Assembly (NCBI GenBank): GCA_020444065.1
Contig: JAHLLQ010000002.1
Location: 744,001 to 808,000 of the forward strand
From: a bacterium
GTDB taxonomy: Bacteria; Sumerlaeota; Sumerlaeia; SLMS01; JAHLLQ01
Reading direction: 5' to 3'
Length of the DNA stretch: 64,000 bases
Positions 1 to 64,000 of this stretch are shown here, piece by piece. The position numbers and the translations under genes were made by a program. Each line of letters opens with the position of its first letter. Positions within the stretch are counted from its first letter, which is position 1. The notes beneath the pieces are model-generated. The model saw only the letters and a list, made by a program, of their open reading frames with translations. It made no database searches and was not told the DNA's origin.

Positions 1-93
1 GGCATGACGCAGGTCAACGCGCATCCGCACGGCGCATCTCTGTGATTTCTTTCACAAAGTCGGCTGAAACTTCGGCCCGCAAGCCGATTTTCC

Positions 94-1449
94 TCAGTTT
101 CCCCACCACCGCAGAACGTGCAGGCTGATCTCCATATAGATCACCAGGCCAAACACGTCGACAATCGTGCTGATGAAAGGGCCGGACATCAGCGCCGGGT
201 CCATCTTCAGGCGCTCGAACAAGAGCGGAAGCAACGTGCCTGCCAGATTGGAGACGATGACAATAGTCGATAATCCAAGGGCCACGCAAATTCCCAGAAT
301 CGGATCCCCATTTATGAGCACCGCCAGGACGTAGGCCAACGTCCCCAGAGCCACCGACAGGATCATGCCGACGAAGACCTCGCGCAGCATCACCCGCAAG
401 GCATCTCGCACAGCCACCTCGCCCGTCGCGAGAGCACGAATCACCATCGCTGCCGACTGTGTGCCTGTGTTTCCGCCCGTAGCCGTCATCGCCGGCAGGA
501 AGAACGCCAGGGCGATCATCGATTCCAGCAACTTGTCGTAACTGCGCAGCACCAGGACTGCACCGACTTCAGCGATGAGCAGGATCACCAGCCACACCAC
601 GCGGCGGCCGGCGAGGCTCAGAATCGAAGCGTCCAGATAGGATTCCTCGCCCGGCAAGACGGCAGCCTGCAGTTGGGCGTCCTCGGTGAACTCCTCTTCC
701 AAGATGTCCATCACGTCGTCGAAAGTGACGATTCCGACCAGCTTGTCTTCCTTATCCACGATCGGCAGCGCAAGCAGGTCGTAGTGCTGCAGCATCTCGG
801 CGGCTTCTTCCTGATCCGTGTCGGTGTGGCTGTAGATCAGGTCGGTTTCCATGATGTCGCCGATGATCTGTTCAAGTTCAGCGGTCACGAGGTGCCGAAG
901 CGAGACGAGGCCCAGCAGCTTTCCAGACCGATCGACGACATAAAGGGCGTACACGGTTTCGCGATCGATGCCGATGCGCCGGACTTTCGTCAGTGCATCC
1001 GTGACCGTCATTTCCGGCAGCAGGTACACGAAATCGGTCGTCATCAGACGGCCGACGCTCTCCTCCGGATAATTCAGCAGCGCCGTCGCGATGCGGCGTT
1101 CTTCCGGGGAGAGCATTTTGAGCAACTGGCGCGCGGCTTTGGGGGGCAGTTCCTCAAGCAGAGCCGTGCGATCGTCCGGCGACATATCCTCGAGCAATTG
1201 CCCGACGGTTCCGCCGGTCAGGCGCTGCAGCAGGGCTTCCTGGTGCGGGAACTCGAGGTACTCGAAGACATCGGTGGCCAGCGCCTTGGGCAGCAGCCGG
1301 AAGACCACGACCAGATCGCTTTCTTCCAGATCCGAGATCAACTCTGCAAGGTCCGCCGCGGGGATTTCCCGGACGGTATCCTTGAGCGCACGGAAGTCCT
1401 TCCGCCGCACGAGTTCCTCGATTTCTGGAGAGAGCAGCTTACCCAGCAT
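94..1449 (-). CDS. mgtE: MgtE-type magnesium transporter
   Basis: Inner-membrane Mg2+ channel/transporter of the MgtE family, 451 residues, the usual family length. The first ~130 residues form the helical acidic N domain. They are followed by two CBS domains (about 135-255) that sense cytosolic Mg2+, then about five membrane helices from ~270 onward. The pore region shows the conserved P-A-M-T-A-T-G-G-N-T-G-T-Q stretch, and the last helix has the F-x-S-T-x-V-D-x-F-G pattern carrying the pore aspartate. The reading frame is open upstream to 1821, but homology begins at the ATG ending at 1449, so I chose that start; GGGAAG lies 8 nt upstream. It is downstream of and co-directional with the GH31-like gene, with a 91-nt gap. 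Family identity is clear from sequence; ion specificity is from family knowledge. Confidence 0.93.
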   Translation of the reverse strand: MLGKLLSPEIEELVRRKDFRALKDTVREIPAADLAELISDLEESDLVVVFRLLPKALATDVFEYLEFPHQEALLQRLTGGTVGQLLEDMSPDDRTALLEELPPKAARQLLKMLSPEERRIATALLNYPEESVGRLMTTDFVYLLPEMTVTDALTKVRRIGIDRETVYALYVVDRSGKLLGLVSLRHLVTAELEQIIGDIMETDLIYSHTDTDQEEAAEMLQHYDLLALPIVDKEDKLVGIVTFDDVMDILEEEFTEDAQLQAAVLPGEESYLDASILSLAGRRVVWLVILLIAEVGAVLVLRSYDKLLESMIALAFFLPAMTATGGNTGTQSAAMVIRALATGEVAVRDALRVMLREVFVGMILSVALGTLAYVLAVLINGDPILGICVALGLSTIVIVSNLAGTLLPLLFERLKMDPALMSGPFISTIVDVFGLVIYMEISLHVLRWWGN

Positions 1450-1540
1450 GGCGCCTCGCTTCCCAGGAAGTGGCGGGAGTAGAACCCTGGAGCCTCTGTG
1501 GCTCAACCGGGAAAGTTGAAATGGCAGAGATTGCGGCGGA

Positions 1541-4258
1541 TTACGGCTCTCGTCGAGACCAGCCGTCCCAATTGGAGACTGGATCGCCTGCGACAGTGAA
1601 TTCCTGGCCGGAATCGATTGCCAACGGCGTGCCGCGCAATCGCAGCCAGTGGTTCTCCGAATCGTAGGCCCAACCCCGCTCCGCAGTGTCCCACGCATCT
1701 GGATCGGATATCTGGGGTAGGGGCTTGCCCTGGAACTGCGCGCTCTCGGGCTGATCGAGCAGGTGAATCTCCGCCTCGTACCGCCGCAAGTCAGGCTGGC
1801 CGTCGTAAGATCCGACTGCACCGCCGATGCGAATCTTCAGGGCGTCGCCCATCGGGGCAGCTTCCACCTCGTACGTCGTCGTGGCGAAGCGCCCGTCTTT
1901 GTATTCCATCGACAGGCCGTCGTCTTCGTAGAGACGGCCGTGAACGGTGCGTCCGCGCTTCGGTGGCCAGATCCGCAGTTTCACGGTCTCTCCGGTTTCA
2001 CCTAACGAGGATCCCAGTGGAATGATTGCGGGGGCCTTCACATACAGCGGGAAGCGATCCGATCTTTCTGCGACCGAAATGCTGGTCGGGCCGTCGATTG
2101 CCGCGCCGGTGAACCAATCGAACCACCTGCCCTGCGGCAGATAGACCTCCGCGCGATCGCCGTGTTCGTCGGTGACCGGGCGAGCCAGTAGGTGTGGCCC
2201 GAACAGGAATTCCGTCCCCAAGTCCCGAACCTGCGGATCGGAAGGCCACTCCAGGACCAACGGACGCAGCACGGGGATTCCCGAATCGTAGGCCTGCCTT
2301 GCCAACGTGTAATGGCACGGCAGCAACTCGTAACGAAGTTCGAGCGCATCTCGAACGCCGGCTTCGATTTCCGGGCCGAAACTCCACGGCTCGATCGTCT
2401 CGCGCCCGCGCGGCTGGAACAGCTGGTCGAACAACGCAAACTGTGCCCAGCGCAGATAGAGCTCGCCTGATGGCTTGCCCCAGTATCCCCCCAGGTCCGG
2501 GTTCCAGTGGGGAAGACCACCCAGGGTTCCGTCCGCCTCGCGCCAGTCGCGTTCTCCGGGGCGATGTGTCCCATTCGCCGACTGCACCTGCGGGTTCGAT
2601 ACGATCCGTACGTCCATGTGCTGCTGCGGTAATTCCATGCCATTGACCTGGCTGGAATCCACCGTCACAGCATCCAACGGCAGGGCGCGAATCTGGAATT
2701 CCTCGACCAGGCGATGAATGTCCGCGATCGAATCGCGCGTCGTGGAAAGGTGGACATTCCCCAGCGTCCAACGCGGAGGCATATCAGCGCGACCCACCAG
2801 GTCGGAGTACTGTTCGAGGACGCTGTACATCGATTCCCCGACCATCACGTACCAGGTCAGTTCGCCTTCGTCCGAAGAGTAGACGGCTTGCTCCGGATTG
2901 CCGAACCCCAGGTCCAGCCAACCCATCGCGGGGTTGTCGACGAAGATCCCGTAATTCCGGGGCGTGACCCAGAACGGCACGATCGTGTGCGAAAGCCGCT
3001 GACGCGTGCTGAGAACTCGCAGCAGATATCCCCGGCGGCTCAGTTCGATTCCCGATGAACCGGGGCCTCCGCCGAAGCCGTACACGTCCTCGTCGGGCTC
3101 CAGGGTAAATGCTATCTCGCGCGCCTTCCCTGCGGCCAGTGGCGGGCGGCCGACGGGATGCTCAACCAGCATTGTCCCATCCGGGGACCTGTAAATCGGG
3201 CGAATCGGATCGCGCTCGATATCGACGCGCCATCCGGCGCCTTCAATGACGATCGGATTGCCATCGGTGACCTCGAACGGCGTTTCGGGCCAGTCCTCGC
3301 GCGTAACGGACCAGGACTCCCGGGGCCCGAAATCACCAGTGGGGGAGAAGTCCATCTGCACGGTGCCTTCCAGGCGCGGCACCAAACGAATCGAGCCCTG
3401 ATCGGATTGGAAGACCACACAAGTCGTGCCGGCGTCGTAGCTGGTCAGATTCCCGAGCTGCACGAAGTCCGGCATCGGCGGAGAATCCGTGAAGTGCCGG
3501 CGAGTCCATGCCGACGGCGGATGCTCGTAGCCGATCTCGCCGATGGAGAAGTAGCCGAAGTCGAACGTGTATGGTCCCTCCGGCGTGAAGCCGATCAGGA
3601 CCAGTTCCGTGTTGTTCATTACCCACACGGACTCGACGACGGTTTCGTCAAAGACGAGCGCATCGCCTTCAAACGTCGGGTCGGTCGACACCTGCGCTGT
3701 GATGCGCACCGGGCCGGCGCCTTCGACTTTCAAGTGAACATAGAAGAGATCGCCGGGCTTGATCTCGCACGAATGCGGTTCGATCAGGTCGTTGAAACCG
3801 CCGCCTTGGCGACGAAGCCGAATGCGATCGTTCAAACCATCGAGCGTGATCAGGTAGCCTTCCTGCTTGTCGCTACGGAAGGCGATTTCCGCGTTCCGTT
3901 CTCCGGAACCGGAATCCACGAAGTCGGTCATTCGGATTGATGTATAGAGCTCGAAATCGTTCTTCGGGAGAACATGCGCAATGCTGCCAGTCCCGAGCAG
4001 GCCGGCATAGACGGCGCCGTTGCCGATGCGGGCGGCGCCGCGGGTCCCGCCCATCTCCACGCGCGGATCGTAGCGGAAGAGCTGGCGATTGCCTTTCCAA
4101 AAGTCCACGTTCAGCGACCCTGGATCTCCCATCGCCATACCCCAGTCGAACTGATCGTAGTAGGCCTCCTGGGGCTCGGCGGAGGCAATATTCCCACCGG
4201 CCGCCAGCACTGCCGCGACGCCGAAAACGGAGAGAATTTTGGTGAAACGCCTGCGCAT
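1541..4258 (-). CDS. Secreted GH31-like protein lacking the catalytic barrel core
   Basis: 905 residues with a signal peptide (cleavage probably after A-S-A at 27). Residues ~30-245 look like an extra beta-sandwich (LamG/keto-disaccharide-hydrolase-like). From ~320 it follows glycoside hydrolase family 31: N-terminal beta domain with E-D-V-Y-G-F-G-G (390-397), barrel entry L-P-L-D-A-V-T-V-D (526-534), the late barrel motif G-G-Y-W-G-K-P (590-596), E-P-W-S-F-G (623-628), the L-R-Y-x-L-L-P helix and the C-terminal beta domains. Between ~537 and ~588 the family normally has 150-200 residues carrying the W-x-D-x-N-E nucleophile strand and the W-x-G-D acid/base loop; neither motif is present. The frame stays open across the junction, so this is an in-frame loss. 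It may be a carbohydrate-binding pseudoenzyme, or less likely an assembly join. No GH31 activity is predicted. Confidence 0.75.
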   Translation of the reverse strand: MRRRFTKILSVFGVAAVLAAGGNIASAEPQEAYYDQFDWGMAMGDPGSLNVDFWKGNRQLFRYDPRVEMGGTRGAARIGNGAVYAGLLGTGSIAHVLPKNDFELYTSIRMTDFVDSGSGERNAEIAFRSDKQEGYLITLDGLNDRIRLRRQGGGFNDLIEPHSCEIKPGDLFYVHLKVEGAGPVRITAQVSTDPTFEGDALVFDETVVESVWVMNNTELVLIGFTPEGPYTFDFGYFSIGEIGYEHPPSAWTRRHFTDSPPMPDFVQLGNLTSYDAGTTCVVFQSDQGSIRLVPRLEGTVQMDFSPTGDFGPRESWSVTREDWPETPFEVTDGNPIVIEGAGWRVDIERDPIRPIYRSPDGTMLVEHPVGRPPLAAGKAREIAFTLEPDEDVYGFGGGPGSSGIELSRRGYLLRVLSTRQRLSHTIVPFWVTPRNYGIFVDNPAMGWLDLGFGNPEQAVYSSDEGELTWYVMVGESMYSVLEQYSDLVGRADMPPRWTLGNVHLSTTRDSIADIHRLVEEFQIRALPLDAVTVDSSQVNGMELPQQHMDVRIVSNPQVQSANGTHRPGERDWREADGTLGGLPHWNPDLGGYWGKPSGELYLRWAQFALFDQLFQPRGRETIEPWSFGPEIEAGVRDALELRYELLPCHYTLARQAYDSGIPVLRPLVLEWPSDPQVRDLGTEFLFGPHLLARPVTDEHGDRAEVYLPQGRWFDWFTGAAIDGPTSISVAERSDRFPLYVKAPAIIPLGSSLGETGETVKLRIWPPKRGRTVHGRLYEDDGLSMEYKDGRFATTTYEVEAAPMGDALKIRIGGAVGSYDGQPDLRRYEAEIHLLDQPESAQFQGKPLPQISDPDAWDTAERGWAYDSENHWLRLRGTPLAIDSGQEFTVAGDPVSNWDGWSRREP

Positions 4259-4512
4259 AACCTCTCAACCCCTGGGGAAAACCGTTCGGGTCTCAAGCCC
4301 GGCGACGATCTTGATCAGACACGTTGTGGATTCCAAGTCGATTTGTCATCCCTATTGGGAAAAGTTCGCCGAAAGACGGTGGGAACGGCACCCATCTCGG
4401 CTGGCCAGATGGCAGTCGCAAGAAATGCTTGCATCGGAGCGCCCCTCCGGAGAGGCTTTCCGTTCGCTATTCCGATGAGAATGGCCTCAATCACCAAGGA
4501 GCACAGAAAGTC

Positions 4513-5382
4513 ATGGCACGAAACGTCCGCGGTGCACTGATCCAGGCAACAACCCCCGACAGCGGCGACGCACCGGTCGCTCAGATTAAGAAAAACATGA
4601 TCGACAAGCACGTCGATATGATCAAGCAGGCTGCCGACAAGGGCGCCCAGGTCGTCTGCCTGCAGGAGATCTTCTACGGCCCATACTTCTGCTGCGAGCA
4701 GGATGCTAAGTGGTATGAATCCACCGAACGCATTCCCGACGGACCCACGACCAAGCTGATGCAGGACTTGGCCAAGAAGTACAAAATGGTCATCGTCGTT
4801 CCGATGTACGAGGAAGATCTGACCGGCGTTTACTACAATACGGCCGCCGTGATCGATGCCGACGGAACGTATCTTGGCAAATTCCGCAAGATCCACATCC
4901 CGCACTGCAACCCCGGCTTCTGGGAGAAGTTCTACTTCAAGCCCGGCAACATGGGTTACCCTGTGTTCGACACGAAGATTGGCCGCGTTGGCGTGTACAT
5001 CTGCTACGATCGCCACTTCCCCGAAGGCGCCCGCATCCTTGGTTTGAACGGTGCCGAGATCGTCTTCAATCCGTCGGCCACTGTTGCTGGCCTCAGCGAA
5101 TACCTTTGGAAGCTCGAGCAGCCCGCCCACGCCGTCGCAAACCAGTACTTCGTCGGCGCGATCAATCGTCCGGGCGTCGAGAAGCCCTGGGAATTCGGCG
5201 AGTTCTATGGCCAGTCCTACTTCTGCAACCCGCGCGGCCAGATCATGGCCGAAGGCGCTCGTGTGGAAGACGACATCGTCATCGCCGACATGGACTTCGA
5301 CATGATCCGCGAAGTGCGCAACGTCTGGCAGTTCTTCCGCGATCGTCGCCCGGAAACCTACGACGCAATCGTGGCCCCGTAA
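4513..5382 (+). CDS. Carbon-nitrogen hydrolase (beta-ureidopropionase / N-carbamoyl amidase type)
   Basis: 289-residue cytosolic amidase of the nitrilase superfamily. The catalytic triad is visible: Glu52 in L-Q-E-I-F-Y-G, Lys126 in F-R-K-I-H-I-P, and Cys164 in Y-I-C-Y-D-R-H-F-P, with the auxiliary Glu138 in G-F-W-E-K-F-Y-F. The substrate loop and length fit the branch containing beta-ureidopropionase and N-carbamoylputrescine/D-amino-acid amidases, which split N-carbamoyl amines into the amine, CO2 and ammonia. Beta-ureidopropionase is my preferred reading, but the substrate cannot be fixed by eye. The start is the ATG at 4513, where homology begins, with AAGGAG 11 nt upstream; the open frame extends back to 4324. 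It is a single-gene unit divergent from the GH31-like gene and ends at a strong hairpin. Confidence 0.85.
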   Translation: MARNVRGALIQATTPDSGDAPVAQIKKNMIDKHVDMIKQAADKGAQVVCLQEIFYGPYFCCEQDAKWYESTERIPDGPTTKLMQDLAKKYKMVIVVPMYEEDLTGVYYNTAAVIDADGTYLGKFRKIHIPHCNPGFWEKFYFKPGNMGYPVFDTKIGRVGVYICYDRHFPEGARILGLNGAEIVFNPSATVAGLSEYLWKLEQPAHAVANQYFVGAINRPGVEKPWEFGEFYGQSYFCNPRGQIMAEGARVEDDIVIADMDFDMIREVRNVWQFFRDRRPETYDAIVAP

Positions 5383-5410
5383 GAAAGATCGCTTTCCCCC
5401 GACAGATATG

Positions 5411-5447
5411 CCGCCCGCCAAGGTCCACGACCGGCGGGCGGTTTCTG
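5411..5447 (+). terminator. Rho-independent terminator of the amidase gene
   Basis: A 9-bp GC stem, CCGCCCGCC (5411-5419) pairing with GGCGGGCGG (5433-5441), is followed by TTTCTGTTTG. It lies 28 nt after the stop codon at 5382. Confidence 0.8.
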
Positions 5448-5466
5448 TTTGCGAATGCACAATGAA

Positions 5467-5495
5467 AACGGCCGCCAGGAAACCCGGCGGCCGTT
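5467..5495 (-). terminator. Terminator of infB
   Basis: A perfect 10-bp stem, AACGGCCGCC (5467-5476) with GGCGGCCGTT (5486-5495), has a 9-nt loop. On the reverse strand it lies 23 nt past the infB stop and is followed by TTTTCATT. The symmetric stem could also act as a second forward-strand terminator. Confidence 0.75.
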
Positions 5496-5518
5496 GATTT
5501 GATCTGGTTGACGAAGCG

Positions 5519-8179
5519 CTATTCCTTGGCGGTGGAGACCAGCGTCGCGGCCTTTTCCTTCAAGGTGTAGGACTCGATGACGTCGCCTTCTTTGATGTCG
5601 TTGAAGTTCAGCAACTTGATGCCGCACTCGACACCGGACTGGACTTCCTTGACCTCGTCCTTCACGCGGCGAAGCGACTGGATCTTGCCATTCCAGATAA
5701 CTTTGCCTTCGCGGACAAGACGGGCGTGGTGCTCGCGACCGACAGTGCCCTCGAGGACGAAGCAGCCGGCGATGTTGCCCTGCTTCGTGACCTTGAAGAT
5801 CTGTCGGATCTCGACGCGGCTCATTTCCACTTCTTCGTACACCGGTTCCAGCATGCCGACCATCGACTTCTCGATGTCGTTCAGCAGGTCGTAGATCACG
5901 TTGTACGTGCGGATCTCGATGCCTTCCTGCGCAGCCAGATCGCGGGCAACGGTCTCGGGGCGTACATTGAATCCGATGATGATCGCGGAGGACGCATCTG
6001 CCAACTGCACATCGCCTTCGGTGATCGCGCCGACGCCCGAGTGAATGATATCCAGCATCACCTTGTCGGACTTGATGTTCAGCAGAGCGGAAGCAATCGC
6101 TTCCACTGACCCCTGCACGTCGGCCTTGATAATGAGGTTCAGCGACTTAACTTCGCCTTCAGTCAGATGATCGACCAGGTTGTCGAGCGTGACGTGAGGA
6201 GCACCGCCCCGGACGGAGCGTTGCTTGCGGCGCACGAGACGTTTCTCGGCGATATCACGGGCCTGCGTTTCATCCGGCACGACGACGAACTGCTCGCCGG
6301 CACCGGGGCTGCCTGAAAGACCCATGATCTCCACGGGCCAGGACGGACCGGCTTCCTTCAGCATATCGCCGCGGTCGTTGCGCATCGCGCGAACACGACC
6401 GGAAATCGACCCGGCAACGAAGTGGTCGCCCTGCTTCAGTGTGCCGTTCTCGATCAGAACCGTTGCGACAGCACCGCGATTTGGATCGACGTGCGACTCA
6501 ATCACTGTACCGATCGCTTCGCGGGACGGATTGGCCTGCAGCTCGAGGACTTCCGACTGCAGCAGAATCATGTCGAGCAATTCTGGGACGCCGTTGCCAC
6601 GCAAGGCCGAGACTTCGACCATGATCGTGTCGCCACCGAGGTCTTCGCTGACGAGCTCGAAGCGCATCAGCTCCTGCTTCACGCGAGTGGCGTTGGCGCC
6701 GTCCACGTCGGTCTTGTTGATCGCGATAATGATCGGGACCTCTGCGGCCTTCGCGTGATTGATCGCCTCAATCGTCTGGGGCTTCACGCCGTCGTTGGCG
6801 GCTACCACGAGCACAACCACGTCCGTGACGTTCGCACCGCGGGCACGCATGGCCGTGAAGGCCTCGTGACCCGGGGTATCGAGGAAGACCAGGTCGCCCT
6901 TCTCAGTCTTCACGTAATAGGCACCGATGTGCTGGGTGATGCCGCCGTGTTCCTGCTCGACCACGTTGGCCTCGCGGATGCGGTCCAGGAGCGTCGTCTT
7001 GCCGTGGTCGACGTGCCCCATGACGGTCACGACGGGCGGACGCGGCGCCAGATCGTCTTCCGAATCCTCGGCCGTCACGTATTCCTCGACATCGTGCTCG
7101 TCGCTTTCGGGGCGAACATCCAGTTCAACCTCGAACTCGGTCGCCAGCAACTCGGCCAGATCCTCGCTGAGGACCTGGTTAATCGTCAGCATCTCACCCA
7201 TCAGGATGAGGCGCTTGAGGACTTCGCTGCTCGGAACTTGAAGCTTATCGGCGAACTCACCGACCGTGATGTCTCCACGCAGGACGACATGAGTCGGACG
7301 CTGCGGCTTCTGGTTGCGCTGACCGGAGGAGGGCTTGGACTTCCTGCCACCCTGGTGCGGGCGCGGCGATGGCCGACGTTGAACGACCTCGCGGTTGAAA
7401 ATCTGAGTCGGGCGGAACCGCTTTCCGCCATCTTGAGAAGGAGCGCTCTTCGGACGGCGCCGCTTCGGCTGGCTGTCATCCTTCTGCGGGCCGCCGGCGG
7501 GACGACGTTCCTTCGGCGGGCGACGGCGCTCGCGCTGATCGGGAGAGACGACCGACTGGAGGCCTTCGGCCATAAACCGCGCCAGCGACTTATCGCTCAC
7601 GGAATCGCCGTCGACATCATCGCGGCGCTTGGGCTTGCGTGGCTTCTCATCGCGGTCGCGCTGCTGCCGCTCGGGACGCTGCTGAGGCTTGCGCTCTTCC
7701 TTCTGCTTGCGCTCTGCCACGACCTCCTTCGGCTGGACCGGTTGAGGTGGGGGCGGCGCCTTCGTGGGTTCTGCGACCTGCTGGGGAGCTGCCGGCGTCT
7801 GGGACGCCATGCGAGCGGCCATTTCCTGCTGGCGACGAGCCAATTCCTCGTCCGCGCGCTTGCGGGCTTCTTCCGCCTGGCGCTTGCGCTCTTCTTCTTC
7901 GCGGGCACGCTGCTGAGCCTCGGCGGCCCGGCGGCGCTCCATCTCTTCCTGCTCCCGGAGGCGTTTCGCCTCTTCTTCCGCCTTCTTGGCTTCCTGCTGG
8001 CGCAAATCGATGTGAGCCAGAACGTGCTTAACGGCTTCTTCATCCAGTCCGCTGGAAGCGGTCAGGCGCTTGGCGAGCTTGAACCCTTGCGTGGTGAGAT
8101 CATCACGCATGGATTCGACTTCCTGAATGACTTCTTTGCTCGACAAATTCAGAATCGAGGCAACTTCGCTAATGCGCAT
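5519..8179 (-). CDS. infB: Translation initiation factor IF-2
   Basis: 886 residues. IF-2 is the GTPase that delivers initiator fMet-tRNA to the 30S subunit and promotes subunit joining. The N terminus has the IF2_N fold ([11 protein letters not shown]). A long charged coiled coil (about 60-140) and a Pro/Arg/Lys-rich linker follow, then a second IF2_N module ([10 protein letters not shown]). The G domain has G1 [10 protein letters not shown]3 D-T-P-G-H-E-A-F and G4 N-K-T-D. The C-terminal domains end near [10 protein letters not shown]. The start is the ATG ending at 8179, where GGGAG lies 6-7 nt upstream; the open frame extends to 8326 but lacks homology. nusA and rbfA, the usual neighbours, are not beside it; upstream is a 464-nt divergent region. 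Confidence 0.97.
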
Positions 8180-8643
8180 ACTTTCTCCCGGTATGATAAT
8201 TCCGGCGACGACGTGTCGTGCGTTGTGGACGATTTGACGTGAGCAGTAATTGCTGTCGGCACAGACCTGCCAAAAGAAGAGAACTTGACCACATACGTCC
8301 CTGTCGCGGTGGGCGTTCCGGAGCACCCACCGGCAAAAACGGGGCTATCTGACCCGTGATCCCCGGGGCCCGTCAAGGGAAACCCCTGACCAGTTGTCCC
8401 CGGTGAAAGGCATAGTCCTCCTCTGCTCTTCTCGCGCGCGTCCATCCGCCATCCCAAGGCGCGCACTGTGGGCACGGTGGGGCGGCCGATGCAAGCCCAT
8501 GTTCCACTCTCTCGCCCCTCTGGCGCGAGGTTCAGGTTGCACCGTGGGGGGCAGGGGCCTTTGACTGCGGGCCGGTGCGGGATCGGCGTCTGGACGCCCG
8601 GCGCGCCCGTCCGACTAACTCGATCTTGGGAGATTTCCCCAGA
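8180..8643. other. Long divergent intergenic region with hairpin and possible leader peptide
   Basis: 464 nt separate infB (reverse) from the unknown gene at 8644 (forward). I see no conserved gene. On the infB strand there is a 7-bp hairpin at 8307-8332 (CGGTGGG/CCCACCG). There is also a 22-codon open frame at 8345-8413 preceded by AGGAGG only 3 nt before its ATG, and a TTGACG at about 8371-8376 that could be a -35 element. None of this proves regulation, but the leader is unusually long for this compact genome. Confidence 0.5.
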
Positions 8644-9387
8644 ATGCTTAAGAATTTCCAGACGACGTCAATCTTCCTCGGCCTCTTCCTGCGCAAGCTG
8701 GAGGTCCAGGATTACCGCAATTTCGCGGACACCCTTCCGTGGCGACTGCCCGAATTCGACAACGAGCCCCAACTGGCTCCGGTTCCCCCCGATGCCAAGC
8801 CGGACATGAGCCGTGTACGCTTCATGTCGAAGGACACTCGTCTAATGATGGAGGTCGCCCCTGCCAGGATCCAATTCCGCATGATGCCCGGCGAAGTGAC
8901 CAAGACGGAGCAGGGCATGAATCTGAAGGCCTTGCCGGTTGCCGAGGCCTTCGACCAGTTCATTCCCCAGGCCATGCGCATCCACACGACTCTATCGGAG
9001 CACTTCGGTGCGACCGCCCTGCGTGTGGGAGTCGTGACCGATATCATCTCCCCTGTGCCGAGCAGCGCCAATCAGCGCATGCAGCAGCATATTCTGGGGA
9101 ATCCGAATATCTTCGGCGAACGACTGAGCGAGTTGCAGATGTCCGCGGCTTCCCGGACCCAACTGGAAGGCGGGATCGGAATCAACCGTCGCCTCGGCAT
9201 TCGTTCCATGCGCACGAATCAGCCCGGCAACCCCGATCTGCTTCTTAACATCAATATCGACATCAATACGTTGGCAGAAGAGTCCTATGATGTCTCGACG
9301 ACCGAGCTGGAGAAGTTCCTGCGCGGCGCGTTGAAGCACATGGACAACAACATTCCGCTGATGAACGAGCGGTCTCTCTTCGAATAA
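8644..9387 (+). CDS. Hypothetical protein (possibly TIGR04255-like)
   Basis: 247 residues, no signal peptide or membrane segment, and no catalytic motif I recognise. The body alternates short beta-rich stretches (R-L-M-M-E-V-A-P-A-R-I-Q-F) with helices, and the C terminus reads as an amphipathic helix followed by M-N-E-R-S-L-F-E. The length and a central L-R-V-G-V-V stretch loosely recall the TIGR04255 family of unknown function; that resemblance is weak. GGGAG lies 9-10 nt before the ATG at 8644. The frame is open upstream to 8575 but that part reads as low-quality leader. argH begins 17 nt downstream, so the two are probably cotranscribed. No function is assigned. Confidence 0.7.
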   Translation: MLKNFQTTSIFLGLFLRKLEVQDYRNFADTLPWRLPEFDNEPQLAPVPPDAKPDMSRVRFMSKDTRLMMEVAPARIQFRMMPGEVTKTEQGMNLKALPVAEAFDQFIPQAMRIHTTLSEHFGATALRVGVVTDIISPVPSSANQRMQQHILGNPNIFGERLSELQMSAASRTQLEGGIGINRRLGIRSMRTNQPGNPDLLLNINIDINTLAEESYDVSTTELEKFLRGALKHMDNNIPLMNERSLFE

Positions 9388-9404
9388 GAAGGACTGCCAC
9401 AGCC

Positions 9405-10925
9405 ATGACCGATCGCCAACCTACGGGCCCCGTGTGGGCCAAGCGCGTCTCCGCCGGCGGAATCGACGCCGTGAATGTCGCATATTGCGCCGGGCGGGAC
9501 GTTCGTGGCCGCCCAGCGGCCGATCATGATCTGATCGAGCACGATCTGGCGACAAACGCCGCCCACGCGCTGATGTTGGCGGATCGCGGAATCCTCTGCT
9601 CGAAAGAGGAACGGGCGATTCTGGCTGCTCTTCTCGATGTGAAGGCCCGGTACGAGCGCGGTGAAACGATCATCGATCCCGCGGCCGAAGATGTTCACAT
9701 GTCGATCGAGTCTTTTGTGACTGCCAAGGCCGGTCCGGGCGCGGGCGGGCGCCTGCACACCGGCCGCAGTCGCAATGACCAGGTTGCCACGGACATGCGT
9801 CTCTGGCTGCGGGGGCGCATCGCGGCGTTGAGCGACGAACTGGCTGACCTGGCAGGATCGTTGGCTGCGCACGCGCGCGCTCACGCCGAATCCGTCTGCC
9901 CGGGCATGACGCACATGCAACCGGCGATGGTAACGACCTGGGGGCACTGGACCGCGGGGTATCTGGCTCGCCTCGTCCGCGATCTCCGGCATCTCGGAAC
10001 CGTGCTTGCCGAGTTGCGCGAGTGCCCACTCGGCTCCGCAGCCTCGTTCGGCACCAGTTGGCCAATCGATCGTGAACGCACCGCTGCATTGTTGGGGTTT
10101 GGCGGTCCGACGTTGAACTCGACGGACTCCATTTGGGCCCGCGGCGAATTGGAAGCACGGTACGTTTTCGCTGCCGCGCAGGTGCTCGGCCATCTTTCCG
10201 GCATGGGCCAGGATCTGATCCTTCTCTCTTCGCCGCCGCGTCAGTGGATTCGTCTCGACGATGCCTTTGTAACCGGCAGCTCGATCATGCCGCAGAAGCG
10301 CAATCCCGACTTCGCGGAAGTGACCCGCGCCCGGGCGGCGGTGCTTGCGGGGCACTTGCAGGCACTGATTGGCGTCGGCACCGCAGTGCCTGCTGGATAC
10401 AATCGCGACAGCCAGTGGACAAAGTACACGGTCATGGACGCCGCGGCCGAGGCCGAAGGCGCGCCGACACTGTTCGCCCGAGTCTTCGAGACTCTTGCCG
10501 TCGACGTGGAGGCCATGCGAGCGGCCTGCGCGCAGGGCTTCCTGAATGCGACGGACGTAGCGGATTTCCTCTCGCGCACGCGGGAGTTACCCTTCCGTGA
10601 CTGCTATAGGTTGCTGGGACGGGCAGTTGCTTCTTGCGAAGAAGCAGGCCATCTCGATCGCGATTCGCTGAATGCAGCGCTTGCCGAACAGCAGCCCGAC
10701 ACCAAGCCGATGACCGAAGCGGAATGGGCGCAGTTCGACGATCCGGTCGAATTGCTTTCGCTACGCTCGCAGACCGGCTCGCCCAACCCGGAGAAGGTGG
10801 CCGAAGCCATCGAGAATCTGGAAGCGCAAGCGCGGAGCGCGCACGACGAGATCGCCGTTGCTTCAGCCAAGTGGCGGAAAAGTATCGCCGTACTTTGGGA
10901 AGAAGTCGCGCGCCGAGCTTCCTGA
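9405..10925 (+). CDS. argH: Argininosuccinate lyase
   Basis: 506 residues (family usually ~460). It catalyses the last step of arginine synthesis, argininosuccinate to arginine plus fumarate, as a cytosolic homotetramer. Conserved regions are T-G-R-S-R-N-D-Q-V-A-T-D, the M-T-H-M-Q-P segment, and the fumarase/aspartase-superfamily signature G-S-S-I-M-P-Q-K-R-N-P at 291-301 with the catalytic serine loop. The ATG at 9405 follows the preceding stop by 17 nt, with AAGGA upstream. The extra length is mostly C-terminal, an acidic helical tail. No other arg genes occur in the window, so arginine synthesis is dispersed in this genome. Confidence 0.95.
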   Translation: MTDRQPTGPVWAKRVSAGGIDAVNVAYCAGRDVRGRPAADHDLIEHDLATNAAHALMLADRGILCSKEERAILAALLDVKARYERGETIIDPAAEDVHMSIESFVTAKAGPGAGGRLHTGRSRNDQVATDMRLWLRGRIAALSDELADLAGSLAAHARAHAESVCPGMTHMQPAMVTTWGHWTAGYLARLVRDLRHLGTVLAELRECPLGSAASFGTSWPIDRERTAALLGFGGPTLNSTDSIWARGELEARYVFAAAQVLGHLSGMGQDLILLSSPPRQWIRLDDAFVTGSSIMPQKRNPDFAEVTRARAAVLAGHLQALIGVGTAVPAGYNRDSQWTKYTVMDAAAEAEGAPTLFARVFETLAVDVEAMRAACAQGFLNATDVADFLSRTRELPFRDCYRLLGRAVASCEEAGHLDRDSLNAALAEQQPDTKPMTEAEWAQFDDPVELLSLRSQTGSPNPEKVAEAIENLEAQARSAHDEIAVASAKWRKSIAVLWEEVARRAS

Positions 10926-10987
10926 TTTACATCTGAACTCCACCCTACATCGCATCCGAAAATCGAATAAAGCCAAACCGGTTTCTG

Positions 10988-11019
10988 TTGACCGAGGAAT
11001 GGTCAGACAGGGATATACT
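10988..11019 (+). promoter_or_regulatory. Candidate promoter for the Usp-antiporter pair
   Basis: TTGACC (10988-10993) and TATACT (11014-11019) lie about 47 nt before the ATG at 11066. The 20-nt spacer is longer than the sigma-70 optimum, so this is only a candidate. Confidence 0.3.
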
Positions 11020-11065
11020 GCTTAAGTGACCGCCTGCCCTCCATTTCGCGCGGCGCTTGATTACG

Positions 11066-11926
11066 ATGACCAAGACGGAGACATCGACAATCCGGATGCT
11101 GGCGTTTCTGCCCCTCGATCGGGCCGCGCGTCAGATTGCGTCCGAGGCCGCTCATCTTTGTCATTTGCTCGGAGGAACGCTCGATTTCCTCTTTGCCGGT
11201 TCGGAATCGGACGGCATGCGAGACACGGTCGCGTCGCTGCTTCACAGCACGAAGATTGTCGATTGGGAGCTCCATTTCGCCGAAGGCGCGCTGGCCGCTT
11301 CCATCGAGAACGCAGCCATTGATTTGAAGGCTGATCTCGTCGTTCTGGGGCCGCCGGCGCATCGTAGCGAGAAGGGCGTCCTGACGCGGGGCGACCTGGC
11401 AAAGCTCGCGCGCGTGCTGCCCTGCTCGATGCTTCTGATGCCCGCGTGTCAGCAAGATGGCACGCGCTTCCGAAATCTCGCGGCAGCGATTAAGTACGAT
11501 AGCAGCTCTCTCGCGATGCTGGACTTCCTGTGCGCACTTGCCCGACGGCAGTTCGCCGATCGTCTTCATATCCTTCGCGAATACGATCTCTACGGCTATC
11601 GTGGCGTTGATGATCCGGCGAACGATCCGAAGGCGGATTCGTCCTACAACGAATGGAAGTCCATGGAGTTGTACTTGATGAAGGACTTCCTGGAATTGCC
11701 GAACCTCGATCATCTGAACGTGACGATGGAGGCCATCCGCGGGCTTTGTGGCCGCGGTGCCGTCGAGTTCGCCAGTCGCATCCGAGCGAACTTGCTGGCG
11801 CTTCCCGCTCCGCACCAGAAGAGCAAGTTCTGGAGCCATTTCTTCGGCGAACCCTTCGATCAATTGCTTCAAGAGGAGAGTTGCTCGCTTCTTCTCTTCC
11901 GCGATCAATCAATGGCCCGCAACTGA
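11066..11926 (+). CDS. Tandem universal-stress-protein-like protein
   Basis: 286 residues from the ATG at 11066 (a TTG at 11057 is an alternative start). The N-terminal half has the Usp alpha/beta pattern: L-A-F-L-P-L-D near the start, then K-A-D-L-V-V-L-G-P-P, and V-L-P-C-S-M-L-L-M-P at the end of the first domain. The glycine-rich ATP loop (G-x2-G-x9-G) is not recognisable. The second half looks like a diverged second Usp domain ending C-S-L-L-L-F-R. It is cytosolic, with no signal peptide. The antiporter gene follows 75 nt downstream on the same strand, and Usp proteins are known companions of Kef/CPA-type transporters. A regulatory role for the antiporter is inference. Confidence 0.65.
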   Translation: MTKTETSTIRMLAFLPLDRAARQIASEAAHLCHLLGGTLDFLFAGSESDGMRDTVASLLHSTKIVDWELHFAEGALAASIENAAIDLKADLVVLGPPAHRSEKGVLTRGDLAKLARVLPCSMLLMPACQQDGTRFRNLAAAIKYDSSSLAMLDFLCALARRQFADRLHILREYDLYGYRGVDDPANDPKADSSYNEWKSMELYLMKDFLELPNLDHLNVTMEAIRGLCGRGAVEFASRIRANLLALPAPHQKSKFWSHFFGEPFDQLLQEESCSLLLFRDQSMARN

Positions 11927-12001
11927 CGGCATCGATCGCAACCAACCGCACCTCGAATCAGAACCCCAAAACACTTCAATCCCCGGAACAGGAGTCCACC
12001 G

Positions 12002-14296
12002 ATGGAACTCTCGATGCTCTCCTTACTAACTATTCTCCTCGTCGCCTGGATGGCCGGTATCATTGCCAACCGAATTGGCTTTCCCGCGATTCTTGGCGAA
12101 CTGGCCGCCGGTATCATCATCGGTCCCGCACTGCTAGGGCAGTGGGGGATCGGTTTCGAACAAGCCGTTCCAGGCCTGGACGTGCTCGCACAGATCGGCG
12201 TGTTCGCACTGATGCTCTACATCGGAATGGAAGTCGATTATCGCGACATGTTGCGTTGCGGCAAAGCCGGGTTGCTTGGCGCAATTGGCGGCTTCATCGT
12301 TCCATTCGGGGCAGGCTACCTGATGGCCTACTTGTGGGGAGCCGGTCACGGCGGCGGATTGTTCCTGGGTCTGGCGATGGCCGTTACATCGCTTGCAACG
12401 AAATCTCGCATCCTTGCGGATCTGAATCTGTTTGGGACGCGTATCGCGAACGTTCTTCTTTCCGGCGCGCTGCTCGCAGATGTCGGAGCGCTCGTCGTCT
12501 TTGCTCTCGCAATCGGCATCGTCGGGCCGGAGGGATTCAATGCGATGGATCTGGTGCTCGTTGTGGTGAAGGCGATACTCTTCTTTGCCATCGCGATTGT
12601 CCTGGGCGTAAAGGTTCTTCCCTTTAGTGAAGGTCTGCTTCAGCGACTCGGCATGTCGGAGCGCACGGGCAGCTTCACCTACGTGATGCTCGTTGCTTTG
12701 GTGTACGCGGAACTGGCCCATCTGCTGGGATTGCACGCGATTGTTGGCGCCTTCATGGCCGGCGCATTCATGCGTCGAGGAGTCCTGCGGCACCAACTCT
12801 CACACGAAATCGCGAGTGTCGTGCGAGACATGTCGCTGGGTTTCCTGGCACCGATCTTCTTTGTCACGGTTGGCTTCCATGTTAGTCTCGACGTCGTGTT
12901 TGCGGAGCCGGTGTTTGTGATTCTTGTCATCGCGGCCGCCACGCTGGCGAAGATCTTCGGCACGGCAGGGTTCTATGTCTTCAGCGGCAATGGATGGCGC
13001 GAAGGTATGGTGATTGGTGCCGGCATGAACGGTCGGGGTGCCGTTGAGATCATCATCGCAGAGATCGCTCTTGGTCTCGGAATCATCGATGCCAACCTGT
13101 TCTCGGCACTTGTTCTGATGGCGTTCTTCACAACATTGACGGTACCAATTGGCCTGAAACTCGGCGTGAAGTGGCTTGAGAAGCACGGCGAGCTGGCGCG
13201 CATGGACGATGAACGCGAAGGCATCGTGATCGTCGGCGCGGATGCACTTGGTAGAGCGGTCGCACAGCGAATCCGCCACGAGACAAAGGAACCCGTGTGC
13301 CTGATCGATACGAATCCTGATCACTGTCGAGCGGCGCAGGAAGAGGGATTGGAGGCCATTCGCGGAAGTGCCACGCGTGAAGAAGTACTGATCCTGGCCG
13401 GAGCGCGCGAAGCGTCGACGCTTCTTGCCATGACCACGAACGCGACGATCAATTCACTGGTCGCCCAGCGCGCCCGCGAACTGTTCGGCATTCCGCGCGT
13501 CCGCACAGCGCGTCCTTCGCCAGAGGAAGAAAGCGCCATCCACGGATCAACCCTCGCCCCGATCTGGCCGCACTTGGAGGGCGCACACTTGCTCGATCCA
13601 TGGACGCGCGTTGCAGGGCGTCATCCTGCGCAAACAGAAACCGTCGAAGCGGAAGAAACCGAAACCTGGAGCGAGGCATGCCTGCGACTCGCGAAGTCGC
13701 GCGCCCTACTTCCACTGTTCATTCGACGCGAAGATCGCGCGCGATTTGCTGCGGAAGACGACAAGCTCAAGCCGGGGGACGAGATCATTTGTATGCGGCG
13801 TGACACCGGTGGGGGAGAACTCACACGCCGCTTCGCGGAATCCGTTGCGATGGGCACAGTGCTGGACTTTCAGAACGAGACGAGCTTCGAGACGTTCCTC
13901 GTCAGCGTCGCCGGCAGCCTGAGTTCGCGCCTCGACGTGACGGAGAGCGATCTGGCCGACAGCCTGCGCGAGCGTGAGCGCGAATTCTCGACGGTGCTCG
14001 TACCGGGCATGGCGATTCCTCATGTTTCGCTACCGGGCGTCATTGGCCTGCACATTGCGCTTGTCCGCGCAGAGAAAGGCATCGCGTTTCCAGATCAGAA
14101 CGAACCCGTCACGATGGCATTTGTTCTGATTGGCTCCGAAGAAGACCGCCAGATGCATCTGCATGCACTGTCAACAATTGCGCGACTCGCCGAGTCGGAC
14201 GGATTCGAGCAGGCGTGGCGCCAGGCGAAGACAACCGATGACTTGCGCCAGCACGTACTCGACCTCTGCTGGTCGTTCGAGGAGGAAAACATCTGA
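12002..14296 (+). CDS. CPA2 cation/H+ antiporter fused to RCK (TrkA-N) and PTS EIIA domains
   Basis: 764 residues. Residues 1-390 form a ~12-helix Kef/CPA2-type exchanger, with an A-D-V-G-A-L segment near 159-164 carrying the likely ion-binding aspartate. Residues 405-505 are a TrkA-N Rossmann domain: I-V-I-V-G-A-D-A-L-G, where the middle Gly of GxGxxG is Asp, and the strand-2 acid in L-I-D-T-N. Residues 555-600 resemble a TrkA-C end (L-K-P-G-D-E-I-I-C-M). Residues 610-760 are a fructose/Ntr-type PTS EIIA domain with the phospho-acceptor His674 in G-M-A-I-P-H. The fusion suggests that PTS phosphorylation state controls K+ or Na+ exchange, as free EIIA-Ntr does for K+ systems in enterobacteria; that is inference. 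It ends 9 nt before a convergent gene with no obvious terminator. Confidence 0.88.
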   Translation: MELSMLSLLTILLVAWMAGIIANRIGFPAILGELAAGIIIGPALLGQWGIGFEQAVPGLDVLAQIGVFALMLYIGMEVDYRDMLRCGKAGLLGAIGGFIVPFGAGYLMAYLWGAGHGGGLFLGLAMAVTSLATKSRILADLNLFGTRIANVLLSGALLADVGALVVFALAIGIVGPEGFNAMDLVLVVVKAILFFAIAIVLGVKVLPFSEGLLQRLGMSERTGSFTYVMLVALVYAELAHLLGLHAIVGAFMAGAFMRRGVLRHQLSHEIASVVRDMSLGFLAPIFFVTVGFHVSLDVVFAEPVFVILVIAAATLAKIFGTAGFYVFSGNGWREGMVIGAGMNGRGAVEIIIAEIALGLGIIDANLFSALVLMAFFTTLTVPIGLKLGVKWLEKHGELARMDDEREGIVIVGADALGRAVAQRIRHETKEPVCLIDTNPDHCRAAQEEGLEAIRGSATREEVLILAGAREASTLLAMTTNATINSLVAQRARELFGIPRVRTARPSPEEESAIHGSTLAPIWPHLEGAHLLDPWTRVAGRHPAQTETVEAEETETWSEACLRLAKSRALLPLFIRREDRARFAAEDDKLKPGDEIICMRRDTGGGELTRRFAESVAMGTVLDFQNETSFETFLVSVAGSLSSRLDVTESDLADSLREREREFSTVLVPGMAIPHVSLPGVIGLHIALVRAEKGIAFPDQNEPVTMAFVLIGSEEDRQMHLHALSTIARLAESDGFEQAWRQAKTTDDLRQHVLDLCWSFEEENI

Positions 14297-14305
14297 CGCA
14301 AGGGG

Positions 14306-17300
14306 CTACTGAAGCAGCCAGTAATCGCTCGTGTGTTCCGTCAGCAGAAGAGAGCTCGCGGGCGACTGGCGCCCTTCGTAGATCACAAACGATGTCACAC
14401 GATAGGCCGGCTCCGCGACGCCTGGAATCGTGAAGGACCATTCCTCGGTGATCGATCCGGCTGGCGCCAGAGTCGGAAGCGCCATTTCCCAGCTTTGGAC
14501 AACATCGGACTGGCTGTCGAACGCCTCGACGATCAACGTGCCATCCGTCGAAGCGATCCCATTGTTCGTCACATCAACCTGCAAGGCGATTGTATCGCCG
14601 GCGTAGTAGACGCCGTGATTGGCAGTCAGTTGGCCGAGTTCGAGCCGCGCCGCTCGCACGTCAAACGATTGCTGCGTCGTGGCCAGGATCGTCCCCTCTT
14701 CATTCCAGACTTCTGCCTGCGCGACATAAGCCCCGATAGGAAGATCGGACGTGTCGATAGGGAATGCGACGAGGCCCAGCGGAGTTTGCGCGGCGAGCGT
14801 TCGGACTTCCGTCCCGCCTGCAGTGCTCTCCACGCCAGCGCGATCAAGAACTCGAACTCCGGCGTACAAAGGTCCTGCACCGCCAGTCCAAGAGAACTCC
14901 ACGTTCGCATCAATCGAGTCGCCGCGGAAGGGTTGCTGATTGGTGAGACTGAAGGAAGTTAGCTCGAATCCCACAGCTTGAGTCTCAACCTGGAAGCGGA
15001 ACTGATTCGTGAACTCGGCGACCCCATCCAGGTGAGATTGCTGCAGGGGATAGACTGTGATTCGGAGCAATCGATCCCCAGATGGAAGGAGTCGCGTACT
15101 CCATGAGAATTCGTGATCCGGCCAGACTTCCTTCTCAGGTCCCGCACCTCCGGCATAGATCTTCGGATCATAGTACGTCGCTCCACCAAAAAGTGCGAGC
15201 GCCACATCGGCCGAGAAGACTTCGCCCGCGGACTTCTCCAGCAGGATCACATCAGAGACATCCAGGCTTCCGTCGAGGAGCACTTCCTCCGTGTAGGACG
15301 GCACGAGGGGCTTGCCCGTCTCAAGCACAAAGGGCTGGTTGCCGATCTCGATGATATCTCCCTCGTCGGTCGCGTTCAGTGAGTAATCTGGTACGTCGAT
15401 GATGACTTCCTGAGAGCGCCTCAGGCGCTGCGGCGCCTCTACGCGGGGGCCACCAGTAGGATAGAAGGCATCGTGAATGTGTTTCCCGATCTTCGGATCG
15501 CCATAGAGGTTGTAGCTGACAATCCACTCATTTCGCAGGGCATTCGTGATGTGCCAGGATGAATCGGGATAGAGATCGCTTCGCGTGCGATCCAGGGCAT
15601 ACCCGATACCCTTGTCGTAATTGATCAGGTACCAGAAGAGCTGACCAATCGACGGATCGTTCACCTTGTTGCCGGTGACCTGAATCGCACCGATGTACGC
15701 AGGTACTCCGCGCTCGACCAGCGCATCGGGCATCCCATTGCCGGAGAAGTTGATCCACGAGTTTGGGTAGTAGGAACCGGACAGGCATGTCGTTCCAATC
15801 ATGATAGGACGCGTATTGCCGAAATACCCTAATGGAAACGATGCCGGAACGATATCATCCCAGCCATCCGTCCAGCCATGTCCGAAGTATCCGATCAGGC
15901 CGGAAGACGGGGCTTTGGAGTCGAAGACTGTGCGCTCTGTGTTCTCGACGATCTGTGACAAGAAATCCGCCTGCACCGTTATGTGTGGATAGATCGTTGT
16001 GTGCGAATCGCGCATCGATGTGATCTTGGAAATGAATAGCCCCTCGGACTTCCCTTCGCCCGCCAGCAGATACATTGTTGAACTCGGTCCGCCGAGTGCA
16101 TAAGGGCCAGGATCGAGATCGAGGCTGTTCTGAATGTGCTTCATCAGCTTGTCAGGCGTATTGCCGATGATTCGACCGACATTCAACTCAGGAACGATAT
16201 AGTCGCCAACAGTGTTCGCGTAGAGAATATCAGACGGCCAGCAATACAAGTTATCCCCTGGCTCTTCATTGAAGTAATTCGGAACACTGAAGGCGCTCGC
16301 GGGAACGATGTTTGGCTCGCCCACGAGAAGCAGGTAGCCATTTCCCCAATAGCCGTTTGCCATTTGCTTCTGCCACACGCCAGAGTTCTTCGCGAGCAAA
16401 GGAGTAATCTCGCTGTCATCAACAATCAGTTCTGGCGCAACGAATCCTAGAACTCCATTTCGCCATCGTGCGAGCTCCGCGGTCTTGCGAAGCAGTTTCT
16501 CAACCTTCTTGTTGAGCCACTTCGCCGCCTGATAGGCCTCCATTTCCGAACCGAACGAGTAACCGCCGGCGTATTGTCGAAAGAGCTCTCCTGGACACGT
16601 TAGGATAATGTAATCCGACTGCGCGCACATCGCTTTGTGAAGCGCTGCGGGCGTCATTCCACCCGCCACCATATTCTGCGGAGCATACGTTTCTTCCACA
16701 GTCGGCGAACCGTATGAGCGCTGGAGATAGCGAAACTTGAAGGCCTCTCCGAACGCTGGAACGGCTGGAATCGGTGCCGCCAGCACAGGAACCATATCGA
16801 GCGTGATCTGCAGCGTGTCGCCAGGCTTCATCGTCTTGATGGCCTTGCCTTCCATCTCGTAGCGGCAGCCGCCTTCGATGTGCCAGGTCCGGCTGTAATC
16901 GTAAAAGAGCCCGGCGGAAGAGATAACCTCGAAGTTGAAGATCTGAAAACCATGTACTTCGTACTGAAGGAATTCGACGTTGTTGAGTTCCTGGTTTCCG
17001 TTGTTCAAGAGTTCGATCACAACGCGCACGTAGTTTTCTCCGCCGAAGTTCTGCCACATCACGTCATGCTTCGAGAGCATCCAGCTGTACTTCACCGGTG
17101 GGGGATTCTCGATGTTCACCAGGCGATTCGCATAACCCTTTTTTCCATCGGTATCGATGGCTTCGACGACAAGATAGCGCTCGCCGTTTTGCTCCTTGCG
17201 CGTATCCCAGGAGAAGAGAGCGAACTTGCTGGGAGCTTGCTGGACCTGCGTGTACTTCCTACTATCGCGACAGATTCCATCGACGTAGAAATTCAGCTCG

Positions 17301-18349
17301 GCGACAGCGACATCGTCATCTCCATGACCCTCAAAGGTGATGTATCCTTGGACTGGTGGAAGGAAATCGTAGACAATTTGCGCGGTGGGCACCGTGGTAT
17401 CGATGACATTTGCGATGGAAACATCCGCGCTATCGCTCGCGCGGTTGTCGGCACGGTCGACGGCCTCGACGTTGATATTGTGTGATCCATTGGGGTACTG
17501 AGTCGCGTCGAAATCGAGTTCAAACGGGGCGGAGTAATCGGTCGCGATCAACTCACCATCGATCATGAAGTTTACACGATCCAGAGAGGGATCATTGACT
17601 TCAGGCGCGATGATGGTTCTGCCGCTGATTGTTTCTGGAAGAGGGAGTCCGATGACGGGCGATTCAGCATCGGGCGTCGTCATCTCCGTCCGAAAATTGA
17701 ATGGCAGTGACGACGTCGCGTTTTCCGCTGCATCGGTGATTCTCACTGCGGCCTCGTGCATGGTGTCGGGCAGTAAGCCCTCGATGCGCACGATGTGCGA
17801 GGCACTCGGTGTCAGAATCTCCTCGTAGGCCGAACGCGACCCAAGGGTCTTTCCGTAGTAAACCCGAACCGTGACGGGCTCGTTTGCCTCCACGGAAATC
17901 TCAACCGCATCGGCGGCGATCGAGTCGATCACGGGAAGGGTCACAAAGCTCGGAGCTGTTTGGTCAGATGACCAGGTCTCCTCACGCGTATTGTTGGTCT
18001 CGTCGCCTTCCGCAATGGTGCCGCCGGAATCGACCTGCACGGAGACGTGGATTGCACCCGGAGGCAAATCAATCGGTGCTGTGAAAGCAAGTTGCCTGGA
18101 TTCGCCGGGCGCCAGGTTGCCCGTGGCGATTGTTTCGACTCCGGTCCCATCGACAGACAGCGTGCATTCGATGGAACCATCCGCCTCCTGGTCGCCGGCG
18201 TTTGTGATCGAGATCCAGGGAATCGAGGAGTCCGCATCCCGCCAGATGTCCTCCGCGGCGAGATCGGGCAGAGCAGTCAGTGCATCCGCACAGCACAGAT
18301 GCACAGCAAATACCAGCACTCCTGCAATGAGCAGCCGAAGACGTCTCAT
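14306..18349 (-). CDS. Secreted gingipain-like (peptidase C25) multidomain protein
   Basis: 1347 residues with a signal peptide (~22 residues, ending A-D-A). Order: CARDB-like domain 25-125 (W-I-S-I-T-N-A-G-D-Q-E-A-D-G), fibronectin-III-like ~130-222, two Ig-like modules ~225-412, then the peptidase C25 domain ~560-960. The clan CD dyad is visible: His824 in Y-F-G-H-G-W and Cys855 in I-G-T-T-C-L-S-G-S. The tail holds further CARDB/Ig-like modules to W-L-L-Q. No type IX C-terminal sorting domain is evident, so export and anchoring probably differ from Bacteroidetes gingipains. It probably cleaves extracellular protein; specificity is unknown. It is convergent with the antiporter gene and monocistronic. 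Confidence 0.82.
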   Translation of the reverse strand: MRRLRLLIAGVLVFAVHLCCADALTALPDLAAEDIWRDADSSIPWISITNAGDQEADGSIECTLSVDGTGVETIATGNLAPGESRQLAFTAPIDLPPGAIHVSVQVDSGGTIAEGDETNNTREETWSSDQTAPSFVTLPVIDSIAADAVEISVEANEPVTVRVYYGKTLGSRSAYEEILTPSASHIVRIEGLLPDTMHEAAVRITDAAENATSSLPFNFRTEMTTPDAESPVIGLPLPETISGRTIIAPEVNDPSLDRVNFMIDGELIATDYSAPFELDFDATQYPNGSHNINVEAVDRADNRASDSADVSIANVIDTTVPTAQIVYDFLPPVQGYITFEGHGDDDVAVAELNFYVDGICRDSRKYTQVQQAPSKFALFSWDTRKEQNGERYLVVEAIDTDGKKGYANRLVNIENPPPVKYSWMLSKHDVMWQNFGGENYVRVVIELLNNGNQELNNVEFLQYEVHGFQIFNFEVISSAGLFYDYSRTWHIEGGCRYEMEGKAIKTMKPGDTLQITLDMVPVLAAPIPAVPAFGEAFKFRYLQRSYGSPTVEETYAPQNMVAGGMTPAALHKAMCAQSDYIILTCPGELFRQYAGGYSFGSEMEAYQAAKWLNKKVEKLLRKTAELARWRNGVLGFVAPELIVDDSEITPLLAKNSGVWQKQMANGYWGNGYLLLVGEPNIVPASAFSVPNYFNEEPGDNLYCWPSDILYANTVGDYIVPELNVGRIIGNTPDKLMKHIQNSLDLDPGPYALGGPSSTMYLLAGEGKSEGLFISKITSMRDSHTTIYPHITVQADFLSQIVENTERTVFDSKAPSSGLIGYFGHGWTDGWDDIVPASFPLGYFGNTRPIMIGTTCLSGSYYPNSWINFSGNGMPDALVERGVPAYIGAIQVTGNKVNDPSIGQLFWYLINYDKGIGYALDRTRSDLYPDSSWHITNALRNEWIVSYNLYGDPKIGKHIHDAFYPTGGPRVEAPQRLRRSQEVIIDVPDYSLNATDEGDIIEIGNQPFVLETGKPLVPSYTEEVLLDGSLDVSDVILLEKSAGEVFSADVALALFGGATYYDPKIYAGGAGPEKEVWPDHEFSWSTRLLPSGDRLLRITVYPLQQSHLDGVAEFTNQFRFQVETQAVGFELTSFSLTNQQPFRGDSIDANVEFSWTGGAGPLYAGVRVLDRAGVESTAGGTEVRTLAAQTPLGLVAFPIDTSDLPIGAYVAQAEVWNEEGTILATTQQSFDVRAARLELGQLTANHGVYYAGDTIALQVDVTNNGIASTDGTLIVEAFDSQSDVVQSWEMALPTLAPAGSITEEWSFTIPGVAEPAYRVTSFVIYEGRQSPASSLLLTEHTSDYWLLQ

Positions 18350-18430
18350 AACCCCGCTCCCGAGTGGCCGAGAATGTCCGATTCTTGTAACCGAACGGAA
18401 TCACAGTCACTTCAAGCAGACAATCGAAAA

Positions 18431-18460
18431 GCACCGGCCCCTGGGTTTGGGGGCCGGTGC
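18431..18460 (-). terminator. Terminator of the 8-oxoguanine deaminase gene
   Basis: A perfect 11-bp stem, GCACCGGCCCC (18431-18441) with GGGGCCGGTGC (18450-18460), has an 8-nt loop. On the reverse strand it is followed by TTTTCGATTG. It lies 25 nt beyond the stop codon of the gene ending at 18486. Confidence 0.85.
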
Positions 18461-18485
18461 AAGTGCTTCAATGTATTCTCTATCT

Positions 18486-20009
18486 TCAACTCTCCGGCTT
18501 CTTCTCCGGGGTTTTGGAACGCGCTTCTTCGTCGCCCGGGTGGGGCGGGTGAACCTTCATTGGCCAGTCCACGCGGATGGTGTAATCCATCTTCCGCTCG
18601 GTGTTGACCTTATCGAGAATCTTCTCGCTGATCTCGTTCGCCTTCTTCACGACACTGGCTTCGGTTACGCCGCTCAGTTTGCCGCGTTCGACGACGATCT
18701 TGCCGTTGATAATCGAGTAGTCCACGTGGTGCGTCGTGCCGCACATCACGGACGCGGCGATGGGATCGAGGCTCGCGCCGCCGGCGAAGGCAAACTGGTT
18801 GAGGTCCAGCATGATGATGTCCGCAGCGCAGCCTACTTCGATGCGACCAATCTTGTCGTTGCCAAGAATGTCGGCACCGCCTCGTGTGCCGAGCCACAGC
18901 GTTTTGCGCGTATCGATTGCCTGCACGCCCTGCGCGGCGCGATGCGTCAGGAACGCGAGACGCGCTTCGCCAAGCATGTCGCCACTGTCGTTGCTGGAGG
19001 AACCGTCGACGCCAAGGCCGACCTTCATTCCGGCGGCAACCATTTGCGGGATCGGAGCGATGCCGCTGCCGAGGCGACCGTTCGACGCCGGACAGTGCGC
19101 GACACCGGTGCCGTTCTCAGCGCAGCGCTTGCGCTCTGCCGCATTCAGGTACACGGCGTGGGCGAACCAGACGTCCGGGCCTTCCCAACCCATCTTTGCA
19201 ACGTAGTCCAACGGCCGGCAGCCGAAGCGCTCCCAGCAGTAGTCGTTCTCATCGAGCGTTTCGGCCAGGTGAGTGTGCATGCGCACGCCATAGTGCCGCG
19301 CGACCCTGGAGGTTTCGCGAAAGATCGTTTCGTCGGCGTTGAAGGGCGAACACGGCGCCAGCGCGATTCGCAGCATCGAGAACGGCGAATCGTCATGGTA
19401 CTTCTGAATCACGCGATCGTAGTCGGCCAGCACGCGGTCCGGCTTCTCGACCAGCGACAGCGGCGGCAGTCCGCCGCGATCGATTCCCAGCGTCATCGAG
19501 CCGCGCGTCGGGTGGAAGCGCATGCCGAGCGACTGGGCCGCGCGGATTTCCTCGTCGATCAGTTCGACCGGGGCCGATTCCGGGTGCAAGTAATGGTGGT
19601 CCATCGTCGTCGTGCAGCCCGTCATCAGCAGTTCCGCCATCGCGATCAGCGCCGCGACATGGACGCCTTCCGCGTCGACGTGCTCCCACATGTGGTAAAG
19701 CTCGATCAGCCACTCAAACAACTCGGCGTTCTGCGCACGTCCGACCACTCGCGTCAGCACCTGGTACATGTGGTGGTGGCAGTTCACCAGGCCGGGCATC
19801 ACGAGGTGCGAGGAGGCGTCGATGGCCGGGATATCCGGGGGCAGCGAGTTCGCCTGGCGCAGATTCTCGCCGATCGCGATGACCTGAGGTCCTTCGATCA
19901 GAATATCGACATTTTTCAGCTCGCGCTGATCGTCATCAAAGGTCGCCAGGCATCGGCAGTTCTCGATCAACAACCTCTCAGGCTGAGTGTTTTTGGCATC
20001 GTTCGTCAT
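18486..20009 (-). CDS. 8-oxoguanine deaminase (amidohydrolase)
   Basis: 507 residues, cytosolic, zinc-dependent amidohydrolase superfamily. The metal-binding pattern is complete: H-H-H-M-Y at 78-82, M-H-T-H-L-A-E-T, W-F-A-H-A-V and G-V-D-G-S-S-S-N-D-S-G-D-M-L. The G-L-V-N-C-H-H-H-M-Y-Q-V-L-T-R segment, the R-G-S-M-T-L-G-I segment and the G-V-A-H-C-P-A-S-N-G-R-L stretch match the subgroup that converts 8-oxoguanine to urate and ammonia, rather than the atrazine or guanine deaminase subgroups. Typical length is ~450; the extra residues are a charged, proline-containing C-terminal tail. The start is the ATG ending at 20009. It is divergent from the small gene at 20184 and ends in a strong hairpin. 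Confidence 0.85.
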   Translation of the reverse strand: MTNDAKNTQPERLLIENCRCLATFDDDQRELKNVDILIEGPQVIAIGENLRQANSLPPDIPAIDASSHLVMPGLVNCHHHMYQVLTRVVGRAQNAELFEWLIELYHMWEHVDAEGVHVAALIAMAELLMTGCTTTMDHHYLHPESAPVELIDEEIRAAQSLGMRFHPTRGSMTLGIDRGGLPPLSLVEKPDRVLADYDRVIQKYHDDSPFSMLRIALAPCSPFNADETIFRETSRVARHYGVRMHTHLAETLDENDYCWERFGCRPLDYVAKMGWEGPDVWFAHAVYLNAAERKRCAENGTGVAHCPASNGRLGSGIAPIPQMVAAGMKVGLGVDGSSSNDSGDMLGEARLAFLTHRAAQGVQAIDTRKTLWLGTRGGADILGNDKIGRIEVGCAADIIMLDLNQFAFAGGASLDPIAASVMCGTTHHVDYSIINGKIVVERGKLSGVTEASVVKKANEISEKILDKVNTERKMDYTIRVDWPMKVHPPHPGDEEARSKTPEKKPES

Positions 20010-20183
20010 GATCGCTCAATCTCCAGTGAAAATCGGCCCTTCGCCGCCCAAACCTTTTCTTTCACACGGCAAGAGCGCGGGCGGCAACTCCGAAATGCCA
20101 TCCACGCCTGCCTGTACCGCTTCTTGCGTATCCATTTCGAAGGGGCATGAAGAAGTCCATTCCGCGACGAAGAGGAGTCTCTC

Positions 20184-20561
20184 ATGGCGCGTCCCATCGC
20201 GATTTCCAAAGCCGTTCTGATCGAGGCCTTCTCCGGCTTCACTGTTTACAATGTGCGGTTTTTCCTGGACGCCGAGGATGGCGCGATCATCCAGGTGCCA
20301 CACGACGTGGTCGAGTACTGCCTCGGCCGGGGCGAGGGGACCGACCTGCAGCTTTCCGATTCGCATGATTTGCCTCTGGCCCAGCGTATCGCCGATGAAA
20401 TCCAATGGCTCGCGCAAGGCTTCGATGACGAAGGAATGATCTTCGAGCAGGACGATCAGCGGTACTTCCCGATTACTCCATTGGGTGGGCGCGATGAGCA
20501 GGAAATCCGCGACGAAGTCGAGAAATGGCTCGACGATAACGGCCTGGAAACGGTCGACTAG
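20184..20561 (+). CDS. Small acidic hypothetical protein
   Basis: 125 residues, soluble and strongly acidic (D/E-rich, ending D-D-N-G-L-E-T-V-D). I recognise no family. Visible features are a hydrophobic first third (A-F-S-G-F-T-V-Y-N-V-R-F-F-L-D), a central helix (L-A-Q-R-I-A-D-E-I-Q-W-L) and a charged C-terminal helix. AGAGGAG lies 7 nt before the ATG, so translation is well supported. It lies 54 nt upstream of the Gfo/Idh/MocA oxidoreductase on the same strand and is probably cotranscribed with it. No function is assigned. Confidence 0.65.
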   Translation: MARPIAISKAVLIEAFSGFTVYNVRFFLDAEDGAIIQVPHDVVEYCLGRGEGTDLQLSDSHDLPLAQRIADEIQWLAQGFDDEGMIFEQDDQRYFPITPLGGRDEQEIRDEVEKWLDDNGLETVD

Positions 20562-20615
20562 AGGCCCGGCGCCCCGGCCTCGCGGGGGCCCATTTCGTCG
20601 CAGGAGCACCCGTCC

Positions 20616-21659
20616 ATGAGCCACTCTTCTTCCGGCGCAATCCCGAAGCTGCGCGATAAGCTCGATACCCCCATTCGATGGGGAATCATCGGCTGCGGCA
20701 TGATTGCTACCCACGCGATCTGTCCGGCGATCCGCTGGTCGCCCATGACGCGTTTGCTGGGCGTGTCGAGTCGTGACGCGGATACCGCCCAGCGCAAGAT
20801 GCGCGAGGCGCAGGCCGAGCGATCCTATGGCAGTTACGAAGAACTCCTGGCCGACCCGGAGATCCAGGCGGTCTTCATCGGCACGCCGAATGGCACGCAC
20901 GAGGAATGGGTCATTAAGGCTGCGAAGGCGGGCAAACACATCCTTTGCGGGAAGAGCCTGGCCCTGAACAGCGCCGCCGCCCAGCGGATGGTCGAGGCCA
21001 GTCAGGAGGCCGGCGTGCTGCTGATGGAAGCCTACATGTACCGCCACCACCCGCAGTGGGACACGGTGCGTGCGCTGATCAAGGAAGGACGGATCGGCGA
21101 GGTCCGCCTCATCCGCGCCGGCCTCTGCGGGCCGCTGCACAACACGCACGACCACCGTTGGTCCAGCACTCTCGGCGGGGGGGGGCTCTACGACGTGACC
21201 TGCTACGCTGCGAACGTCGCGCGGATGCTATACGGTCGCGAGCCCATCAACGTTAGTGCGCGCGCGGACACATCGACGCCGGACAAGGTGGATCGCACGT
21301 CTGTGGCAATTCTCGATTTCGATTACGGCCGGATGGCGCTGATCTCCGGCAGCCTGGCGAGCTTCAACAACCAGTACTGCGAAATCGAAGGGACCTTCGG
21401 GCGGATTTCGATCGAGCACCCCTTCATTCCCGGTTGGGAGCGCACGGCGATTTACCTGCAACACGGGATGAACGCAGAGACGATCGAGATCCCCGGTGCG
21501 AATCACTTCCTGCACCAGATCGAGCACTTCTCGCTGTGCCTGTCGGATCCGACGCGTCCGATGTCGCCGGCGGAAGACGGGCTGCTGCAGATTCTGGTCA
21601 ACGAATCGATCGAGCAGGCGTGGCTGTCCGGCAAGGTCGTGGAAGTGCCCGAGCCCTGA
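20616..21659 (+). CDS. Gfo/Idh/MocA family NAD(P)-dependent oxidoreductase
   Basis: 347 residues. The N-terminal Rossmann domain begins W-G-I-I-G-C-G-M-I-A (GxGxxA-type dinucleotide site). The C-terminal domain has the family's substrate face, for example M-E-A-Y-M-Y-R-H-H-P-Q and G-G-G-G-L-Y-D-V. Family members oxidise or reduce sugars and cyclitols in the cytosol. The usual E-K-P motif at the end of the Rossmann domain reads G112-K113-S114 here: the lysine is kept but the flanking Glu and Pro are lost. AGGAG lies 10 nt before the ATG. The likely substrate is a sugar or trans-dihydrodiol-like compound, but it is not determinable. It is convergent with kdsD. Confidence 0.88.
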   Translation: MSHSSSGAIPKLRDKLDTPIRWGIIGCGMIATHAICPAIRWSPMTRLLGVSSRDADTAQRKMREAQAERSYGSYEELLADPEIQAVFIGTPNGTHEEWVIKAAKAGKHILCGKSLALNSAAAQRMVEASQEAGVLLMEAYMYRHHPQWDTVRALIKEGRIGEVRLIRAGLCGPLHNTHDHRWSSTLGGGGLYDVTCYAANVARMLYGREPINVSARADTSTPDKVDRTSVAILDFDYGRMALISGSLASFNNQYCEIEGTFGRISIEHPFIPGWERTAIYLQHGMNAETIEIPGANHFLHQIEHFSLCLSDPTRPMSPAEDGLLQILVNESIEQAWLSGKVVEVPEP

Positions 21660-21720
21660 TTCGGGGCGAAAAAGCGCCGATCATTGTGACACTTGGATAG
21701 CGTGGGTCGATAATAAGGCC

Positions 21721-21810
21721 AGCGAGAGGCGGAGGGGGATTCAGGCGCGCCGGCTTCGAGTGCTCCCTGCCCAAAAGCCCGCTGGCTGCGACGAATCCAC
21801 GCCTCTCGCT
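21721..21810. repeat. 11-bp inverted repeat between convergent genes
   Basis: AGCGAGAGGCG (21721-21731) is perfectly complementary to CGCCTCTCGCT (21800-21810), with a 68-nt spacer. It fills most of the 158-nt gap between the convergent oxidoreductase gene and kdsD. It may fold as a long terminator-like stem, but no U-tract is present on either side. Confidence 0.45.
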
Positions 21811-21817
21811 ACTAGAT

Positions 21818-22819
21818 TTATCGGTTCTTTTCGCTCCAGATACCCGCTTCAATCAACGAGTGTAGATGGATCATGCCGATCGCCTGATCGTCGTCATCCA
21901 CGACGGGCAGGACGGTGATCTTGTGCGTTTCCATCAAGTCCACGGCCTTGGCACCGTGAAGGTCGCCATGGACGCGCTTGGGCTGGCGGACCATGACTTC
22001 GCGGACCTCTGAGTTGACGTCGACCGGACCGCGCAGGAAGAGCCGCCGCAGATCGCCGTCGCAGAAGATCCCGGTCAACGTGCCGGCCTCGTCGGTCAGG
22101 GCCACGGCGCCCTGGCGCTTCGTTGTCATCTCGTCAATTGCTTCTCGGACCGTAGCGGTCTCCGGCAGAACCGGATTCTGGTCGCCGGTGACCATCAGGT
22201 CTCGCACGCGAACGAGCAGCCGCCGCCCCAGCGAGCCCAACGGGTGGCGAATCGCGAAATCTTCCGCCTGGAAACCTCGCAACTGCATCAGGGCCGCTGC
22301 CAGTGCATCTCCCATGGCCATCTGGGCAATCGTCGACGCCGTCGGGGCCAGATTCAGCGGACACGCCTCCTGATCCACTTCGGTCAGCAGAACGACATCG
22401 GAGCGTTCTGCGAGCGCCGATTGCATCCGTCCCGTGATGGAGATGACCGGGATTCGTTCGTGCTGCGCATACGGGAGCAAGTTGAGGATTTCGTCCGTCG
22501 CTCCGCTGTGAGAGAGCGCCAGCAGGACGTTGTCCCGGGTCAGCATTCCCAGGTCACCGTGGACGGCCTCCGCGGGGTGAAGGAAGAAGGCCGGCGTGCC
22601 CGTGGAGGCAAACGTCGCGGCGATCTTCGCGCCGACATGGCCGCTCTTCCCCATCCCGGTCACGATGACGTGGGCCTTCGCGCCGAGAAGAATCTCCGTC
22701 GCGCGATTGAACGACTCGCCATCCAGGTTCTCGGACAGCCGCCGCAGTGTTTCGGCTTCGAACCCCAGAACGCGGCGCCCCTCTTCGTGGGCGGATTGTG
22801 TACTTGCCGGCTTGCTCAT
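21818..22819 (-). CDS. kdsD: Arabinose-5-phosphate isomerase (KpsF/GutQ family)
   Basis: 333 residues. It converts D-ribulose-5-phosphate to D-arabinose-5-phosphate, the first step toward Kdo for lipopolysaccharide. Residues ~35-180 are a SIS domain (V-T-G-M-G-K-S-G-H-V-G and A-L-S-H-S-G-A-T-D-E), and the tail has two CBS domains (~205-330), the standard KdsD architecture and length. The H-P-A-E-A-V-H-G-D-L-G segment is conserved in the family. The start ATG ends at 22819, with GAGGTGA ~8 nt upstream. It is divergent from engB. kdsA, kdsB and kdsC are not in the window. Confidence 0.93.
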   Translation of the reverse strand: MSKPASTQSAHEEGRRVLGFEAETLRRLSENLDGESFNRATEILLGAKAHVIVTGMGKSGHVGAKIAATFASTGTPAFFLHPAEAVHGDLGMLTRDNVLLALSHSGATDEILNLLPYAQHERIPVISITGRMQSALAERSDVVLLTEVDQEACPLNLAPTASTIAQMAMGDALAAALMQLRGFQAEDFAIRHPLGSLGRRLLVRVRDLMVTGDQNPVLPETATVREAIDEMTTKRQGAVALTDEAGTLTGIFCDGDLRRLFLRGPVDVNSEVREVMVRQPKRVHGDLHGAKAVDLMETHKITVLPVVDDDDQAIGMIHLHSLIEAGIWSEKNR

Positions 22820-22931
22820 AATGCAATCACCTCACAGACTCAAATCCACCTAGCGCCCACGGCGCAGCAGGGCCAAGAGTAAAGACAATGGCCGTTCGTC
22901 ATTGCCCATCCCTCTCAGGAACCGAATTCAC

Positions 22932-23567
22932 ATGCCTCCATCCCCACAAGTCGAAGTCCTCGACGCACAATTCCTCGTTTCCTGGCCGAAATGGAGGCCG
23001 GGCGAACTCGAGGAATTGCCCGAGGTTTGCTTTGCCGGCCGCAGCAACGTGGGGAAGAGCTCGCTACTGAATTCGCTCGTCGGGCGCAAGGCGCTGGCGC
23101 GAACATCCCGGACCCCGGGCCGAACCCAGGCCATTAACGTCTTTGAAATCAGGCTTCGACTTGATGGCGAAGAGAGGCGAATGCACTTCGTCGACCTGCC
23201 GGGATACGGCTATGCCAAGGCCCCGAAAGCCGTTCAGGCCCAGTGGCTGCCGATGATGGCCAGCTTCCTGCATGCGAACCCGCTGCTGCGGGCCTGCGTA
23301 ACGTTGCTTGACATTCGACATACGCCGACGGGGCAGGACGCGGAGCTGTTTGAGTTTCTTGCAGAGAACGCCGTGCCGATCCTGCCAGTTGCCACGAAGG
23401 CCGACAAGATCGGATCCACCCGCCAGCACAAGCACCTGGGCGCGATCTCGACGAAACTCGAGATCCCGCGTGAGGCGATTCGCGTCTACTCTTCCCAGAC
23501 CGGCAAAGGCCGGATCGGGTTGCTGCAGGACATCTATGAGCTCGGAAACTGGAGCGAAGCGGGCTGA
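22932..23567 (+). CDS. engB: Ribosome-biogenesis GTP-binding protein YihA/YsxC
   Basis: 211 residues, the family's usual size. It is a small TRAFAC GTPase needed for 50S subunit assembly and cell division. G1 is G-R-S-N-V-G-K-S-S, the G2 region is R-T-P-G-R-T-Q-A-I-N, G3 is D-L-P-G-Y-G-Y-A, G4 is T-K-A-D-K, and a G5-like segment is V-Y-S-S-Q-T-G-K-G. I chose the ATG at 22932 (AGGA 8 nt upstream) rather than a TTG at 22902. The gene is divergent from kdsD and is followed by a 19-bp hairpin. Confidence 0.95.
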   Translation: MPPSPQVEVLDAQFLVSWPKWRPGELEELPEVCFAGRSNVGKSSLLNSLVGRKALARTSRTPGRTQAINVFEIRLRLDGEERRMHFVDLPGYGYAKAPKAVQAQWLPMMASFLHANPLLRACVTLLDIRHTPTGQDAELFEFLAENAVPILPVATKADKIGSTRQHKHLGAISTKLEIPREAIRVYSSQTGKGRIGLLQDIYELGNWSEAG

Positions 23568-23588
23568 GGGATGCTCAGCAGATTCAGG

Positions 23589-23629
23589 AATAGAGAAAGC
23601 GCCGGCATCGTGCCGGCGCTTTCTCTATT
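23589..23629. terminator. Bidirectional terminator between engB and tRNA-Phe
   Basis: A perfect 19-bp inverted repeat: left arm 23589-23607 and right arm 23611-23629, with a 3-nt loop TCG. It follows engB by 21 nt on the forward strand and lies 10 nt past the tRNA-Phe 3' end on the reverse strand, so it can serve both. Confidence 0.85.
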
Positions 23630-23639
23630 CGGAAACTTG

Positions 23640-23715
23640 TGGTGGACAGGGGCGGGGTCGAACCGCCGACACCGGGATTTTCAGTCCCGTGCTCTACCAA
23701 CTGAGCTACCTGTCC
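23640..23715 (-). tRNA. tRNA-Phe (anticodon GAA)
   Basis: Reverse-strand cloverleaf of 76 nt including an encoded CCA. Acceptor GGACAGG pairs with CCTGTCC; U8-A9 and the D arm AGCTCAGTTGGTAGAGC follow. The anticodon stem CGGGA/TCCCG holds loop CTGAAAA with anticodon GAA, and the T arm is GGCGGTTCGACCCCGCC. A73 and CCA are in the DNA. Confidence 0.96.
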
Positions 23716-23815
23716 ACGAACGGCGCGTCAGACATGCGCCAAACAGGTTTGGGAGCCTGTGATCCGATCCCTCGTGGGTCAAGCGGAAATGGCCCGTTTT
23801 CCCCTTTTTTCTCCG

Positions 23816-24451
23816 TCACTCGTAGACGAAGAACTCGACCCGGCGATTCATGGCGCGCGAGGCATCGTCGTCGCCTTCCTGAAGCGGAAGGCCCTCGCCG
23901 AAGCTCACTGTTTCCAGGCGATCAGGCGCGATCCCCATCTCGATCAGGGCCTGACGCACGACTTGGGCGCGGCGACTGCCGAGCGACAGATTATACTCCT
24001 CGGTCCCCTGATCGTCTGTGTGGCCACGCAGCAGGACTTTGATCTCCGGGTTCGCCTTCAGGTACGCGATGTTCTTCTGCAGAGCCGCCTTGGATTCCGG
24101 GGTCAGCTCCCAGCTGTCGAAGGCGAAGTGAACCATCGCCAACTCCGGGATCGCGACGCCGGCGGGGCGGTTCTCCTCGACAGGGCTGGCTTCGACAGGA
24201 AGCCCCGTGAGGTGATCGTACCAGCGCGCGTCGGGACGTTCCGAGGCGGGGAGGCTGGAGGGGATGCTCGCCTCGGCCTGCTCTTCGACCTGAACGGCGT
24301 CCTTGTTGGATTTCTTATCGGACACGCGATCCGGGAAGAAGGAGATGAACCCCTTCTCCCCCTTGCAGGCTGTGCCCAGCAGCAAGACGCCCCCCAGAAG
24401 GAGGGCGCCTGCGACTCGCAGGAAGATTCGATTAGTCAGCGCACGAGACAT
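23816..24451 (-). CDS. OmpA-family lipoprotein (Pal-like)
   Basis: 211 residues. Lipoprotein signal with lipobox L-L-G-T-A-C (Cys ~29), a variable linker with many acidic residues, and a C-terminal OmpA/MotB peptidoglycan-binding domain (~100-211). The domain has the diaminopimelate-binding pattern G-H-T-D-D-Q-G-T-E-E-Y-N-L-S-L-G-S-R-R, including Asp and Arg ligands. It starts 2 nt after the pal stop and is clearly a second copy of the same domain type. Probably an outer-membrane lipoprotein that tethers the envelope to murein; a Tol-Pal-specific role is less likely than for the upstream gene. Confidence 0.88.
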   Translation of the reverse strand: MSRALTNRIFLRVAGALLLGGVLLLGTACKGEKGFISFFPDRVSDKKSNKDAVQVEEQAEASIPSSLPASERPDARWYDHLTGLPVEASPVEENRPAGVAIPELAMVHFAFDSWELTPESKAALQKNIAYLKANPEIKVLLRGHTDDQGTEEYNLSLGSRRAQVVRQALIEMGIAPDRLETVSFGEGLPLQEGDDDASRAMNRRVEFFVYE

Positions 24452-24453
24452 CG

Positions 24454-25131
24454 TCAGTAGTTACTCGCAGACATGGTGTCGGGGCCTGGCTGGTAGACCA
24501 GGAACATCGCGCGGCGGTTCAGCGCGTTGGCTTCGGCATTCTCGTCGAAGGTCAACGGGCGAAGCTTGCCGTAACTGATGGTGGAGATGCGGTTCGGATC
24601 GACGCCCTTCTCAACCAGGTAGGTGCGAACGGAATCGGCACGGCGTTGGCCGAGAGACAGGTTGTACTCCTCGGTGCCGCGCTCGTCGCAGTGGCCTTCG
24701 ACCTGTACAGAGACGCGCGGGTGACTGACCAGCCACTGGGCATGGTGCTCAAGAATGGTCTGCCACTCGGGCTTCAGCTCGGAACGGTCGTAGTCGAAGT
24801 GGACCATCTCCAGATCCGCGATCTCGACGGCATCTTCAACGCCATCGGTGTCCGCGGTGTTGGGGATGCTGCCCGTGGCGTCCGCATCGAAGCTGAAAGG
24901 ATCGTACTGGGCATCCGGCACGCCGTTCGGGTTCGCGGCAGACGGGGCACCGACGGGATTCCACTCGCTGGAGCGGGCACCAGCTTGGGCAAGTTCTTCG
25001 GCGGTTGGCGCAAATGCGGATGCGCCATCAAGCCGGATTTCGGGATTCATTTTCTTGTGGCCACAGCCTGTAACGGCAAGGGCCGAGGCCAAAACAGCAA
25101 AGATTACGAACAAGGAACGGGTGCGGACCAT
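24454..25131 (-). CDS. pal: Peptidoglycan-associated lipoprotein
   Basis: 225 residues from the ATG ending at 25131 (AGGAGG 8 nt upstream; the open frame extends to 25221 without homology). Lipobox A-L-A-V-T-G-C, a long low-complexity linker, then the OmpA-like domain with the Pal signature G-H-C-D-E-R-G-T-E-E-Y-N-L-S-L-G and a Y-G-K-L-R-P segment. Pal is an outer-membrane lipoprotein that binds diaminopimelate in murein and works with TolA/TolB during constriction. tolB, tolA and ybgF are not adjacent. The linker before the domain is longer than in E. coli Pal. Confidence 0.88.
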   Translation of the reverse strand: MVRTRSLFVIFAVLASALAVTGCGHKKMNPEIRLDGASAFAPTAEELAQAGARSSEWNPVGAPSAANPNGVPDAQYDPFSFDADATGSIPNTADTDGVEDAVEIADLEMVHFDYDRSELKPEWQTILEHHAQWLVSHPRVSVQVEGHCDERGTEEYNLSLGQRRADSVRTYLVEKGVDPNRISTISYGKLRPLTFDENAEANALNRRAMFLVYQPGPDTMSASNY

Positions 25132-25304
25132 CGAAGGAACCTCCTGGGAACACGTCAACTGGGCGTTTCGAGCCGGAGCGAAGGGGATAATTCGACCGGG
25201 AGAGAATCCACTGCGCCTCAATGGATTCCGTCCGAACAGCTACGGACCGGACGGAAACAGCATCAAGAACTTTTTGAGAGAAAACGAAAGGATTTCAGCG
25301 CGAT

Positions 25305-28300
25305 TTACTCTGTCGGTAGGCAGGCGCCGGCGCGAAGGTATTCCAGCCAGTCTTTTTCGGCTCCCGGCGACGGCATTCGGCATGCCTGGCCCGCGCGCAG
25401 GAAGTAGATCCACGCCTCATCCACCGGCCGCCGAAGAGCCCGCTCCAGCCCGACCTGGTAGAGCACCAATTGCGGCGTATAGGCTCGTTCGAGTTCGGGG
25501 AGCTTCTCGCCGTGCTTGCCGCACCAGTCCGTCTTGAAATCGAGGAGCACTAATCGACCCTCGGCATCCTCGAAGTACAAATCGACAATGCCCTGGAAGA
25601 TCATCGGCTCGTCCGCAGCCTCGAATCCGTCGTGGAGATCGCCGGCCGGAACACCGATCGTAAAGGGGGCCTCGTGGCGGACGCGTTCGGCGCAGGCCAG
25701 GATGCGTTGCCCAATTGGCTCTTCAAAGAACAACTGCACCTCGTCGGTTCGGAGAATTGCTGCCTCCTCGGGGGAGAAGTAGCCGGCTTCCGTCAGGCGA
25801 GCGAGTTCGTCGGCCACGGCGCGCCCATCCCGCACTGCGACCAGGTCCAGCAGGGCGCAGAGCCGATGCGTCAGCGTCCCGGCGCGTCTTCCGGCCGCGG
25901 GGGCCGTGCCGCTCATGAATGGCGGCAGCCAATCCGGGGGCACCGGCGGGGGAGGAGGCTCTGCATCGGAGCCGGGGCGCCGCGCAGGCGGGTTGTCCTC
26001 GTAGTGAATCGCCTCGTACGCACGCTTGGCCTCGGTGACGGAGAGCTTCGCGCGCACAGCCCCATCCGTGGCGCGCATCTGGATTCCGCGAAGGCGCTCG
26101 ATCATCGTCAGAAGCATCGGGGTGGCGGCCTTCAAGCCATCCAGTTGATCGCTCTCGCGGCTTCCAGCGACTTCGCCGGAGGAGGGCACCGCAGCCATCG
26201 GAACATCCACGATGCGCACATGCAATCCGTCGCCGCCGGTCGGACCGATCGGATTGTCGCGATCGATTGCCTGGAACTCCTCGCGCCCGCGCAGTGCCTG
26301 CAGCGTCCAATCCATCACCGAGTTCGCAGCCGCCGTATCGCCCTCGCCATCCGGTTGCGTGACTGCGGGGAGTGGAAGATGCCCTTGGATCTTGCTCCAC
26401 ACGTTCTTTGCCGAGCCGATCAGGAAGAGGCGCTCCTTCGCGCGGGTCATGGCAACGTAGAGAAGCCGCAATTCCTCCGAGCGCGCCCGATCGAGCATCG
26501 CATCGACGAGAAATTCTCGCGCGATCGAACGTCGCGACTCTCCATAGCGGCGTTCGGGCAAATACCGCACCGCGAAACCCGCTTCGCGATCCCACACGAC
26601 ATCGGCGCGGGCGTCCTGGAAGTTCAAGCGCTTGCCGATGAACGGCACGATGACGACGGGGAACTCGAGTCCCTTGCTCTTGTGGATCGTCATGATGCGG
26701 ACGACATCGGATTCGGGCGGGGCCGCCGATGGCTGGCCCAAGTCTTCGCCGCGCTGGATCAGATCTTCGATGAACTCCAGGAATCGGCCGAGTCCCGTGC
26801 GCCGGAATGAATCGAACTGCACGGCGCGATCCTGGAGATACTGCAGATTCAGACGCCTCTGATCGCCGTTCGGCAATGTTGCGAGACGTTCCCGAAGATC
26901 CAGCTCATCGTATAGCCGCGCGAAGAAGTCGCCCATGCTTTCGCGCCGCGCGGCGCTCTGCCACGTTCGCAATCGCACAAGGAAGTCGGCCGATCTGGAC
27001 TGCAGAGGATGCTCGGAATCTGCGGCGATGGCTTTCAGATTATCGAACAGGCGCCCCTTGCGATCGTGCAGGCGCAGCATCGCCAACTCGTCTTCGGTCC
27101 ATTCACCCGCCGGCCCGCGGAGGCAGCCGATCAACTGTACGTCGCGATAAGGATTGTCGATGACATGCAGCAACGAGAGCACATCGACGACTTCCTGTTG
27201 TGTCAGGAAGCCGATGGACTCCTGCGTGAAGTACTCGATGCCGTGCAGTTTGAACGCCTCGACCAGCTTTGTCGCATAGCCCGACGACGATCGCAGCAGA
27301 ATCGCGATGTCGCGTCGCGGCACATCCAACGACAGAATTGTTTGCGCAACGTAGTGCGCTTCTTTCTCGTAGGAATCGTAGAGCAGCAGTTCGTCGGTCG
27401 CTGCCGTCTCTTCCGCCTCGTCATCATGATCTGCAGCCGTCTGTTCGAGGAGGTGCACCTCGAGCCGTGTCGCCTGCGACCCCGACTCCGCGCGGCCGGG
27501 CACGAACGTATGGCGATGATCATAGAGAACGCTTCCGATGCGAGGGCAGAAGAGCGATTCGAAGAAGCGATTCAGCTCGCGAAGCAGCGCCGGGGCGGAA
27601 CGGAAATTCTCCTGCAAATCGATTCGCGCACCAGGCGATGCCAAAACATCAGGCGCATAATCCCGATAGCGATCATACAGACTCTGGAACTGCGTCGGAT
27701 CGGCTTGCCGGAAACCGTAGATCGATTGCTTCACATCACCCACAACGAACTGGTTCCCTTGCTCCGCTTCCGAGGCCGGGCGCGACACGCATTTCAGCAG
27801 CGTCGCCTGCAGCTCGTTCACGTCCTGAAACTCGTCCACAAGTACGTACTCAAATCTCTCCTGCATGCGCTTGGCGGCGGCAGTCGGTGCGTCGTCCTTT
27901 GATGACAAGAGTTGCAGGGCGAGGCGCTCCAAGTGCCCGTAAGTCAAACGGCGCTGCTCCTTGTGGCGCGCCAGCAACTCATCAATCAGCCTGAGCCCCA
28001 GGCGATCGAGCATCAGACGGACGAAAGGCATCGTGGAAGCGACCTGCGCCCGCATGTCATTCATGGAGACATCCGGCTCGAGCATTTCGAGCGCCTTCTT
28101 CGCCTCCTCAACGGTTTCCTTCAGCGACGCGCTTGCCGCGTGCAGGACCGCATCGCCCGCAGAAGCATTCTTCGTCAGACCACTGCGCCGCGGCAGCTTC
28201 AGCATCTGCTTGAAGTCCGGAAGCGGCTGCGCGGGATCGATATTGGTCATCAGAGTGGCGAGTTGACTCTCCAGATCGGCGATCGCCTGCCAATACTTCT

Positions 28301-29084
28301 TCGCCCAGTTTGCAGAGAGGGAATCCAGCCCCGCTGCTCTTCGCAGGGAGGACATTGCAGACACAATGGTGCGCAGCGGTTCGAGCACCCACTTGGAAAT
28401 GCGCTTCCCAGCTTCGGAATCCTCAAACGGAATCGTGTCGTTTGCCGCCTCCTCGTAGAAGGGCAGAACCCGCTCGAACACGAAGGCGTGAGGATCGGTG
28501 AGGGCCTCGAGGAAACTGATGATCGAGCCAGTCGTTTTGCCGATCATTTCCAGCCCATCGGCGGGGGAGAGCTGTTCCAGAATCTGAAACAGAACAGGTC
28601 CCTCTTCCGGATCGTCGAGCACGTCCGCGAGCGCCTCGTCTATGACCTCTTCGCGTAGGAGAATCGCTTCCTCTTCCGCCATGACGTCGAAGTCCGGGGC
28701 GAGATCAATCTCGGCAGAGCTCTCGTGCAGTAGTGCGAGGCAGAAACTGTGAAGCGTTGAAATCGGCGCGCGGGGCAGTATCGTGAGTTGATTCTGCAGA
28801 TGGCGGATCGTCTTGTGATCCGCGCCCTCCCAGCGGAGTCGTGCGATTTCGTCACGCAGTTTCTTGCCCAGACGCTCCTTCATTTCGCTGGCGGCTGCGC
28901 GCGTGAACGTCACGATCAGCATGTTCTCGATCGAGACAGAATTCTCCGGATCTTTCAGCAAGCGAAGGACGCGCTCGACCAGCGTTGCCGTCTTGCCGGC
29001 TCCGGCACCTGCATTTACGAGCACATTCTGGCCGCGCACGTCGAGGGCGCTCTGCTGCGCCGCTGTCCATTTGATCTCGCTCAC
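25305..29084 (-). CDS. addA: Helicase-nuclease subunit AddA
   Basis: 1259 residues. AddA is the UvrD/Rep-family helicase and nuclease subunit of the AddAB double-strand-break resection enzyme. The N terminus has Walker A A-G-A-G-A-G-K-T; V-D-E-F-Q-D-V-N is the Walker B/motif II; K-S-K-G-L-E-F-P and L-L-Y-V-A-M-T-R-A-K are later helicase motifs. The C-terminal RecB-type nuclease shows G-I-V-D-L-Y-F and L-V-L-L-D-F-K-T-D-W. The start is a GTG at 29084-29082 that overlaps the addB stop by four bases (GTGA), implying translational coupling. The complex should recognise a Chi-like sequence, which cannot be deduced here. Confidence 0.95.
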   Translation of the reverse strand: MSEIKWTAAQQSALDVRGQNVLVNAGAGAGKTATLVERVLRLLKDPENSVSIENMLIVTFTRAAASEMKERLGKKLRDEIARLRWEGADHKTIRHLQNQLTILPRAPISTLHSFCLALLHESSAEIDLAPDFDVMAEEEAILLREEVIDEALADVLDDPEEGPVLFQILEQLSPADGLEMIGKTTGSIISFLEALTDPHAFVFERVLPFYEEAANDTIPFEDSEAGKRISKWVLEPLRTIVSAMSSLRRAAGLDSLSANWAKKYWQAIADLESQLATLMTNIDPAQPLPDFKQMLKLPRRSGLTKNASAGDAVLHAASASLKETVEEAKKALEMLEPDVSMNDMRAQVASTMPFVRLMLDRLGLRLIDELLARHKEQRRLTYGHLERLALQLLSSKDDAPTAAAKRMQERFEYVLVDEFQDVNELQATLLKCVSRPASEAEQGNQFVVGDVKQSIYGFRQADPTQFQSLYDRYRDYAPDVLASPGARIDLQENFRSAPALLRELNRFFESLFCPRIGSVLYDHRHTFVPGRAESGSQATRLEVHLLEQTAADHDDEAEETAATDELLLYDSYEKEAHYVAQTILSLDVPRRDIAILLRSSSGYATKLVEAFKLHGIEYFTQESIGFLTQQEVVDVLSLLHVIDNPYRDVQLIGCLRGPAGEWTEDELAMLRLHDRKGRLFDNLKAIAADSEHPLQSRSADFLVRLRTWQSAARRESMGDFFARLYDELDLRERLATLPNGDQRRLNLQYLQDRAVQFDSFRRTGLGRFLEFIEDLIQRGEDLGQPSAAPPESDVVRIMTIHKSKGLEFPVVIVPFIGKRLNFQDARADVVWDREAGFAVRYLPERRYGESRRSIAREFLVDAMLDRARSEELRLLYVAMTRAKERLFLIGSAKNVWSKIQGHLPLPAVTQPDGEGDTAAANSVMDWTLQALRGREEFQAIDRDNPIGPTGGDGLHVRIVDVPMAAVPSSGEVAGSRESDQLDGLKAATPMLLTMIERLRGIQMRATDGAVRAKLSVTEAKRAYEAIHYEDNPPARRPGSDAEPPPPPVPPDWLPPFMSGTAPAAGRRAGTLTHRLCALLDLVAVRDGRAVADELARLTEAGYFSPEEAAILRTDEVQLFFEEPIGQRILACAERVRHEAPFTIGVPAGDLHDGFEAADEPMIFQGIVDLYFEDAEGRLVLLDFKTDWCGKHGEKLPELERAYTPQLVLYQVGLERALRRPVDEAWIYFLRAGQACRMPSPGAEKDWLEYLRAGACLPTE

Positions 29085-32000
29085 GGCTGCCCTCCTTCAG
29101 GTGGGCCAAGCCACGATTCGACGGCATCCGAGCGCTTCAAGTTCGGGACAAGTCGCCGCGAGTTCATCGAGTAGTCGAGTCGGCAGGCGGGCCGATAAGG
29201 ACACCATCCGCAAGGCGTTGAGGTTCCCTGCAAAGCGGGCCCCACTTGCACATCGCCTCGCGCGATCGCCTTCACGTGATGGCCGATAGTCTCTTTCGCC
29301 TTGATCAGCAGGCGCTCGAACTGCGGATCGCTGATCGCATCGCCGTAGTGCGCCGTCTTGACGGCCGGATCGCCGGGAGTCCGACCAACAAGTGCCATCC
29401 CGTTCGGGTCGACCCAAAGCGTTGCATTGGCCGTTGCGGGAACGATTCCGCGGTACGTGCGCCCCGTGTCGTCGCGTTGCACGATTCCCAGGTAGACCGC
29501 GCCACCGAGTTTCGCCGCCTCGCCATCAAGCAACTTCTTCGCATTCGCCTGCAGCGCACACAGGTACACCGGCAACTGAAGGCTCTTGCCATCTCGGGCG
29601 GCCGCCCAGTTCTGTTTCCTGCTTCCAAGCTTGTAGTCCACGACAATCAGCCACTTGTCTCCGTCCCCACTTTCGGCCACATCGATGCGATCGATCTGTC
29701 CGCGCAGTAGAACCGGAAGTTCCGAACCGTCATCGAGGTGAACCTCCAGGCGCAACGCGTCCAACTCGCCGCGCGGGCCGAAAGTGACTTCCGTCCCGAT
29801 TGGCCGCGAGCTCATCGCCCGGGCAGCCTGCACGATGAAATGCACAAGGTCCGTGACCTGGCGCTTCACGAGTTCGACGATCGCTTTGCCCCCCGCTGTT
29901 TCGTACAAACCGGTTTGCTGCATGCGTTCGACGGGCGCGGCAAATGCCTGCGCGACCTCGGCGGCAATCGCATCGTCTTCGAGATCGGCAAAGCTCTTCG
30001 ACTCCGCGATCAGCTTGTCTGTCAGTTCCTTCAACGCGGCGTGGGCGAGGCTACCGACGTCGGCCCGGGTCAGCGTTGCATCCGGAGCCACCTCGGGACG
30101 GATCATCGCATTCAGGAAATACTGGAACGGGCAGTTCGCGAAGCTCTCGAGGGCAGAGACGCTGGTTCGCAACTCATCGCCAAGGAACTGGCGTGCCATC
30201 TCCGACGAAATTCGCGCTTCATTTCGCAAGCCGGCAGTGCAGAGGACCTGGAGGAAGCCCTCGCGTTCTCGCAATGGCAGTCCATCGACGAACTCTTTGG
30301 CGCCGAAAAAAGGGGGGACGGAGTCACGGTCGGTCGTCTCGAAGATCTCACGACACAGAATCGCCGCGGCCTCCCGCGCTCGCAGCACGCGATCCGGCGA
30401 GAGTTCAGGGACCGTGTGTTCGATGGGACATTGAGGGAAGAGACGCTCAACTTCACTCCAGTAGGGTGAAGGCATCAGGGCCTGCCCCGCATCGTCCGAG
30501 AATGGGCGCAGCAGTGTCAGCGCATGGCTGGCTCGCGTCAGGGCGAGTTGCGCAAAGAACAACTCGCGCATGTACAGCCGACGGCTGGATGCTTTGAGCT
30601 CGACAGGTTTGCCTTCCAACGTGCGCAACTCATCGCGCTCCTGATCGGTCAGCAGCGTCGCGTTCGCCCCCGGAAGCGGGAAACGCCCTTCCGCCAGGCC
30701 CAACACAATCGCGCCCTGCATTTCGGGTAAGCGCGTGCGATCCACCTGTCCGACGATTACCTGGTTCATACGCGGTGGGATTCGTGGCAGCGTCAGCGTG
30801 CCCAACGTCGAGCGCATCAACTCGAGGCAAACTTCCGCCTCGAACGCGTCATCGGCCGACGATTCCACCATGGCCTGCATCACTTCACCGATTTCCGTCA
30901 GGATCGGTTCGTCGGTCTCCGATGGCTCCGGCATTGCCTCTGCCAGGAGACCGCACGCGGCCTGCACGAAACCCGCGAGACAATACTCGCCCGCATCGTT
31001 TTTCGCCTCCGAAAGCGCAACCAGCAGCCGCTGCAATGGCGCAACGACCTCGCGGCGAAGGGCATCCAACTCATCGATGCCTTTCGGCTCCTCCACGTGA
31101 TCCGGCTCTTCGAAGGGAGATCGCGCGGGGGGGGGCTTCCATTCCTTGCGACTTACCCACATTTCGGCTCGGCGCGGATAGGCATCGACGAATTCGTCGA
31201 GCTTCGACACCGCGTCGCGGTCGAATGCAAAAAGCCCCGACTTGGCAAACTCGAGAATCGGTCCGCTTCGCCAGCCGCCGAGAACCGCCTCCAGTGCAGC
31301 AAGTAATCCCTGGATGGCGGGGTGGTTCTGCAGGGGTTCGTGGCGATCGATGAAGAATGGGATCCCCGCCGCGTGCAGGTATTCCGACAATGGCTGAACG
31401 TATGAATCCAACTGGCGAGTCAGGATCGCCATTCGTCCCCAATGCCAGGCGCGATCGCGTTTCCACTCGAGCAATTGCTCAACCGCCGCACGGCATTCAT
31501 CGCGTCCATTCGCCGCGACCACGAGACGAACCCACTCCGGGGGATCGCTTTCCGGCGGATGCGGTGGCTCGGCCTTGAGAGCCTTCTGGAGTTTCTGCAG
31601 CGAGTCAGTCTGAAAGCGCGGCGCATCATCAAGAGCGATCGATTCGCACACTTGCACCTGGTTGTCCGTCGCCAGTGCCAGAAGTTGCTCGAGCGTTTCT
31701 TCCGTTGGAAAGGAGCGCGATTCCTCATCCGGCGCGTCGCCATTTCGTACCGATTGGAAACGATCCAGATCGATGGACAGTGCGAGGTTCACCTCTTCCG
31801 CGCGCTTCATCAATCCGGCCAGCACTTCCAATTCAATCGGCGTGAATCCGTGAAAGCCATCCACATAGACGCGCGCGCCCTGAAGCTCATCGCTCGCTTC
31901 GATCAGGCGACGCAACTCCATCAGTGTCTGTTCCGGATCCTGAAAACGGTTTGCGATACGGCGATCATAGTCCTCGGCTACGTCCGCAAGTTCGGACAAC

Positions 32001-32464
32001 TTCTCCGCAAGGACATCGTTGATTGTGCCCACATCGTTGGCCAGATCGCGCAGGCGCTCCGTCGAGACACGGAATTGCTTCATCTCGGAGAGCATGGCGG
32101 CGACGCTCTCGTCGATACTGCGGACACGCAGCAGACGGCCTGCTCGATTCTCCCGGCGCATTTGCGCGATGATCGCGGTCACCAGAACGCGCCGATGAAT
32201 GTCACCCAAGCGCGGCAACGCCGGCCCCGGCGTCATCGAGAAGACCCATTGGGCCAGCCGCGCGAAGGACAGGACGCGGGCGCGCACCGTGCCGCTCAGA
32301 TCGGTGCGAATCAGTGCCTGCTCTGTCTGATAGGAAGCCTGTTCCGGGACCAGGAGAATGAGCGGAGGGCCTTCCGGTTCGCGGTTCGCCTCGCTCCGCA
32401 CGGCGCGCAGCATCCACTCCGTCTTGCCGCTTCCCGGCGGGCCGGCGACGAATCGCAATCCCAT
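29081..32464 (-). CDS. addB: Helicase-nuclease subunit AddB
   Basis: 1127 residues. AddB is the Chi-recognising partner of AddA with a second RecB-like nuclease. The N terminus has Walker A G-P-P-G-S-G-K-T. The iron-sulphur cluster ligands are visible: Cys778 in S-F-A-N-C-P-F and Cys1085, Cys1088, Cys1094 in C-x2-C-x5-C near the C terminus. The nuclease D-Y-K motif appears in L-I-V-V-D-Y-K-L-G-S. It is the first gene of an addB-addA pair with a four-base overlap, and it lies 13 nt downstream of the FHA-GGDEF gene, which could place all three in one transcript. Confidence 0.94.
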   Translation of the reverse strand: MGLRFVAGPPGSGKTEWMLRAVRSEANREPEGPPLILLVPEQASYQTEQALIRTDLSGTVRARVLSFARLAQWVFSMTPGPALPRLGDIHRRVLVTAIIAQMRRENRAGRLLRVRSIDESVAAMLSEMKQFRVSTERLRDLANDVGTINDVLAEKLSELADVAEDYDRRIANRFQDPEQTLMELRRLIEASDELQGARVYVDGFHGFTPIELEVLAGLMKRAEEVNLALSIDLDRFQSVRNGDAPDEESRSFPTEETLEQLLALATDNQVQVCESIALDDAPRFQTDSLQKLQKALKAEPPHPPESDPPEWVRLVVAANGRDECRAAVEQLLEWKRDRAWHWGRMAILTRQLDSYVQPLSEYLHAAGIPFFIDRHEPLQNHPAIQGLLAALEAVLGGWRSGPILEFAKSGLFAFDRDAVSKLDEFVDAYPRRAEMWVSRKEWKPPPARSPFEEPDHVEEPKGIDELDALRREVVAPLQRLLVALSEAKNDAGEYCLAGFVQAACGLLAEAMPEPSETDEPILTEIGEVMQAMVESSADDAFEAEVCLELMRSTLGTLTLPRIPPRMNQVIVGQVDRTRLPEMQGAIVLGLAEGRFPLPGANATLLTDQERDELRTLEGKPVELKASSRRLYMRELFFAQLALTRASHALTLLRPFSDDAGQALMPSPYWSEVERLFPQCPIEHTVPELSPDRVLRAREAAAILCREIFETTDRDSVPPFFGAKEFVDGLPLREREGFLQVLCTAGLRNEARISSEMARQFLGDELRTSVSALESFANCPFQYFLNAMIRPEVAPDATLTRADVGSLAHAALKELTDKLIAESKSFADLEDDAIAAEVAQAFAAPVERMQQTGLYETAGGKAIVELVKRQVTDLVHFIVQAARAMSSRPIGTEVTFGPRGELDALRLEVHLDDGSELPVLLRGQIDRIDVAESGDGDKWLIVVDYKLGSRKQNWAAARDGKSLQLPVYLCALQANAKKLLDGEAAKLGGAVYLGIVQRDDTGRTYRGIVPATANATLWVDPNGMALVGRTPGDPAVKTAHYGDAISDPQFERLLIKAKETIGHHVKAIARGDVQVGPALQGTSTPCGWCPYRPACRLDYSMNSRRLVPNLKRSDAVESWLGPPEGGQP

Positions 32465-32477
32465 CCCGCGCTCTCTC

Positions 32478-33449
32478 CTAAGGTTTCAGATCGACTGTCT
32501 CGTCGTTGAATTCGACGCAGTTTCGTCCCGCGTTCTTTGCCTTGTAGAGCATCCTGTCGGCGCGTTGGAAAATGGAAATGCTGTCGTCGCCTTTGCGATA
32601 GGACGCGCCCCCGATACTGATCGTGAATCGCAACGTCTTGCTGCCTACGCCGAGTTCGCTGCTCGCGACCGACTTGCGAAGTCGCTCCGCAAGTGTCAGC
32701 GCCTCGTCGTTCCCCGTGTCGGGCAGGCAGATGGCAAACTCCTCACCGCCCCAACGCGCGACAAGATCGCTTTCGCGACAGCCCTGCTTCAAAATGTTCG
32801 CAACATGGCAGAGCGCTTCATCGCCGACGTCATGCCCGTGCTGGTCGTTCACCTCTTTGAAGTGATCCAGGTCGAGCAGGAGAAACGACAACTGGATGCC
32901 CAGACGCCCCGTGCGGGCCAGGTGATGTTTCATGTGGGCCAGAAGTTGGCGGCGATTGTCGAGTCCCGTCAGCACGTCGCGTGTTGCGGATTCATAGAGC
33001 GACTCGTCGTGGCGCAATTCGCCTTCGTCTCGGACAAAGAATCCGATTAACGACGAACCGATCAAGAGGCGATCATGCTCTTCCAACTGAATGCGCGCAT
33101 CGATCTGCCGGCCGTTGACCTCGGTGCCGTTTCGCGAGCCGAGATCCTCAATGTAGCAGCAAGGCATCTCGGTCGGCTTATCGTAATTCTCGTATTCGAT
33201 CTTGGTGTGCATGCGCGAGGCCGTCGGATCATTTAGAGCCCAATCGACCGACGTGCTGCGTCCGATTACGATCTGCGGCTTGTGGAGGGACTTGCGCTGC
33301 CCCTTTGCGGGGCCGCCGAGACATATCAAGACTGGCCGGAACGTTTCCGGACCGGTCCGATGGCGATACAGCGACTTCTCATTGATCGCTGTCGACTCGG
33401 TATCATCACACTTGAACTCTTGTTCAGGCTCTTTGGCGTGATCCGTCAT
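32478..33449 (-). CDS. FHA-GGDEF diguanylate cyclase
   Basis: 323 residues, cytosolic. Residues ~45-150 form a forkhead-associated phosphothreonine-binding domain (V-I-G-R-S, S-R-M-H, D-L-G-S-R-N-G-T-E-V-N-G). Residues ~165-315 are a GGDEF domain: D-V-L-T-G-L-D-N-R-R, D-L-D-H-F-K-E-V-N-D and the active site G-G-E-E-F at 234-238. A canonical product-inhibition I-site, R-E-S-D at 225-228, is five residues before it. The protein should make cyclic di-GMP when a phosphoprotein partner docks. The ATG ending at 33449 begins a plausible N terminus; the open frame runs back to 33923 but overlaps the ahpC gene. It may be cotranscribed with addB. Confidence 0.92.
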   Translation of the reverse strand: MTDHAKEPEQEFKCDDTESTAINEKSLYRHRTGPETFRPVLICLGGPAKGQRKSLHKPQIVIGRSTSVDWALNDPTASRMHTKIEYENYDKPTEMPCCYIEDLGSRNGTEVNGRQIDARIQLEEHDRLLIGSSLIGFFVRDEGELRHDESLYESATRDVLTGLDNRRQLLAHMKHHLARTGRLGIQLSFLLLDLDHFKEVNDQHGHDVGDEALCHVANILKQGCRESDLVARWGGEEFAICLPDTGNDEALTLAERLRKSVASSELGVGSKTLRFTISIGGASYRKGDDSISIFQRADRMLYKAKNAGRNCVEFNDETVDLKP

Positions 33450-33585
33450 TAACCCAGACGTCTTCCCCAATTGGTTTCGAACACGTGTCGCCACAGCAAG
33501 CCTTCTAGCAGAACGGTATATTCCCGGAGTAGGGGGGCGCGCGCAAAGGAAAATCTCTCTTGCGGGCCAGGAAGGCGAAATAGAA

Positions 33586-33613
33586 ACGGCCGGCTCGTCG
33601 CGGAGCCGGCCGT
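33586..33613 (-). terminator. Terminator of the ahpD-ahpC unit
   Basis: An 11-bp stem, ACGGCCGGCTC (33586-33596) with GAGCCGGCCGT (33603-33613), has a 6-nt loop. On the reverse strand it is followed by TTTCTATTTCG. It lies 27 nt past the ahpC stop. Confidence 0.85.
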
Positions 33614-33640
33614 ATCGATGACAGGGGAGGGAGGGAAATC

Positions 33641-34165
33641 TTAGACGTGGAGCGTCTCTTCGCCCACCTTCCAGTTGCAGGGGCAGAGTTCGTCGGTCTG
33701 CAGCGCATCCAGCACGCGCAGGACTTCCTCGGGGCTCCGGCCAACATTCATATCGGTCACATAGACGAAACGGACAATCCCGTGCGGATCGATCAGCAAT
33801 GTGGCACGCTGGGAGACGCCTCTCTCCTGGTCCAAAACGCCCAGTGATGCGCTGATCGACTTCGTGTAGTCCGAGAACATCGGGTGTCTCACATCGGCCA
33901 ACTCGCTCTTGGCCTGGGTCCACCCCAGGTGGCTATAGATGCTGTCGCAACTGCCCCCCAGCACCTCGCATCCCCGTTCCTTGAATTCCGGAGTCATGTC
34001 GCTGAAGGCCTTGATCTCTGTCGGGCAGACGAACGTGAAATCCAACGGCCAGAAGTACAGACAGACCCACTTTCCTCGATACTGGCTCAGGGTAATTTCC
34101 CTGAACTCAGTTCCATCCAGGGCTTCCGCCTTGAAGTCCGGGGCCTGCTGTCCGACTTGGATCAT
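33641..34165 (-). CDS. ahpC: AhpC-type peroxiredoxin
   Basis: 174 residues, typical 2-Cys peroxiredoxin reducing H2O2 and alkyl hydroperoxides in the cytosol. The peroxidatic Cys47 lies in D-F-T-F-V-C-P-T-E. The C-terminal resolving region reads E-L-C-P-C-N-W, so Cys161 is the likely resolving residue with an extra Cys163. The start ATG ends at 34165. It lies 100 nt downstream of an AhpD-like gene on the same strand. No ahpF is nearby, so AhpD-linked reduction is the probable electron route, as in mycobacteria; that link is inference from context. Confidence 0.93.
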   Translation of the reverse strand: MIQVGQQAPDFKAEALDGTEFREITLSQYRGKWVCLYFWPLDFTFVCPTEIKAFSDMTPEFKERGCEVLGGSCDSIYSHLGWTQAKSELADVRHPMFSDYTKSISASLGVLDQERGVSQRATLLIDPHGIVRFVYVTDMNVGRSPEEVLRVLDALQTDELCPCNWKVGEETLHV

Positions 34166-34265
34166 GGTGACTTCCTCTCATTCTTGCATAGCTCAAACGC
34201 CGTTCCATCCCACCCGGTGGCCGCCTGCGTGTCAGCCGGAAAATCGCAAGCAAAACGATTGCCAT

Positions 34266-34901
34266 TTAGCCGGCAGGAGCAGCCAGGGCATTCGAAATCC
34301 GGTCAAGTGCCTCGGCCGTGGCGGCGGCCTTGATGGCTTCGTCGATTTGCTCGACCGTCATGCCCAACTCGCGGCCCTTCTTCACGTGTGCCTTGACGCA
34401 AGTGGAGCAGTTGTTCGCGGACGACACCGCGATACAGATGAATTCCACCTGAAGCTGTGTCAGAGACGACCTGATGAAGGCATTGGCACTGAACGGCGCG
34501 CGGAGGGCGTCAAAATCGGGATCCTGCACGAAGCCGCGGAATCGGTAATACCCGTTGAACACGATGCAAGTGGTTCCGATGGCGATGGCATCGGCGACCT
34601 GCCGGGGTTCTGCACCGGCCTCGCGAGCCGCAGAGCCCAGAAAGCGCGTGGCCTCAGGCGAACCGATCACCGCAGCAACGGCTGTCGCCACCAGCAGCTT
34701 CGTCGGATTGGCCAGTTCACCGCCATCAAGGTGCCGCTTCAGGTTCTGGCAGAGGTCCTGGATTCCGGACTCGGAACCGGCCAGACCAGCCAATCCCGAG
34801 GGCAGCTCATCGACCTTCATCGCCTCCTTCAAGCGTTCCAGCGCCCGCTGTGCCTTTTCCGTTGTTTCGGCCCCATCCCATGGTCTCAACTCGTCGCTCA
34901 T
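34266..34901 (-). CDS. ahpD: AhpD-like alkylhydroperoxidase (carboxymuconolactone decarboxylase family)
   Basis: 211 residues. The C-terminal CMD domain has the complete AhpD active-site spacing: Glu143, Cys155, Cys158 and His162 (E-x11-C-S-T-C-x3-H). In Mycobacterium, AhpD recycles oxidised AhpC via lipoamide; here ahpC follows directly. The first ~60 residues form an extra helical segment not in the shortest family members. I chose the ATG ending at 34901 (AGGAG 7 nt upstream) rather than the frame start at 35075, which overlaps the divergent glycosyltransferase gene. This is the promoter-proximal gene of the pair. Confidence 0.88.
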   Translation of the reverse strand: MSDELRPWDGAETTEKAQRALERLKEAMKVDELPSGLAGLAGSESGIQDLCQNLKRHLDGGELANPTKLLVATAVAAVIGSPEATRFLGSAAREAGAEPRQVADAIAIGTTCIVFNGYYRFRGFVQDPDFDALRAPFSANAFIRSSLTQLQVEFICIAVSSANNCSTCVKAHVKKGRELGMTVEQIDEAIKAAATAEALDRISNALAAPAG

Positions 34902-35065
34902 TGCTTCTCCTCTCGTACGTGCGGCTTTTTCCCCGGTTGATCGCGCGGAGAGGTTGACGTCCGGCCTCGCCCGCGCACAGATTCTCTGGCTCGCCGGGGC
35001 AGCTGGAGGATCAACATTTGTACCAGCCGACCGGGCGGCAGGAATCTGACTCAGGCAGACATTGC

Positions 35066-35956
35066 ATGGCGGCAAGGCGTGTCACGAAGAAACAATCGGA
35101 TCGAGCATCCGACGAACTCCGTCCGGATTCGCCCGATCTCTCTGTCGTGCTCATCAACTGGCGAATGGGCAAGGACCTCGCCAGTGTTCTGCCGAGCATT
35201 CGACGCCAGGAATCCCGCATTTCGCGCGAGATCATCGTCGTCAACAAGCCAAGCGAAGACGGCACCGAAGAGCTCTGCGCTGAGTACCCAGAAGTCCGGC
35301 TGATCACTCACGAGATCTTCGGAATCGCGGAGATGCGCAATGTCGGCATCGAGGCTGCCCGCGGCCGCTACTGTCTGATGCTGGACGCCGATACGGAGAT
35401 TCTCCCGGGCTGCTTCGACGCGCTGGTGGAGTTCATGGATCGGTATGCGCGCCTGGGCGCCTGCGGCGGTCACACACGGCGTCCGGACGGCTCGATCGAG
35501 TACAACGTGAAGCGTTTCTACAGCCTGGCAACGATCGCCGTCCGGCGTTCGCCCGTGGGAGTCCTCTGGCCGAATAATCCCTGGAATCGTCAGCACCTGA
35601 TGCTGGATCGCGATCACGATCGCCCTTTCCTCGGCGATTGGGTGGCTGGGGCGTGTTTCTGCATGCGGCGCGAAGCCATCGAAGAAGTCGGCCTGTTCGA
35701 CGATCGATACTACTTCGGGTTCGAGGATGTCGACTGGTGCTGGCGGGCAAAGCGTCTGGGTTGGAAGATCGCTTTCTGCCCAAGCGCCCGAATCATTCAC
35801 AAGGTCCAGCAACTGAGTCGCGCCGGTTTCAATCGATTCACTTTCGCGCACCTGAAGAGCGGCATCCTGTTCTGGCTGAAGATGAAGCGCCTCGACTGGG
35901 GCCTGACGGACGACAGTCCGCGCCTGACGACCGCCCCTGGCGAGAGCACATCCTGA
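35066..35956 (+). CDS. Family 2 glycosyltransferase
   Basis: 296 residues from the ATG at 35066 (an upstream in-frame start at 35018 is possible; neither has a strong ribosome site). GT-A fold of family 2: L-S-V-V-L-I-N-W at the first strand, A-R-G-R-Y-C-L-M-L-D-A-D-T for the metal-binding D-x-D, D-W-V-A-G-A-C-F-C-M-R-R, and the catalytic-base region F-G-F-E-D-V-D-W-C-W-R. It resembles rhamnosyl- or galactofuranosyltransferase-like enzymes acting on lipid-linked glycans at the cytosolic membrane face. It is the first of four consecutive forward genes, with an 18-nt gap to the next GT2. Confidence 0.88.
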   Translation: MAARRVTKKQSDRASDELRPDSPDLSVVLINWRMGKDLASVLPSIRRQESRISREIIVVNKPSEDGTEELCAEYPEVRLITHEIFGIAEMRNVGIEAARGRYCLMLDADTEILPGCFDALVEFMDRYARLGACGGHTRRPDGSIEYNVKRFYSLATIAVRRSPVGVLWPNNPWNRQHLMLDRDHDRPFLGDWVAGACFCMRREAIEEVGLFDDRYYFGFEDVDWCWRAKRLGWKIAFCPSARIIHKVQQLSRAGFNRFTFAHLKSGILFWLKMKRLDWGLTDDSPRLTTAPGESTS

Positions 35957-35974
35957 GAGGCTGAAATCACCGGA

Positions 35975-36865
35975 ATGAGCACGCCGGATCTTGACATCAG
36001 CCTGATCATCGTCCACCGCAACGGAGTGCAACTCCTGCGAGACTGCCTGCAGAGCTTGCCGGCGGCCTGCGCAGGCATTACGTGGGAGGCCATCGTTGTC
36101 GACAACGGCAGCACCGATGGCAGCCCCGAGATGGTCGAGAAGGAATTTCCGGAAGCCCGGCTGATTCCGAACAAGGACAACGCCGGCTTCACCCGGGCCA
36201 ATAACCAGGGGCTGGAGATTGCCCGCGGCCGATACCTGGTCCTGCTGAACAACGACACGGAAGCATTGCCAGACGCATTTGCCAAGGCCGTCGAGTACCT
36301 TGATGCGAATACCGACGTTGGCACGGCAGGTTTGAAGCTGCTGAACCCTGATCGTTCGCGTCAGCTCTCCTGCCGACGGTTCCCGACATTTCAGCAGGCG
36401 CTCTTCAATCGATACAGTCTGTTGACCCGCCTGTTTCCCAACAACCCGTATTCGGCCAATTACTTGATGTCCGACATCGAAGACGACAAGATCCACGACG
36501 TGGATTGGGTCAGCGGCGCGTGCCTGATCGCTCGGCGCGAAGTCTACGACTCCATCGGTGGTTTGGATGAGCGCTTCTTCATGTACTCCGAGGATGTCGA
36601 CTACTGCCTGCGCGTCTGGCAGGCCAGGTATCGTGTGATCTATTTGCCCATCGCGTCGGTCGTGCATTACATCGGCCAGACGTCTGCCAAGTACCCATTC
36701 ATGCCGATACTCTCGCGGCATCGCTCAATGTATCGCTTCTACAAGAAGCACTACAGCCGCGAGCTGATCTTCCTGGATGTCGCGACGGCCGGTATGGTGA
36801 CGACTCGCTGCGTGCTGCAACTTGTCAGCGTATTCTTCAGGCGCCTGGGGAGGAAGACAGCATGA
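35975..36865 (+). CDS. Family 2 glycosyltransferase (rhamnosyltransferase-like)
   Basis: 296 residues. Standard GT2 features: I-V-V-D-N-G-S-T-D-G-S near residue 40, N-A-G-F-T-R-A-N-N-Q-G, L-L-N-N-D-T for the D-x-D-type site, W-V-S-G-A-C-L-I-A-R-R and F-M-Y-S-E-D-V-D-Y-C-L-R. This pattern is typical of O-antigen or capsule rhamnosyltransferases; the sugar is not determinable. It is paralogous to the gene just upstream (similar length and shared motifs). The stop overlaps the start of the next gene (ATGA), so the membrane protein is translationally coupled to it. Confidence 0.9.
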   Translation: MSTPDLDISLIIVHRNGVQLLRDCLQSLPAACAGITWEAIVVDNGSTDGSPEMVEKEFPEARLIPNKDNAGFTRANNQGLEIARGRYLVLLNNDTEALPDAFAKAVEYLDANTDVGTAGLKLLNPDRSRQLSCRRFPTFQQALFNRYSLLTRLFPNNPYSANYLMSDIEDDKIHDVDWVSGACLIARREVYDSIGGLDERFFMYSEDVDYCLRVWQARYRVIYLPIASVVHYIGQTSAKYPFMPILSRHRSMYRFYKKHYSRELIFLDVATAGMVTTRCVLQLVSVFFRRLGRKTA

Positions 36866-37689
36866 CGCCCTTCCCCGCGTTATTCCTCGGTGCGCTGATT
36901 GTGACGCTACTGGCAGAAGCCATTCTGCCGGCGGGACGCCAGTGGCTTCCCAAGGAAGGTGGCGAGGATCGCGAACCTTTGCGAACCGGCCTCGGGCTGT
37001 GGGTTGGCCTGATGGTCTCGACGCTGCTGGCCGGCGTATTCCAGGACCGCATTCCCGGAAGCGACGGCCTTCGCATGGGGCCTTCCCTCTGGCCTCTGGC
37101 ACTGGCAGCGGCACCGTTGGTGATTGCGGCGCTGCTGAGCGACTTCGGCCGCCCGCGCAGCGAACGGCACGCTTTGGGGCTTCTGCTCAGCGGCATTGCA
37201 CTCTTCAGCGCTGGATTCTCGATCGCGATTCTGACGATTCCGCTGAAGGGAACCGTCGCTGTCGGCATGGTCGGCCAGGTGATCCTGACCACCTTCTGGC
37301 TCTTCCTGCTGGCCAGCATCGTCGAGTTGGTGAGCCTCATCCCGCTCGGCGTTGGCATTTTCGGCCTTGCGATGGCGGGGGTGATCTGGCTGAGCGGTGG
37401 GGAACAGCAATCGGTAGCCAGCTTCGGCCTGGCGGGCATCATCACCGGGGCGCTGGTTGGGCGCGCGCTCGGCGACCTGGTGCGGCGCCGACGGCTGGCG
37501 CTTGGTAAGGCTGAAATCTTTGGGCTGGGGATCTGGTTGACCGCTTTGACCAACATCTCCTTCCTAAAGAGTGTTGCCCTCGCGGGCTTCGTGTTGCCCC
37601 TTGGGGCGTTGGCCGTTGCGGTCATTCTGCTAACGATTCGCGGTTTCGAGCGCAGTCTGCTGCTGCGCGGCGCGCCACGGAACGACTGA
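36862..37689 (+). CDS. Polytopic membrane protein resembling a degenerate WecA/MraY
   Basis: 275 residues with about nine hydrophobic helices. By eye its layout follows GT4 polyprenyl-phosphate glycosyltransferases (WecA/MraY): an A-A-L-L-S-D-F-G-R-P segment where L-I-D-D-L is usual, then S-I-V-E-L-V-S-L-I-P-L-G-V-G in place of the N-L-I-D-G-L-D-G-L loop, and G-K-A-E-I-F-G-L-G where I-F-M-G-D-S-G-S is usual. The catalytic Asp pairs and the nucleotide-binding M-G-D-S-G are therefore missing. It overlaps the upstream glycosyltransferase by four bases. I read it as an inactive scaffold or lipid-carrier-binding partner for the GT2 enzymes, but it could be an unrelated membrane protein. The homology claim is tentative. 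Confidence 0.5.
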   Translation: MTPFPALFLGALIVTLLAEAILPAGRQWLPKEGGEDREPLRTGLGLWVGLMVSTLLAGVFQDRIPGSDGLRMGPSLWPLALAAAPLVIAALLSDFGRPRSERHALGLLLSGIALFSAGFSIAILTIPLKGTVAVGMVGQVILTTFWLFLLASIVELVSLIPLGVGIFGLAMAGVIWLSGGEQQSVASFGLAGIITGALVGRALGDLVRRRRLALGKAEIFGLGIWLTALTNISFLKSVALAGFVLPLGALAVAVILLTIRGFERSLLLRGAPRND

Positions 37690-37718
37690 CAATTCATTCA
37701 ACTCGGCAAGGACTTACG

Positions 37719-39317
37719 ATGGGCCTGTTTTCGCGACTGTTCGGAGGAAAGACGAAGGAAGAGGAGGAGCGCGAACGGCTCCTGGAGCAGATCAAGGAAC
37801 TGACTGCCGGCGCCTGTGAAGGCGAGTCCAGTCTCCGGGCCCTTGATGAAGCTCTACCGGATCCGAAGGATGTGGATCTGAAGCTCGAGATCATCAACAT
37901 GCTCTCCGAAATGGATCGGGACGACTGGGCCGAAGGACTCATCCACGCGCTGGCCCACGACGAAGACTGTCCGTTGCCGGTCTTGAAGGGCCTGCTGCGC
38001 CACTACCTCAATGAGAACCGTATCGGCGAAGTCACTGCACCAGTAAAGCGCATGCTGGCCGAGCGTCCTTCGGAAAGTGAGATTGCCGCCGCCCTGGGAC
38101 GCTACCGTCTCGGCGAGGAAGACTACGAGGCCGTGCTGAAGGAGATGGCCGATCCGCTGAAGGCGGCGCCGGACTCGATGTATCTGTTCGCGATTGTGGG
38201 CGAGTGCCACTTCCGTCGCGGCGAGCACGAAGCGGCCGTCACGCACCTGCGCGCGGCATGCGAACTGTACGAGCAGGCCTTCCGCCGCGGCGAGGTTCTG
38301 GCCGAGGAAATGCAGGCAGAACAGTTGGAGTTCAGCCGCCTGTACGGGATGCTTGAAGATGCCGCTCGCCATCATCTTGGCGCCGATCGCGTGCACGAAG
38401 CCTTCGAGACGATCCACATGGAGCCATCCGGCTTCGGCATTCAGAAAGAGGCGGAGCGGCTGGCCGCGGATCGGAAGGATTACACGCCGATCAGTACGGA
38501 GCTCTTGACCCAGGAGTGTCTCGGGGAAGAAGCGCAGAAGGCCGAGGACCAGTTCGACAGCCACGCGATTTCCCGCATGCTGGCGGGGGAGAAGGCCCTG
38601 CGTGAGTTGGACTACACCGAGGCCATGCGGCTGTTCCGCGAATCACTGGAACTGGACGGACGGTGCTTCGGCTCGTACTTCGGCTGGGCAGCCAGCGAAA
38701 TGATTCAGCGCGTTCCGGAATTCCCCGGTGCGCTGCCGGAAGAACCCACCGAAGACGAATGGAAGGCTTGGGAGAAGCTCTGTCCCGACCTGCCCGTCAT
38801 GACGGGGCTGGAACGCCGTATCGTGCGCGCCGCCGTCGAGCCGATCGCGAACTTCCACGCCCAGATGATCCGCCAGAAGGCGACCGCGCGTGTGCATTTG
38901 CTGGATGTGCGCCTCAGCGATATCTACCCGAAGCCCGTCGAAGCGCGTTTCGAGTTCGACGGCACAAACCCGAAAGCCGTCGGCGCATTCGCGACGAAGC
39001 TTCAGGCTCACACTCGCCTTGATGAATTCCTTGCGCTGCGACCGGAGCACTTCCGGTTCGCGCGCCAGTTCGGCTATATGATCGCCGACTCACTGACGCC
39101 GCGCGAGCGAAACAAGGCAGAGGATCTCATGAAGAAAGCCCGCCAGCACACGTTGCCTGGTCAGGGCCAGCGTATCGCGAATCTCGACGAGTTCATCGCC
39201 ACGACCTACGAAGGCTTGTGCCTGTCGCGCCTCTTTGGTGCGGCAGAGGACAACGAGTACTTCAAGATCTGGAAGGAAGTTGGCGTATTCGAGTACTTCG
39301 AGAAGCTTCGATCCTGA
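37719..39317 (+). CDS. Large helical (TPR-like) hypothetical protein
   Basis: 532 residues, soluble. After M-G-L-F-S-R-L-F-G-G comes an acidic helix, then helical repeats. Two TPR-like units are visible: Y-L-F-A-I-V-G-E-C-H-F-R-R-G-E-H-E-A-A-V (~152-171) and A-L-R-E-L-D-Y-T-E-A-M-R-L-F-R-E-S-L (~292-309). I recognise no catalytic motif in the C-terminal third. It is the last gene of the GT2-GT2-membrane protein cluster (29-nt gap), so it may be a scaffold or regulator of that glycan assembly. It ends 31 nt before a terminator hairpin. Confidence 0.7.
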   Translation: MGLFSRLFGGKTKEEEERERLLEQIKELTAGACEGESSLRALDEALPDPKDVDLKLEIINMLSEMDRDDWAEGLIHALAHDEDCPLPVLKGLLRHYLNENRIGEVTAPVKRMLAERPSESEIAAALGRYRLGEEDYEAVLKEMADPLKAAPDSMYLFAIVGECHFRRGEHEAAVTHLRAACELYEQAFRRGEVLAEEMQAEQLEFSRLYGMLEDAARHHLGADRVHEAFETIHMEPSGFGIQKEAERLAADRKDYTPISTELLTQECLGEEAQKAEDQFDSHAISRMLAGEKALRELDYTEAMRLFRESLELDGRCFGSYFGWAASEMIQRVPEFPGALPEEPTEDEWKAWEKLCPDLPVMTGLERRIVRAAVEPIANFHAQMIRQKATARVHLLDVRLSDIYPKPVEARFEFDGTNPKAVGAFATKLQAHTRLDEFLALRPEHFRFARQFGYMIADSLTPRERNKAEDLMKKARQHTLPGQGQRIANLDEFIATTYEGLCLSRLFGAAEDNEYFKIWKEVGVFEYFEKLRS

Positions 39318-39347
39318 ACAATCGAATCGGTCGATGAAGAACGCAAG

Positions 39348-39373
39348 AAGGCGCCCCCAGGCAGGGGCGCCTT
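39348..39373. terminator. Bidirectional terminator hairpin
   Basis: A 10-bp stem, AAGGCGCCCC (39348-39357) with GGGGCGCCTT (39364-39373), has a 6-nt loop. It sits between the convergent helical-repeat gene and rpmE. The forward side is followed by TGCTTCATCTCATT. Confidence 0.7.
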
Positions 39374-39415
39374 TGCTTCATCTCATTATCCCGTGTTCCG
39401 CAGAACGAAACGGCG

Positions 39416-39709
39416 TTATTCGCCGGCCTTGGCCTCGGCCTTCTTCTGGGCCTTCTTGGACATGACCTTGGTTCCGGCGAAGCGGCGGTTGAACTTGTCG
39501 ACGCGGCCCGCAGAGTCCACGAAGGACTTCTTGCCGGAGTAGAAGGGGTGGCAGCTAGAGCAGATTTCGAGGCTGATCACGGTGTGCGGAACGCCATCGA
39601 TCTCTTCGGTCTTGCCTTCGTCCTTGGTGGACATTCCGGTCCATTCCTGCTTGCAGCTCGCGCAGCGATAGAGAACCGGGCCGTACTTGGGGTGAATCTT
39701 CGCTTTCAT
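39416..39709 (-). CDS. rpmE: Ribosomal protein bL31, zinc-binding type
   Basis: 97 residues. 50S subunit protein bridging to the 30S head. The zinc-ribbon cysteines are present (Y-R-C-A-S-C-K and I-C-S-S-C-H-P-F-Y-S-G-K), so this is the C+ form. It keeps D-S-A-G-R-V-D-K-F-N-R-R-F and has a Lys/Ala-rich C-terminal tail. The start ATG overlaps the stop of the upstream Trm112-like gene by one base (TAATG on the reverse strand), indicating coupled translation. Confidence 0.97.
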   Translation of the reverse strand: MKAKIHPKYGPVLYRCASCKQEWTGMSTKDEGKTEEIDGVPHTVISLEICSSCHPFYSGKKSFVDSAGRVDKFNRRFAGTKVMSKKAQKKAEAKAGE

Positions 39710-39954
39710 TATTGGTCAGCCTTCCTCGGTTGTTTTCCGATCGGGTGTTCTTCCGCCCACTTCATGGCCTTGCCGTGTTCTTCGGGGGTGATGACTTCGG
39801 ACTCATCGATCAGAAGGATCGGAATGCCCTCGTCGACCCGGTACTTGCGGCGGCTGGAGGCGTCGGTCGAGACCAGATTGCCATCCTGATCTACAACCAG
39901 GGGGGCCTTGGTTTCCGGACAGACGAGGATTTCGAGCAGTTCCGGGTTGATCAT
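39709..39954 (-). CDS. Trm112/YcaR-like small protein
   Basis: 81 residues from the ATG ending at 39954. It matches the UPF0434/Trm112 pattern, L-L-E-I-L-V-C-P-E-T-K-A-P-L near the start and V-D-E-G-I-P-I-L-L-I-D-E-S in the middle. The family usually has C-P-x-C-K; here it is C-P-E-T-K, so the zinc site is missing. In other bacteria this family is encoded near lpxK/kdsB or ribosomal genes; its bacterial role is unclear. It is coupled to rpmE by a one-base overlap. Confidence 0.85.
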   Translation of the reverse strand: MINPELLEILVCPETKAPLVVDQDGNLVSTDASSRRKYRVDEGIPILLIDESEVITPEEHGKAMKWAEEHPIGKQPRKADQ

Positions 39955-40087
39955 TGGCGCACCCTCATTCACCTGGGGGATCGCGTGCGATGCCCTGTCC
40001 AGGGAGCCCAGGAGAGTACGCACGACGGGCCCCAATGCAAGCCGTTTTTTGCGTTTTTCCCAGGCTTCTGCCCATGATCACGAAAAA

Positions 40088-40113
40088 GGCCCCGAAGCAG
40101 ACGCTTCGAGGCC
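40088..40113 (-). terminator. Terminator of tRNA-Ala
   Basis: Stem GGCCCCGAAGC (40088-40098) with GCTTCGAGGCC (40103-40113), one mismatch. On the reverse strand it is followed by TTTTT (40087-40083). It begins 10 nt after the tRNA 3' end. Confidence 0.8.
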
Positions 40114-40123
40114 GTTTCTTTCG

Positions 40124-40199
40124 TGGTGGAGCGTACCAGATTTGAACTGGTGACCCCTACACTGCCAGTGTAGTGCTCTACCAGCTGAGCTAACGCCCC
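40124..40199 (-). tRNA. tRNA-Ala (anticodon GGC)
   Basis: Reverse-strand cloverleaf of 76 nt with encoded CCA. Acceptor GGGGCGT pairs with ACGCTCC and includes the G3-U70 identity pair of tRNA-Ala. D arm AGCTCAGCTGGTAGAGC; anticodon stem CTACA/TGTAG with loop CTGGCAG and anticodon GGC; the T arm contains GTTCAAATC. Confidence 0.96.
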
Positions 40200-40320
40200 A
40201 CATGAGGGCCCAGCGGAGGGGCTCCCCCCCGCGAGGGCTTGGAGATAAGCCCAACCCCGCTCGGCGCGTCAAGGCCTTTGTCGCAGGTTTTTTCTCCTGC
40301 CTGGAAGCCTCAGATTCGAA

Positions 40321-40836
40321 TCAATGCGCGTACATTAAATCAGACTTTGTTGGTGCAGGAACGGTACCGAAGAGACTCACTTCCACACGGATGTCTCCAA
40401 CGACAGGCTGCAAGCGATCTACATTGATGGCGTCGCCTGCTCGAGCTCTGATTGGTGGATCGAAGGTCAGATGCTGCACGCCCGATTCCTTAACAGCCAC
40501 GTTGAGTGGATACACAAATCCAGGTTGGCCAAGATAGACATTCGCGAGACATGTGTCCACTTCGAAAATGTATGTAGAGATTGTCGCGGATGTGATGTCG
40601 ATTTCGGTCGAAGCATCGAACGTGGTTGATTGGGAAGACACGGTCTCGGAGAGTAAGTTGACAGAATACTCCGTACGAGTATTGCCTCGATCCAGGGATG
40701 CCAAGGCACCCCGGGAGGTATCCTTGCTTTTGGGGGAGAGCTCTTTCCCGCTGCCCACTGCAGTTTGGTCAAGAAATAGCATCGCGATCACCAGGGCGAG
40801 CAATGTCGTGCCGATCAGAATCCGCTTCCGAATCAT
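40321..40836 (-). CDS. Small membrane-anchored or secreted hypothetical protein
   Basis: 171 residues from the ATG ending at 40836 (GGAGG 7 nt upstream; the longer frame to 41016 lacks signals). Positively charged M-I-R-K-R followed by a single hydrophobic segment (I-L-I-G-T-T-L-L-A-L-V-I-A-M-L-F-L) forms a signal peptide or anchor. The rest is Ser/Thr-rich and beta-like, with P-G-F-V-Y-P-L-N-V-A-V-K and R-A-R-A-G-D-A-I-N-V, as in small periplasmic or surface beta-sandwich proteins. I recognise no family. It is divergent from mlaE; no operon partner follows before tRNA-Ala. Confidence 0.65.
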   Translation of the reverse strand: MIRKRILIGTTLLALVIAMLFLDQTAVGSGKELSPKSKDTSRGALASLDRGNTRTEYSVNLLSETVSSQSTTFDASTEIDITSATISTYIFEVDTCLANVYLGQPGFVYPLNVAVKESGVQHLTFDPPIRARAGDAINVDRLQPVVGDIRVEVSLFGTVPAPTKSDLMYAH

Positions 40837-41094
40837 CCGTCTTCCTCCACATAGGAATATATTTGCGTCCAGTATTTTGACGTTTGAGCGGCAGAGCAAG
40901 GGCTTTTGTTTTTTATGCGGAACCCGGCATGGAATCGAACAATCTGGGACAAACAAGCAACTCCCCGCCGACGGATCGATTGGATCTCGGCACAGCCCTG
41001 GATCGTGAGAGTGCAACTATCCCGCTTGCGTCCGTCACTCTGGTTCGGAGACTTTTGGACCTCGATTTTTAGCCATTCCCGCAACCGGAGCAGC

Positions 41095-41868
41095 ATGACA
41101 GGCATGTGGACGCGAATTGAAAACGCCTTTCAGACACTTTTTGCAACGAGTGGCGGCATTTTTGTTCTGTTCGTCCAGAGCCTGCTGAACATCCGGTTCC
41201 GCGCGGGGGACTTGTCGCGTCTGTTCCGCCAAATGCTCCAGATCGGCGTTTATTCGCTGCCGCTGGCGGCGATGATCGGCTTCTTCACCGGAATGATCTT
41301 CTCGCTCAACATCGGTCTTCCGCTGCAGGACTACGGCGCGATCGATCGGCTGGGATCGATCCTGAGTGTCGCCATCGTGCGCGAGTTCGCTCCGGTCTTC
41401 ACGGCCTTCATCGTAGCGGCCCGTGTGGGTGCCGCCATGACCGCTGAACTCGGCACTATGGCCGTCAGCGAAGAGGTCGATACCCTGCGCGTTCTCGGTA
41501 TCCCACCGGCTCGCTTCCTGGCGATGCCGCGCGTGGTTGGCTCGCTCATCATGAATCCGCTGCTGACGGTTTATTCGACGGCGACGGGTCTGATCGGCGG
41601 CTGGGTCTTGGCCACGGCGTACTTCCGCATTCCCAGTTCGGTCTTCTGGATTCGGACCTTCAACACCGTGGACCTGGAAGAGATCACTCACGGTCTGATC
41701 AAAGCGCTCGTCTTTGGTGCGCTTTACTCGACCATCTGCGTTTACCATGGTCTTTCCACCACCGGGGGCGCAGAGGGTGTCGGTCGTTCAACGACGCGAG
41801 CCGTTGTCGTCTCCCTGACGATGATCCTCGTTGCGGACTTCCTCCTGACCCGCGCGATGTTCGGCTGA
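41095..41868 (+). CDS. mlaE: MlaE-type lipid ABC transporter permease
   Basis: 257 residues, about six helices. MlaE permeases move phospholipids between inner and outer membranes together with an MlaF ATPase and an MlaD-type MCE protein. Characteristic stretches are Y-S-L-P-L-A-A-M-I-G-F-F-T-G-M-I, V-R-E-F-A-P-V-F-T-A-F-I-V-A-A-R-V-G-A-A and the E-L-G-T-M-x-V-x-E-E-V-D-T-L-R-V-L-G loop that contacts the ATPase. The start is the ATG at 41095 (GGAG 5 nt upstream), which gives the family length; the longer frame from 40906 is rejected. mlaF and mlaD do not follow; yaaA is downstream. Confidence 0.93.
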   Translation: MTGMWTRIENAFQTLFATSGGIFVLFVQSLLNIRFRAGDLSRLFRQMLQIGVYSLPLAAMIGFFTGMIFSLNIGLPLQDYGAIDRLGSILSVAIVREFAPVFTAFIVAARVGAAMTAELGTMAVSEEVDTLRVLGIPPARFLAMPRVVGSLIMNPLLTVYSTATGLIGGWVLATAYFRIPSSVFWIRTFNTVDLEEITHGLIKALVFGALYSTICVYHGLSTTGGAEGVGRSTTRAVVVSLTMILVADFLLTRAMFG

Positions 41869-41898
41869 TTTCCTGACCGTCCCACCAAGTGTGCTGTC

Positions 41899-41928
41899 TT
41901 GACACCCCCTCGCCTGCATTGGTAACTT
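41899..41928 (+). promoter_or_regulatory. Candidate sigma-70 promoter for yaaA
   Basis: TTGACA (41899-41904), an 18-nt spacer, and TAACTT (41923-41928). It lies in the 291-nt gap after mlaE and would leave a leader of roughly 225 nt before yaaA. The rest of the gap shows no gene or strong hairpin. Confidence 0.35.
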
Positions 41929-42159
41929 GTTCACTGTGCCGAGACCCTTGAGCGGTCTGAAGAAAGAGGGCGCCCTGCAATTGCTGTGTGTCGGTCGACC
42001 TCTACAGTTGTTGGTCTCGCACAAAGGACGCTTGGATCGACTCGGTGATGGGTCGGACATCCTCGGTGCGTGCCACCTCACGCAGAACAGCTTGGACGGC
42101 TTCTCAGGAGTCCTCGAACGGGTGGCGGAGCGCAGCGCGACTAATTCGGAGGTTCTCCT

Positions 42160-42972
42160 GTGAGCGACTGGGTTCTACTTCTCTCCCCATCAGAATCGAA
42201 GGCCAGGCCGCCGAAGAATGGAATGGCATTCGAGAATGCCTTCAAGCAGAAGCGGACGAACTCGTTTCGCGAATTGAATCCCTACCGCGAGCGCCTGTTG
42301 GAAGCGATCGACGCCGTCCTGAAGCGCTCCGGCGGGTTGGAAGACGTCTTCGACGTTCGCGGAGAGGCGTTGGAAGAGGCAATTCGCCTCAATCGCGGCA
42401 TTCGGCAATCCAAGACGATGCCGGCCCGCGAACTGTACACAGGAATCATGTACCAGGCGATCGAGTACAAGACGCTTGGCAAAGAGGAGAAGAAGCGTTT
42501 CGACAAGCAAGTCCTCATCTTCACGGGCCTCTTCGGGCTCGTTCGGCCGACCGACCGCGTCCCACCCTACAAACTGAAGATGAACTCGAACATCGGCGGA
42601 ATGATCGGTAAGGTGACCAACTACTGGCGCCAGCCGGTCAGTGAGATCTTGCGCCAGGAGCTTCGTGGCAAGGTCGTGTGGGACTTCCTGCCGGACCAGC
42701 ACCGGCGCGTGTGGGACGGTTCGGGGGAGATCAAAGCCTGTCACCAGGTCAAATTCGTGAAGCGCGTCATCCGGAGCGGCGTCGCCGAGTGGAAGACGAT
42801 CAGTCATCACTCGAAGGCGCTCAAGGGCGCCTTGATCCGCCATCTGCTCTCGAAGGACGCGACCTCGCCCCGCGCGCTGCGCGATTTCACGCATCCCGAC
42901 GGCTATCACTACGAGCCTTCGCTGAGCGTCGAGAACCGCCGGAAGGCCCTGCTCGTATTCGCCGCCGAGTGA
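42160..42972 (+). CDS. yaaA: Peroxide-stress protein YaaA (UPF0246)
   Basis: 270 residues. YaaA lowers free intracellular iron under H2O2 stress in E. coli; structurally it is a DNA-binding-like fold. The family pattern is clear: L-L-L-S-P-S-E-S-K at the start, Y-T-G-I-M-Y-Q-A-I-E near 87, F-T-G-L-F-G-L-V-R-P and I-S-H-H-S-K-A-L-K-G. The start codon is GTG at 42160, supported by GGAGG 7 nt upstream. Length agrees with the family. It is followed at 30 nt by an aldo/keto reductase, probably in the same transcript; with ahpC/ahpD elsewhere in the window it adds to a peroxide-defence set. Confidence 0.9.
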   Translation: MSDWVLLLSPSESKARPPKNGMAFENAFKQKRTNSFRELNPYRERLLEAIDAVLKRSGGLEDVFDVRGEALEEAIRLNRGIRQSKTMPARELYTGIMYQAIEYKTLGKEEKKRFDKQVLIFTGLFGLVRPTDRVPPYKLKMNSNIGGMIGKVTNYWRQPVSEILRQELRGKVVWDFLPDQHRRVWDGSGEIKACHQVKFVKRVIRSGVAEWKTISHHSKALKGALIRHLLSKDATSPRALRDFTHPDGYHYEPSLSVENRRKALLVFAAE

Positions 42973-43002
42973 CGCGCCATTTCACAGAGCGAAGGACATC
43001 TC

Positions 43003-44124
43003 ATGCCTGACAAGACCCTGATGCCCGGCCGTGCAACGGCTGAGGGAACCGCTCGCTATGTCGGTCGCTTTCCCGACTTCCCGGTCGGGACGTACCGCGA
43101 ACGACTGGGGCTGCATGCCTCCAGCATCGGAATGGGGACGTACCTGGGGGAACCGGAGGAGAGCGACGTTTTCCAATCCGCCATTGCGAAGATTGTCACG
43201 TCCGGCGTGAACGTTTTCGACACGGCCATCAACTATCGTTGTCAGATGAGCGAGCGCGACCTGGGTAAGGCGATTCGGGCCGCTGTCGATGCCGGAGAGA
43301 TTCAACGGGATGAGATCATCGTCAGCACAAAGGGCGGCTTCCTGCCACTCGACTTCGAGCAGGGAATGGACAACCCGCGCCAGTATCTGACGGAGTCTTT
43401 TCTGAAGTCCGGCCTGTGCCCTCAGGATGAGATCGCCGGCGGATGCCAGTGCATCGCTCCGGCCTATATCGAGGATCAGATTGAGCGAAGCAGGCGGAAT
43501 CTCGGGCTGGAAACCATCGACATCTACTACCTGCACAACGTCGAGATGCAGTTTGCCGAGTTGCCGCGTGCGGACGTACTGAGTCGCATCAAAGCTGCCT
43601 TCGATGTTCTTGCGCAGAAAGTCGTCGAGGGCGAAATCGGGTGGTACGGCGTAGCGACGTGGAATGGACTGCGCCAGGAAGCGGATTCACAAGAACGTTT
43701 GGATTTGGACGAGCTGGAACGTCTCGCCGTCGAGGTCGAGGGGCCGAATCATCACTTCGCCGCCGTGCAACTGCCCGTGAATCTGATGATGAGCGAGGCC
43801 CTGCGCATCGAGCACGATCCGGAGCATCACCCAGGAAAGAATGTGCTGCAGGTTGCGGATGAGCTCGAGCTGTTTGTGATGACCAGTGCTTCCATCATGC
43901 AGGGAAAACTCGCCGGTGGGTTGCCGGCCGCGCTGCAGCAGGTTTTTCCCGGTCTGGACACGGATGCTCAGCGAGCGCTCCAGCACACCCGTTCGGCGGC
44001 CGGCGTGACGACGGCGCTTGTCGGAATGAAGAACCTGGACCACGTGCGAGAGAACCTGGCGCTGCTGGCGAAGTCTCGCGTGCCGGAATCTCTCATCGCT
44101 CGTCTGTACGGCGCCACAGGCTAA
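43003..44124 (+). CDS. Aldo/keto reductase
   Basis: 373 residues, TIM-barrel NADPH-dependent oxidoreductase. The catalytic tetrad fits: Asp73 and Tyr78 in F-D-T-A-I-N-Y, Lys110 in V-S-T-K-G-G, and His178 in Y-Y-L-H-N-V. Downstream, a T-S-A-S-I-M-Q-G-K-L segment and the G-V-T-T-A-L-V-G-M-K coenzyme region are typical. Longer than the usual ~320, with an insert around 115-150 containing three cysteines (C-P-Q-D-E-I-A-G-G-C-Q-C). The substrate is unknown. The start ATG at 43003 follows GAAGGA. It is co-directional with yaaA and ends in a hairpin. Confidence 0.9.
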   Translation: MPDKTLMPGRATAEGTARYVGRFPDFPVGTYRERLGLHASSIGMGTYLGEPEESDVFQSAIAKIVTSGVNVFDTAINYRCQMSERDLGKAIRAAVDAGEIQRDEIIVSTKGGFLPLDFEQGMDNPRQYLTESFLKSGLCPQDEIAGGCQCIAPAYIEDQIERSRRNLGLETIDIYYLHNVEMQFAELPRADVLSRIKAAFDVLAQKVVEGEIGWYGVATWNGLRQEADSQERLDLDELERLAVEVEGPNHHFAAVQLPVNLMMSEALRIEHDPEHHPGKNVLQVADELELFVMTSASIMQGKLAGGLPAALQQVFPGLDTDAQRALQHTRSAAGVTTALVGMKNLDHVRENLALLAKSRVPESLIARLYGATG

Positions 44125-44129
44125 AGAAA

Positions 44130-44157
44130 GACGCCGAGACCAGACGGCCTCGGCGTC
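44130..44157. terminator. Terminator between aldo/keto reductase and pilC
   Basis: A 9-bp stem, GACGCCGAG (44130-44138) with CTCGGCGTC (44149-44157), has a 10-nt loop. It lies between convergent genes and is followed on the forward strand by ATTGGATTTCC, so the U-tract is weak. Confidence 0.65.
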
Positions 44158-44187
44158 ATTGGATTTCCTCCCAATTCTCGTCGTGAC

Positions 44188-45420
44188 TTAGTTACCGACG
44201 ACCTTCGGGATCGAGAACAGCGGCAGGTAAAGCGCGATAACGATCAGACCGACGATCGCACCCAGGAACACGATCATGATCGGTTCGAGGATGGATGCGA
44301 GCGCGTTCACCGTATCGTCCACTTCGCGTTCGTAGGCTTCAGCAACCTTTGTGAGCATCTGATCGATAGCACCGGTTTCTTCACCGACGGCGACCATGTG
44401 GACGACAAGCGGCGGGAAGACTTCGCATTCGGCCAGAGGCTCGTGGATTGACTCACCATCCTTCACCGATTGATAAACCTGCTCCATCGCGCGCGAGATC
44501 ACTTCATTACCGGACGTATCGCGCACGATGTCGAGTGCCTGCAAGATCGGCACACCGGACGTGATCAGCGTAGCCAACGTACCGGCGAATCGGGTGATAG
44601 CGACTTTCTGAACCAGCGATCCCAAGACAGGGATCTTCATGGTTATCTTGTCGATCACGTACTTTCCGTCGCGAGTGCCGTTAATCTTCTTGAAGATGAA
44701 CCAGACGGCGACAGCGAACAGGACAATCATCCAGGTTTTGTGGAGTAGGATGTCAGATGCTCGCACAAGTAACATGGTCAGACCTGGTAGCTCTGCACCC
44801 AGCTGTTCGAAAATACCGACGAACTTCGGAATGATCTTCCAGAGAATGAAGCCCACGATCAGGATTGCCAGGACAGACACGACGAGCGGGTACATCATGG
44901 CGGACTTCACTTTGCCCTTCAGGGCCTGGCGTTTTTCCAGGAAGTAGGAAATTTTGTCGAGCACTGCCTCGAGCACGCCGCCGATCTCTCCGGCACGCAC
45001 CATGTTGACGTACAGAGCGTCGAAGACCTTGGGGTGTTTCGCCAGCGCTTCGGAGAGCGACGAACCGCCTTCAATGTCTTTCATGATTGCCTGGATCTTC
45101 TCTTTGAAGACGACCGATTCCACCTGCTCCGTCAGAATGAACAGCGAGCGCAGAATCGGCAGGCCGGCATCGATCAGGGTCGCGAGCTGGCGTGAGAAAG
45201 TCATGATATGCTTCGTCTTGATCCGGTGCATGATGTTACGAACACCGGGAAGCGCGAAGATATCCAGGTCCGACGCCTTGCTCTTATGCTGGACGACCTT
45301 CAGGGGATAATACCCCATCGTGCGGAGTTTTTCGATAATGATGTCTTCGTTGGAGGCGTCGATCAGGCCGCGGACCTGCTTGCCGCCTTTGTCGAGTGCT
45401 TCGTAGAAAAACTCAGGCAT
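44188..45420 (-). CDS. pilC: Type IV pilus inner-membrane platform protein PilC
   Basis: 410 residues, the family length (PilC/GspF). It is the inner-membrane platform that couples extension and retraction ATPases to pilin assembly. Two T2SSF domains are visible: F-S-R-Q-L-A-T-L-I-D-A-G-L-P-I-L near 75 and F-A-G-T-L-A-T-L-I-T-S-G-V-P-I-L near 275, each followed by the G-E-x-x-G (G-E-I-G-G, G-E-E-T-G) motif and membrane helices. The start ATG ends at 45420 with AAGGAG 8 nt upstream. It stands alone, divergent from the TMTC-like gene. Confidence 0.95.
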   Translation of the reverse strand: MPEFFYEALDKGGKQVRGLIDASNEDIIIEKLRTMGYYPLKVVQHKSKASDLDIFALPGVRNIMHRIKTKHIMTFSRQLATLIDAGLPILRSLFILTEQVESVVFKEKIQAIMKDIEGGSSLSEALAKHPKVFDALYVNMVRAGEIGGVLEAVLDKISYFLEKRQALKGKVKSAMMYPLVVSVLAILIVGFILWKIIPKFVGIFEQLGAELPGLTMLLVRASDILLHKTWMIVLFAVAVWFIFKKINGTRDGKYVIDKITMKIPVLGSLVQKVAITRFAGTLATLITSGVPILQALDIVRDTSGNEVISRAMEQVYQSVKDGESIHEPLAECEVFPPLVVHMVAVGEETGAIDQMLTKVAEAYEREVDDTVNALASILEPIMIVFLGAIVGLIVIALYLPLFSIPKVVGN

Positions 45421-45542
45421 GTCGCTACTCCTTCTCGGGTGGAACCGGACCAATAGCTCGAATTGCCCGAAACGCATGTCGTCCGAGCACACCTAACAAT
45501 TTCGTGCCGCAGGCCGGTTCTGTCAACGGCTAAACGGGGCGT

Positions 45543-47390
45543 GTGACCGAATGTTCATGTGCTCCCGGCGAGTTCCCCCTTGCCCTTGGCCATTGCCTTT
45601 GGGACCGTCCGGCAGATCCCAAGTCCCCTGCCCCAGCGGAGTTTCTGTTGGACGTCGCCGCCACTCCCCCAAACGATTCGCGATGGAACCGGCGTCTGGC
45701 TTTCCTGGCAGTTCTGGCGGGACTCGTCGTTTTTCTTCCAGGTCTCTGGAACGAGTTCATCTACGACGATCAGATCTACATTACGGAGAATCCCTGGATC
45801 CGAAGCTGGGATAATCTGGAGATGTTGCTGACAACTCGGGAAGCCAATGGCCTCTCCGGGTATCAACACGTCTATTGGCGGCCATTGCGGAATCTCTCGT
45901 ACCTGATCGACTACTCGATCGCCGGCCTGTCTCCACTCTGGTTCCATCTGGTGAATCTCTTGTGGCACGGGGCAGCCGTATTCGGGCTATTCCTCCTGGT
46001 TCGGCGCATGGGGCTGGATGATCGCGTCGCCTTCCTTGCCGCGCTGCTCTTCGCGGTGCATCCAGTGCAGTCGGAATCCGTGCTCTGGGCCAAGGAACGT
46101 GATGGCCTGATGGGGTCGGCGTTGCTGATCTGGGCCATTTGGGCGATGCTTGGGTCGAGCTGGAAGTCCTCTGTTTCCAGCGTTTTGCTTCTGATCGCGG
46201 CATTGCTCTCGAAGGAGCACACCGTCGTCTTCCCGGCGCTGGCACTGGCCGCACTCTGGAGTCGTTGGCGTGCGGGGCTGATGGATTCTCCCGCCCTCAA
46301 GCGGGCGCTGACCGTCATCGGCGTTTCCATTCCATTCGTCCTGGTTTACTTGTTCTTCAGATCCCAAGTGGTAGGAATGACGGCACAGATCGATCGCCCC
46401 ATGGGCGGGACGTTCCCCGTCACCATGTGGACGATGCTGGGCATCCTGGTTCGATACATTGGCTTGATTGTCTTCCCTGCGCACCTGCGAATTACCTACT
46501 CCTACATCCAGCCGTCGGGTCTGGTGTCGCCCCTTCCTTTCATTGGGATTGTCTTGATCGCGGCGATGGCCTGGGCCGTCTGGCACTTCAGGAACACCAG
46601 ACCCGGCATCTCGGCCGGTCTCATCTGGTTTGCGGCGGCATTGGTGCCTTTCAGCAACCTGATTCCAATGATCCAATGGATGGCCGTGCGCTTCTTGTAC
46701 CTTCCGCTCGCAGGCGTGGCGCTGATCCTAGCCATTGTAGTCGTCGCGACATCAGACAGGCTTGCCAACACCGATCGTCCGATGCCTGCCGATCGCGAGT
46801 TCTGGCAAATCGCCGCGCTCATCCTGTTTATCATTCTGGGTGGGTTGTCTCTGAATCGAGGATTTGCCTGGCAGAACACGGCAACCTTTTGGACCGATGC
46901 CTACAATACGACCCCCGACACGCGCGAGACGATGGTCGGGTACGCCCAGGTGGCGCTCAGCGCCGGCCGGCCGGAGGAAGCGCTGGAAGTCCTTGCCAAC
47001 TACCCCTATTATGAAAACCCCGAATCGGATGAGGAGCATGCCTGGGCACTCAAGGCTTCGGCCCTCGAAGCGCTCGGGCGGCGCGACGAGGCAATCGCGG
47101 TTGTCTCCGAGGGCATGCGACTTCTGCCACCCTCCCGCGTCCTGGCTTCGCAGTACGCCTGGCTCCAAGCCCATGCCGGGAACTTCGAGGAAGCTGAGAA
47201 CACCTGGAAGTACATCCTTGAGCGGGAGCCAACTTACGCTCCGGGATGGGAAGGCTATGCGATCGTCCTGTTCGCGGAGGATCGGAACGCCGCAGGGCAG
47301 GAAGCGCTCGGGCGCGCAAAAGCGCTTCAGGCCACTCCCGCCAATCAGTGGGGGAGTCTGGATCTGGCGCTCGACAGCCTTCCCGAGTGA
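45543..47390 (+). CDS. TMTC-like polytopic membrane protein with C-terminal TPRs
   Basis: 615 residues as an open frame. The GTG at 45543 is the frame start; the first ~45 residues look unconserved, so the true start may be later. From ~50 there are about ten hydrophobic helices. The first luminal loop has F-I-Y-D-D-Q-I-Y-I-T-E-N-P, matching the D-D motif of TMTC/GT-C glycosyltransferases, and a V-Y-W-R-P-L-R-N-L-S segment with a later H-P-V-Q-S-E-S-V. Residues ~455-600 are TPR-like (A-L-S-A-G-R-P-E-E-A-L and Y-A-I-V-L-F-A-E-D-R-N). Eukaryotic TMTCs are O-mannosyltransferases; a lipid-linked sugar donor is plausible here but unproven. The response-regulator gene follows 106 nt downstream. Confidence 0.78.
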   Translation: MTECSCAPGEFPLALGHCLWDRPADPKSPAPAEFLLDVAATPPNDSRWNRRLAFLAVLAGLVVFLPGLWNEFIYDDQIYITENPWIRSWDNLEMLLTTREANGLSGYQHVYWRPLRNLSYLIDYSIAGLSPLWFHLVNLLWHGAAVFGLFLLVRRMGLDDRVAFLAALLFAVHPVQSESVLWAKERDGLMGSALLIWAIWAMLGSSWKSSVSSVLLLIAALLSKEHTVVFPALALAALWSRWRAGLMDSPALKRALTVIGVSIPFVLVYLFFRSQVVGMTAQIDRPMGGTFPVTMWTMLGILVRYIGLIVFPAHLRITYSYIQPSGLVSPLPFIGIVLIAAMAWAVWHFRNTRPGISAGLIWFAAALVPFSNLIPMIQWMAVRFLYLPLAGVALILAIVVVATSDRLANTDRPMPADREFWQIAALILFIILGGLSLNRGFAWQNTATFWTDAYNTTPDTRETMVGYAQVALSAGRPEEALEVLANYPYYENPESDEEHAWALKASALEALGRRDEAIAVVSEGMRLLPPSRVLASQYAWLQAHAGNFEEAENTWKYILEREPTYAPGWEGYAIVLFAEDRNAAGQEALGRAKALQATPANQWGSLDLALDSLPE

Positions 47391-47496
47391 TTCCAGTCGT
47401 TGCATCGTGGCTTGCGCCCCGCAGCCTCCACTTCTACGATTTCTCTCCACGGAAGAGCGATCTACCGGCCAGTCTCAGGAGCGAACACGAACCGAC

Positions 47497-48942
47497 ATGA
47501 CCTCTGCGAAGATCCTGATCGTCGACGACGAAGAGAACATTCGTTTTGTTCTCTCGGAAGTGCTCTCCCGCGAGGGATTCGAGCCGCATCAGGCCGTGAA
47601 TGGGCTCGATGCGGTCGAAAAGTGCAAGGCCGAGCCATTCGACATCGTCATCATGGACCTTCGTATGCCGAAGCTCGACGGCATGGAGGCGATGAAGCAG
47701 ATTCGAGAACACAATCCCGAGGTTCTCGTGCTGATCATCACCGCTCACGGAACGCAGAAGACAGCGCTGGAAGCGATCCAAAACGGGGCATACGACTACT
47801 TCTCCAAGCCATTCGACCTGACCGAGGTCCGAGTCGTCGTTCGGCGCGCCGCGGAGAAGGTTCGATTGATCCGTCTGATCCACGAGATCCGCGAGGAAGC
47901 GCAGTCCCGCTATCGATTCGATCGCATCGTTGGCCAGTCAGGGGTCATGCAGGAGGTCTACAACCTCGTCTCGCGAGTCGTTGACAACGATGTCTCTGTT
48001 CTGATCACCGGCGAATCCGGCACCGGCAAGGAACTCGTAGCGGCGGCAGTGCACTACAACAGCCCGCGGCGCGACGGCCCCTTTATAAAAGTCAATACCG
48101 TCGCCATTCCCGAGACCTTGTTAGAAAGCGAGATGTTTGGCCACGAGCGGGGGTCGTTCACCGGCGCCATCCAGCAAAAGATCGGAAAAGTCGAAGCGGC
48201 CGATGGTGGAACACTGTTCCTCGACGAAATCGGAGATATGCCGCTGCCGTTGCAGGCAAAGTTGCTTCGTGTCCTGCAGGAGCGCGAAATCGAACGCGTG
48301 GGATCGACGAAGCAAATCAAAGTCGATATTCGTGTGATCTGTGCGACGAATAAGAATCTGGCAGATCTCGTTGCCGCCGGCCAGTTCCGGGAAGACCTCT
48401 ACTATCGCATCAACGTCATGCCCATCTACCTCCCGCCGATTCGCGAACGGAAGGAAGACATTCCGCTGCTGATCGATCACTTCATTCAGTATTACAACCC
48501 ACGTCTTGGGCGGACGATTCAGGGACTCAGTCAGGGAGCCCTGGCGAAGTTGCTCGAATACCCATGGCCCGGCAATGTCCGCGAATTGGAGAACATGGTT
48601 CAGCGAATCATGCTAATGGCCAGGGGGTCGAATATCACCTTGGAGGACCTGCCTCCGACAATCCACTCCACTCCGTCTGCGGCGAGCGACCAGCGGATCG
48701 ATCAGATTCCGGAGGCGTCGGCCTTCCATGGTCTCGATTTATCTGCTCTCCTTTGCACAGACGACTTCAGCACGCCCCTGGCAGAGCGCCTGACGTTGAT
48801 CTCCGACCATGTCGAGAAGTTCCTGATCGAAGCCGCGCTGGAGAAAACCGGCGGGAAGCGACAGGAAACGGCGGATCTTCTGGGCATCAGCCGCAAGAGC
48901 CTGCACAACAAGATGGTGCGCTACGGCCTGTTCGATGAGTAA
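47497..48942 (+). CDS. NtrC-family sigma-54-dependent response regulator
   Basis: 481 residues. Receiver domain 1-120 with acidic pocket D-D-E-E-N, phospho-acceptor Asp54 in V-I-M-D-L-R-M-P and Lys in S-K-P-F-D. The AAA+ domain has Walker A G-E-S-G-T-G-K-E at 172, the sigma-54 contact loop G-S-F-T-G-A at 219-224 (Ser in place of the usual Ala), and Walker B G-G-T-L-F-L-D-E-I-G-D. The C-terminal Fis-type helix-turn-helix reads A-D-L-L-G-I-S-R-K-S-L-H-N-K-M. The ATG at 47497 is supported by homology. No histidine kinase is adjacent. Its location just before the pilins suggests PilR/AtoC-like control of pili; that is inference. Confidence 0.95.
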   Translation: MTSAKILIVDDEENIRFVLSEVLSREGFEPHQAVNGLDAVEKCKAEPFDIVIMDLRMPKLDGMEAMKQIREHNPEVLVLIITAHGTQKTALEAIQNGAYDYFSKPFDLTEVRVVVRRAAEKVRLIRLIHEIREEAQSRYRFDRIVGQSGVMQEVYNLVSRVVDNDVSVLITGESGTGKELVAAAVHYNSPRRDGPFIKVNTVAIPETLLESEMFGHERGSFTGAIQQKIGKVEAADGGTLFLDEIGDMPLPLQAKLLRVLQEREIERVGSTKQIKVDIRVICATNKNLADLVAAGQFREDLYYRINVMPIYLPPIRERKEDIPLLIDHFIQYYNPRLGRTIQGLSQGALAKLLEYPWPGNVRELENMVQRIMLMARGSNITLEDLPPTIHSTPSAASDQRIDQIPEASAFHGLDLSALLCTDDFSTPLAERLTLISDHVEKFLIEAALEKTGGKRQETADLLGISRKSLHNKMVRYGLFDE

Positions 48943-49190
48943 GCCAGGAAACAAGGGGGCGTGTAACGTGTTACTCGTTTCCCAGCCCGCGCCCCCGCAA
49001 TATCTCCTTGAAAAGCAAAATGTGGAAAATCAGGGCGGATCCTTTCGGCGTAGATGGCTGGTAATACTAAGCTTGCAGCGTGGTTCGATCTGACGGGAAG
49101 GCCTTTGTTTTCATTGGCACCGCACTCGCTTTCTCTTCCCCCCGTAAGCGGGCGGACACAGCCCCTAAGACTCGACAGGAGGAATCTTCA

Positions 49191-49610
49191 ATGATTCGCA
49201 AAACCAAAGGCTTCACACTCGTTGAGATCATGATCGTCGTCGCCATTATCGGCATCCTGATCGCCATCGCCGTTCCGGGCTTCCTGAAAGCTCGTGAAAC
49301 GTCCCGTCGTAACAGCTGCCAGGAGAACCAGACGAAGATCGACTCCGCCGTGCAGCAGTACATCCTTGAGTACAACGTCGCTGACCAGGCTGCGTTCGTC
49401 ACCGAGTACGGCACCCTGATTGCTGACTGGGGCGCGGTGCTCGTTGGCCCGGACCTGTACATTCGCTACACGCCCAAGTGCCCGAGCTCCGGCGTCTACT
49501 CGATCGCCGACACCAGCGATGCCGCTTCGCCCGTCGAATGCGATTACGTCAAGGAAGGCACGAGTGACATCGCTCACCCGTACCCGCAGGCTGAAGGTGC
49601 TGGCACCTGA
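49191..49610 (+). CDS. Type IV pilin / pseudopilin
   Basis: 139 residues from the ATG at 49191 (AGGAGG 8-9 nt upstream). Short leader M-I-R-K-T-K-G, cleaved before F-T-L-V-E by prepilin peptidase, then the hydrophobic assembly helix with Glu5. The globular part has R-R-N-S-C-Q-E-N-Q and a C-terminal P-K-C-P-S-S-G-V-Y plus V-E-C-D-Y, probably a disulphide pair. It is short for a major pilin but its strong ribosome site and own terminator suggest high expression. It is followed by a related pilin at 49776. Confidence 0.93.
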   Translation: MIRKTKGFTLVEIMIVVAIIGILIAIAVPGFLKARETSRRNSCQENQTKIDSAVQQYILEYNVADQAAFVTEYGTLIADWGAVLVGPDLYIRYTPKCPSSGVYSIADTSDAASPVECDYVKEGTSDIAHPYPQAEGAGT

Positions 49611-49659
49611 TCTCAGTTGAGGACTTGATCCACGCTGAGTGGAGTTAAGCAATGACCTT

Positions 49660-49695
49660 GAGGGCGGGCTCCACAAGCCCGCCCTCTTTCTTATT
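49660..49695 (+). terminator. Terminator of the first pilin gene
   Basis: A perfect 11-bp stem, GAGGGCGGGCT (49660-49670) with AGCCCGCCCTC (49676-49686), has a 5-nt loop and is followed by TTTCTTATT. It separates the two pilin genes, so the second probably has its own promoter or depends on read-through. Confidence 0.9.
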
Positions 49696-49775
49696 CACCG
49701 GGAACCGCGAGGCATGTATAGCTTGGGATTGGGCCATTGCCTCCAGACGCACGACGAGACCGGGGAAGCCAGACG

Positions 49776-50177
49776 ATGAAAAGCCGACATAAGAGACGAG
49801 GTTTTACTCTCCTGGAGATCATGATCGTCGTAGGCATGGTCGCCGCACTGATGATCATTGCCCTGCCAGGATTCTTGAGGGCTCGTGAGAAATCGCGCCA
49901 GACTGCCTGCCAGGACAATCTCCTGAGGATCGATGGCGCGATTCAGCAGTACATCATCGAAACATCCACGCCCGGATTCATCGACCTTGGCCCCATGTGG
50001 CCTTCTGAATTCGTTGGTACGGCAAGCTATATTCGCTCGATGCCACGCTGTCCCTCACAGGGAACCTACACAGTTACCTACGCGGATGCTTACCAGCCAG
50101 TCGTTTGCAGTTACCAGAACGAGGAGTTTCCCCACGTTCTGGAGCAGGTTCAGAATGATGAGAGCAACGGCTCGTAG
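49776..50177 (+). CDS. Second type IV pilin / pseudopilin
   Basis: 133 residues. Leader M-K-S-R-H-K-R-R-G, then F-T-L-L-E and a hydrophobic helix (V-G-M-V-A-A-L-M-I-I-A-L-P-G-F-L). It keeps the same pattern as the first pilin: C-Q-D-N near the end of the helix, and I-R-S-M-P-R-C-P-S-Q-G-T-Y followed by V-V-C-S-Y. Thus the two are diverged paralogues. A weak ribosome site precedes the ATG at 49776. It is probably a minor pilin. The pilus extension ATPase and secretin are not in the window. Confidence 0.88.
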   Translation: MKSRHKRRGFTLLEIMIVVGMVAALMIIALPGFLRAREKSRQTACQDNLLRIDGAIQQYIIETSTPGFIDLGPMWPSEFVGTASYIRSMPRCPSQGTYTVTYADAYQPVVCSYQNEEFPHVLEQVQNDESNGS

Positions 50178-50250
50178 CTGTGTTTTCTCCTCCAACTCAT
50201 TCAGTTTCTCCTTGGCCTTGTAAACCTTCCCCGCGCTAGGCTTTCCCATC

Positions 50251-50604
50251 ATGGGAACGCGAAAGAAACAACAATCCTCCTCCGATATTTCCAGCCCGCC
50301 GGGTCTCTTTGGCACCCTGTGGCGTCTTGTTATTGTCGGTGTGCTGCTCTTCGGATTGGCAGGTGTCAGCGGTTACGCGACCGTCCGATATCTGATCCAG
50401 CAGCCGGAGCTGCAGGCGCCCGATCTCCTGACTCTGGATTTACGCCAGGCAACTGTTCATGCCTCGCAGCTTGGATTCTCGACCCGGATCGCCGGAGAGG
50501 AGAGCAGCGAGGTGCTTGACGAGGGCTTCGTCCTGGCCCAGCGCCCCAGCCCCGGAACCTGGGTGAAGCCGGGGTCGACGATACTGCTCACGATTGCCCG
50601 CTAA
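50251..50604 (+). CDS. Single-pass membrane protein with one PASTA domain
   Basis: 117 residues: a Lys/Ser-rich N terminus, one membrane helix (~25-48), then an extracytoplasmic PASTA domain (A-P-D-L-L-T-L-D-L-R-Q-A and Q-R-P-S-P-G-T-W-V-K-P-G-S-T-I). PASTA domains bind murein fragments or beta-lactams, usually on Ser/Thr kinases or PBPs. Here the domain is free-standing with no kinase, so a wall-sensing or division role is speculative. The start ATG at 50251 sits in a small inverted repeat (TTCCC-ATCAT-GGGAA, 50243-50257) that could mask initiation. Confidence 0.82.
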   Translation: MGTRKKQQSSSDISSPPGLFGTLWRLVIVGVLLFGLAGVSGYATVRYLIQQPELQAPDLLTLDLRQATVHASQLGFSTRIAGEESSEVLDEGFVLAQRPSPGTWVKPGSTILLTIAR

Positions 50605-50765
50605 ACCCGATTTTCTTCCTGAAATACCGAGCAAACACGCATTTTTGGCTTGTCAAGCCAAGGGGCTTTCTCCGAAGCTCTCCCGCCCCTGGATGCGGCG
50701 CACATCGCGCTGCCCCTTGAATACAGCGAATACGCAGAGCAACAACGCGCAGGAGATATCGACCG

Positions 50766-50948
50766 ATGGCAAAAAAAGGCAACCGCGTCCAAGTGATTCT
50801 TGAGTGCACCGAGTCGCGGAATTCGGACGTCCCGGGCGTTTCCCGGTACGTGACCATCAAGAACCGCAAGAATACGACCGCTCGGTTGGAACTGAAGAAG
50901 TACAACAAGTTCCTGAAGCGCCACACGGTGCACCGCGAAGTCAAGTAA
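50766..50948 (+). CDS. rpmG: Ribosomal protein bL33, zinc-free form
   Basis: 60 residues. 50S subunit protein. The sequence keeps K-N-T-x-x-R-L-E-L-K-K-Y and H-T-V-H-R-E-V-K, but the C+ cysteine pairs are absent: the first pair reads C-T-E-S and the second position reads Y-N-K-F-L-K. It is therefore the C-minus form that replaces zinc-binding bL33 when zinc is scarce, or serves constitutively. The stop overlaps the start of the ZnuA-like gene by one base (TAATG), giving tight coupling. Confidence 0.96.
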
Positions 50949-51877
50949 TGGCGACCAGCCCGACCAACCGGGCCGTTTCGCTTCGAGCAGGCTTTCGCCG
51001 CCTCTGTCTTTGGGCAGGGGCGGTGCTTTGTTGCTTGTGGGCGATGGGCTGCAAGGCTCCTCCCAAGCCGGAGTCTCCCGCCAGCGGCGAAGCGCGTCTG
51101 GTAACAAGCTTCGGCGTTGTCCAGGACTGGACAGCAACCCTTCTGGATGACGTCGACCAGCCGGTCGTCCTTCTGGATGAGACCGTAACCGCAGCCCAAC
51201 CAAAGCTCTCTCCCGTCCAACAGGACATCCTGCGGCGAGCACGCGGACTGGTGATCGCCGATACGACGCTCGACGCGTTTGCCGCCAACCAATGGGATGA
51301 GTTCGGTGGTAGCCCTGAAACACTGGTCCGCATCTTCGAAGATCCCAAGGAGCCCGAGTACCTGTGGATGAATCCGGAGAATGCAGGGCAGGGTATCGCC
51401 CACCTCTCGGCTCGACTCCAGGACCTGTATCCGAAGAAGGCGACGAGAATCGCCAAGAACGAAGAGCGACTGCGCGCTGGCGTGAAAGACCTCGACGCCA
51501 AGTTGGAGAATCTCCTCGGCGGTCTTTCCAAACGCGCCGTTCTCATCGAAGATCCCCGCGTGCAGCCATTCCTCGATCGGTATAGATTCGAAGTTGAAGG
51601 AACCCTGTTCCCGAGCGTTGAGCGCGCACTGGTCACCCCTTCCATGGACGAGTTCCGTGCGGCGGCGGGATCCAGCACGACGCGCGTCTTCATCATGACA
51701 TCCCAGGGCCGCGATCCGCTCGTGCAAGCGCTCTCTCAGGAATTGAATCTCCAGGTTGTTGCTTTCGATCCGATCATCGAGGGCCGGACCGATCGGGGAG
51801 CTTACCTGCGCGAAATGCAGCGAAATGCCATGAACCTGGCGCTTGCGCTCTCCTCGATTCCAGAGACAGCAGAATAG
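50948..51877 (+). CDS. ZnuA-like metal-binding lipoprotein lacking its histidine ligands
   Basis: 309 residues from the ATG at 50948, coupled to rpmG. Lipobox L-W-A-M-G-C (Cys35). The body aligns gap-free with zinc/manganese ABC-transporter binding proteins. In ZnuA the metal is held by three His and an Asp: here the first His position is Ala83 (T-A-A-Q-P, usually H-D-Y), the P-H-x-W motif reads E-Y-L-W with Tyr138, the F-H-D-A motif reads I-E-D-P with Glu201, and only Asp274 (F-D-P) is kept. A ZnuA-type zinc site is thus not expected. No ABC permease or ATPase follows. It may bind another metal, use carboxylates, or be a non-metal partner. Positions are by-eye alignment. Confidence 0.78.
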   Translation: MATSPTNRAVSLRAGFRRLCLWAGAVLCCLWAMGCKAPPKPESPASGEARLVTSFGVVQDWTATLLDDVDQPVVLLDETVTAAQPKLSPVQQDILRRARGLVIADTTLDAFAANQWDEFGGSPETLVRIFEDPKEPEYLWMNPENAGQGIAHLSARLQDLYPKKATRIAKNEERLRAGVKDLDAKLENLLGGLSKRAVLIEDPRVQPFLDRYRFEVEGTLFPSVERALVTPSMDEFRAAAGSSTTRVFIMTSQGRDPLVQALSQELNLQVVAFDPIIEGRTDRGAYLREMQRNAMNLALALSSIPETAE

Positions 51878-51996
51878 GAAACGCCGTTGCGCTCGAACCG
51901 ATCCGGGGCTAGTTCCTGTTGCTCCGCTCGTGGCGGGGTTTTATGACAAAACAGGAACAGATCGAAGATAGAGCCTCTACGAAAGGTGCCGTGGAA

Positions 51997-52869
51997 ATGG
52001 AAGAAGTGATCTATCTGGACGGGGAATTCGTTGCCAAAGGCGACGCCAAGATCAGCGTGTTCGATCACGGTTTGCTTTACGGCGATGGGGTATTTGAGGG
52101 GATTCGCCTGTACGAGAAGAACATCTTCCGGTTCGAGCAACACCTGGATCGCCTGTGGTCGTCTGCGCGCTCGATCATGCTCGATATCCCGATGTCCCGC
52201 GAGGAGATGATCGAGGCGACGTGCGAGACCTGCCGTCGCAATGGGCTGACGAATGGCTACATTCGCCTGGTCGTCACACGCGGAGTCGGCGATCTTGGCC
52301 TGGCGCCATGGATCTGCAAGAAGCCCAGCGTTTTCATCATCGCCGCCGGCATTCAGTTGTACCCCAAGGAACTGTACGAGAACGGCTTGCAGATCGTGAC
52401 GGCGGCGACACGGCGTATTGCGCCGGACACTTTCTCGGCCCGCGTGAAGAGCCTGAACTACCTCAACAACATCATGGCAAAGATCAACGCTCAGAACGCC
52501 GGCGCACCGGAAGCTCTGCTTCTGAATCGCGAGGGCTATGTCGTCGAGGCCACCGCCGACAACGTGTTCCTGATCAAGGATGGCATGATCACGACGCCAC
52601 CGACGTACATCGGTGCGCTGCGTGGAATCACCCGCGACGCCGCCATCGATATCGCGCGCCACCAAGGCTACACCGTGCGCGAGGAACCGTTTGCGCTCTA
52701 TGAAGTCTACGACGCGGACGAGATGTTCCTGACCGGCACTGCGGCCGAAGTCATCTCTGTTGTGAAGGTCGACGGCCGAACGATTGGAAACGGCAAGCCC
52801 GGCCCGATCACGAACAAACTGCTGCAGGAGTTCCGGGCCATTACCGCGACCGACGGGACGAAGATCTGA
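51997..52869 (+). CDS. ilvE: Branched-chain amino acid aminotransferase (class IV PLP)
   Basis: 290 residues from the ATG at 51997, the start favoured by homology (V-I-Y-L-D-G-E-F; an upstream ATG at 51943 also exists). Fold-type IV PLP enzyme: catalytic Lys in A-R-V-K-S-L-N-Y-L-N-N, and V-F-D-H-G-L-L-Y-G-D-G-V-F-E-G-I-R at the phosphate-side loop. A-T-A-D-N-V-F and T-G-T-A-A-E-V-I-S-V are family motifs. It converts the keto acids of Val, Leu and Ile to the amino acids with glutamate. D-amino-acid aminotransferase is an alternative, less likely from the motifs. The GT2 gene follows 8 nt after its stop. Confidence 0.92.
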   Translation: MEEVIYLDGEFVAKGDAKISVFDHGLLYGDGVFEGIRLYEKNIFRFEQHLDRLWSSARSIMLDIPMSREEMIEATCETCRRNGLTNGYIRLVVTRGVGDLGLAPWICKKPSVFIIAAGIQLYPKELYENGLQIVTAATRRIAPDTFSARVKSLNYLNNIMAKINAQNAGAPEALLLNREGYVVEATADNVFLIKDGMITTPPTYIGALRGITRDAAIDIARHQGYTVREEPFALYEVYDADEMFLTGTAAEVISVVKVDGRTIGNGKPGPITNKLLQEFRAITATDGTKI

Positions 52870-52877
52870 GTTCGCCG

Positions 52878-53576
52878 ATGCAGCCAAAGGCGCGCATCTC
52901 CGTCGTCATTCCTGCTTTCAACGAAGAGCAATCCCTCCCGCTCGTGCTTCGCGACCTGCCGATGAAGCACCTGCGGGAGGTTGTCGTTGTGGACAATGGC
53001 AGCACAGACGCCACGGGCGAAGTTGCCCTGGCGGCGGACGGACCCGTGCGTGTCGTGCGCGAAGAGCGTCGCGGCTATGGCCAGGCGTGTCTGACCGGCA
53101 TCGCTGCGCTCGAGCCTTGCGACATCGTTGTCTTTCTGGACGGTGATTACAGCGATCATCCGGAAGAGCTCCGAAGCGTTGTTGCGCCGATTCTCAGCGG
53201 GAAGAAGGACTTCGTCATCGGTTCGAGAATGCGCGGTGAATCGGAGCCCGGGGCGCTGCTGCCGCAGGCGCGATTCGGCAATTGGCTGGCGTGTACCTTG
53301 ATGAAGATCATCTGGAATCGCCAGTGGACGGATCTCGGTCCGTTCCGCGCCATCCGCCGCGAGGCCCTGCGACAGATCGGGATGCGCGATCGCAATTTCG
53401 GCTGGACGGTCGAGATGCAGATCAAGGCAATGCAGCACGGGCTGCGATGCGCGGAAGTGCCGGTCAGCTATCGCAAACGCGTCGGCGTTTCCAAGATCAC
53501 CGGCACGGTCAGCGGCACCTTCCGAGCGGGCTACAAGATTCTCTTCACGATCTTCCGGTACGCACTATTCCGCTGA
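52878..53576 (+). CDS. Family 2 glycosyltransferase (DPM1/polyprenyl-phosphate type)
   Basis: 232 residues. GT-A fold: V-V-I-P-A-F-N-E-E near the start, V-V-V-D-N-G-S-T-D-A, Y-G-Q-A-C-L-T-G-I, and F-L-D-G-D-Y-S-D as the metal-binding motif. F-V-I-G-S-R-M-R-G and D-L-G-P-F-R-A-I-R are typical of dolichol/polyprenyl-phosphate sugar transferases of the short cytosolic type. It begins 8 nt after ilvE and overlaps the convergent GT-C-like gene by 12 nt. The neighbour suggests a lipid-linked donor feeding that membrane protein; this is inference. Confidence 0.9.
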   Translation: MQPKARISVVIPAFNEEQSLPLVLRDLPMKHLREVVVVDNGSTDATGEVALAADGPVRVVREERRGYGQACLTGIAALEPCDIVVFLDGDYSDHPEELRSVVAPILSGKKDFVIGSRMRGESEPGALLPQARFGNWLACTLMKIIWNRQWTDLGPFRAIRREALRQIGMRDRNFGWTVEMQIKAMQHGLRCAEVPVSYRKRVGVSKITGTVSGTFRAGYKILFTIFRYALFR

Positions 53577-55208
53577 GAAGTCCATGCGGCGAACCTGAAT
53601 CGGATCGCGCTCCGGCAGCGGGTGTTCGTGTACCACGGTGCTTCGCGCGGCGACCTCGGGCGGGATGTTGTAATCGACGAAGTAATCAATTCCCTGCGAT
53701 CTCAGATAGTCGATAATCGTACCGCCGTTCTGGCGGTATTCGAAGTACTCGAAGCTGTTGATCAGTCCATCCAGGTTGGTCGCACGACGCTCGGAGAAGA
53801 ATCCCAACTCGCCCGTGTTGAACGCCGCGAGGCGAGCATCTTCCGGAAGGTTCTCGCGAATCCACCGCGCGAGTACAAGGCGTTCGCCGTGAAGATTCGT
53901 TTCGTCGTGGTCGCCGACGTAGCCGACAGCGTTCTTGGCCGCGAACAATGTGATCGCAATAACCAGCAGACCTGCCGAAAAAGTGGGGACGGAGATGCCG
54001 TCGAATCGCGGAAGAGGCCGATTCGGGATGCGGCTGACCATGCGTACGATCAGACCGATCATCAGCGCGAAGTGCGGGCTCTGATACCAGACGCCTCGCA
54101 GCGAGTGGCTTGGTTCGACGGCAATGGAGAGCACGATCGTGTGTACGAAAAGCGCCCCCATCAGCACCAGAACCCCTGGCGCCACGGTGCGATCGCCGTT
54201 GCGAATTGCACGCACCTCAAACACGACGACTGCAATTGTCAGCAGGAAGGTGACGATGTTCTCGGTCCCGTCGGGCGTGATACGATCAATCGGAAAGACA
54301 GCGGGAAGCGTTCGTCCCCAGAGTTCGAAGAACGTTGGCAGCACGGCCGCCCAGTCGATCGGCGCTTTCTTCCACAAGCCGGAGACAGGCACGGAGCTGC
54401 CCCCCATCTTGTAGTTCCCCCAGAAGAGAACGCCGGCTGAAATGCCACAGATTGCGGCTGCGATCGTGACGAACATCGCGCGACGGGGGAGCGGCAGTGA
54501 ATCGCTCCGCAGCAAAACGATTGTGGCGTAGAGGCCGATGATGGCGCTGACGACGGCCGAGTCCAATCGCGCCCAAACATTCAACGCCAGCAGCGCCATT
54601 GTCGTGATGTACCAAGTGGGCGATCGATCTTGGAGGAATCGGAGCAGCGAAATCGCCGCAAGCAGGAACACGATCAGGTGGATTGTGTTCTCCAGCCCCA
54701 TCATCAGGTACTTCCCCTGGCACGCCAGGAAGAACGCCATCGCGCCGGCCAGGATCGCGCCTCGCCAGTCCCAGAGCCGCTTGCCGAACACCATCATCAG
54801 CGGAACAGCCGCGACGTTCAGAATAACGAGCATCCACATCGTGCCGGTCAAGAGTGCGCCCCGCGAATCGAACAGGAATGAGAACGCATAGAGAATCCAG
54901 AACCAGAGAAACTGCACACCGTTCGTTGGGTTCACCGCATCGAATGTCACAAAGCCCATCTGCTTCGCGTACCATGCCGTGTTCAGGTAATAGAACGTGT
55001 CGTCAATCGTGATGTGGCGCACGAGGAAGTCGACGCCTTGGGCCAGCACGTAGATTTCGCGCCCGAGCACGCCCGCACAGAAGAGAATCGCTGCCGCAGC
55101 AATCCAGCGGCATGGACAGGGCCTGGTTTCGTTTTCAGACAACGGGGAACTCCGGAGAGGGTTAGAGCTGATCGAATTCAAGCGGGTACTTGCATCGTGA
55201 GACTGCAT
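53565..55208 (-). CDS. GT-C-like polytopic membrane protein
   Basis: 547 residues as an open frame, with 10-12 hydrophobic helices. The first extracytoplasmic loop has I-T-I-D-D-T-F-Y-Y-L-N, the D-D motif seen in ArnT/PMT-like glycosyltransferases, and the C-terminal soluble part (about 430-540) contains A-F-N-T-G-E-L-G-F-F and G-T-I-I-D-Y-L. The first 47 nt overlap the 3' end of pilT, so a later start is possible, although no in-frame ATG with a clear ribosome site is evident. It could transfer sugar from the product of the adjacent GT2. The family is not pinned down. Confidence 0.72.
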   Translation of the reverse strand: MQSHDASTRLNSISSNPLRSSPLSENETRPCPCRWIAAAAILFCAGVLGREIYVLAQGVDFLVRHITIDDTFYYLNTAWYAKQMGFVTFDAVNPTNGVQFLWFWILYAFSFLFDSRGALLTGTMWMLVILNVAAVPLMMVFGKRLWDWRGAILAGAMAFFLACQGKYLMMGLENTIHLIVFLLAAISLLRFLQDRSPTWYITTMALLALNVWARLDSAVVSAIIGLYATIVLLRSDSLPLPRRAMFVTIAAAICGISAGVLFWGNYKMGGSSVPVSGLWKKAPIDWAAVLPTFFELWGRTLPAVFPIDRITPDGTENIVTFLLTIAVVVFEVRAIRNGDRTVAPGVLVLMGALFVHTIVLSIAVEPSHSLRGVWYQSPHFALMIGLIVRMVSRIPNRPLPRFDGISVPTFSAGLLVIAITLFAAKNAVGYVGDHDETNLHGERLVLARWIRENLPEDARLAAFNTGELGFFSERRATNLDGLINSFEYFEYRQNGGTIIDYLRSQGIDYFVDYNIPPEVAARSTVVHEHPLPERDPIQVRRMDFSAE

Positions 55209-56499
55209 CCTCGAAGGAAATCAATCCCTGCTGGTAGAGCGTCTTCAACGACTTATCCATCGTCACCATGCCCTGCTCCCAACCGGTTTGCATGGTCGAG
55301 AACAACTGCTCCGTCTTACCGGTGCGGACGATCTTGCGAACCGCCGAGTTCGCAATCAGGATCTCGGTCGCGACGACGCGGCCGCGATTTCCCGGCACAG
55401 GCAGAAGCTGCTGGGCGACGATTGCAATGATCGTGTTCGCCACCTGGATGCGGGTCTGTTCCTGCTGGTGCGGAGGAAAGACGTCGATCATTCGATCGAT
55501 CGTTTGGGACGCATCGGGCGTGTGCAGCGTGGCGAAGACGAGGTGACCCGTTTCCGCCGCGATCAGCGCGGTCTGGATTGTTTCCAGATCTCGCATTTCG
55601 CCGATCACGATCACATCCGGATCCTGGCGCAGCACGTGGCGCAACGCCGCCGAGAAAGATCGCGTATCGCTCGTGACTTCGCGCTGCTTGATGATCGAGC
55701 GCTTGTTCGAATGCACGTACTCGATCGGATCTTCGATCGTCACGACCATGCACTGGCGCTCGTTGTTGATCTGATCGACGATGGCCGCCATTGTGGTGGA
55801 CTTGCCGGATCCGGTCGGTCCCGTCACCAGAGCAAGGCCCTGATGTTTCCGAGCGATCTCTTCAACCACTCCCGGAAGTCCCAGCTTGCGGATCGGCTGA
55901 ATGATATCGTTCACGACGCGGAATGCGGCCTCTACGCCACCGCGCTGGCGATGGACGTTAACACGGTATCGCCCGACATCGGGAAGATCCAGCGAGAGAT
56001 CGAGCTCCCATGTTTCGTCGAATTTCTGGCGCTGCACGGGAGTCAGTTGTGTCAGGATCAACTGCTCGCACGCAGCCTTTGTCAGCGGTGGGTAGTTCAA
56101 TGGAACCAGGTACCCGTCGAGACGCAAAGTCGGCGGCACGCCGCGCGAAAGATGCAGATCCGATGCGCCGCGCTCCACCGCCTGATTCAATAGCGAAACC
56201 AGCGACAGCGGCTGATCGCTATTCTTGGGCGCTTCCTTACGTCGGTGCGGGCGTACGACTTCGACGTTGCCTTCCTGGCCTCCCGGAGCGCGCTCGGGCA
56301 GGCGCTGTCCGGGCTGAATCGGGCCCTGTTGCGCCTGCTTCGGCGCGGCGGCCCGCGGCGGCAGCTTTACGCTCGGCGGGTTTGGCGGCGGAGGCGGCCC
56401 TTGCGCTGCGGATGGCGGCCTCAGTGCATCGGGAGACCGCTTCTCCGGCGGGGGAGAATGGGGCGTCTCATCCGGCTTCTTCTTCGGGAACAGACCCAT
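55162..56499 (-). CDS. pilT: Type IV pilus retraction ATPase PilT
   Basis: 445 residues. PilT is the hexameric ATPase that retracts type IV pili. The core (~95-440) shows A-S-D-L-H-L-S, Walker A G-P-T-G-S-G-K-S-T, the Asp box V-T-I-E-D-P-I-E-Y, Walker B I-V-I-G-E-M-R-D-L-E-T, and the His box T-L-H-T-P-D-A. Typical PilT is ~350 residues; the extra ~95 N-terminal residues are a Pro/Arg-rich, probably disordered segment. The start ATG ends at 56499. It stands apart from pilC and the pilins. A PilU-like paralogue is not seen here. Confidence 0.95.
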   Translation of the reverse strand: MGLFPKKKPDETPHSPPPEKRSPDALRPPSAAQGPPPPPNPPSVKLPPRAAAPKQAQQGPIQPGQRLPERAPGGQEGNVEVVRPHRRKEAPKNSDQPLSLVSLLNQAVERGASDLHLSRGVPPTLRLDGYLVPLNYPPLTKAACEQLILTQLTPVQRQKFDETWELDLSLDLPDVGRYRVNVHRQRGGVEAAFRVVNDIIQPIRKLGLPGVVEEIARKHQGLALVTGPTGSGKSTTMAAIVDQINNERQCMVVTIEDPIEYVHSNKRSIIKQREVTSDTRSFSAALRHVLRQDPDVIVIGEMRDLETIQTALIAAETGHLVFATLHTPDASQTIDRMIDVFPPHQQEQTRIQVANTIIAIVAQQLLPVPGNRGRVVATEILIANSAVRKIVRTGKTEQLFSTMQTGWEQGMVTMDKSLKTLYQQGLISFEDAVSRCKYPLEFDQL

Positions 56500-56559
56500 T
56501 GGCGGCGCCTCCTCGGTTCAAATCGTCAACTGCCCAACAGCTTGTCGGGCTTGTGGCCT

Positions 56560-57192
56560 TCAGCGCAAGGGCGATGCGTTGCGCCGCATCACGGCAATCA
56601 GCTCGCGCCCTGCACGGGGCTTGATCGAATCGGGTGCAATGCCGAGTTGCTCGATCTCGAAGCTGGTTCGAAGAAGCGTGCGCAACTCGTTGGCCGTCAC
56701 GTCGAACGGTGGGCCGCCGGGACGCTGCGTATTGAAGAACAGACCCACGAGCAGCCCGCCAGGCCGCAGCAGGTTCGCCATTGCCGTCACGTACTCTTCG
56801 CGGCGGCCCGGACGAATCGAGCAGAAGCAGACGTACTCCACGACGGCGTCGTATGCGCCACGGTACTCGGGCTGCAGCGCCAAGTCGAAGAAGTCCGCCG
56901 CCAGGAGCGTCGCATTCAAATCGCCCAGATTCGTACGCGCATGTTCGATCGCCAGCGGAGACAGATCGACGCCGGTGACATTGTACCCCATCTTTGCCAG
57001 CATCACGACTTCGTGACCATGTCCGCATCCGGGCACGAAAATCCGCGCTGGAGGGGCGGGTTCAGCTTTCGGATCAGAGAAGTAACGGCGCAGCGGGGGA
57101 GCCGGCGCGCCCGTGTTCCAGGCGGCTCGGGCGCCCTGTTCGTAGCTTTCGTTCCAATATTCGGGGTGGTCCGGCGTGAACTGCTCTTTCAC
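56560..57192 (-). CDS. SAM-dependent methyltransferase (TPMT-like)
   Basis: 210 residues. Class I Rossmann methyltransferase resembling the thiopurine/thiol methyltransferase family: V-P-G-C-G-H-G-H-E is motif I, V-T-G-V-D-L-S-P-L-A follows, and L-L-A-A-D-F-F-D and L-R-P-G-G-L-L-V-G are the later motifs. The first residues P-E-Y-W-N-E-S-Y-E fit the TPMT-type N-terminal region. The start is GTG at 57192, which overlaps the stop of the upstream gene by four bases (GTGA). The substrate is unknown; halide, thiol or tellurite methylation occurs in the family. Confidence 0.87.
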   Translation of the reverse strand: MKEQFTPDHPEYWNESYEQGARAAWNTGAPAPPLRRYFSDPKAEPAPPARIFVPGCGHGHEVVMLAKMGYNVTGVDLSPLAIEHARTNLGDLNATLLAADFFDLALQPEYRGAYDAVVEYVCFCSIRPGRREEYVTAMANLLRPGGLLVGLFFNTQRPGGPPFDVTANELRTLLRTSFEIEQLGIAPDSIKPRAGRELIAVMRRNASPLR

Positions 57193-58055
57193 TGTGCCAA
57201 TTCCAGTGCAGAGGTACGCGCATCAAGTATCTGGCGCTCACCGGGGGAGAGGCTGTCGCGCTCCCAGGCCAGTTCCGCGTAGAGCGGCCGCGCCTGGTAG
57301 GATTCTCCACGCATCTCGAAAAGAAGCGCTCGGCGCAGTGCGATCGCGTGCTGCAATGGCATGCCCTCGGAAACTCCGGCGGGGACCGGCACCGACGGAT
57401 CGTCTTCCAGGAGAAGGCTCTCCAGCATCCAGTAGGCTGCCGACGCGCGGGCGCCGACCGAGAGATTCGGACTCGCCATGGCGTACTTCAGAGCGGTCCG
57501 AGCGTCGGCAGGACGACGCGCCTGGACGCAGGCTTCTGCGGCTCCCAGGAATGCGTCCGACTCCAGGTGCTCTGCGGGATTACCGAAGGAGTTTATCAGT
57601 GCCAGGTACTGGTCTGCAGACGCGGACCAGTTGCCGGCCATTGCCTCGCCGCGCGCAATGGCAAGTTGTGCCGCGGCGGCGTTTGCTCCGGTCGGGGCGA
57701 ACTTCAGGTACTCGCGGGCCGAGTTCATCGCGGTCGCGGAATCGCCCGTTGCCTCGGAGACTCTCACAGACAGCCAAAGTGCATCCGAGTAGAAGGGATC
57801 GTTCGGTGGAATTCGTTCTGGTAGACGGGTGGCGGCTTCAGCGGCGCGTTCGATTCGACCGGCGGCCAGGTCCTCTTCTGCCTCGGCAATCATTCGTGCC
57901 GCGGCTTCGCCAGAAAGCGGCCCCGATTCGGGAGCAGTCGTCGTAGAAGTTGTGGTCAAGACGTCGTCCAAAGACAACTGCGCCGCGCCGGCGAATGTTG
58001 GAATCGCCAGCGCGGCCAGAAAGAACGCAGTGCGGATTGAGGTCCGATGGAGCAT
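57189..58055 (-). CDS. Secreted or periplasmic helical-repeat protein
   Basis: 288 residues. Signal peptide (first ~24 residues, A-G-A-A-Q cleavage). The mature part is Ala-rich with alpha-helical repeats resembling TPRs, such as A-R-E-Y-L-K-F-A-P-T-G-A-N-A and A-L-K-Y-A-M-A-S-P-N-L-S. No catalytic motif is visible. It starts 5 nt after the ftsH stop and is coupled to the methyltransferase gene by a four-base overlap, so ftsH-this-methyltransferase form one transcript. The role is unknown; an envelope quality-control partner of FtsH is one possibility. Confidence 0.7.
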   Translation of the reverse strand: MLHRTSIRTAFFLAALAIPTFAGAAQLSLDDVLTTTSTTTAPESGPLSGEAAARMIAEAEEDLAAGRIERAAEAATRLPERIPPNDPFYSDALWLSVRVSEATGDSATAMNSAREYLKFAPTGANAAAAQLAIARGEAMAGNWSASADQYLALINSFGNPAEHLESDAFLGAAEACVQARRPADARTALKYAMASPNLSVGARASAAYWMLESLLLEDDPSVPVPAGVSEGMPLQHAIALRRALLFEMRGESYQARPLYAELAWERDSLSPGERQILDARTSALELAQ

Positions 58056-58060
58056 CGCGG

Positions 58061-60100
<2,040 letters not shown>

Positions 60101-60282
60101 CAGTCAGTGAGAGTCCTTGGTTTCCAGCTTTTGGAGCGATATTCCGGCAGAGCGAAATTCCCACGAAACCTGGTAGCAAGGAGTGTGACAACACCGCCGC
60201 ATTCCAGATTCCCGTCGTCATCGGACCAGTTTCATTCCGCACCGGTCAAGGTCAAACGGCCCAATGACTGGCTTTACTAAAG

Positions 60283-60711
60283 TTAGTCCCGCAGCACCAA
60301 AACCGGGCAGTGGGCGTAGCGCACGATGTGCTCCGCGACCGATCCGATTAACAAATGGGCCGCTCCTGTTCGTCCATGAGAATGGATCACGATCAGTTCC
60401 GCTTCGATCTCCTCGGCGAAGTCGGCCACCTCTCGCGATGGCGATCCGATCCGGATTTCCATGGCGGCTCCTTCATATTCCGGAGCGCTCAACCGGGCCG
60501 CCAGTGCCTCTTCGGCGTGCTCGATTCGGGCCATGTCATTGGACTCCGGCCAGATTACACCCGGCTCCATCGGAGTCAGCGGCGGAATTACATGGATAAT
60601 GTACAGGTCCGATGACTTCGAAACCAGTTCTCGTGCGGTCTTCAGCGCCGTCATCGAGAAGTCGGAGAAATCGAGCGGAACGACGATTTTCTTCTTTGGG
60701 AGCCAACTCAT
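60283..60711 (-). CDS. Universal stress protein (UspA family, ATP-binding type)
   Basis: 142 residues from the ATG ending at 60711 (GGAGG 6-7 nt upstream). A single Usp domain: V-V-P-L-D-F-S-D-F-S at the first strand, and the ATP loop G-R-T-G-A-A-H-L-L-I-G-S-V-A matching G-x2-G-x9-G-(S/T). C-P-V-L-V-L-R ends the domain. It is thus the nucleotide-binding subclass, unlike the tandem protein at 11066. The gene stands alone between ftsH and the rhodanese gene. Induction conditions are not visible in the sequence. Confidence 0.92.
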   Translation of the reverse strand: MSWLPKKKIVVPLDFSDFSMTALKTARELVSKSSDLYIIHVIPPLTPMEPGVIWPESNDMARIEHAEEALAARLSAPEYEGAAMEIRIGSPSREVADFAEEIEAELIVIHSHGRTGAAHLLIGSVAEHIVRYAHCPVLVLRD

Positions 60712-60808
60712 GTCTGCCCTCCGATCCGGCAGGCGAAACACAACCTGCCCATGGGCCCTATCGTAAGGGACCGGGGACGGAAACGCAAGGTAATGGGGGA
60801 GGGGAAGG

Positions 60809-61585
60809 TCAGACTTCTGAGTCGTCTGTGGCCTTGGCGGATTCTTCTGTGGTGGCGGTCTTAGGCTCGGACAGGCGCCACGCCGCCGTGCCGCCGGCAA
60901 GGACACGGGCATCGTGGCCAGCGGCCAGCAATGCCGCCGCCCAGCGCGATGCGTCTGCGGTGCCATCATCCGCGATCACGACGACTTCGTCGCTGCGTGC
61001 GGCGCGATCGACATAGTCGGTCGGTTTGATGTCCCGGGAGAACGCCACGACTTCTGCGCCGGGGATGACTGCTTCCGGGGCTCGCTTCAGATCGCGGGTC
61101 AGTTGGATCACGCGGATCTGCTTTCCAGAGTCGGTGCGTCCCGCTTCATTCAGAAGGGCCTCGCGCAGATCCGCGGCGGTCACCTTCGTCGCAACAGATT
61201 CGGTGCTCGTCCCGGCGGGGGAGACGGTGGGGGCCTTTGCGCGACGCCATGCGGTATAGCCGCCGGTGAGCGTGCGGACTTCGGCCGCCCCGGCATCTTC
61301 CAGCGCGGCCGCGGCCTTGTCGGCTGTCTGGGCGCTGAGATCGTCGTCGACCACGACAATCGTAAGGTCCGTCGGAATGGCCCGATACGGGATCGTTGCC
61401 GCGGGGATGGAGGCTGCTCCGACGATGTGGCCGCGGGCGAAATCCGTCTCGGACCGCACGTCGACGACCATCACGCGCTGCCCGTTCTCGCGCAGAGACT
61501 GAAGGTCCTCCACCGAGATCGGGGTGGCGGCCAATGCGGTCGACGCACAGCCCAGCACCAGCAATGTCACAAGCAGACGAATCAT
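60809..61585 (-). CDS. Secreted tandem rhodanese-like protein without catalytic cysteines
   Basis: 258 residues from the ATG ending at 61585. Signal peptide (~20 residues, A-L-A-A). Two rhodanese-like modules (~24-110 and ~135-235): the first has V-V-D-V-R-S-E-T-D-F-A-R-G-H-I-V-G-A and G-G-Y-T-A-W, the second G-G-T-A-A-W. The active-site loop normally starts with Cys (C-x-x-G-x-R); here the first reads V-V-D-D-D-L-S-A-Q and the second I-A-D-D-G-T-A-D. Neither has cysteine, so sulphur transfer is not expected. It overlaps the stop of the upstream Ig/PKD gene by four bases (ATGA), which confirms the start. Confidence 0.82.
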   Translation of the reverse strand: MIRLLVTLLVLGCASTALAATPISVEDLQSLRENGQRVMVVDVRSETDFARGHIVGAASIPAATIPYRAIPTDLTIVVVDDDLSAQTADKAAAALEDAGAAEVRTLTGGYTAWRRAKAPTVSPAGTSTESVATKVTAADLREALLNEAGRTDSGKQIRVIQLTRDLKRAPEAVIPGAEVVAFSRDIKPTDYVDRAARSDEVVVIADDGTADASRWAAALLAAGHDARVLAGGTAAWRLSEPKTATTEESAKATDDSEV

Positions 61586-63777
61586 CGGACCATCATTCCT
61601 TCCCAAGGCACAGGCGTCGGAGGCGGCACGGAGCGCACTGTGATCACAATCTCATCCGCATCGGTCAGGCCGAGGCTATCCTCGACGGTCAGGCGGAAGC
61701 GAACCGTCTCAACCACGAGCGAACTCGGCGCCGTGAATTCCGGGGTCGCCGTGTCGCCGCCAATCAAAGTCACCGGCGGGCCGGATGTCTGCGTCCACGA
61801 ATAAGACAGGCCATCGCCGATCGATGCGCTGCCATCCAGGTAGACCGTCTGGGTACCATCGACCGTCTGATCAGGGCCGGCGTGTGCGCTCGGCATGCTG
61901 ACCGCAATGATGACGTTCATGGTGTCGCTGGAGGAGCGGGCCTGATTGTCGGTCACGGTCAGTTCCCAGGTCATCAGGGTATTCTCCGTGACCTCCGGCG
62001 CCGTGAAGCGCGGCTCCTTGGTCTGCGGGCTCAGAAGGACAACCGGCGGGCCGACTGTCTGGTTCCAGGAAATGTCCAGCGGCGATGGACCTTGCGTGCC
62101 CGTGGCGTCGATCGTCACGACCTGGCCGGGAATGGCGACCATATCGGGACCCGCGTCTACGATCAGGTTCGGATTGTCGACGCTGATCTGGATAATGCGG
62201 AAGTCCTCGAGCGGAGGGTCGCCGCCGTCGTTCAGACGGAAGGTCACTTCGTAGACGCCGATCTGGCTCATGTCCGGCGACCAACTGAAAGCGCCCGTCG
62301 CGGTGTTGAACGTCGGAGCCGGTCCGGCGGGAATGCCGTCCGTGAACTCCATGGAGTATTCTTCCGTCAGCCCAGTGCTCACCGTGCCGACCAACGTGAA
62401 GTCCAGCGAATTCCCAACGACCACTGCCTTGTCCCCTGGATCGTCGAGAACCGGCTTCTGGCGATAATGAAGCGTGTACTGCCCGGTCGAACCGTAATCG
62501 ACGAGATGGAAGAACGGAGCAGTATCGACGCGGAGCGCAGCGGCGCGTTTGGGGTCGATTCGGAGCTGATCTACCCACGCGTTCTCGACGGGAAGGATTT
62601 TGCCATCTGACCGTTCCGCGCTGACGAAACCGAGATTCCCATTCGCCGGGTCGGGAATGCGCACATACGCCCAGACAGCACCCGGCGCCGTGAAGGTCAG
62701 CGTCGTATCGGGATTGCCCGAGTCGACAACGTTGGATACTCCCGCGGCCACGTGCGTCACCGGAATGTCGGTGCCGTCCGAAGCGTAGATGTTGTCCGGA
62801 ATGAAATCAGGATCCTGGTCCTCGTCGGCGAGGAAATCGAGGATGTCGTCTGAGCCGGGCTCGTCCACTCGCACGTTGTGCACGAGCGTCCGTGTGCTGA
62901 TCCCGTCGATCAACGAGGTCTTTTCTCCGCCGAACTGATCGGCGTGTTTGTAAGTCGCATTGAAGTTGATGAACTCGCCGAGCAACGAGGACGTCATTGT
63001 CCAGCGAACCATGGCAGCCTGCGCCGCCTGCAGATCGCCGATGCTCGCGAGCATCGAAGGTGTGCGAGCCTCGCCGTTTACCTGCGTTCCGAGAATCAGG
63101 AAGCTGACCAGCAGGCCCTTCTCATTCTCGATGATCTCGGGCTGGCCGGTCTTCAACTTCATGCTATTGGCCGGACCGTGCCCATCGTTCGTCACGCGCA
63201 GACCGAATGTGAACGGTTCGCTGCGCTCCTCGATGTTCTCGGTCAGCGGATCGTCACCGATCACCAGGCGCGGGAAGAAGTACTCGAGCTTCAGAAGCGG
63301 CTGGGGATGTACGACGATCGAGTCGGGAAGAACGATCAAATCGACCGGGGCAGTGCCTTCCGGCCCGAGCGAAAGGTCGACGGTGACGTAGTAGCGTTGA
63401 CCGGCGGGATCGCTGCCGCCTGCGCCGACCGTGGGCACGATCAGCCAGGAGGCTTCGCCCGTATCGCCGATTTCAATCCGGCCCGTCCCGTCGACGGCGG
63501 TGACATCCTTCAGTTCCGCATCGCCGACAAAGAAGAGGGCATCCGCGGGATCGCCGTTATTGTCAATAATCGAGATCGCGGCGTTGACGTTGGTCAGCGC
63601 CTTGTCGGTCAGGTTATTGGCAAGCGTCAGTCGCGCGTCGAAGGCGACGCGTTCGAATGTCAGTTCCTGCTTGATCTGAATCTTGACGCGGGCACACGTC
63701 TGCGCAGAGGCGTGTGACACCGCCAGGCCCATCAGGGCGATCAACAGAACGATCCAGTTTGTGGCTCTACACGTCAT
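61582..63777 (-). CDS. Secreted Ig/PKD-domain surface protein
   Basis: 731 residues from the ATG ending at 63777 (a GTG at 63795 would overlap the upstream stop). Signal peptide with cleavage near A-S-A-Q-T. The N-terminal half is beta-rich with a DUF11-like look (L-A-N-N-L-T-D-K-A-L, V-T-N-D-G-H-G-P). Around 460-560 is a cadherin/He_PIG-type module (F-N-T-A-T-G-A-F-S-W-S-P-D). Two PKD-like modules follow (A-G-P-D-M-V-A-I-P-G-Q and A-G-P-D-Q-T-V-D-G-T-Q), each with S-W-x-Q-T-x-G-P-P-V. No enzymatic motif is seen. Probably surface adhesion or structure. The middle gene of a three-gene unit. Confidence 0.82.
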   Translation of the reverse strand: MTCRATNWIVLLIALMGLAVSHASAQTCARVKIQIKQELTFERVAFDARLTLANNLTDKALTNVNAAISIIDNNGDPADALFFVGDAELKDVTAVDGTGRIEIGDTGEASWLIVPTVGAGGSDPAGQRYYVTVDLSLGPEGTAPVDLIVLPDSIVVHPQPLLKLEYFFPRLVIGDDPLTENIEERSEPFTFGLRVTNDGHGPANSMKLKTGQPEIIENEKGLLVSFLILGTQVNGEARTPSMLASIGDLQAAQAAMVRWTMTSSLLGEFINFNATYKHADQFGGEKTSLIDGISTRTLVHNVRVDEPGSDDILDFLADEDQDPDFIPDNIYASDGTDIPVTHVAAGVSNVVDSGNPDTTLTFTAPGAVWAYVRIPDPANGNLGFVSAERSDGKILPVENAWVDQLRIDPKRAAALRVDTAPFFHLVDYGSTGQYTLHYRQKPVLDDPGDKAVVVGNSLDFTLVGTVSTGLTEEYSMEFTDGIPAGPAPTFNTATGAFSWSPDMSQIGVYEVTFRLNDGGDPPLEDFRIIQISVDNPNLIVDAGPDMVAIPGQVVTIDATGTQGPSPLDISWNQTVGPPVVLLSPQTKEPRFTAPEVTENTLMTWELTVTDNQARSSSDTMNVIIAVSMPSAHAGPDQTVDGTQTVYLDGSASIGDGLSYSWTQTSGPPVTLIGGDTATPEFTAPSSLVVETVRFRLTVEDSLGLTDADEIVITVRSVPPPTPVPWEGMMVR

Positions 63778-63785
63778 CGCTTGCC

Positions 63786-64000
63786 TCAATCGCACGGATC
63801 ATTCACGGTGCCGCCGCCACCGCCGCCGCCACCGCCGCCTTGCGCCCAGACTCTACCGCCTCCGGCGCCCGTCGGGCAGTCGCACTTGGTGTACTTGCAC
63901 ATGCAATCGTACATGTCCTTCAGGCCGAGACCGGTCAGGGCCTTGCAGCACGGCGTCACTCCGGAGTCGCCGGTGATTGCGCCGGCCAACTCGCACAGGC
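63786..64000 (-). CDS. Cys-rich protein with a polyglycine tail (5' end outside window)
   Basis: Only the last ~71 codons are in the window; the frame stays open to the edge. The visible part has cysteines in pairs (P-C-C-K, M-C-K, C-D-C-P) and a run of ten glycines followed by T-V-N-D-P-C-D. The cysteine spacing suggests an extracytoplasmic, disulphide-rich domain. It ends 8 nt upstream of the Ig/PKD gene start, so the two are cotranscribed. No family is recognised. Confidence 0.6.
   Translation of the reverse strand, partial: LCELAGAITGDSGVTPCCKALTGLGLKDMYDCMCKYTKCDCPTGAGGGRVWAQGGGGGGGGGGTVNDPCD
63811..63839. repeat. Trinucleotide repeat encoding polyglycine
   Basis: A CCG/CCA trinucleotide tract that on the reverse strand encodes ten consecutive Gly codons (GGC/GGT) in the C terminus of the Cys-rich protein. 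Such tracts can vary in length by slippage. Confidence 0.8.

Follow-up and report, generated by a model that had tools for sequence, protein, structure and literature searches.

Does a gene that carries both ends of a GH31 barrel, with the catalytic centre apparently lost in frame, encode a retained protein, a decaying remnant, or a product of misassembly? We examined this for a gene in the window, i.e., the 64,000-nucleotide stretch of a bacterial contig (Candidatus Sumerlaeota) that was analyzed as a whole. With a probability of about 0.68, we read its product as a secreted homologue of GH31 glycosidases, shortened by within-domain atrophy, that is catalytically dead and was probably kept for glycan binding or scaffolding. 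The gene comprises 905 codons with zero internal stops, and four Pfam GH31 models exceed the Pfam cut-offs in its product (hmmscan), which establishes GH31 homology by sequence (Table 1). An in-frame loss of the catalytic centre between two barrel ends, as the original prediction had it, was borne out by this frame and by a split Pfam match: PF01055 matches in two pieces lying 117 bases apart, ~200 model positions are replaced by 39 codons, and the net shortage in the barrel is about 160 residues. The same 5.2-Mb genome encodes 5 other GH31 barrels, all with an unbroken match from model position 1, 2, or 3 to 327 or 328; the sole additional barrel match (C9:38664) falls below the cut-off, and the genome-wide Pfam search returned no detached catalytic fragment above it. 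The proposed signal peptide and added N-terminal beta region were also recovered, the former judged by eye from a positive n-region, a hydrophobic core, and an A-S-A (to residue 27) preceding E28, the latter as an all-beta region spanning residues 28–260.

Table 1 Coordinates of the atrophied GH31 gene, its parts, and two short GH31-derived genes from other genomes (window positions unless a locus is named).
Feature	Location	Strand	Basis or remark
Complete gene of the atrophied GH31 protein (P0001), 905 aa	1541..4258	-	Single open frame
Sec-type signal peptide, residues 1-27 (MRRRF..AVLAAGGNIASA)	4178..4258	-	Judged by eye from sequence
Possibly CBM66/LamG-like all-beta region, N-terminal (residues 28-260)	3479..4177	-	Without Pfam match
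GH31 N-terminal mutarotase-like beta domain (Gal_mutarotas_2), residues 297-449	2912..3370	-	PF13802, E 3.5e-9
GH31 barrel, first part (beta1, beta2), PF01055 positions 2-49	2642..2785	-	Genome-wide Pfam search
Junction, 39 codons replacing PF01055 positions 50-251, with beta3-like strand 549-552	2525..2641	-	Pfam and AlphaFold
GH31 barrel, last part (beta7, beta8), PF01055 positions 252-328	2303..2524	-	Genome-wide Pfam search
Q-P-R in place of beta8 R-x-H, residues 615-617	2408..2416	-	Alignment with 54 relatives
GH31 C-terminal beta domain (Glyco_hydro_31_3rd), residues 660-746	2021..2281	-	PF21365, E 2.5e-22
DUF5110, residues 759-832	1763..1984	-	PF17137, E 2.3e-14
Short GH31-derived protein P0002	L041:3472-4683 (G004:C137)	+	About 403 aa
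Short GH31-derived protein P0003	L039:779-2188 (G002:C45)	-	About 403 codons

To locate the loss relative to characterized enzymes, we aligned the window protein to PDB entries with phmmer, in which residues 310 to 513 of FjDex31A correspond to residues 541 to 579 here; most full-length relatives carry 152–173 extra residues across the same interval. Catalytic positions were taken from PDB titles, i.e., D412, mutated in FjDex31A, D412, the nucleophile of Agd31B, and D455, the mutated or nucleophile residue of an Enterococcus enzyme, and all three lie inside the missing part. Both the beta4 Asp nucleophile and the W-x-G-D acid/base after beta6 are absent, and the complete (beta/alpha)8 barrel is no longer there, with PF01055 positions 50–251 gone and only beta1, 2, 3, 7, and 8 in the AlphaFold model. 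In the original prediction, the stretch from about residue 537 to 588 replaces the lost centre. This needs one correction: the modeled strand 549–552 resembles beta3, and the loss is therefore best described as beta4–beta6 plus the beta2–beta3 connection. On this sequence evidence, the window protein is almost certainly without hydrolytic activity.

A protein that is still an enzyme, its pocket completed by new catalytic residues or by partners, e.g., through dimerization, is the least probable of the readings we considered and would be quite surprising. The fungal GH10 case of barrel atrophy was reported to be weakly active (PMC4432964), D529, D534, and D588 are retained in the window protein, and MAFFT aligned W572-R-E-A-D576 of the linker onto the W-x-G-D acid/base. 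However, both catalytic strands and R-x-H are gone, and the W-R-E-A-D resemblance is no better than chance, 1742 of 2000 shuffled linkers scoring as high. That the linker preserves part of the nucleophile block was likewise rejected, the match being no better than those of shuffled linkers.

The prediction of a shortened barrel was compared with known structures through an AlphaFold model built from an alignment of the window protein with 54 GH31 proteins, all with complete barrels. GH31 parts flanking the gap were modeled with pLDDT mostly >90, barrel strands were placed at residues 501–505, 530–533, 549–552, 588–589, and 614–616, and the linker was disordered (pLDDT < 50 over 554–583). The best Foldseek matches in the PDB were all GH31, FjDex31A first (TM 0.63/0.70). 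This agrees with a GH31 fold in which beta1, 2, 3, 7, and 8 are kept; since the input alignment contained complete barrels only, the high pLDDT of the flanks may derive from these, and the model shows compatibility with, rather than proof of, folding of the shortened barrel. An internal in-frame loss would have removed beta4, beta5, and beta6, i.e., the nucleophile and acid/base strands, together with the beta2–beta3 connection, and the five remaining strands may stay packed between the intact GH31 beta domains, joined by a short flexible linker.

Functional partial TIM barrels are described as extremely rare, most apparent cases being artefacts (PMC4432964, PMC4443539), and Triant and Pearson warn of the same for most partial domains (PMC4443539). 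Had the assembler dropped the segment, or had it been lost recently, the remainder of the pocket would be expected to persist. We evaluated residues outside the gap, using 78 columns conserved in ≥80% of the 54 GH31 relatives. Eleven of these are deleted in the window protein (no relative lacks more than 3), and 53 of the remaining 67 are retained, including the structural motifs PPRW-LG, ELYLRW-QF, and EPWSFG. The pocket residues fared differently: R615, present in 53/54 relatives, is replaced by Q, H617, present in 54/54, by R, and the beta1 R and beta2 W of the nearest clades are missing. Lost conserved positions were not significantly concentrated in the barrel compared to the rest of the protein (Fisher p 0.11). 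Because pocket residues outside the gap have also changed, the loss seems to be ancient and genuine, not a slip of assembly, and structural residues retained alongside changed pocket residues suggest a long evolution with the frame maintained. This pocket decay is our main answer to the partial-domain warning (PMC4443539), and together with the lost segment it leaves the original call of a pseudoenzyme well supported.

An assembly error, with some 480 bp omitted in frame from a complete GH31 gene, is accordingly improbable. The genome is a draft, partial domains are often artefacts (PMC4443539), and a GH31 from another draft also misses an internal stretch, though with its nucleophile retained; but the contig carrying the window gene is 864 kb long, the junction is flanked by no direct repeat beyond one 11-bp imperfect repeat, the 39 replacing codons have no significant similarity to the lost segment, and the R615 and H617 changes would be left unexplained. 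A small artefact risk persists, as no orthologue was found. The other shortened draft gene (L054:2554-4800, from an Ignavibacteriales MAG) lacks the stretch around beta3, a loss that is either real or itself an assembly error.

The search for orthologues extended well beyond the phylum. None was found in its 40 searchable genomes, a scan of 84,980 species genomes with the protein alone gave no match, and a second scan of the same set returned none with the window junction among its best 80 GH31 loci. The same junction was not found among about 120 other GH31 proteins, and a query spanning the junction, run against 386 genomes, aligned with the listed relatives on the C-terminal side only, with the exception of G003:C110, a contig-end fragment that retains the barrel core. 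All other GH31 members compared were complete in the gap region, except for contig-edge fragments, L054, and P0002/P0003. The closest stretch among the matches listed shares 50% identity over 84 residues at the barrel end, and another relative (L141) 38% over 312 residues. In phylogenetic trees, the window protein is nested among complete GH31 members, indicating core loss from an ancestral complete domain, and sits on a long end branch (1.4–2.0) outside the Sumerlaeota clade that contains the complete paralogue L005; its neighbors are GH31 of Bacteroidota, Kryptoniota, and Eisenbacteria, its exact place among them being unsure. We also asked whether relatives carry a complete orthologue at the corresponding site, which was rejected: no GH31 lies near their nitrilase neighbors, and synteny is missing. 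Around the window gene itself, an MgtE transporter, a nitrilase, and IF-2 provide no pathway hint and no polysaccharide locus.

Several of these observations would also fit a decaying pseudogene, i.e., a functionless protein whose centre was lost too recently for stop codons to appear: the gene occurs in one genome only, without syntenic or sequence orthologue, lies outside any polysaccharide locus, and has a long branch. We consider this unlikely, though it is the most serious of the alternatives, as the 905-aa frame, a normal GC3, and the signal peptide are all intact, and changes have struck pocket residues outside the gap while structural ones were retained. GC by codon position is gene-like in every segment, linker included; codon bias in the linker is weaker (0.08 vs. 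a reference mean of 0.40, SD 0.16).

Retained barrel-poor GH31 proteins do occur in this bacterial family, as attested by a second atrophied GH31 conserved between two of its species (G002 and G004). These short proteins, P0002 and P0003, consist of beta1–beta2 and the GH31 C-terminal domain with a short middle between them, and lack the catalytic strands, the mutarotase-like domain, and a recognizable signal peptide; their gene directly follows one whose product resembles an RND-type transporter fused to an ABC ATPase. They share 60% identity, with NG86 estimates of 0.35 for dN and 2.66 for dS, i.e., a dN/dS of about 0.13 (0.12 without the first 18 codons), which is rough because dS is near saturation. 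Like the window protein, they have a GH31 barrel reduced around beta1–beta2 and beta8. They group with L005 and its clade, and the hypothesis that they and the window protein share an origin was rejected (p-AU 0.0026). Separate origins imply at least two atrophy events among the GH31 proteins of this bacterial family, one of which (P0002/P0003) shows signs of constraint. It is conceivable, though we put it forward only tentatively, that in one Sumerlaeota family the catalytic strands disappeared from GH31 barrels on two independent occasions and that the products were then kept as non-enzymatic proteins. If true, GH31, with about five barrel strands left, would be a scaffold taken up more than once to bind or sense glycans.

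With the GH31 alpha-glycosidases FjDex31A (6jr6/6jr8) and Agd31B (4b9y), the window protein shares the mutarotase-like N domain, barrel parts, the C-terminal beta domain, and DUF5110, but it lacks beta4–beta6, and with them nucleophile and acid/base, and the R-x-H of beta8. Heparanase-2 belongs to a different family and retains its whole barrel. This GH79 pseudoenzyme (PMC12406646) has in common with the window protein that it is a secreted glycosidase relative without activity. Within-domain atrophy was defined by Prakash and Bateman in 2015, with a Cryptococcus albidus GH10 xylanase and LuxF among the examples (PMC4432964). As in those cases, an internal loss of core strands from a TIM barrel left the frame intact, and the xylanase is also missing one catalytic residue; unlike it, the window GH31, which is known from sequence, has lost three catalytic-face strands rather than one, and both catalytic residues. 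The window protein is an unusually large instance of enzyme-domain shrinkage, which is itself known, and no GH31 pseudoenzyme of comparable kind was found in the open-access literature. Together with P0002/P0003, it offers two test objects for barrel survival after loss of core strands and for the roles of such relics, and GH31 annotation from domain ends alone overcounts enzymes.

For the window protein, we infer a carbohydrate-binding role, probably that of a secreted protein that binds glycans or acts as a scaffold. The surviving barrel is without the sugar-binding R-x-H, and glycans would be contacted by the N-terminal beta region and by those beta domains that remain, not by the old pocket. 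No Pfam match was found for N-terminal residues 28–260, and the best PDB match, a levanase CBM66, was sub-significant (E 0.1–0.2); strands appear only in a low-confidence AlphaFold model of the protein, and a separate model of the region alone had a pLDDT of 33. Its sole, weak relative in the 40 searchable genomes of the phylum is found in G014 (33% identity, E 5e-5), as the C-terminal part of another secreted protein. That protein (L051:253-1977; G014:C25) has a possible TIM-barrel part besides the C-terminal copy of this region, and almost no Pfam match.

Two further genes were observed nearby. To the left of the window, ~5 kb from the atrophied gene, L043:4707-5903 (minus strand; G000:C2:739707-740903) encodes what, as judged by eye, is a secreted protein whose N-terminal part resembles CBM20 and which also has an esterase-D-like domain. 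Within the window, a 270-aa open reading frame without Pfam match (8575-9387, plus strand) lies between the genes for IF-2 and argininosuccinate lyase.

Follow-up and report, generated by a model that had tools for sequence, protein, structure and literature searches.

A CPA2-like exchanger fused to RCK and PTS EIIA domains in Candidatus Sumerlaeota: a probable phosphorelay-set ion exchanger

In a genome of Candidatus Sumerlaeota, a little-studied bacterial phylum, one gene encodes a CPA2-like ion exchanger, an RCK region and an EIIA domain of the phosphotransferase system (PTS) within a single polypeptide. The gene is carried by a stretch of 64,000 nucleotides, hereafter called the window, to which all coordinates refer. 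Its product is probably a monovalent-cation/proton exchanger set by a phosphorelay, in which HPr would phosphorylate His674, the EIIA domain would gate transport through the RCK and a Usp-like protein encoded upstream would be a likely partner. The observed basis of this reading is made up of the domains themselves, the conserved histidine, the presence of EI, HPr and HPr kinase, and a conserved gene pair. By analogy, the fusion is best read as a cis version of the PtsN-YcgO switch of E. coli. The features concerned are the following.

11066-11926, + strand: Usp-like gene, 286 aa (Pfam Usp 1.7e-7), ending 75 bases ahead of the fusion gene
11990..11994, + strand: AGGAG, likely ribosome-binding site of the fusion gene, with the ATG 7 bases on (sequence)
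12002-14296, + strand: CPA2-like exchanger-RCK-PTS EIIA fusion gene, 764 aa (open reading frame and Pfam; full-length homologue at 56% identity)
12038..13159, + strand: Na_H_Exchanger membrane domain, residues 13-386 (Pfam E 2.7e-57; alignment with 4bwz and KefC over the domain)
12479..12481, + strand: codon of Asp160 (aligned with Asp of 4bwz and KefC)
13223..13513, + strand: TrkA_N, the N-terminal Rossmann part of the RCK, residues 408-504 (Pfam E 4.2e-18; fold match to KTN, TrkA and KefC)
13235..13252, + strand: nucleotide loop GADALG, with Asp414 in place of the middle Gly (sequence)
13634..13798, + strand: RCK_C-like part, residues ~545-599 (predicted model)
13826..14260, + strand: PTS EIIA domain, residues 609-753 (Pfam E 6.8e-22 over 642-751; fold match of the model)
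14021..14023, + strand: codon of His674, predicted phosphorylation site (alignment with the EIIA-Ntr IPH histidine)

The preliminary description of this DNA had proposed that exchanger, RCK and EIIA are joined in one chain behind a Usp-like gene, and this is borne out. Indeed, Na_H_Exchanger, TrkA_N and PTS_EIIA_2 all exceed their Pfam cut-offs in the 764-aa protein, and the membrane domain covers positions 2-370 of the 375 of the Na_H_Exchanger profile. The full layout, with the Usp gene upstream, was found again in one other genome at 56% identity, which excludes a chance arrangement. No promoter-like site was found across 10900-12100; it is the 75-base gap that suggests an operon of the Usp-like gene and the fusion.

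The proposed assignment of the exchanger to CPA2 stands in part. Its top NCBIfam match is the CPA2 model TIGR00932 (E 2.1e-36), but the score of 125.8 bits lies under the cut-off of 238.3; hence the term "CPA2-like". The NCBIfam cut-offs for KefC (82.9 vs. 752 bits) and KefB (68.3 vs. 804 bits) are not reached either. KefB and KefC also have a Na_H_Exchanger domain followed by an RCK, and KefC aligns over residues 15-495. In contrast with these glutathione-gated K+ efflux systems, the window protein has an EIIA domain and a Usp-like neighbour, and no gene of the KefF type, the partner of KefB and KefC, lies directly upstream. The closest solved match of the membrane domain is the Na+/H+ antiporter 4bwz (residues 5-395, E 2.7e-36), which we take to be NapA. 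The 4bwz chain differs in being devoid of RCK and EIIA. Where the fusion protein has Ala159, directly ahead of Asp160, 4bwz has an Asp and KefC a Gln.

In related transporters, the RCK is a controlling part. In the window protein, the modelled RCK fold matches KTN, TrkA and KefC domains with Z scores of ~13-16. The altered nucleotide loop described earlier is there, reading G412-A-D-A-L-G417 and departing from the GxGxxG pattern. The main control might nevertheless be nucleotide binding to the RCK, in the manner of KefC or TrkA, with the EIIA domain fine-tuning. This would agree with Asp436, which follows the second strand in both full-architecture proteins, as an Asp does in nucleotide-binding RCKs. 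However, all nine RCK-EIIA fusions have Asp, Thr, His or Asn in place of the loop's middle Gly, which the EIIA-free homologue L048 retains, and 12 CPA2-like proteins keep EIIA although no RCK was seen in them. We therefore hold control mainly by nucleotide to be improbable. Between TrkA_N and EIIA, the preliminary description had overlooked an RCK_C-like part: residues ~545-599 are predicted to follow the strand-helix-strand-strand order of RCK_C, with low to middling pLDDT, and the Pfam scan of the protein gave no RCK_C match there.

The EIIA domain scores 78.4 bits against a PTS_EIIA_2 cut-off of 27, and stays under the NCBIfam cut-offs for PtsN (31.1 vs. 138.7 bits for TIGR01419, 34 vs. 221 for NF008145). 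Its phospho-histidine had been called intact, and His674, within GMAIPHVSLPG, is indeed aligned with the IPH histidine of the solved EIIA-Ntr proteins 3urr, 4gqx and 1a6j. Loss of this residue was looked for in homologues; all 43 EIIA rows of the alignment, which stand for 42 distinct genes including one stand-alone EIIA, have the histidine. When modelled, the domain matches EIIA-Ntr 2a0j with a Z score of 19.8 (rmsd 1.9, 145 residues aligned). It also matches the cytoplasmic domains of animal SLC4 bicarbonate/anion exchangers, namely BTR1 (Z 15.6, 2.8 A, 157 aligned) and band 3 (Z 13.8, 3.1 A, 162 aligned). In SLC4 proteins, too, an EIIA-fold cytoplasmic domain is found within an ion exchanger, so that the exchanger-EIIA fusion is a bacterial parallel to them; they differ from the window protein in having this domain at the N-terminus and another membrane fold, and animals are not known to have a PTS. 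The likeness between SLC4 and the EIIA fold is pointed out in a review (PMC4664831). On this model, the EIIA domain of the fusion could have become a structural or ligand-binding element that is not phosphorylated. Since the histidine is kept throughout, the EIIA-Ntr match is stronger than the SLC4 matches and the genome has EI and HPr, we regard such a conversion as very unlikely, and favor a phosphorylated EIIA.

EI and HPr, whose absence would have counted against a phosphorelay, were sought in the genome and both are present. HPr, with the HPr motifs GLHARPA and VNGKSIMG, is encoded beside an EI of 599 aa, in which Pfam matches the three EI domains and nothing else. An HPr kinase is encoded in the same genome. 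However, EI and HPr lie on contig C3 and the window on C2; with its phosphate donors encoded elsewhere, the module is not "self-contained" as first supposed. At E 0.01, the genome gave no match to PTS_IIB (PF02302), to EIIA-man or to PTS_EIIC (PF02378), the one EIIC family covered, whereas the PTS_EIIC, PTS_IIB and EIIA-man searches were positive in 7, 7, and 5 of 14 control genomes. Thus, the genome has four PTS_EIIA_2 outputs above the cut-off, namely three exchanger-EIIA fusions and an EIIA that stands alone; a fifth match, on contig C8, is weak and under the cut-off (E 0.007). EIIA is carried by three of the six exchanger genes. Among them, a sister exchanger-RCK-EIIA chain (P0005) has as top NCBIfam matches, under their cut-offs, the PRK05326 potassium/proton antiporter models, presumably the YcgO/CvrA family; judged by these profile matches, P0005 is nearer to YcgO than the window protein is.

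The link between EIIA-Ntr and K+ transport in trans, invoked in the preliminary description, has a published case in YcgO, a K+/H+ antiporter (PMC11808508). YcgO (CvrA) and free PtsN of E. coli resemble the present system in combining a cation/proton antiporter, a putative cytoplasmic RCK and an Ntr-type EIIA whose phosphorylation state matters; when unphosphorylated, PtsN attaches to the cytoplasmic part of YcgO and inhibits the antiporter (PMC11808508). YcgO differs in being a CPA1 exchanger with a separate EIIA that binds a putative CorC domain, whereas the window protein is CPA2-like with EIIA in-chain; Pfam gave no CorC match in it. Phosphorylation of His674, an effect on flux and its direction, the ion exchanged and binding of the Usp-like protein are inferred. 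EI, using PEP, would phosphorylate HPr, which would pass the phosphate to His674 of the C-terminal EIIA. Placed beside the RCK and beneath the membrane domain, EIIA would then hold or release the RCK, so that the exchanger is slowed or opened. Unphosphorylated EIIA would be the likelier brake and phosphorylation the release, a direction taken from a single analogy, that with YcgO, which as a CPA1 protein bears a putative CorC domain and lacks a fused EIIA. The Usp-like protein, as a likely partner, might supply a second signal. Because such a natural one-to-one fusion fixes both partner and stoichiometry, phosphorylation state and exchange become measurable in one polypeptide.

The distribution of such fusions was surveyed in 40 genomes of the phylum, using EIIA frames of at least 414 aa. 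Exchanger-EIIA chains amount to 27 genes in 18 of the 40 genomes, all with the histidine. HPr was not found in three of these 18 genomes (G009, G010, and G011, which are 75-84% complete). The domain order of the window protein, for which a search across genomes had been suggested, was found in only 2 of the 40. Other types in the phylum are CPA1-like-RCK-EIIA, CPA2-like-EIIA and exchanger-Usp-EIIA, with a C-terminal EIIA that has the histidine. Outside the phylum, the Pfam scan covered 8 of 11 EIIA frames of at least 414 aa. A contig scan drawn from a two-sequence alignment, resting on two short peptide patterns and hence no census, gave three loci: L047, the EIIA-free L048 and a weak Devosia match. 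The fusion and Usp proteins of L047 are identical letter for letter to those of genome G004. In open-licence literature on EIIA-transporter fusions, PtsN-YcgO and Sumerlaeota, no antiporter-EIIA fusion was met in titles or abstract openings; in genome annotation, proteins of this layout are labelled as an antiporter with PTS subunit IIA.

In the same phylum, amino-acid permeases and an octopine-dehydrogenase-like enzyme also carry a fused EIIA. What these proteins share could be a link to HPr, and EIIA could then serve as a tether or phosphate sink through which the exchanger feeds back on the PTS, for instance by drawing HPr to the membrane or draining its phosphate, while flux would hardly change. 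Yet EIIA directly follows the RCK, a part that controls related transporters. Free EIIA-Ntr of E. coli moreover acts on the antiporter itself, by way of its cytoplasmic region (PMC11808508). Feedback of this kind seems unlikely to us, and control of the exchanger by EIIA remains the preferred reading. On the EIIA tree, which has long branches and from which five rows were dropped (one duplicate gene and four repeats of refetched stretches), the window EIIA clusters with the EIIAs of amino-acid-permease fusions, and the EIIAs of the other exchanger-EIIA types of the phylum lie in a different part. Hence, the exchanger-EIIA fusion probably arose more than once, which argues that the link is useful. 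One-clade tests gave p values of 0.006 and 0.031, indicative only, since the tests were picked after the architectures, and partly the tree, had been seen and the distant exchanger class (four rows) was left outside.

A broader proposal can be put forward tentatively, with somewhat more doubt than belief. In some Sumerlaeota, the PTS would no longer move sugar and would have turned into a signalling relay, with its main outputs built into transporters of the membrane. Several types of cation/proton exchanger, and likewise amino-acid permeases, would have captured EIIA repeatedly and independently; the window protein would be one such independent capture, joined by a Usp subunit of its own as second sensor, and PEP status would in this way directly set ion exchange. 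A stripped-down sugar-transport relay may be wired directly into ion-balance control. That transporters unrelated to one another have captured EIIA suggests that membrane transport may be under phosphorelay control more widely than the few cases known so far would indicate.

The Usp-like protein probably consists of two Usp-like halves. Pfam at E 1 gives two Usp stretches, the best at 59-124, and the model resembles tandem Usp folds with low confidence (mean pLDDT 58). A PDB sequence search gave a single match, to an unrelated protein (E 0.053). The ATP motif of Usp proteins is G-2x-G-9x-G-S/T; its second Gly is absent in all four subfamily members. Together with the altered RCK loop, this speaks against the nucleotide gating proposed in the preliminary description, whereas the conserved Asp436 would allow it. 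The subfamily is found in 4 of the 40 genomes, and directly preceding an exchanger-EIIA gene is the only context found there (four of four): it precedes the fusion in both full-architecture genomes and two RCK-less exchanger-EIIA genes. Among the 26 exchanger-EIIA genes with upstream sequence, 22 have no member of this subfamily ahead of them. Three other genomes have a Usp domain between exchanger and EIIA within one chain. Kinship of these domains with the Usp subfamily of the window was considered and none was detectable (hhalign probability 0.3%, shallow alignments), so that these chains are a parallel in domain order only. Between the two full-architecture genomes, the Usp-like proteins have diverged, with 27% identity vs. 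56% for the fusion pair.

Within one open reading frame (12002-14296, 764 aa), Pfam recovers the three components that the preliminary description had read as an exchanger-RCK-EIIA fusion:

residues 13-386, Na_H_Exchanger
residues 408-504, TrkA_N
residues 642-751, PTS_EIIA_2

Among solved proteins, the Na+/H+ antiporter 4bwz comes nearest to the membrane domain (E 2.7e-36), KefC being second (E 1.4e-18). In the alignment with these two proteins Asp160 is kept, whereas Ala159 corresponds to Asp in 4bwz and Gln in KefC. The top NCBIfam match is a CPA2 model, with a score under the model cut-off, and the fusion is therefore labelled "CPA2-like". In an AlphaFold2 model of residues 396-764, computed from a three-sequence alignment (mean pLDDT 74), a Rossmann RCK and an EIIA can be recognized and, more weakly, an RCK_C-like part. 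For the modelled EIIA, the match to EIIA-Ntr 2a0j (Z 19.8, 1.9 A, 145 aligned) outscores those to the cytoplasmic domains of animal SLC4 proteins (BTR1, Z 15.6; band 3, Z 13.8). When aligned to solved EIIA-Ntr proteins, His674, within GMAIPHVSLPG, takes the position of their IPH histidine. The minus strand (14306-18349) encodes a 1347-aa protein, its gene convergent with that of the fusion; by its GHG and Cys motifs it is a putative gingipain-type (C25) secreted protein.

The window genome (5.2 Mb assembly, 97% complete) encodes the phosphate donors on which the earlier proposal depended: an HPr gene adjoins that of a 599-aa EI with three EI domains. This EI has no further Pfam match, and therefore no GAF domain. 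HPr kinase is also present. At E 0.01, no match was found in this genome to PTS_EIIC, PTS_IIB, or EIIA-man, the three EII families covered, for which the same searches were positive in 7, 7, and 5 of 14 control genomes, respectively. Of the PTS_EIIA_2 genes, four exceed the cut-off: a stand-alone EIIA and three exchanger fusions. A further, weak match falls below it. EIIA is thus carried by three of the six Na_H_Exchanger genes. The second of these fusions (L011:7409-9685, contig C11) encodes P0005, a sister exchanger-RCK-EIIA protein of 758 aa. Its best NCBIfam matches are PRK05326 potassium/proton antiporter models, of the YcgO/CvrA family, and among the proteins found it comes nearest to an in-cis equivalent of PtsN and YcgO in E. 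coli. The third (L012:7072-8784, contig C3) encodes a 570-aa exchanger-EIIA protein with no RCK match; a frame matching baeRF_family10 lies upstream, and the long ORFs downstream are presumably Mrp/Mnh antiporter subunits.

Phosphate would likely pass from PEP to EI, HPr, and then His674, and EIIA would likely work on the RCK and, through it, on the exchanger. In E. coli, according to one study (PMC11808508), unphosphorylated PtsN inhibits the K+/H+ antiporter YcgO by binding its cytoplasmic region, and phosphorylation lowers this binding; the link of EIIA-Ntr to K+ transport in trans drawn in the preliminary description is thereby upheld. By analogy, the chances are about even that control in the fusion has the same sign, unphosphorylated EIIA being inhibitory. 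The component families are already known, as is the action of an EIIA on a cation antiporter in trans. Among the papers listed by our searches of the open-licence PMC literature, none showed a covalent EIIA-antiporter version with an RCK, its recurrence in both exchangers and permeases of one phylum, the Usp pairing, or more than one origin.

The survey covered 61 genomes, 40 from Candidatus Sumerlaeota including the window genome and 21 from outside. At E 1e-40, the fusion has matches in four of them: the window itself, G004, and, for the membrane domain alone, G007 and G009. The G004 protein, the single other full-length match (56% identity over residues 1-753), retains the histidine. Another protein, L048, has an exchanger and an RCK, with a membrane domain 53% identical to that of the fusion and no EIIA match. 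This points to the gain of an EIIA by an exchanger-RCK protein that had none.

In the 40 phylum genomes, 41 EIIA matches lie in open frames of 414 aa or longer, and all were typed by Pfam. Exchanger-EIIA proteins account for 27, spread over 18 genomes; the others are amino-acid-permease-EIIA (8), EIIA-octopine-dehydrogenase-like (3), and other kinds (3). By home-made HMMs, and for ten proteins also by best NCBIfam match under antiporter cut-offs, the 27 comprise 2 CPA2-like-RCK-EIIA, 7 CPA1-like-RCK-EIIA (the RCK of L059 being detected by home-made HMM only), 12 CPA2-like-EIIA, 3 exchanger-Usp-EIIA, and 3 with an exchanger of a more distant type. Of the CPA1-like proteins, P0005, L067, and L083 were tested, and each has its best match in PRK05326 potassium/proton antiporter models, of the YcgO/CvrA family. 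The EIIA histidine, whose loss in close homologues would have told against the earlier reading, is retained in 43 of 43 aligned rows (including one stand-alone EIIA and one gene entered twice). In all nine RCK-EIIA proteins, another residue stands in place of the middle Gly in the RCK loop. HPr is present in 34 of the 40 phylum genomes and in 15 of the 18 with exchanger-EIIA genes, and was not found in the other three (G009, G010, G011; 75-84% complete). Outside the phylum, the eight fused frames scanned comprised one exchanger-EIIA, two permease-EIIA, and five others, among them PRD regulators, HPr-EI-EIIA, and EIIA-EIIB.

Several arrangements were met along the way. At L083:183-4167 (G022), a CPA2-like-EIIA and a CPA1-like-RCK-EIIA gene form a tandem pair with 7 bases between them. 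An EIIA at the C-terminus of an amino-acid permease occurs at L072, L073, L074, L075, L077, L078, L080, L082, L094, and L095, with a TrkA_C domain after the EIIA in L082 and L095. In L051, L052, and L055, from three genomes of a single family, EIIA is N-terminal to an octopine-dehydrogenase-like NAD enzyme. In a 1181-aa frame (L057:2326-5868, G018), the C-terminal EIIA is the sole Pfam match at E 0.01.

Among 77 EIIA domains placed in one tree, those of the window and G004 fall within the amino-acid-permease EIIAs (98/85 and 100/99), apart from other exchanger-EIIA groups. Constraining 24 exchanger-EIIA rows of four classes to one clade was rejected (AU p 0.006); for the nine RCK-bearing rows p was 0.031. 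We read these sequence relationships as more than one origin of the exchanger-EIIA fusion, rather than as a count of origins, because the branches are long.

The gene preceding the fusion (11066-11926) is Usp-like, as initially described (Pfam, 1.7e-7). A 75-base gap separates its end from the fusion gene, whose ATG follows an AGGAG by 7 bases. In G004, a 278-aa homologue (27% identity) immediately precedes the fusion, and the Candidatus Sumerlaeota MAG isolate OFTM212 carries fusion and Usp proteins identical to those of G004. Since G004 and the window genome belong to one family, the phylum of the latter is deduced from this identity. A subfamily profile (E 1e-12) finds one copy in each of 4 of 40 phylum genomes; made from these same four members, it shows the absence of others, not kinship. 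In all four, the gene lies directly 5' of an exchanger-EIIA gene, two with RCK and two without. Upstream sequence covered 26 of the 27 exchanger-EIIA genes (<1 kb for three), and 22 of these 26 have no Usp-subfamily gene in front. The Usp protein is probably a partner of the fusion. In the three exchanger-Usp-EIIA genes the Usp domain is within the chain, and no relationship could be detected between it and the Usp protein encoded before the fusion. In the latter and its three relatives the usual ATP motif is incomplete, its second Gly being absent. With a poor model (pLDDT 58, two sequences), the first eleven Foldseek matches were Usp proteins, tandem ones on top (YdaA/UspE, Rv2623). This low-confidence model also resembles the cytoplasmic domains of cation-chloride cotransporters (3g40, 6vwa).
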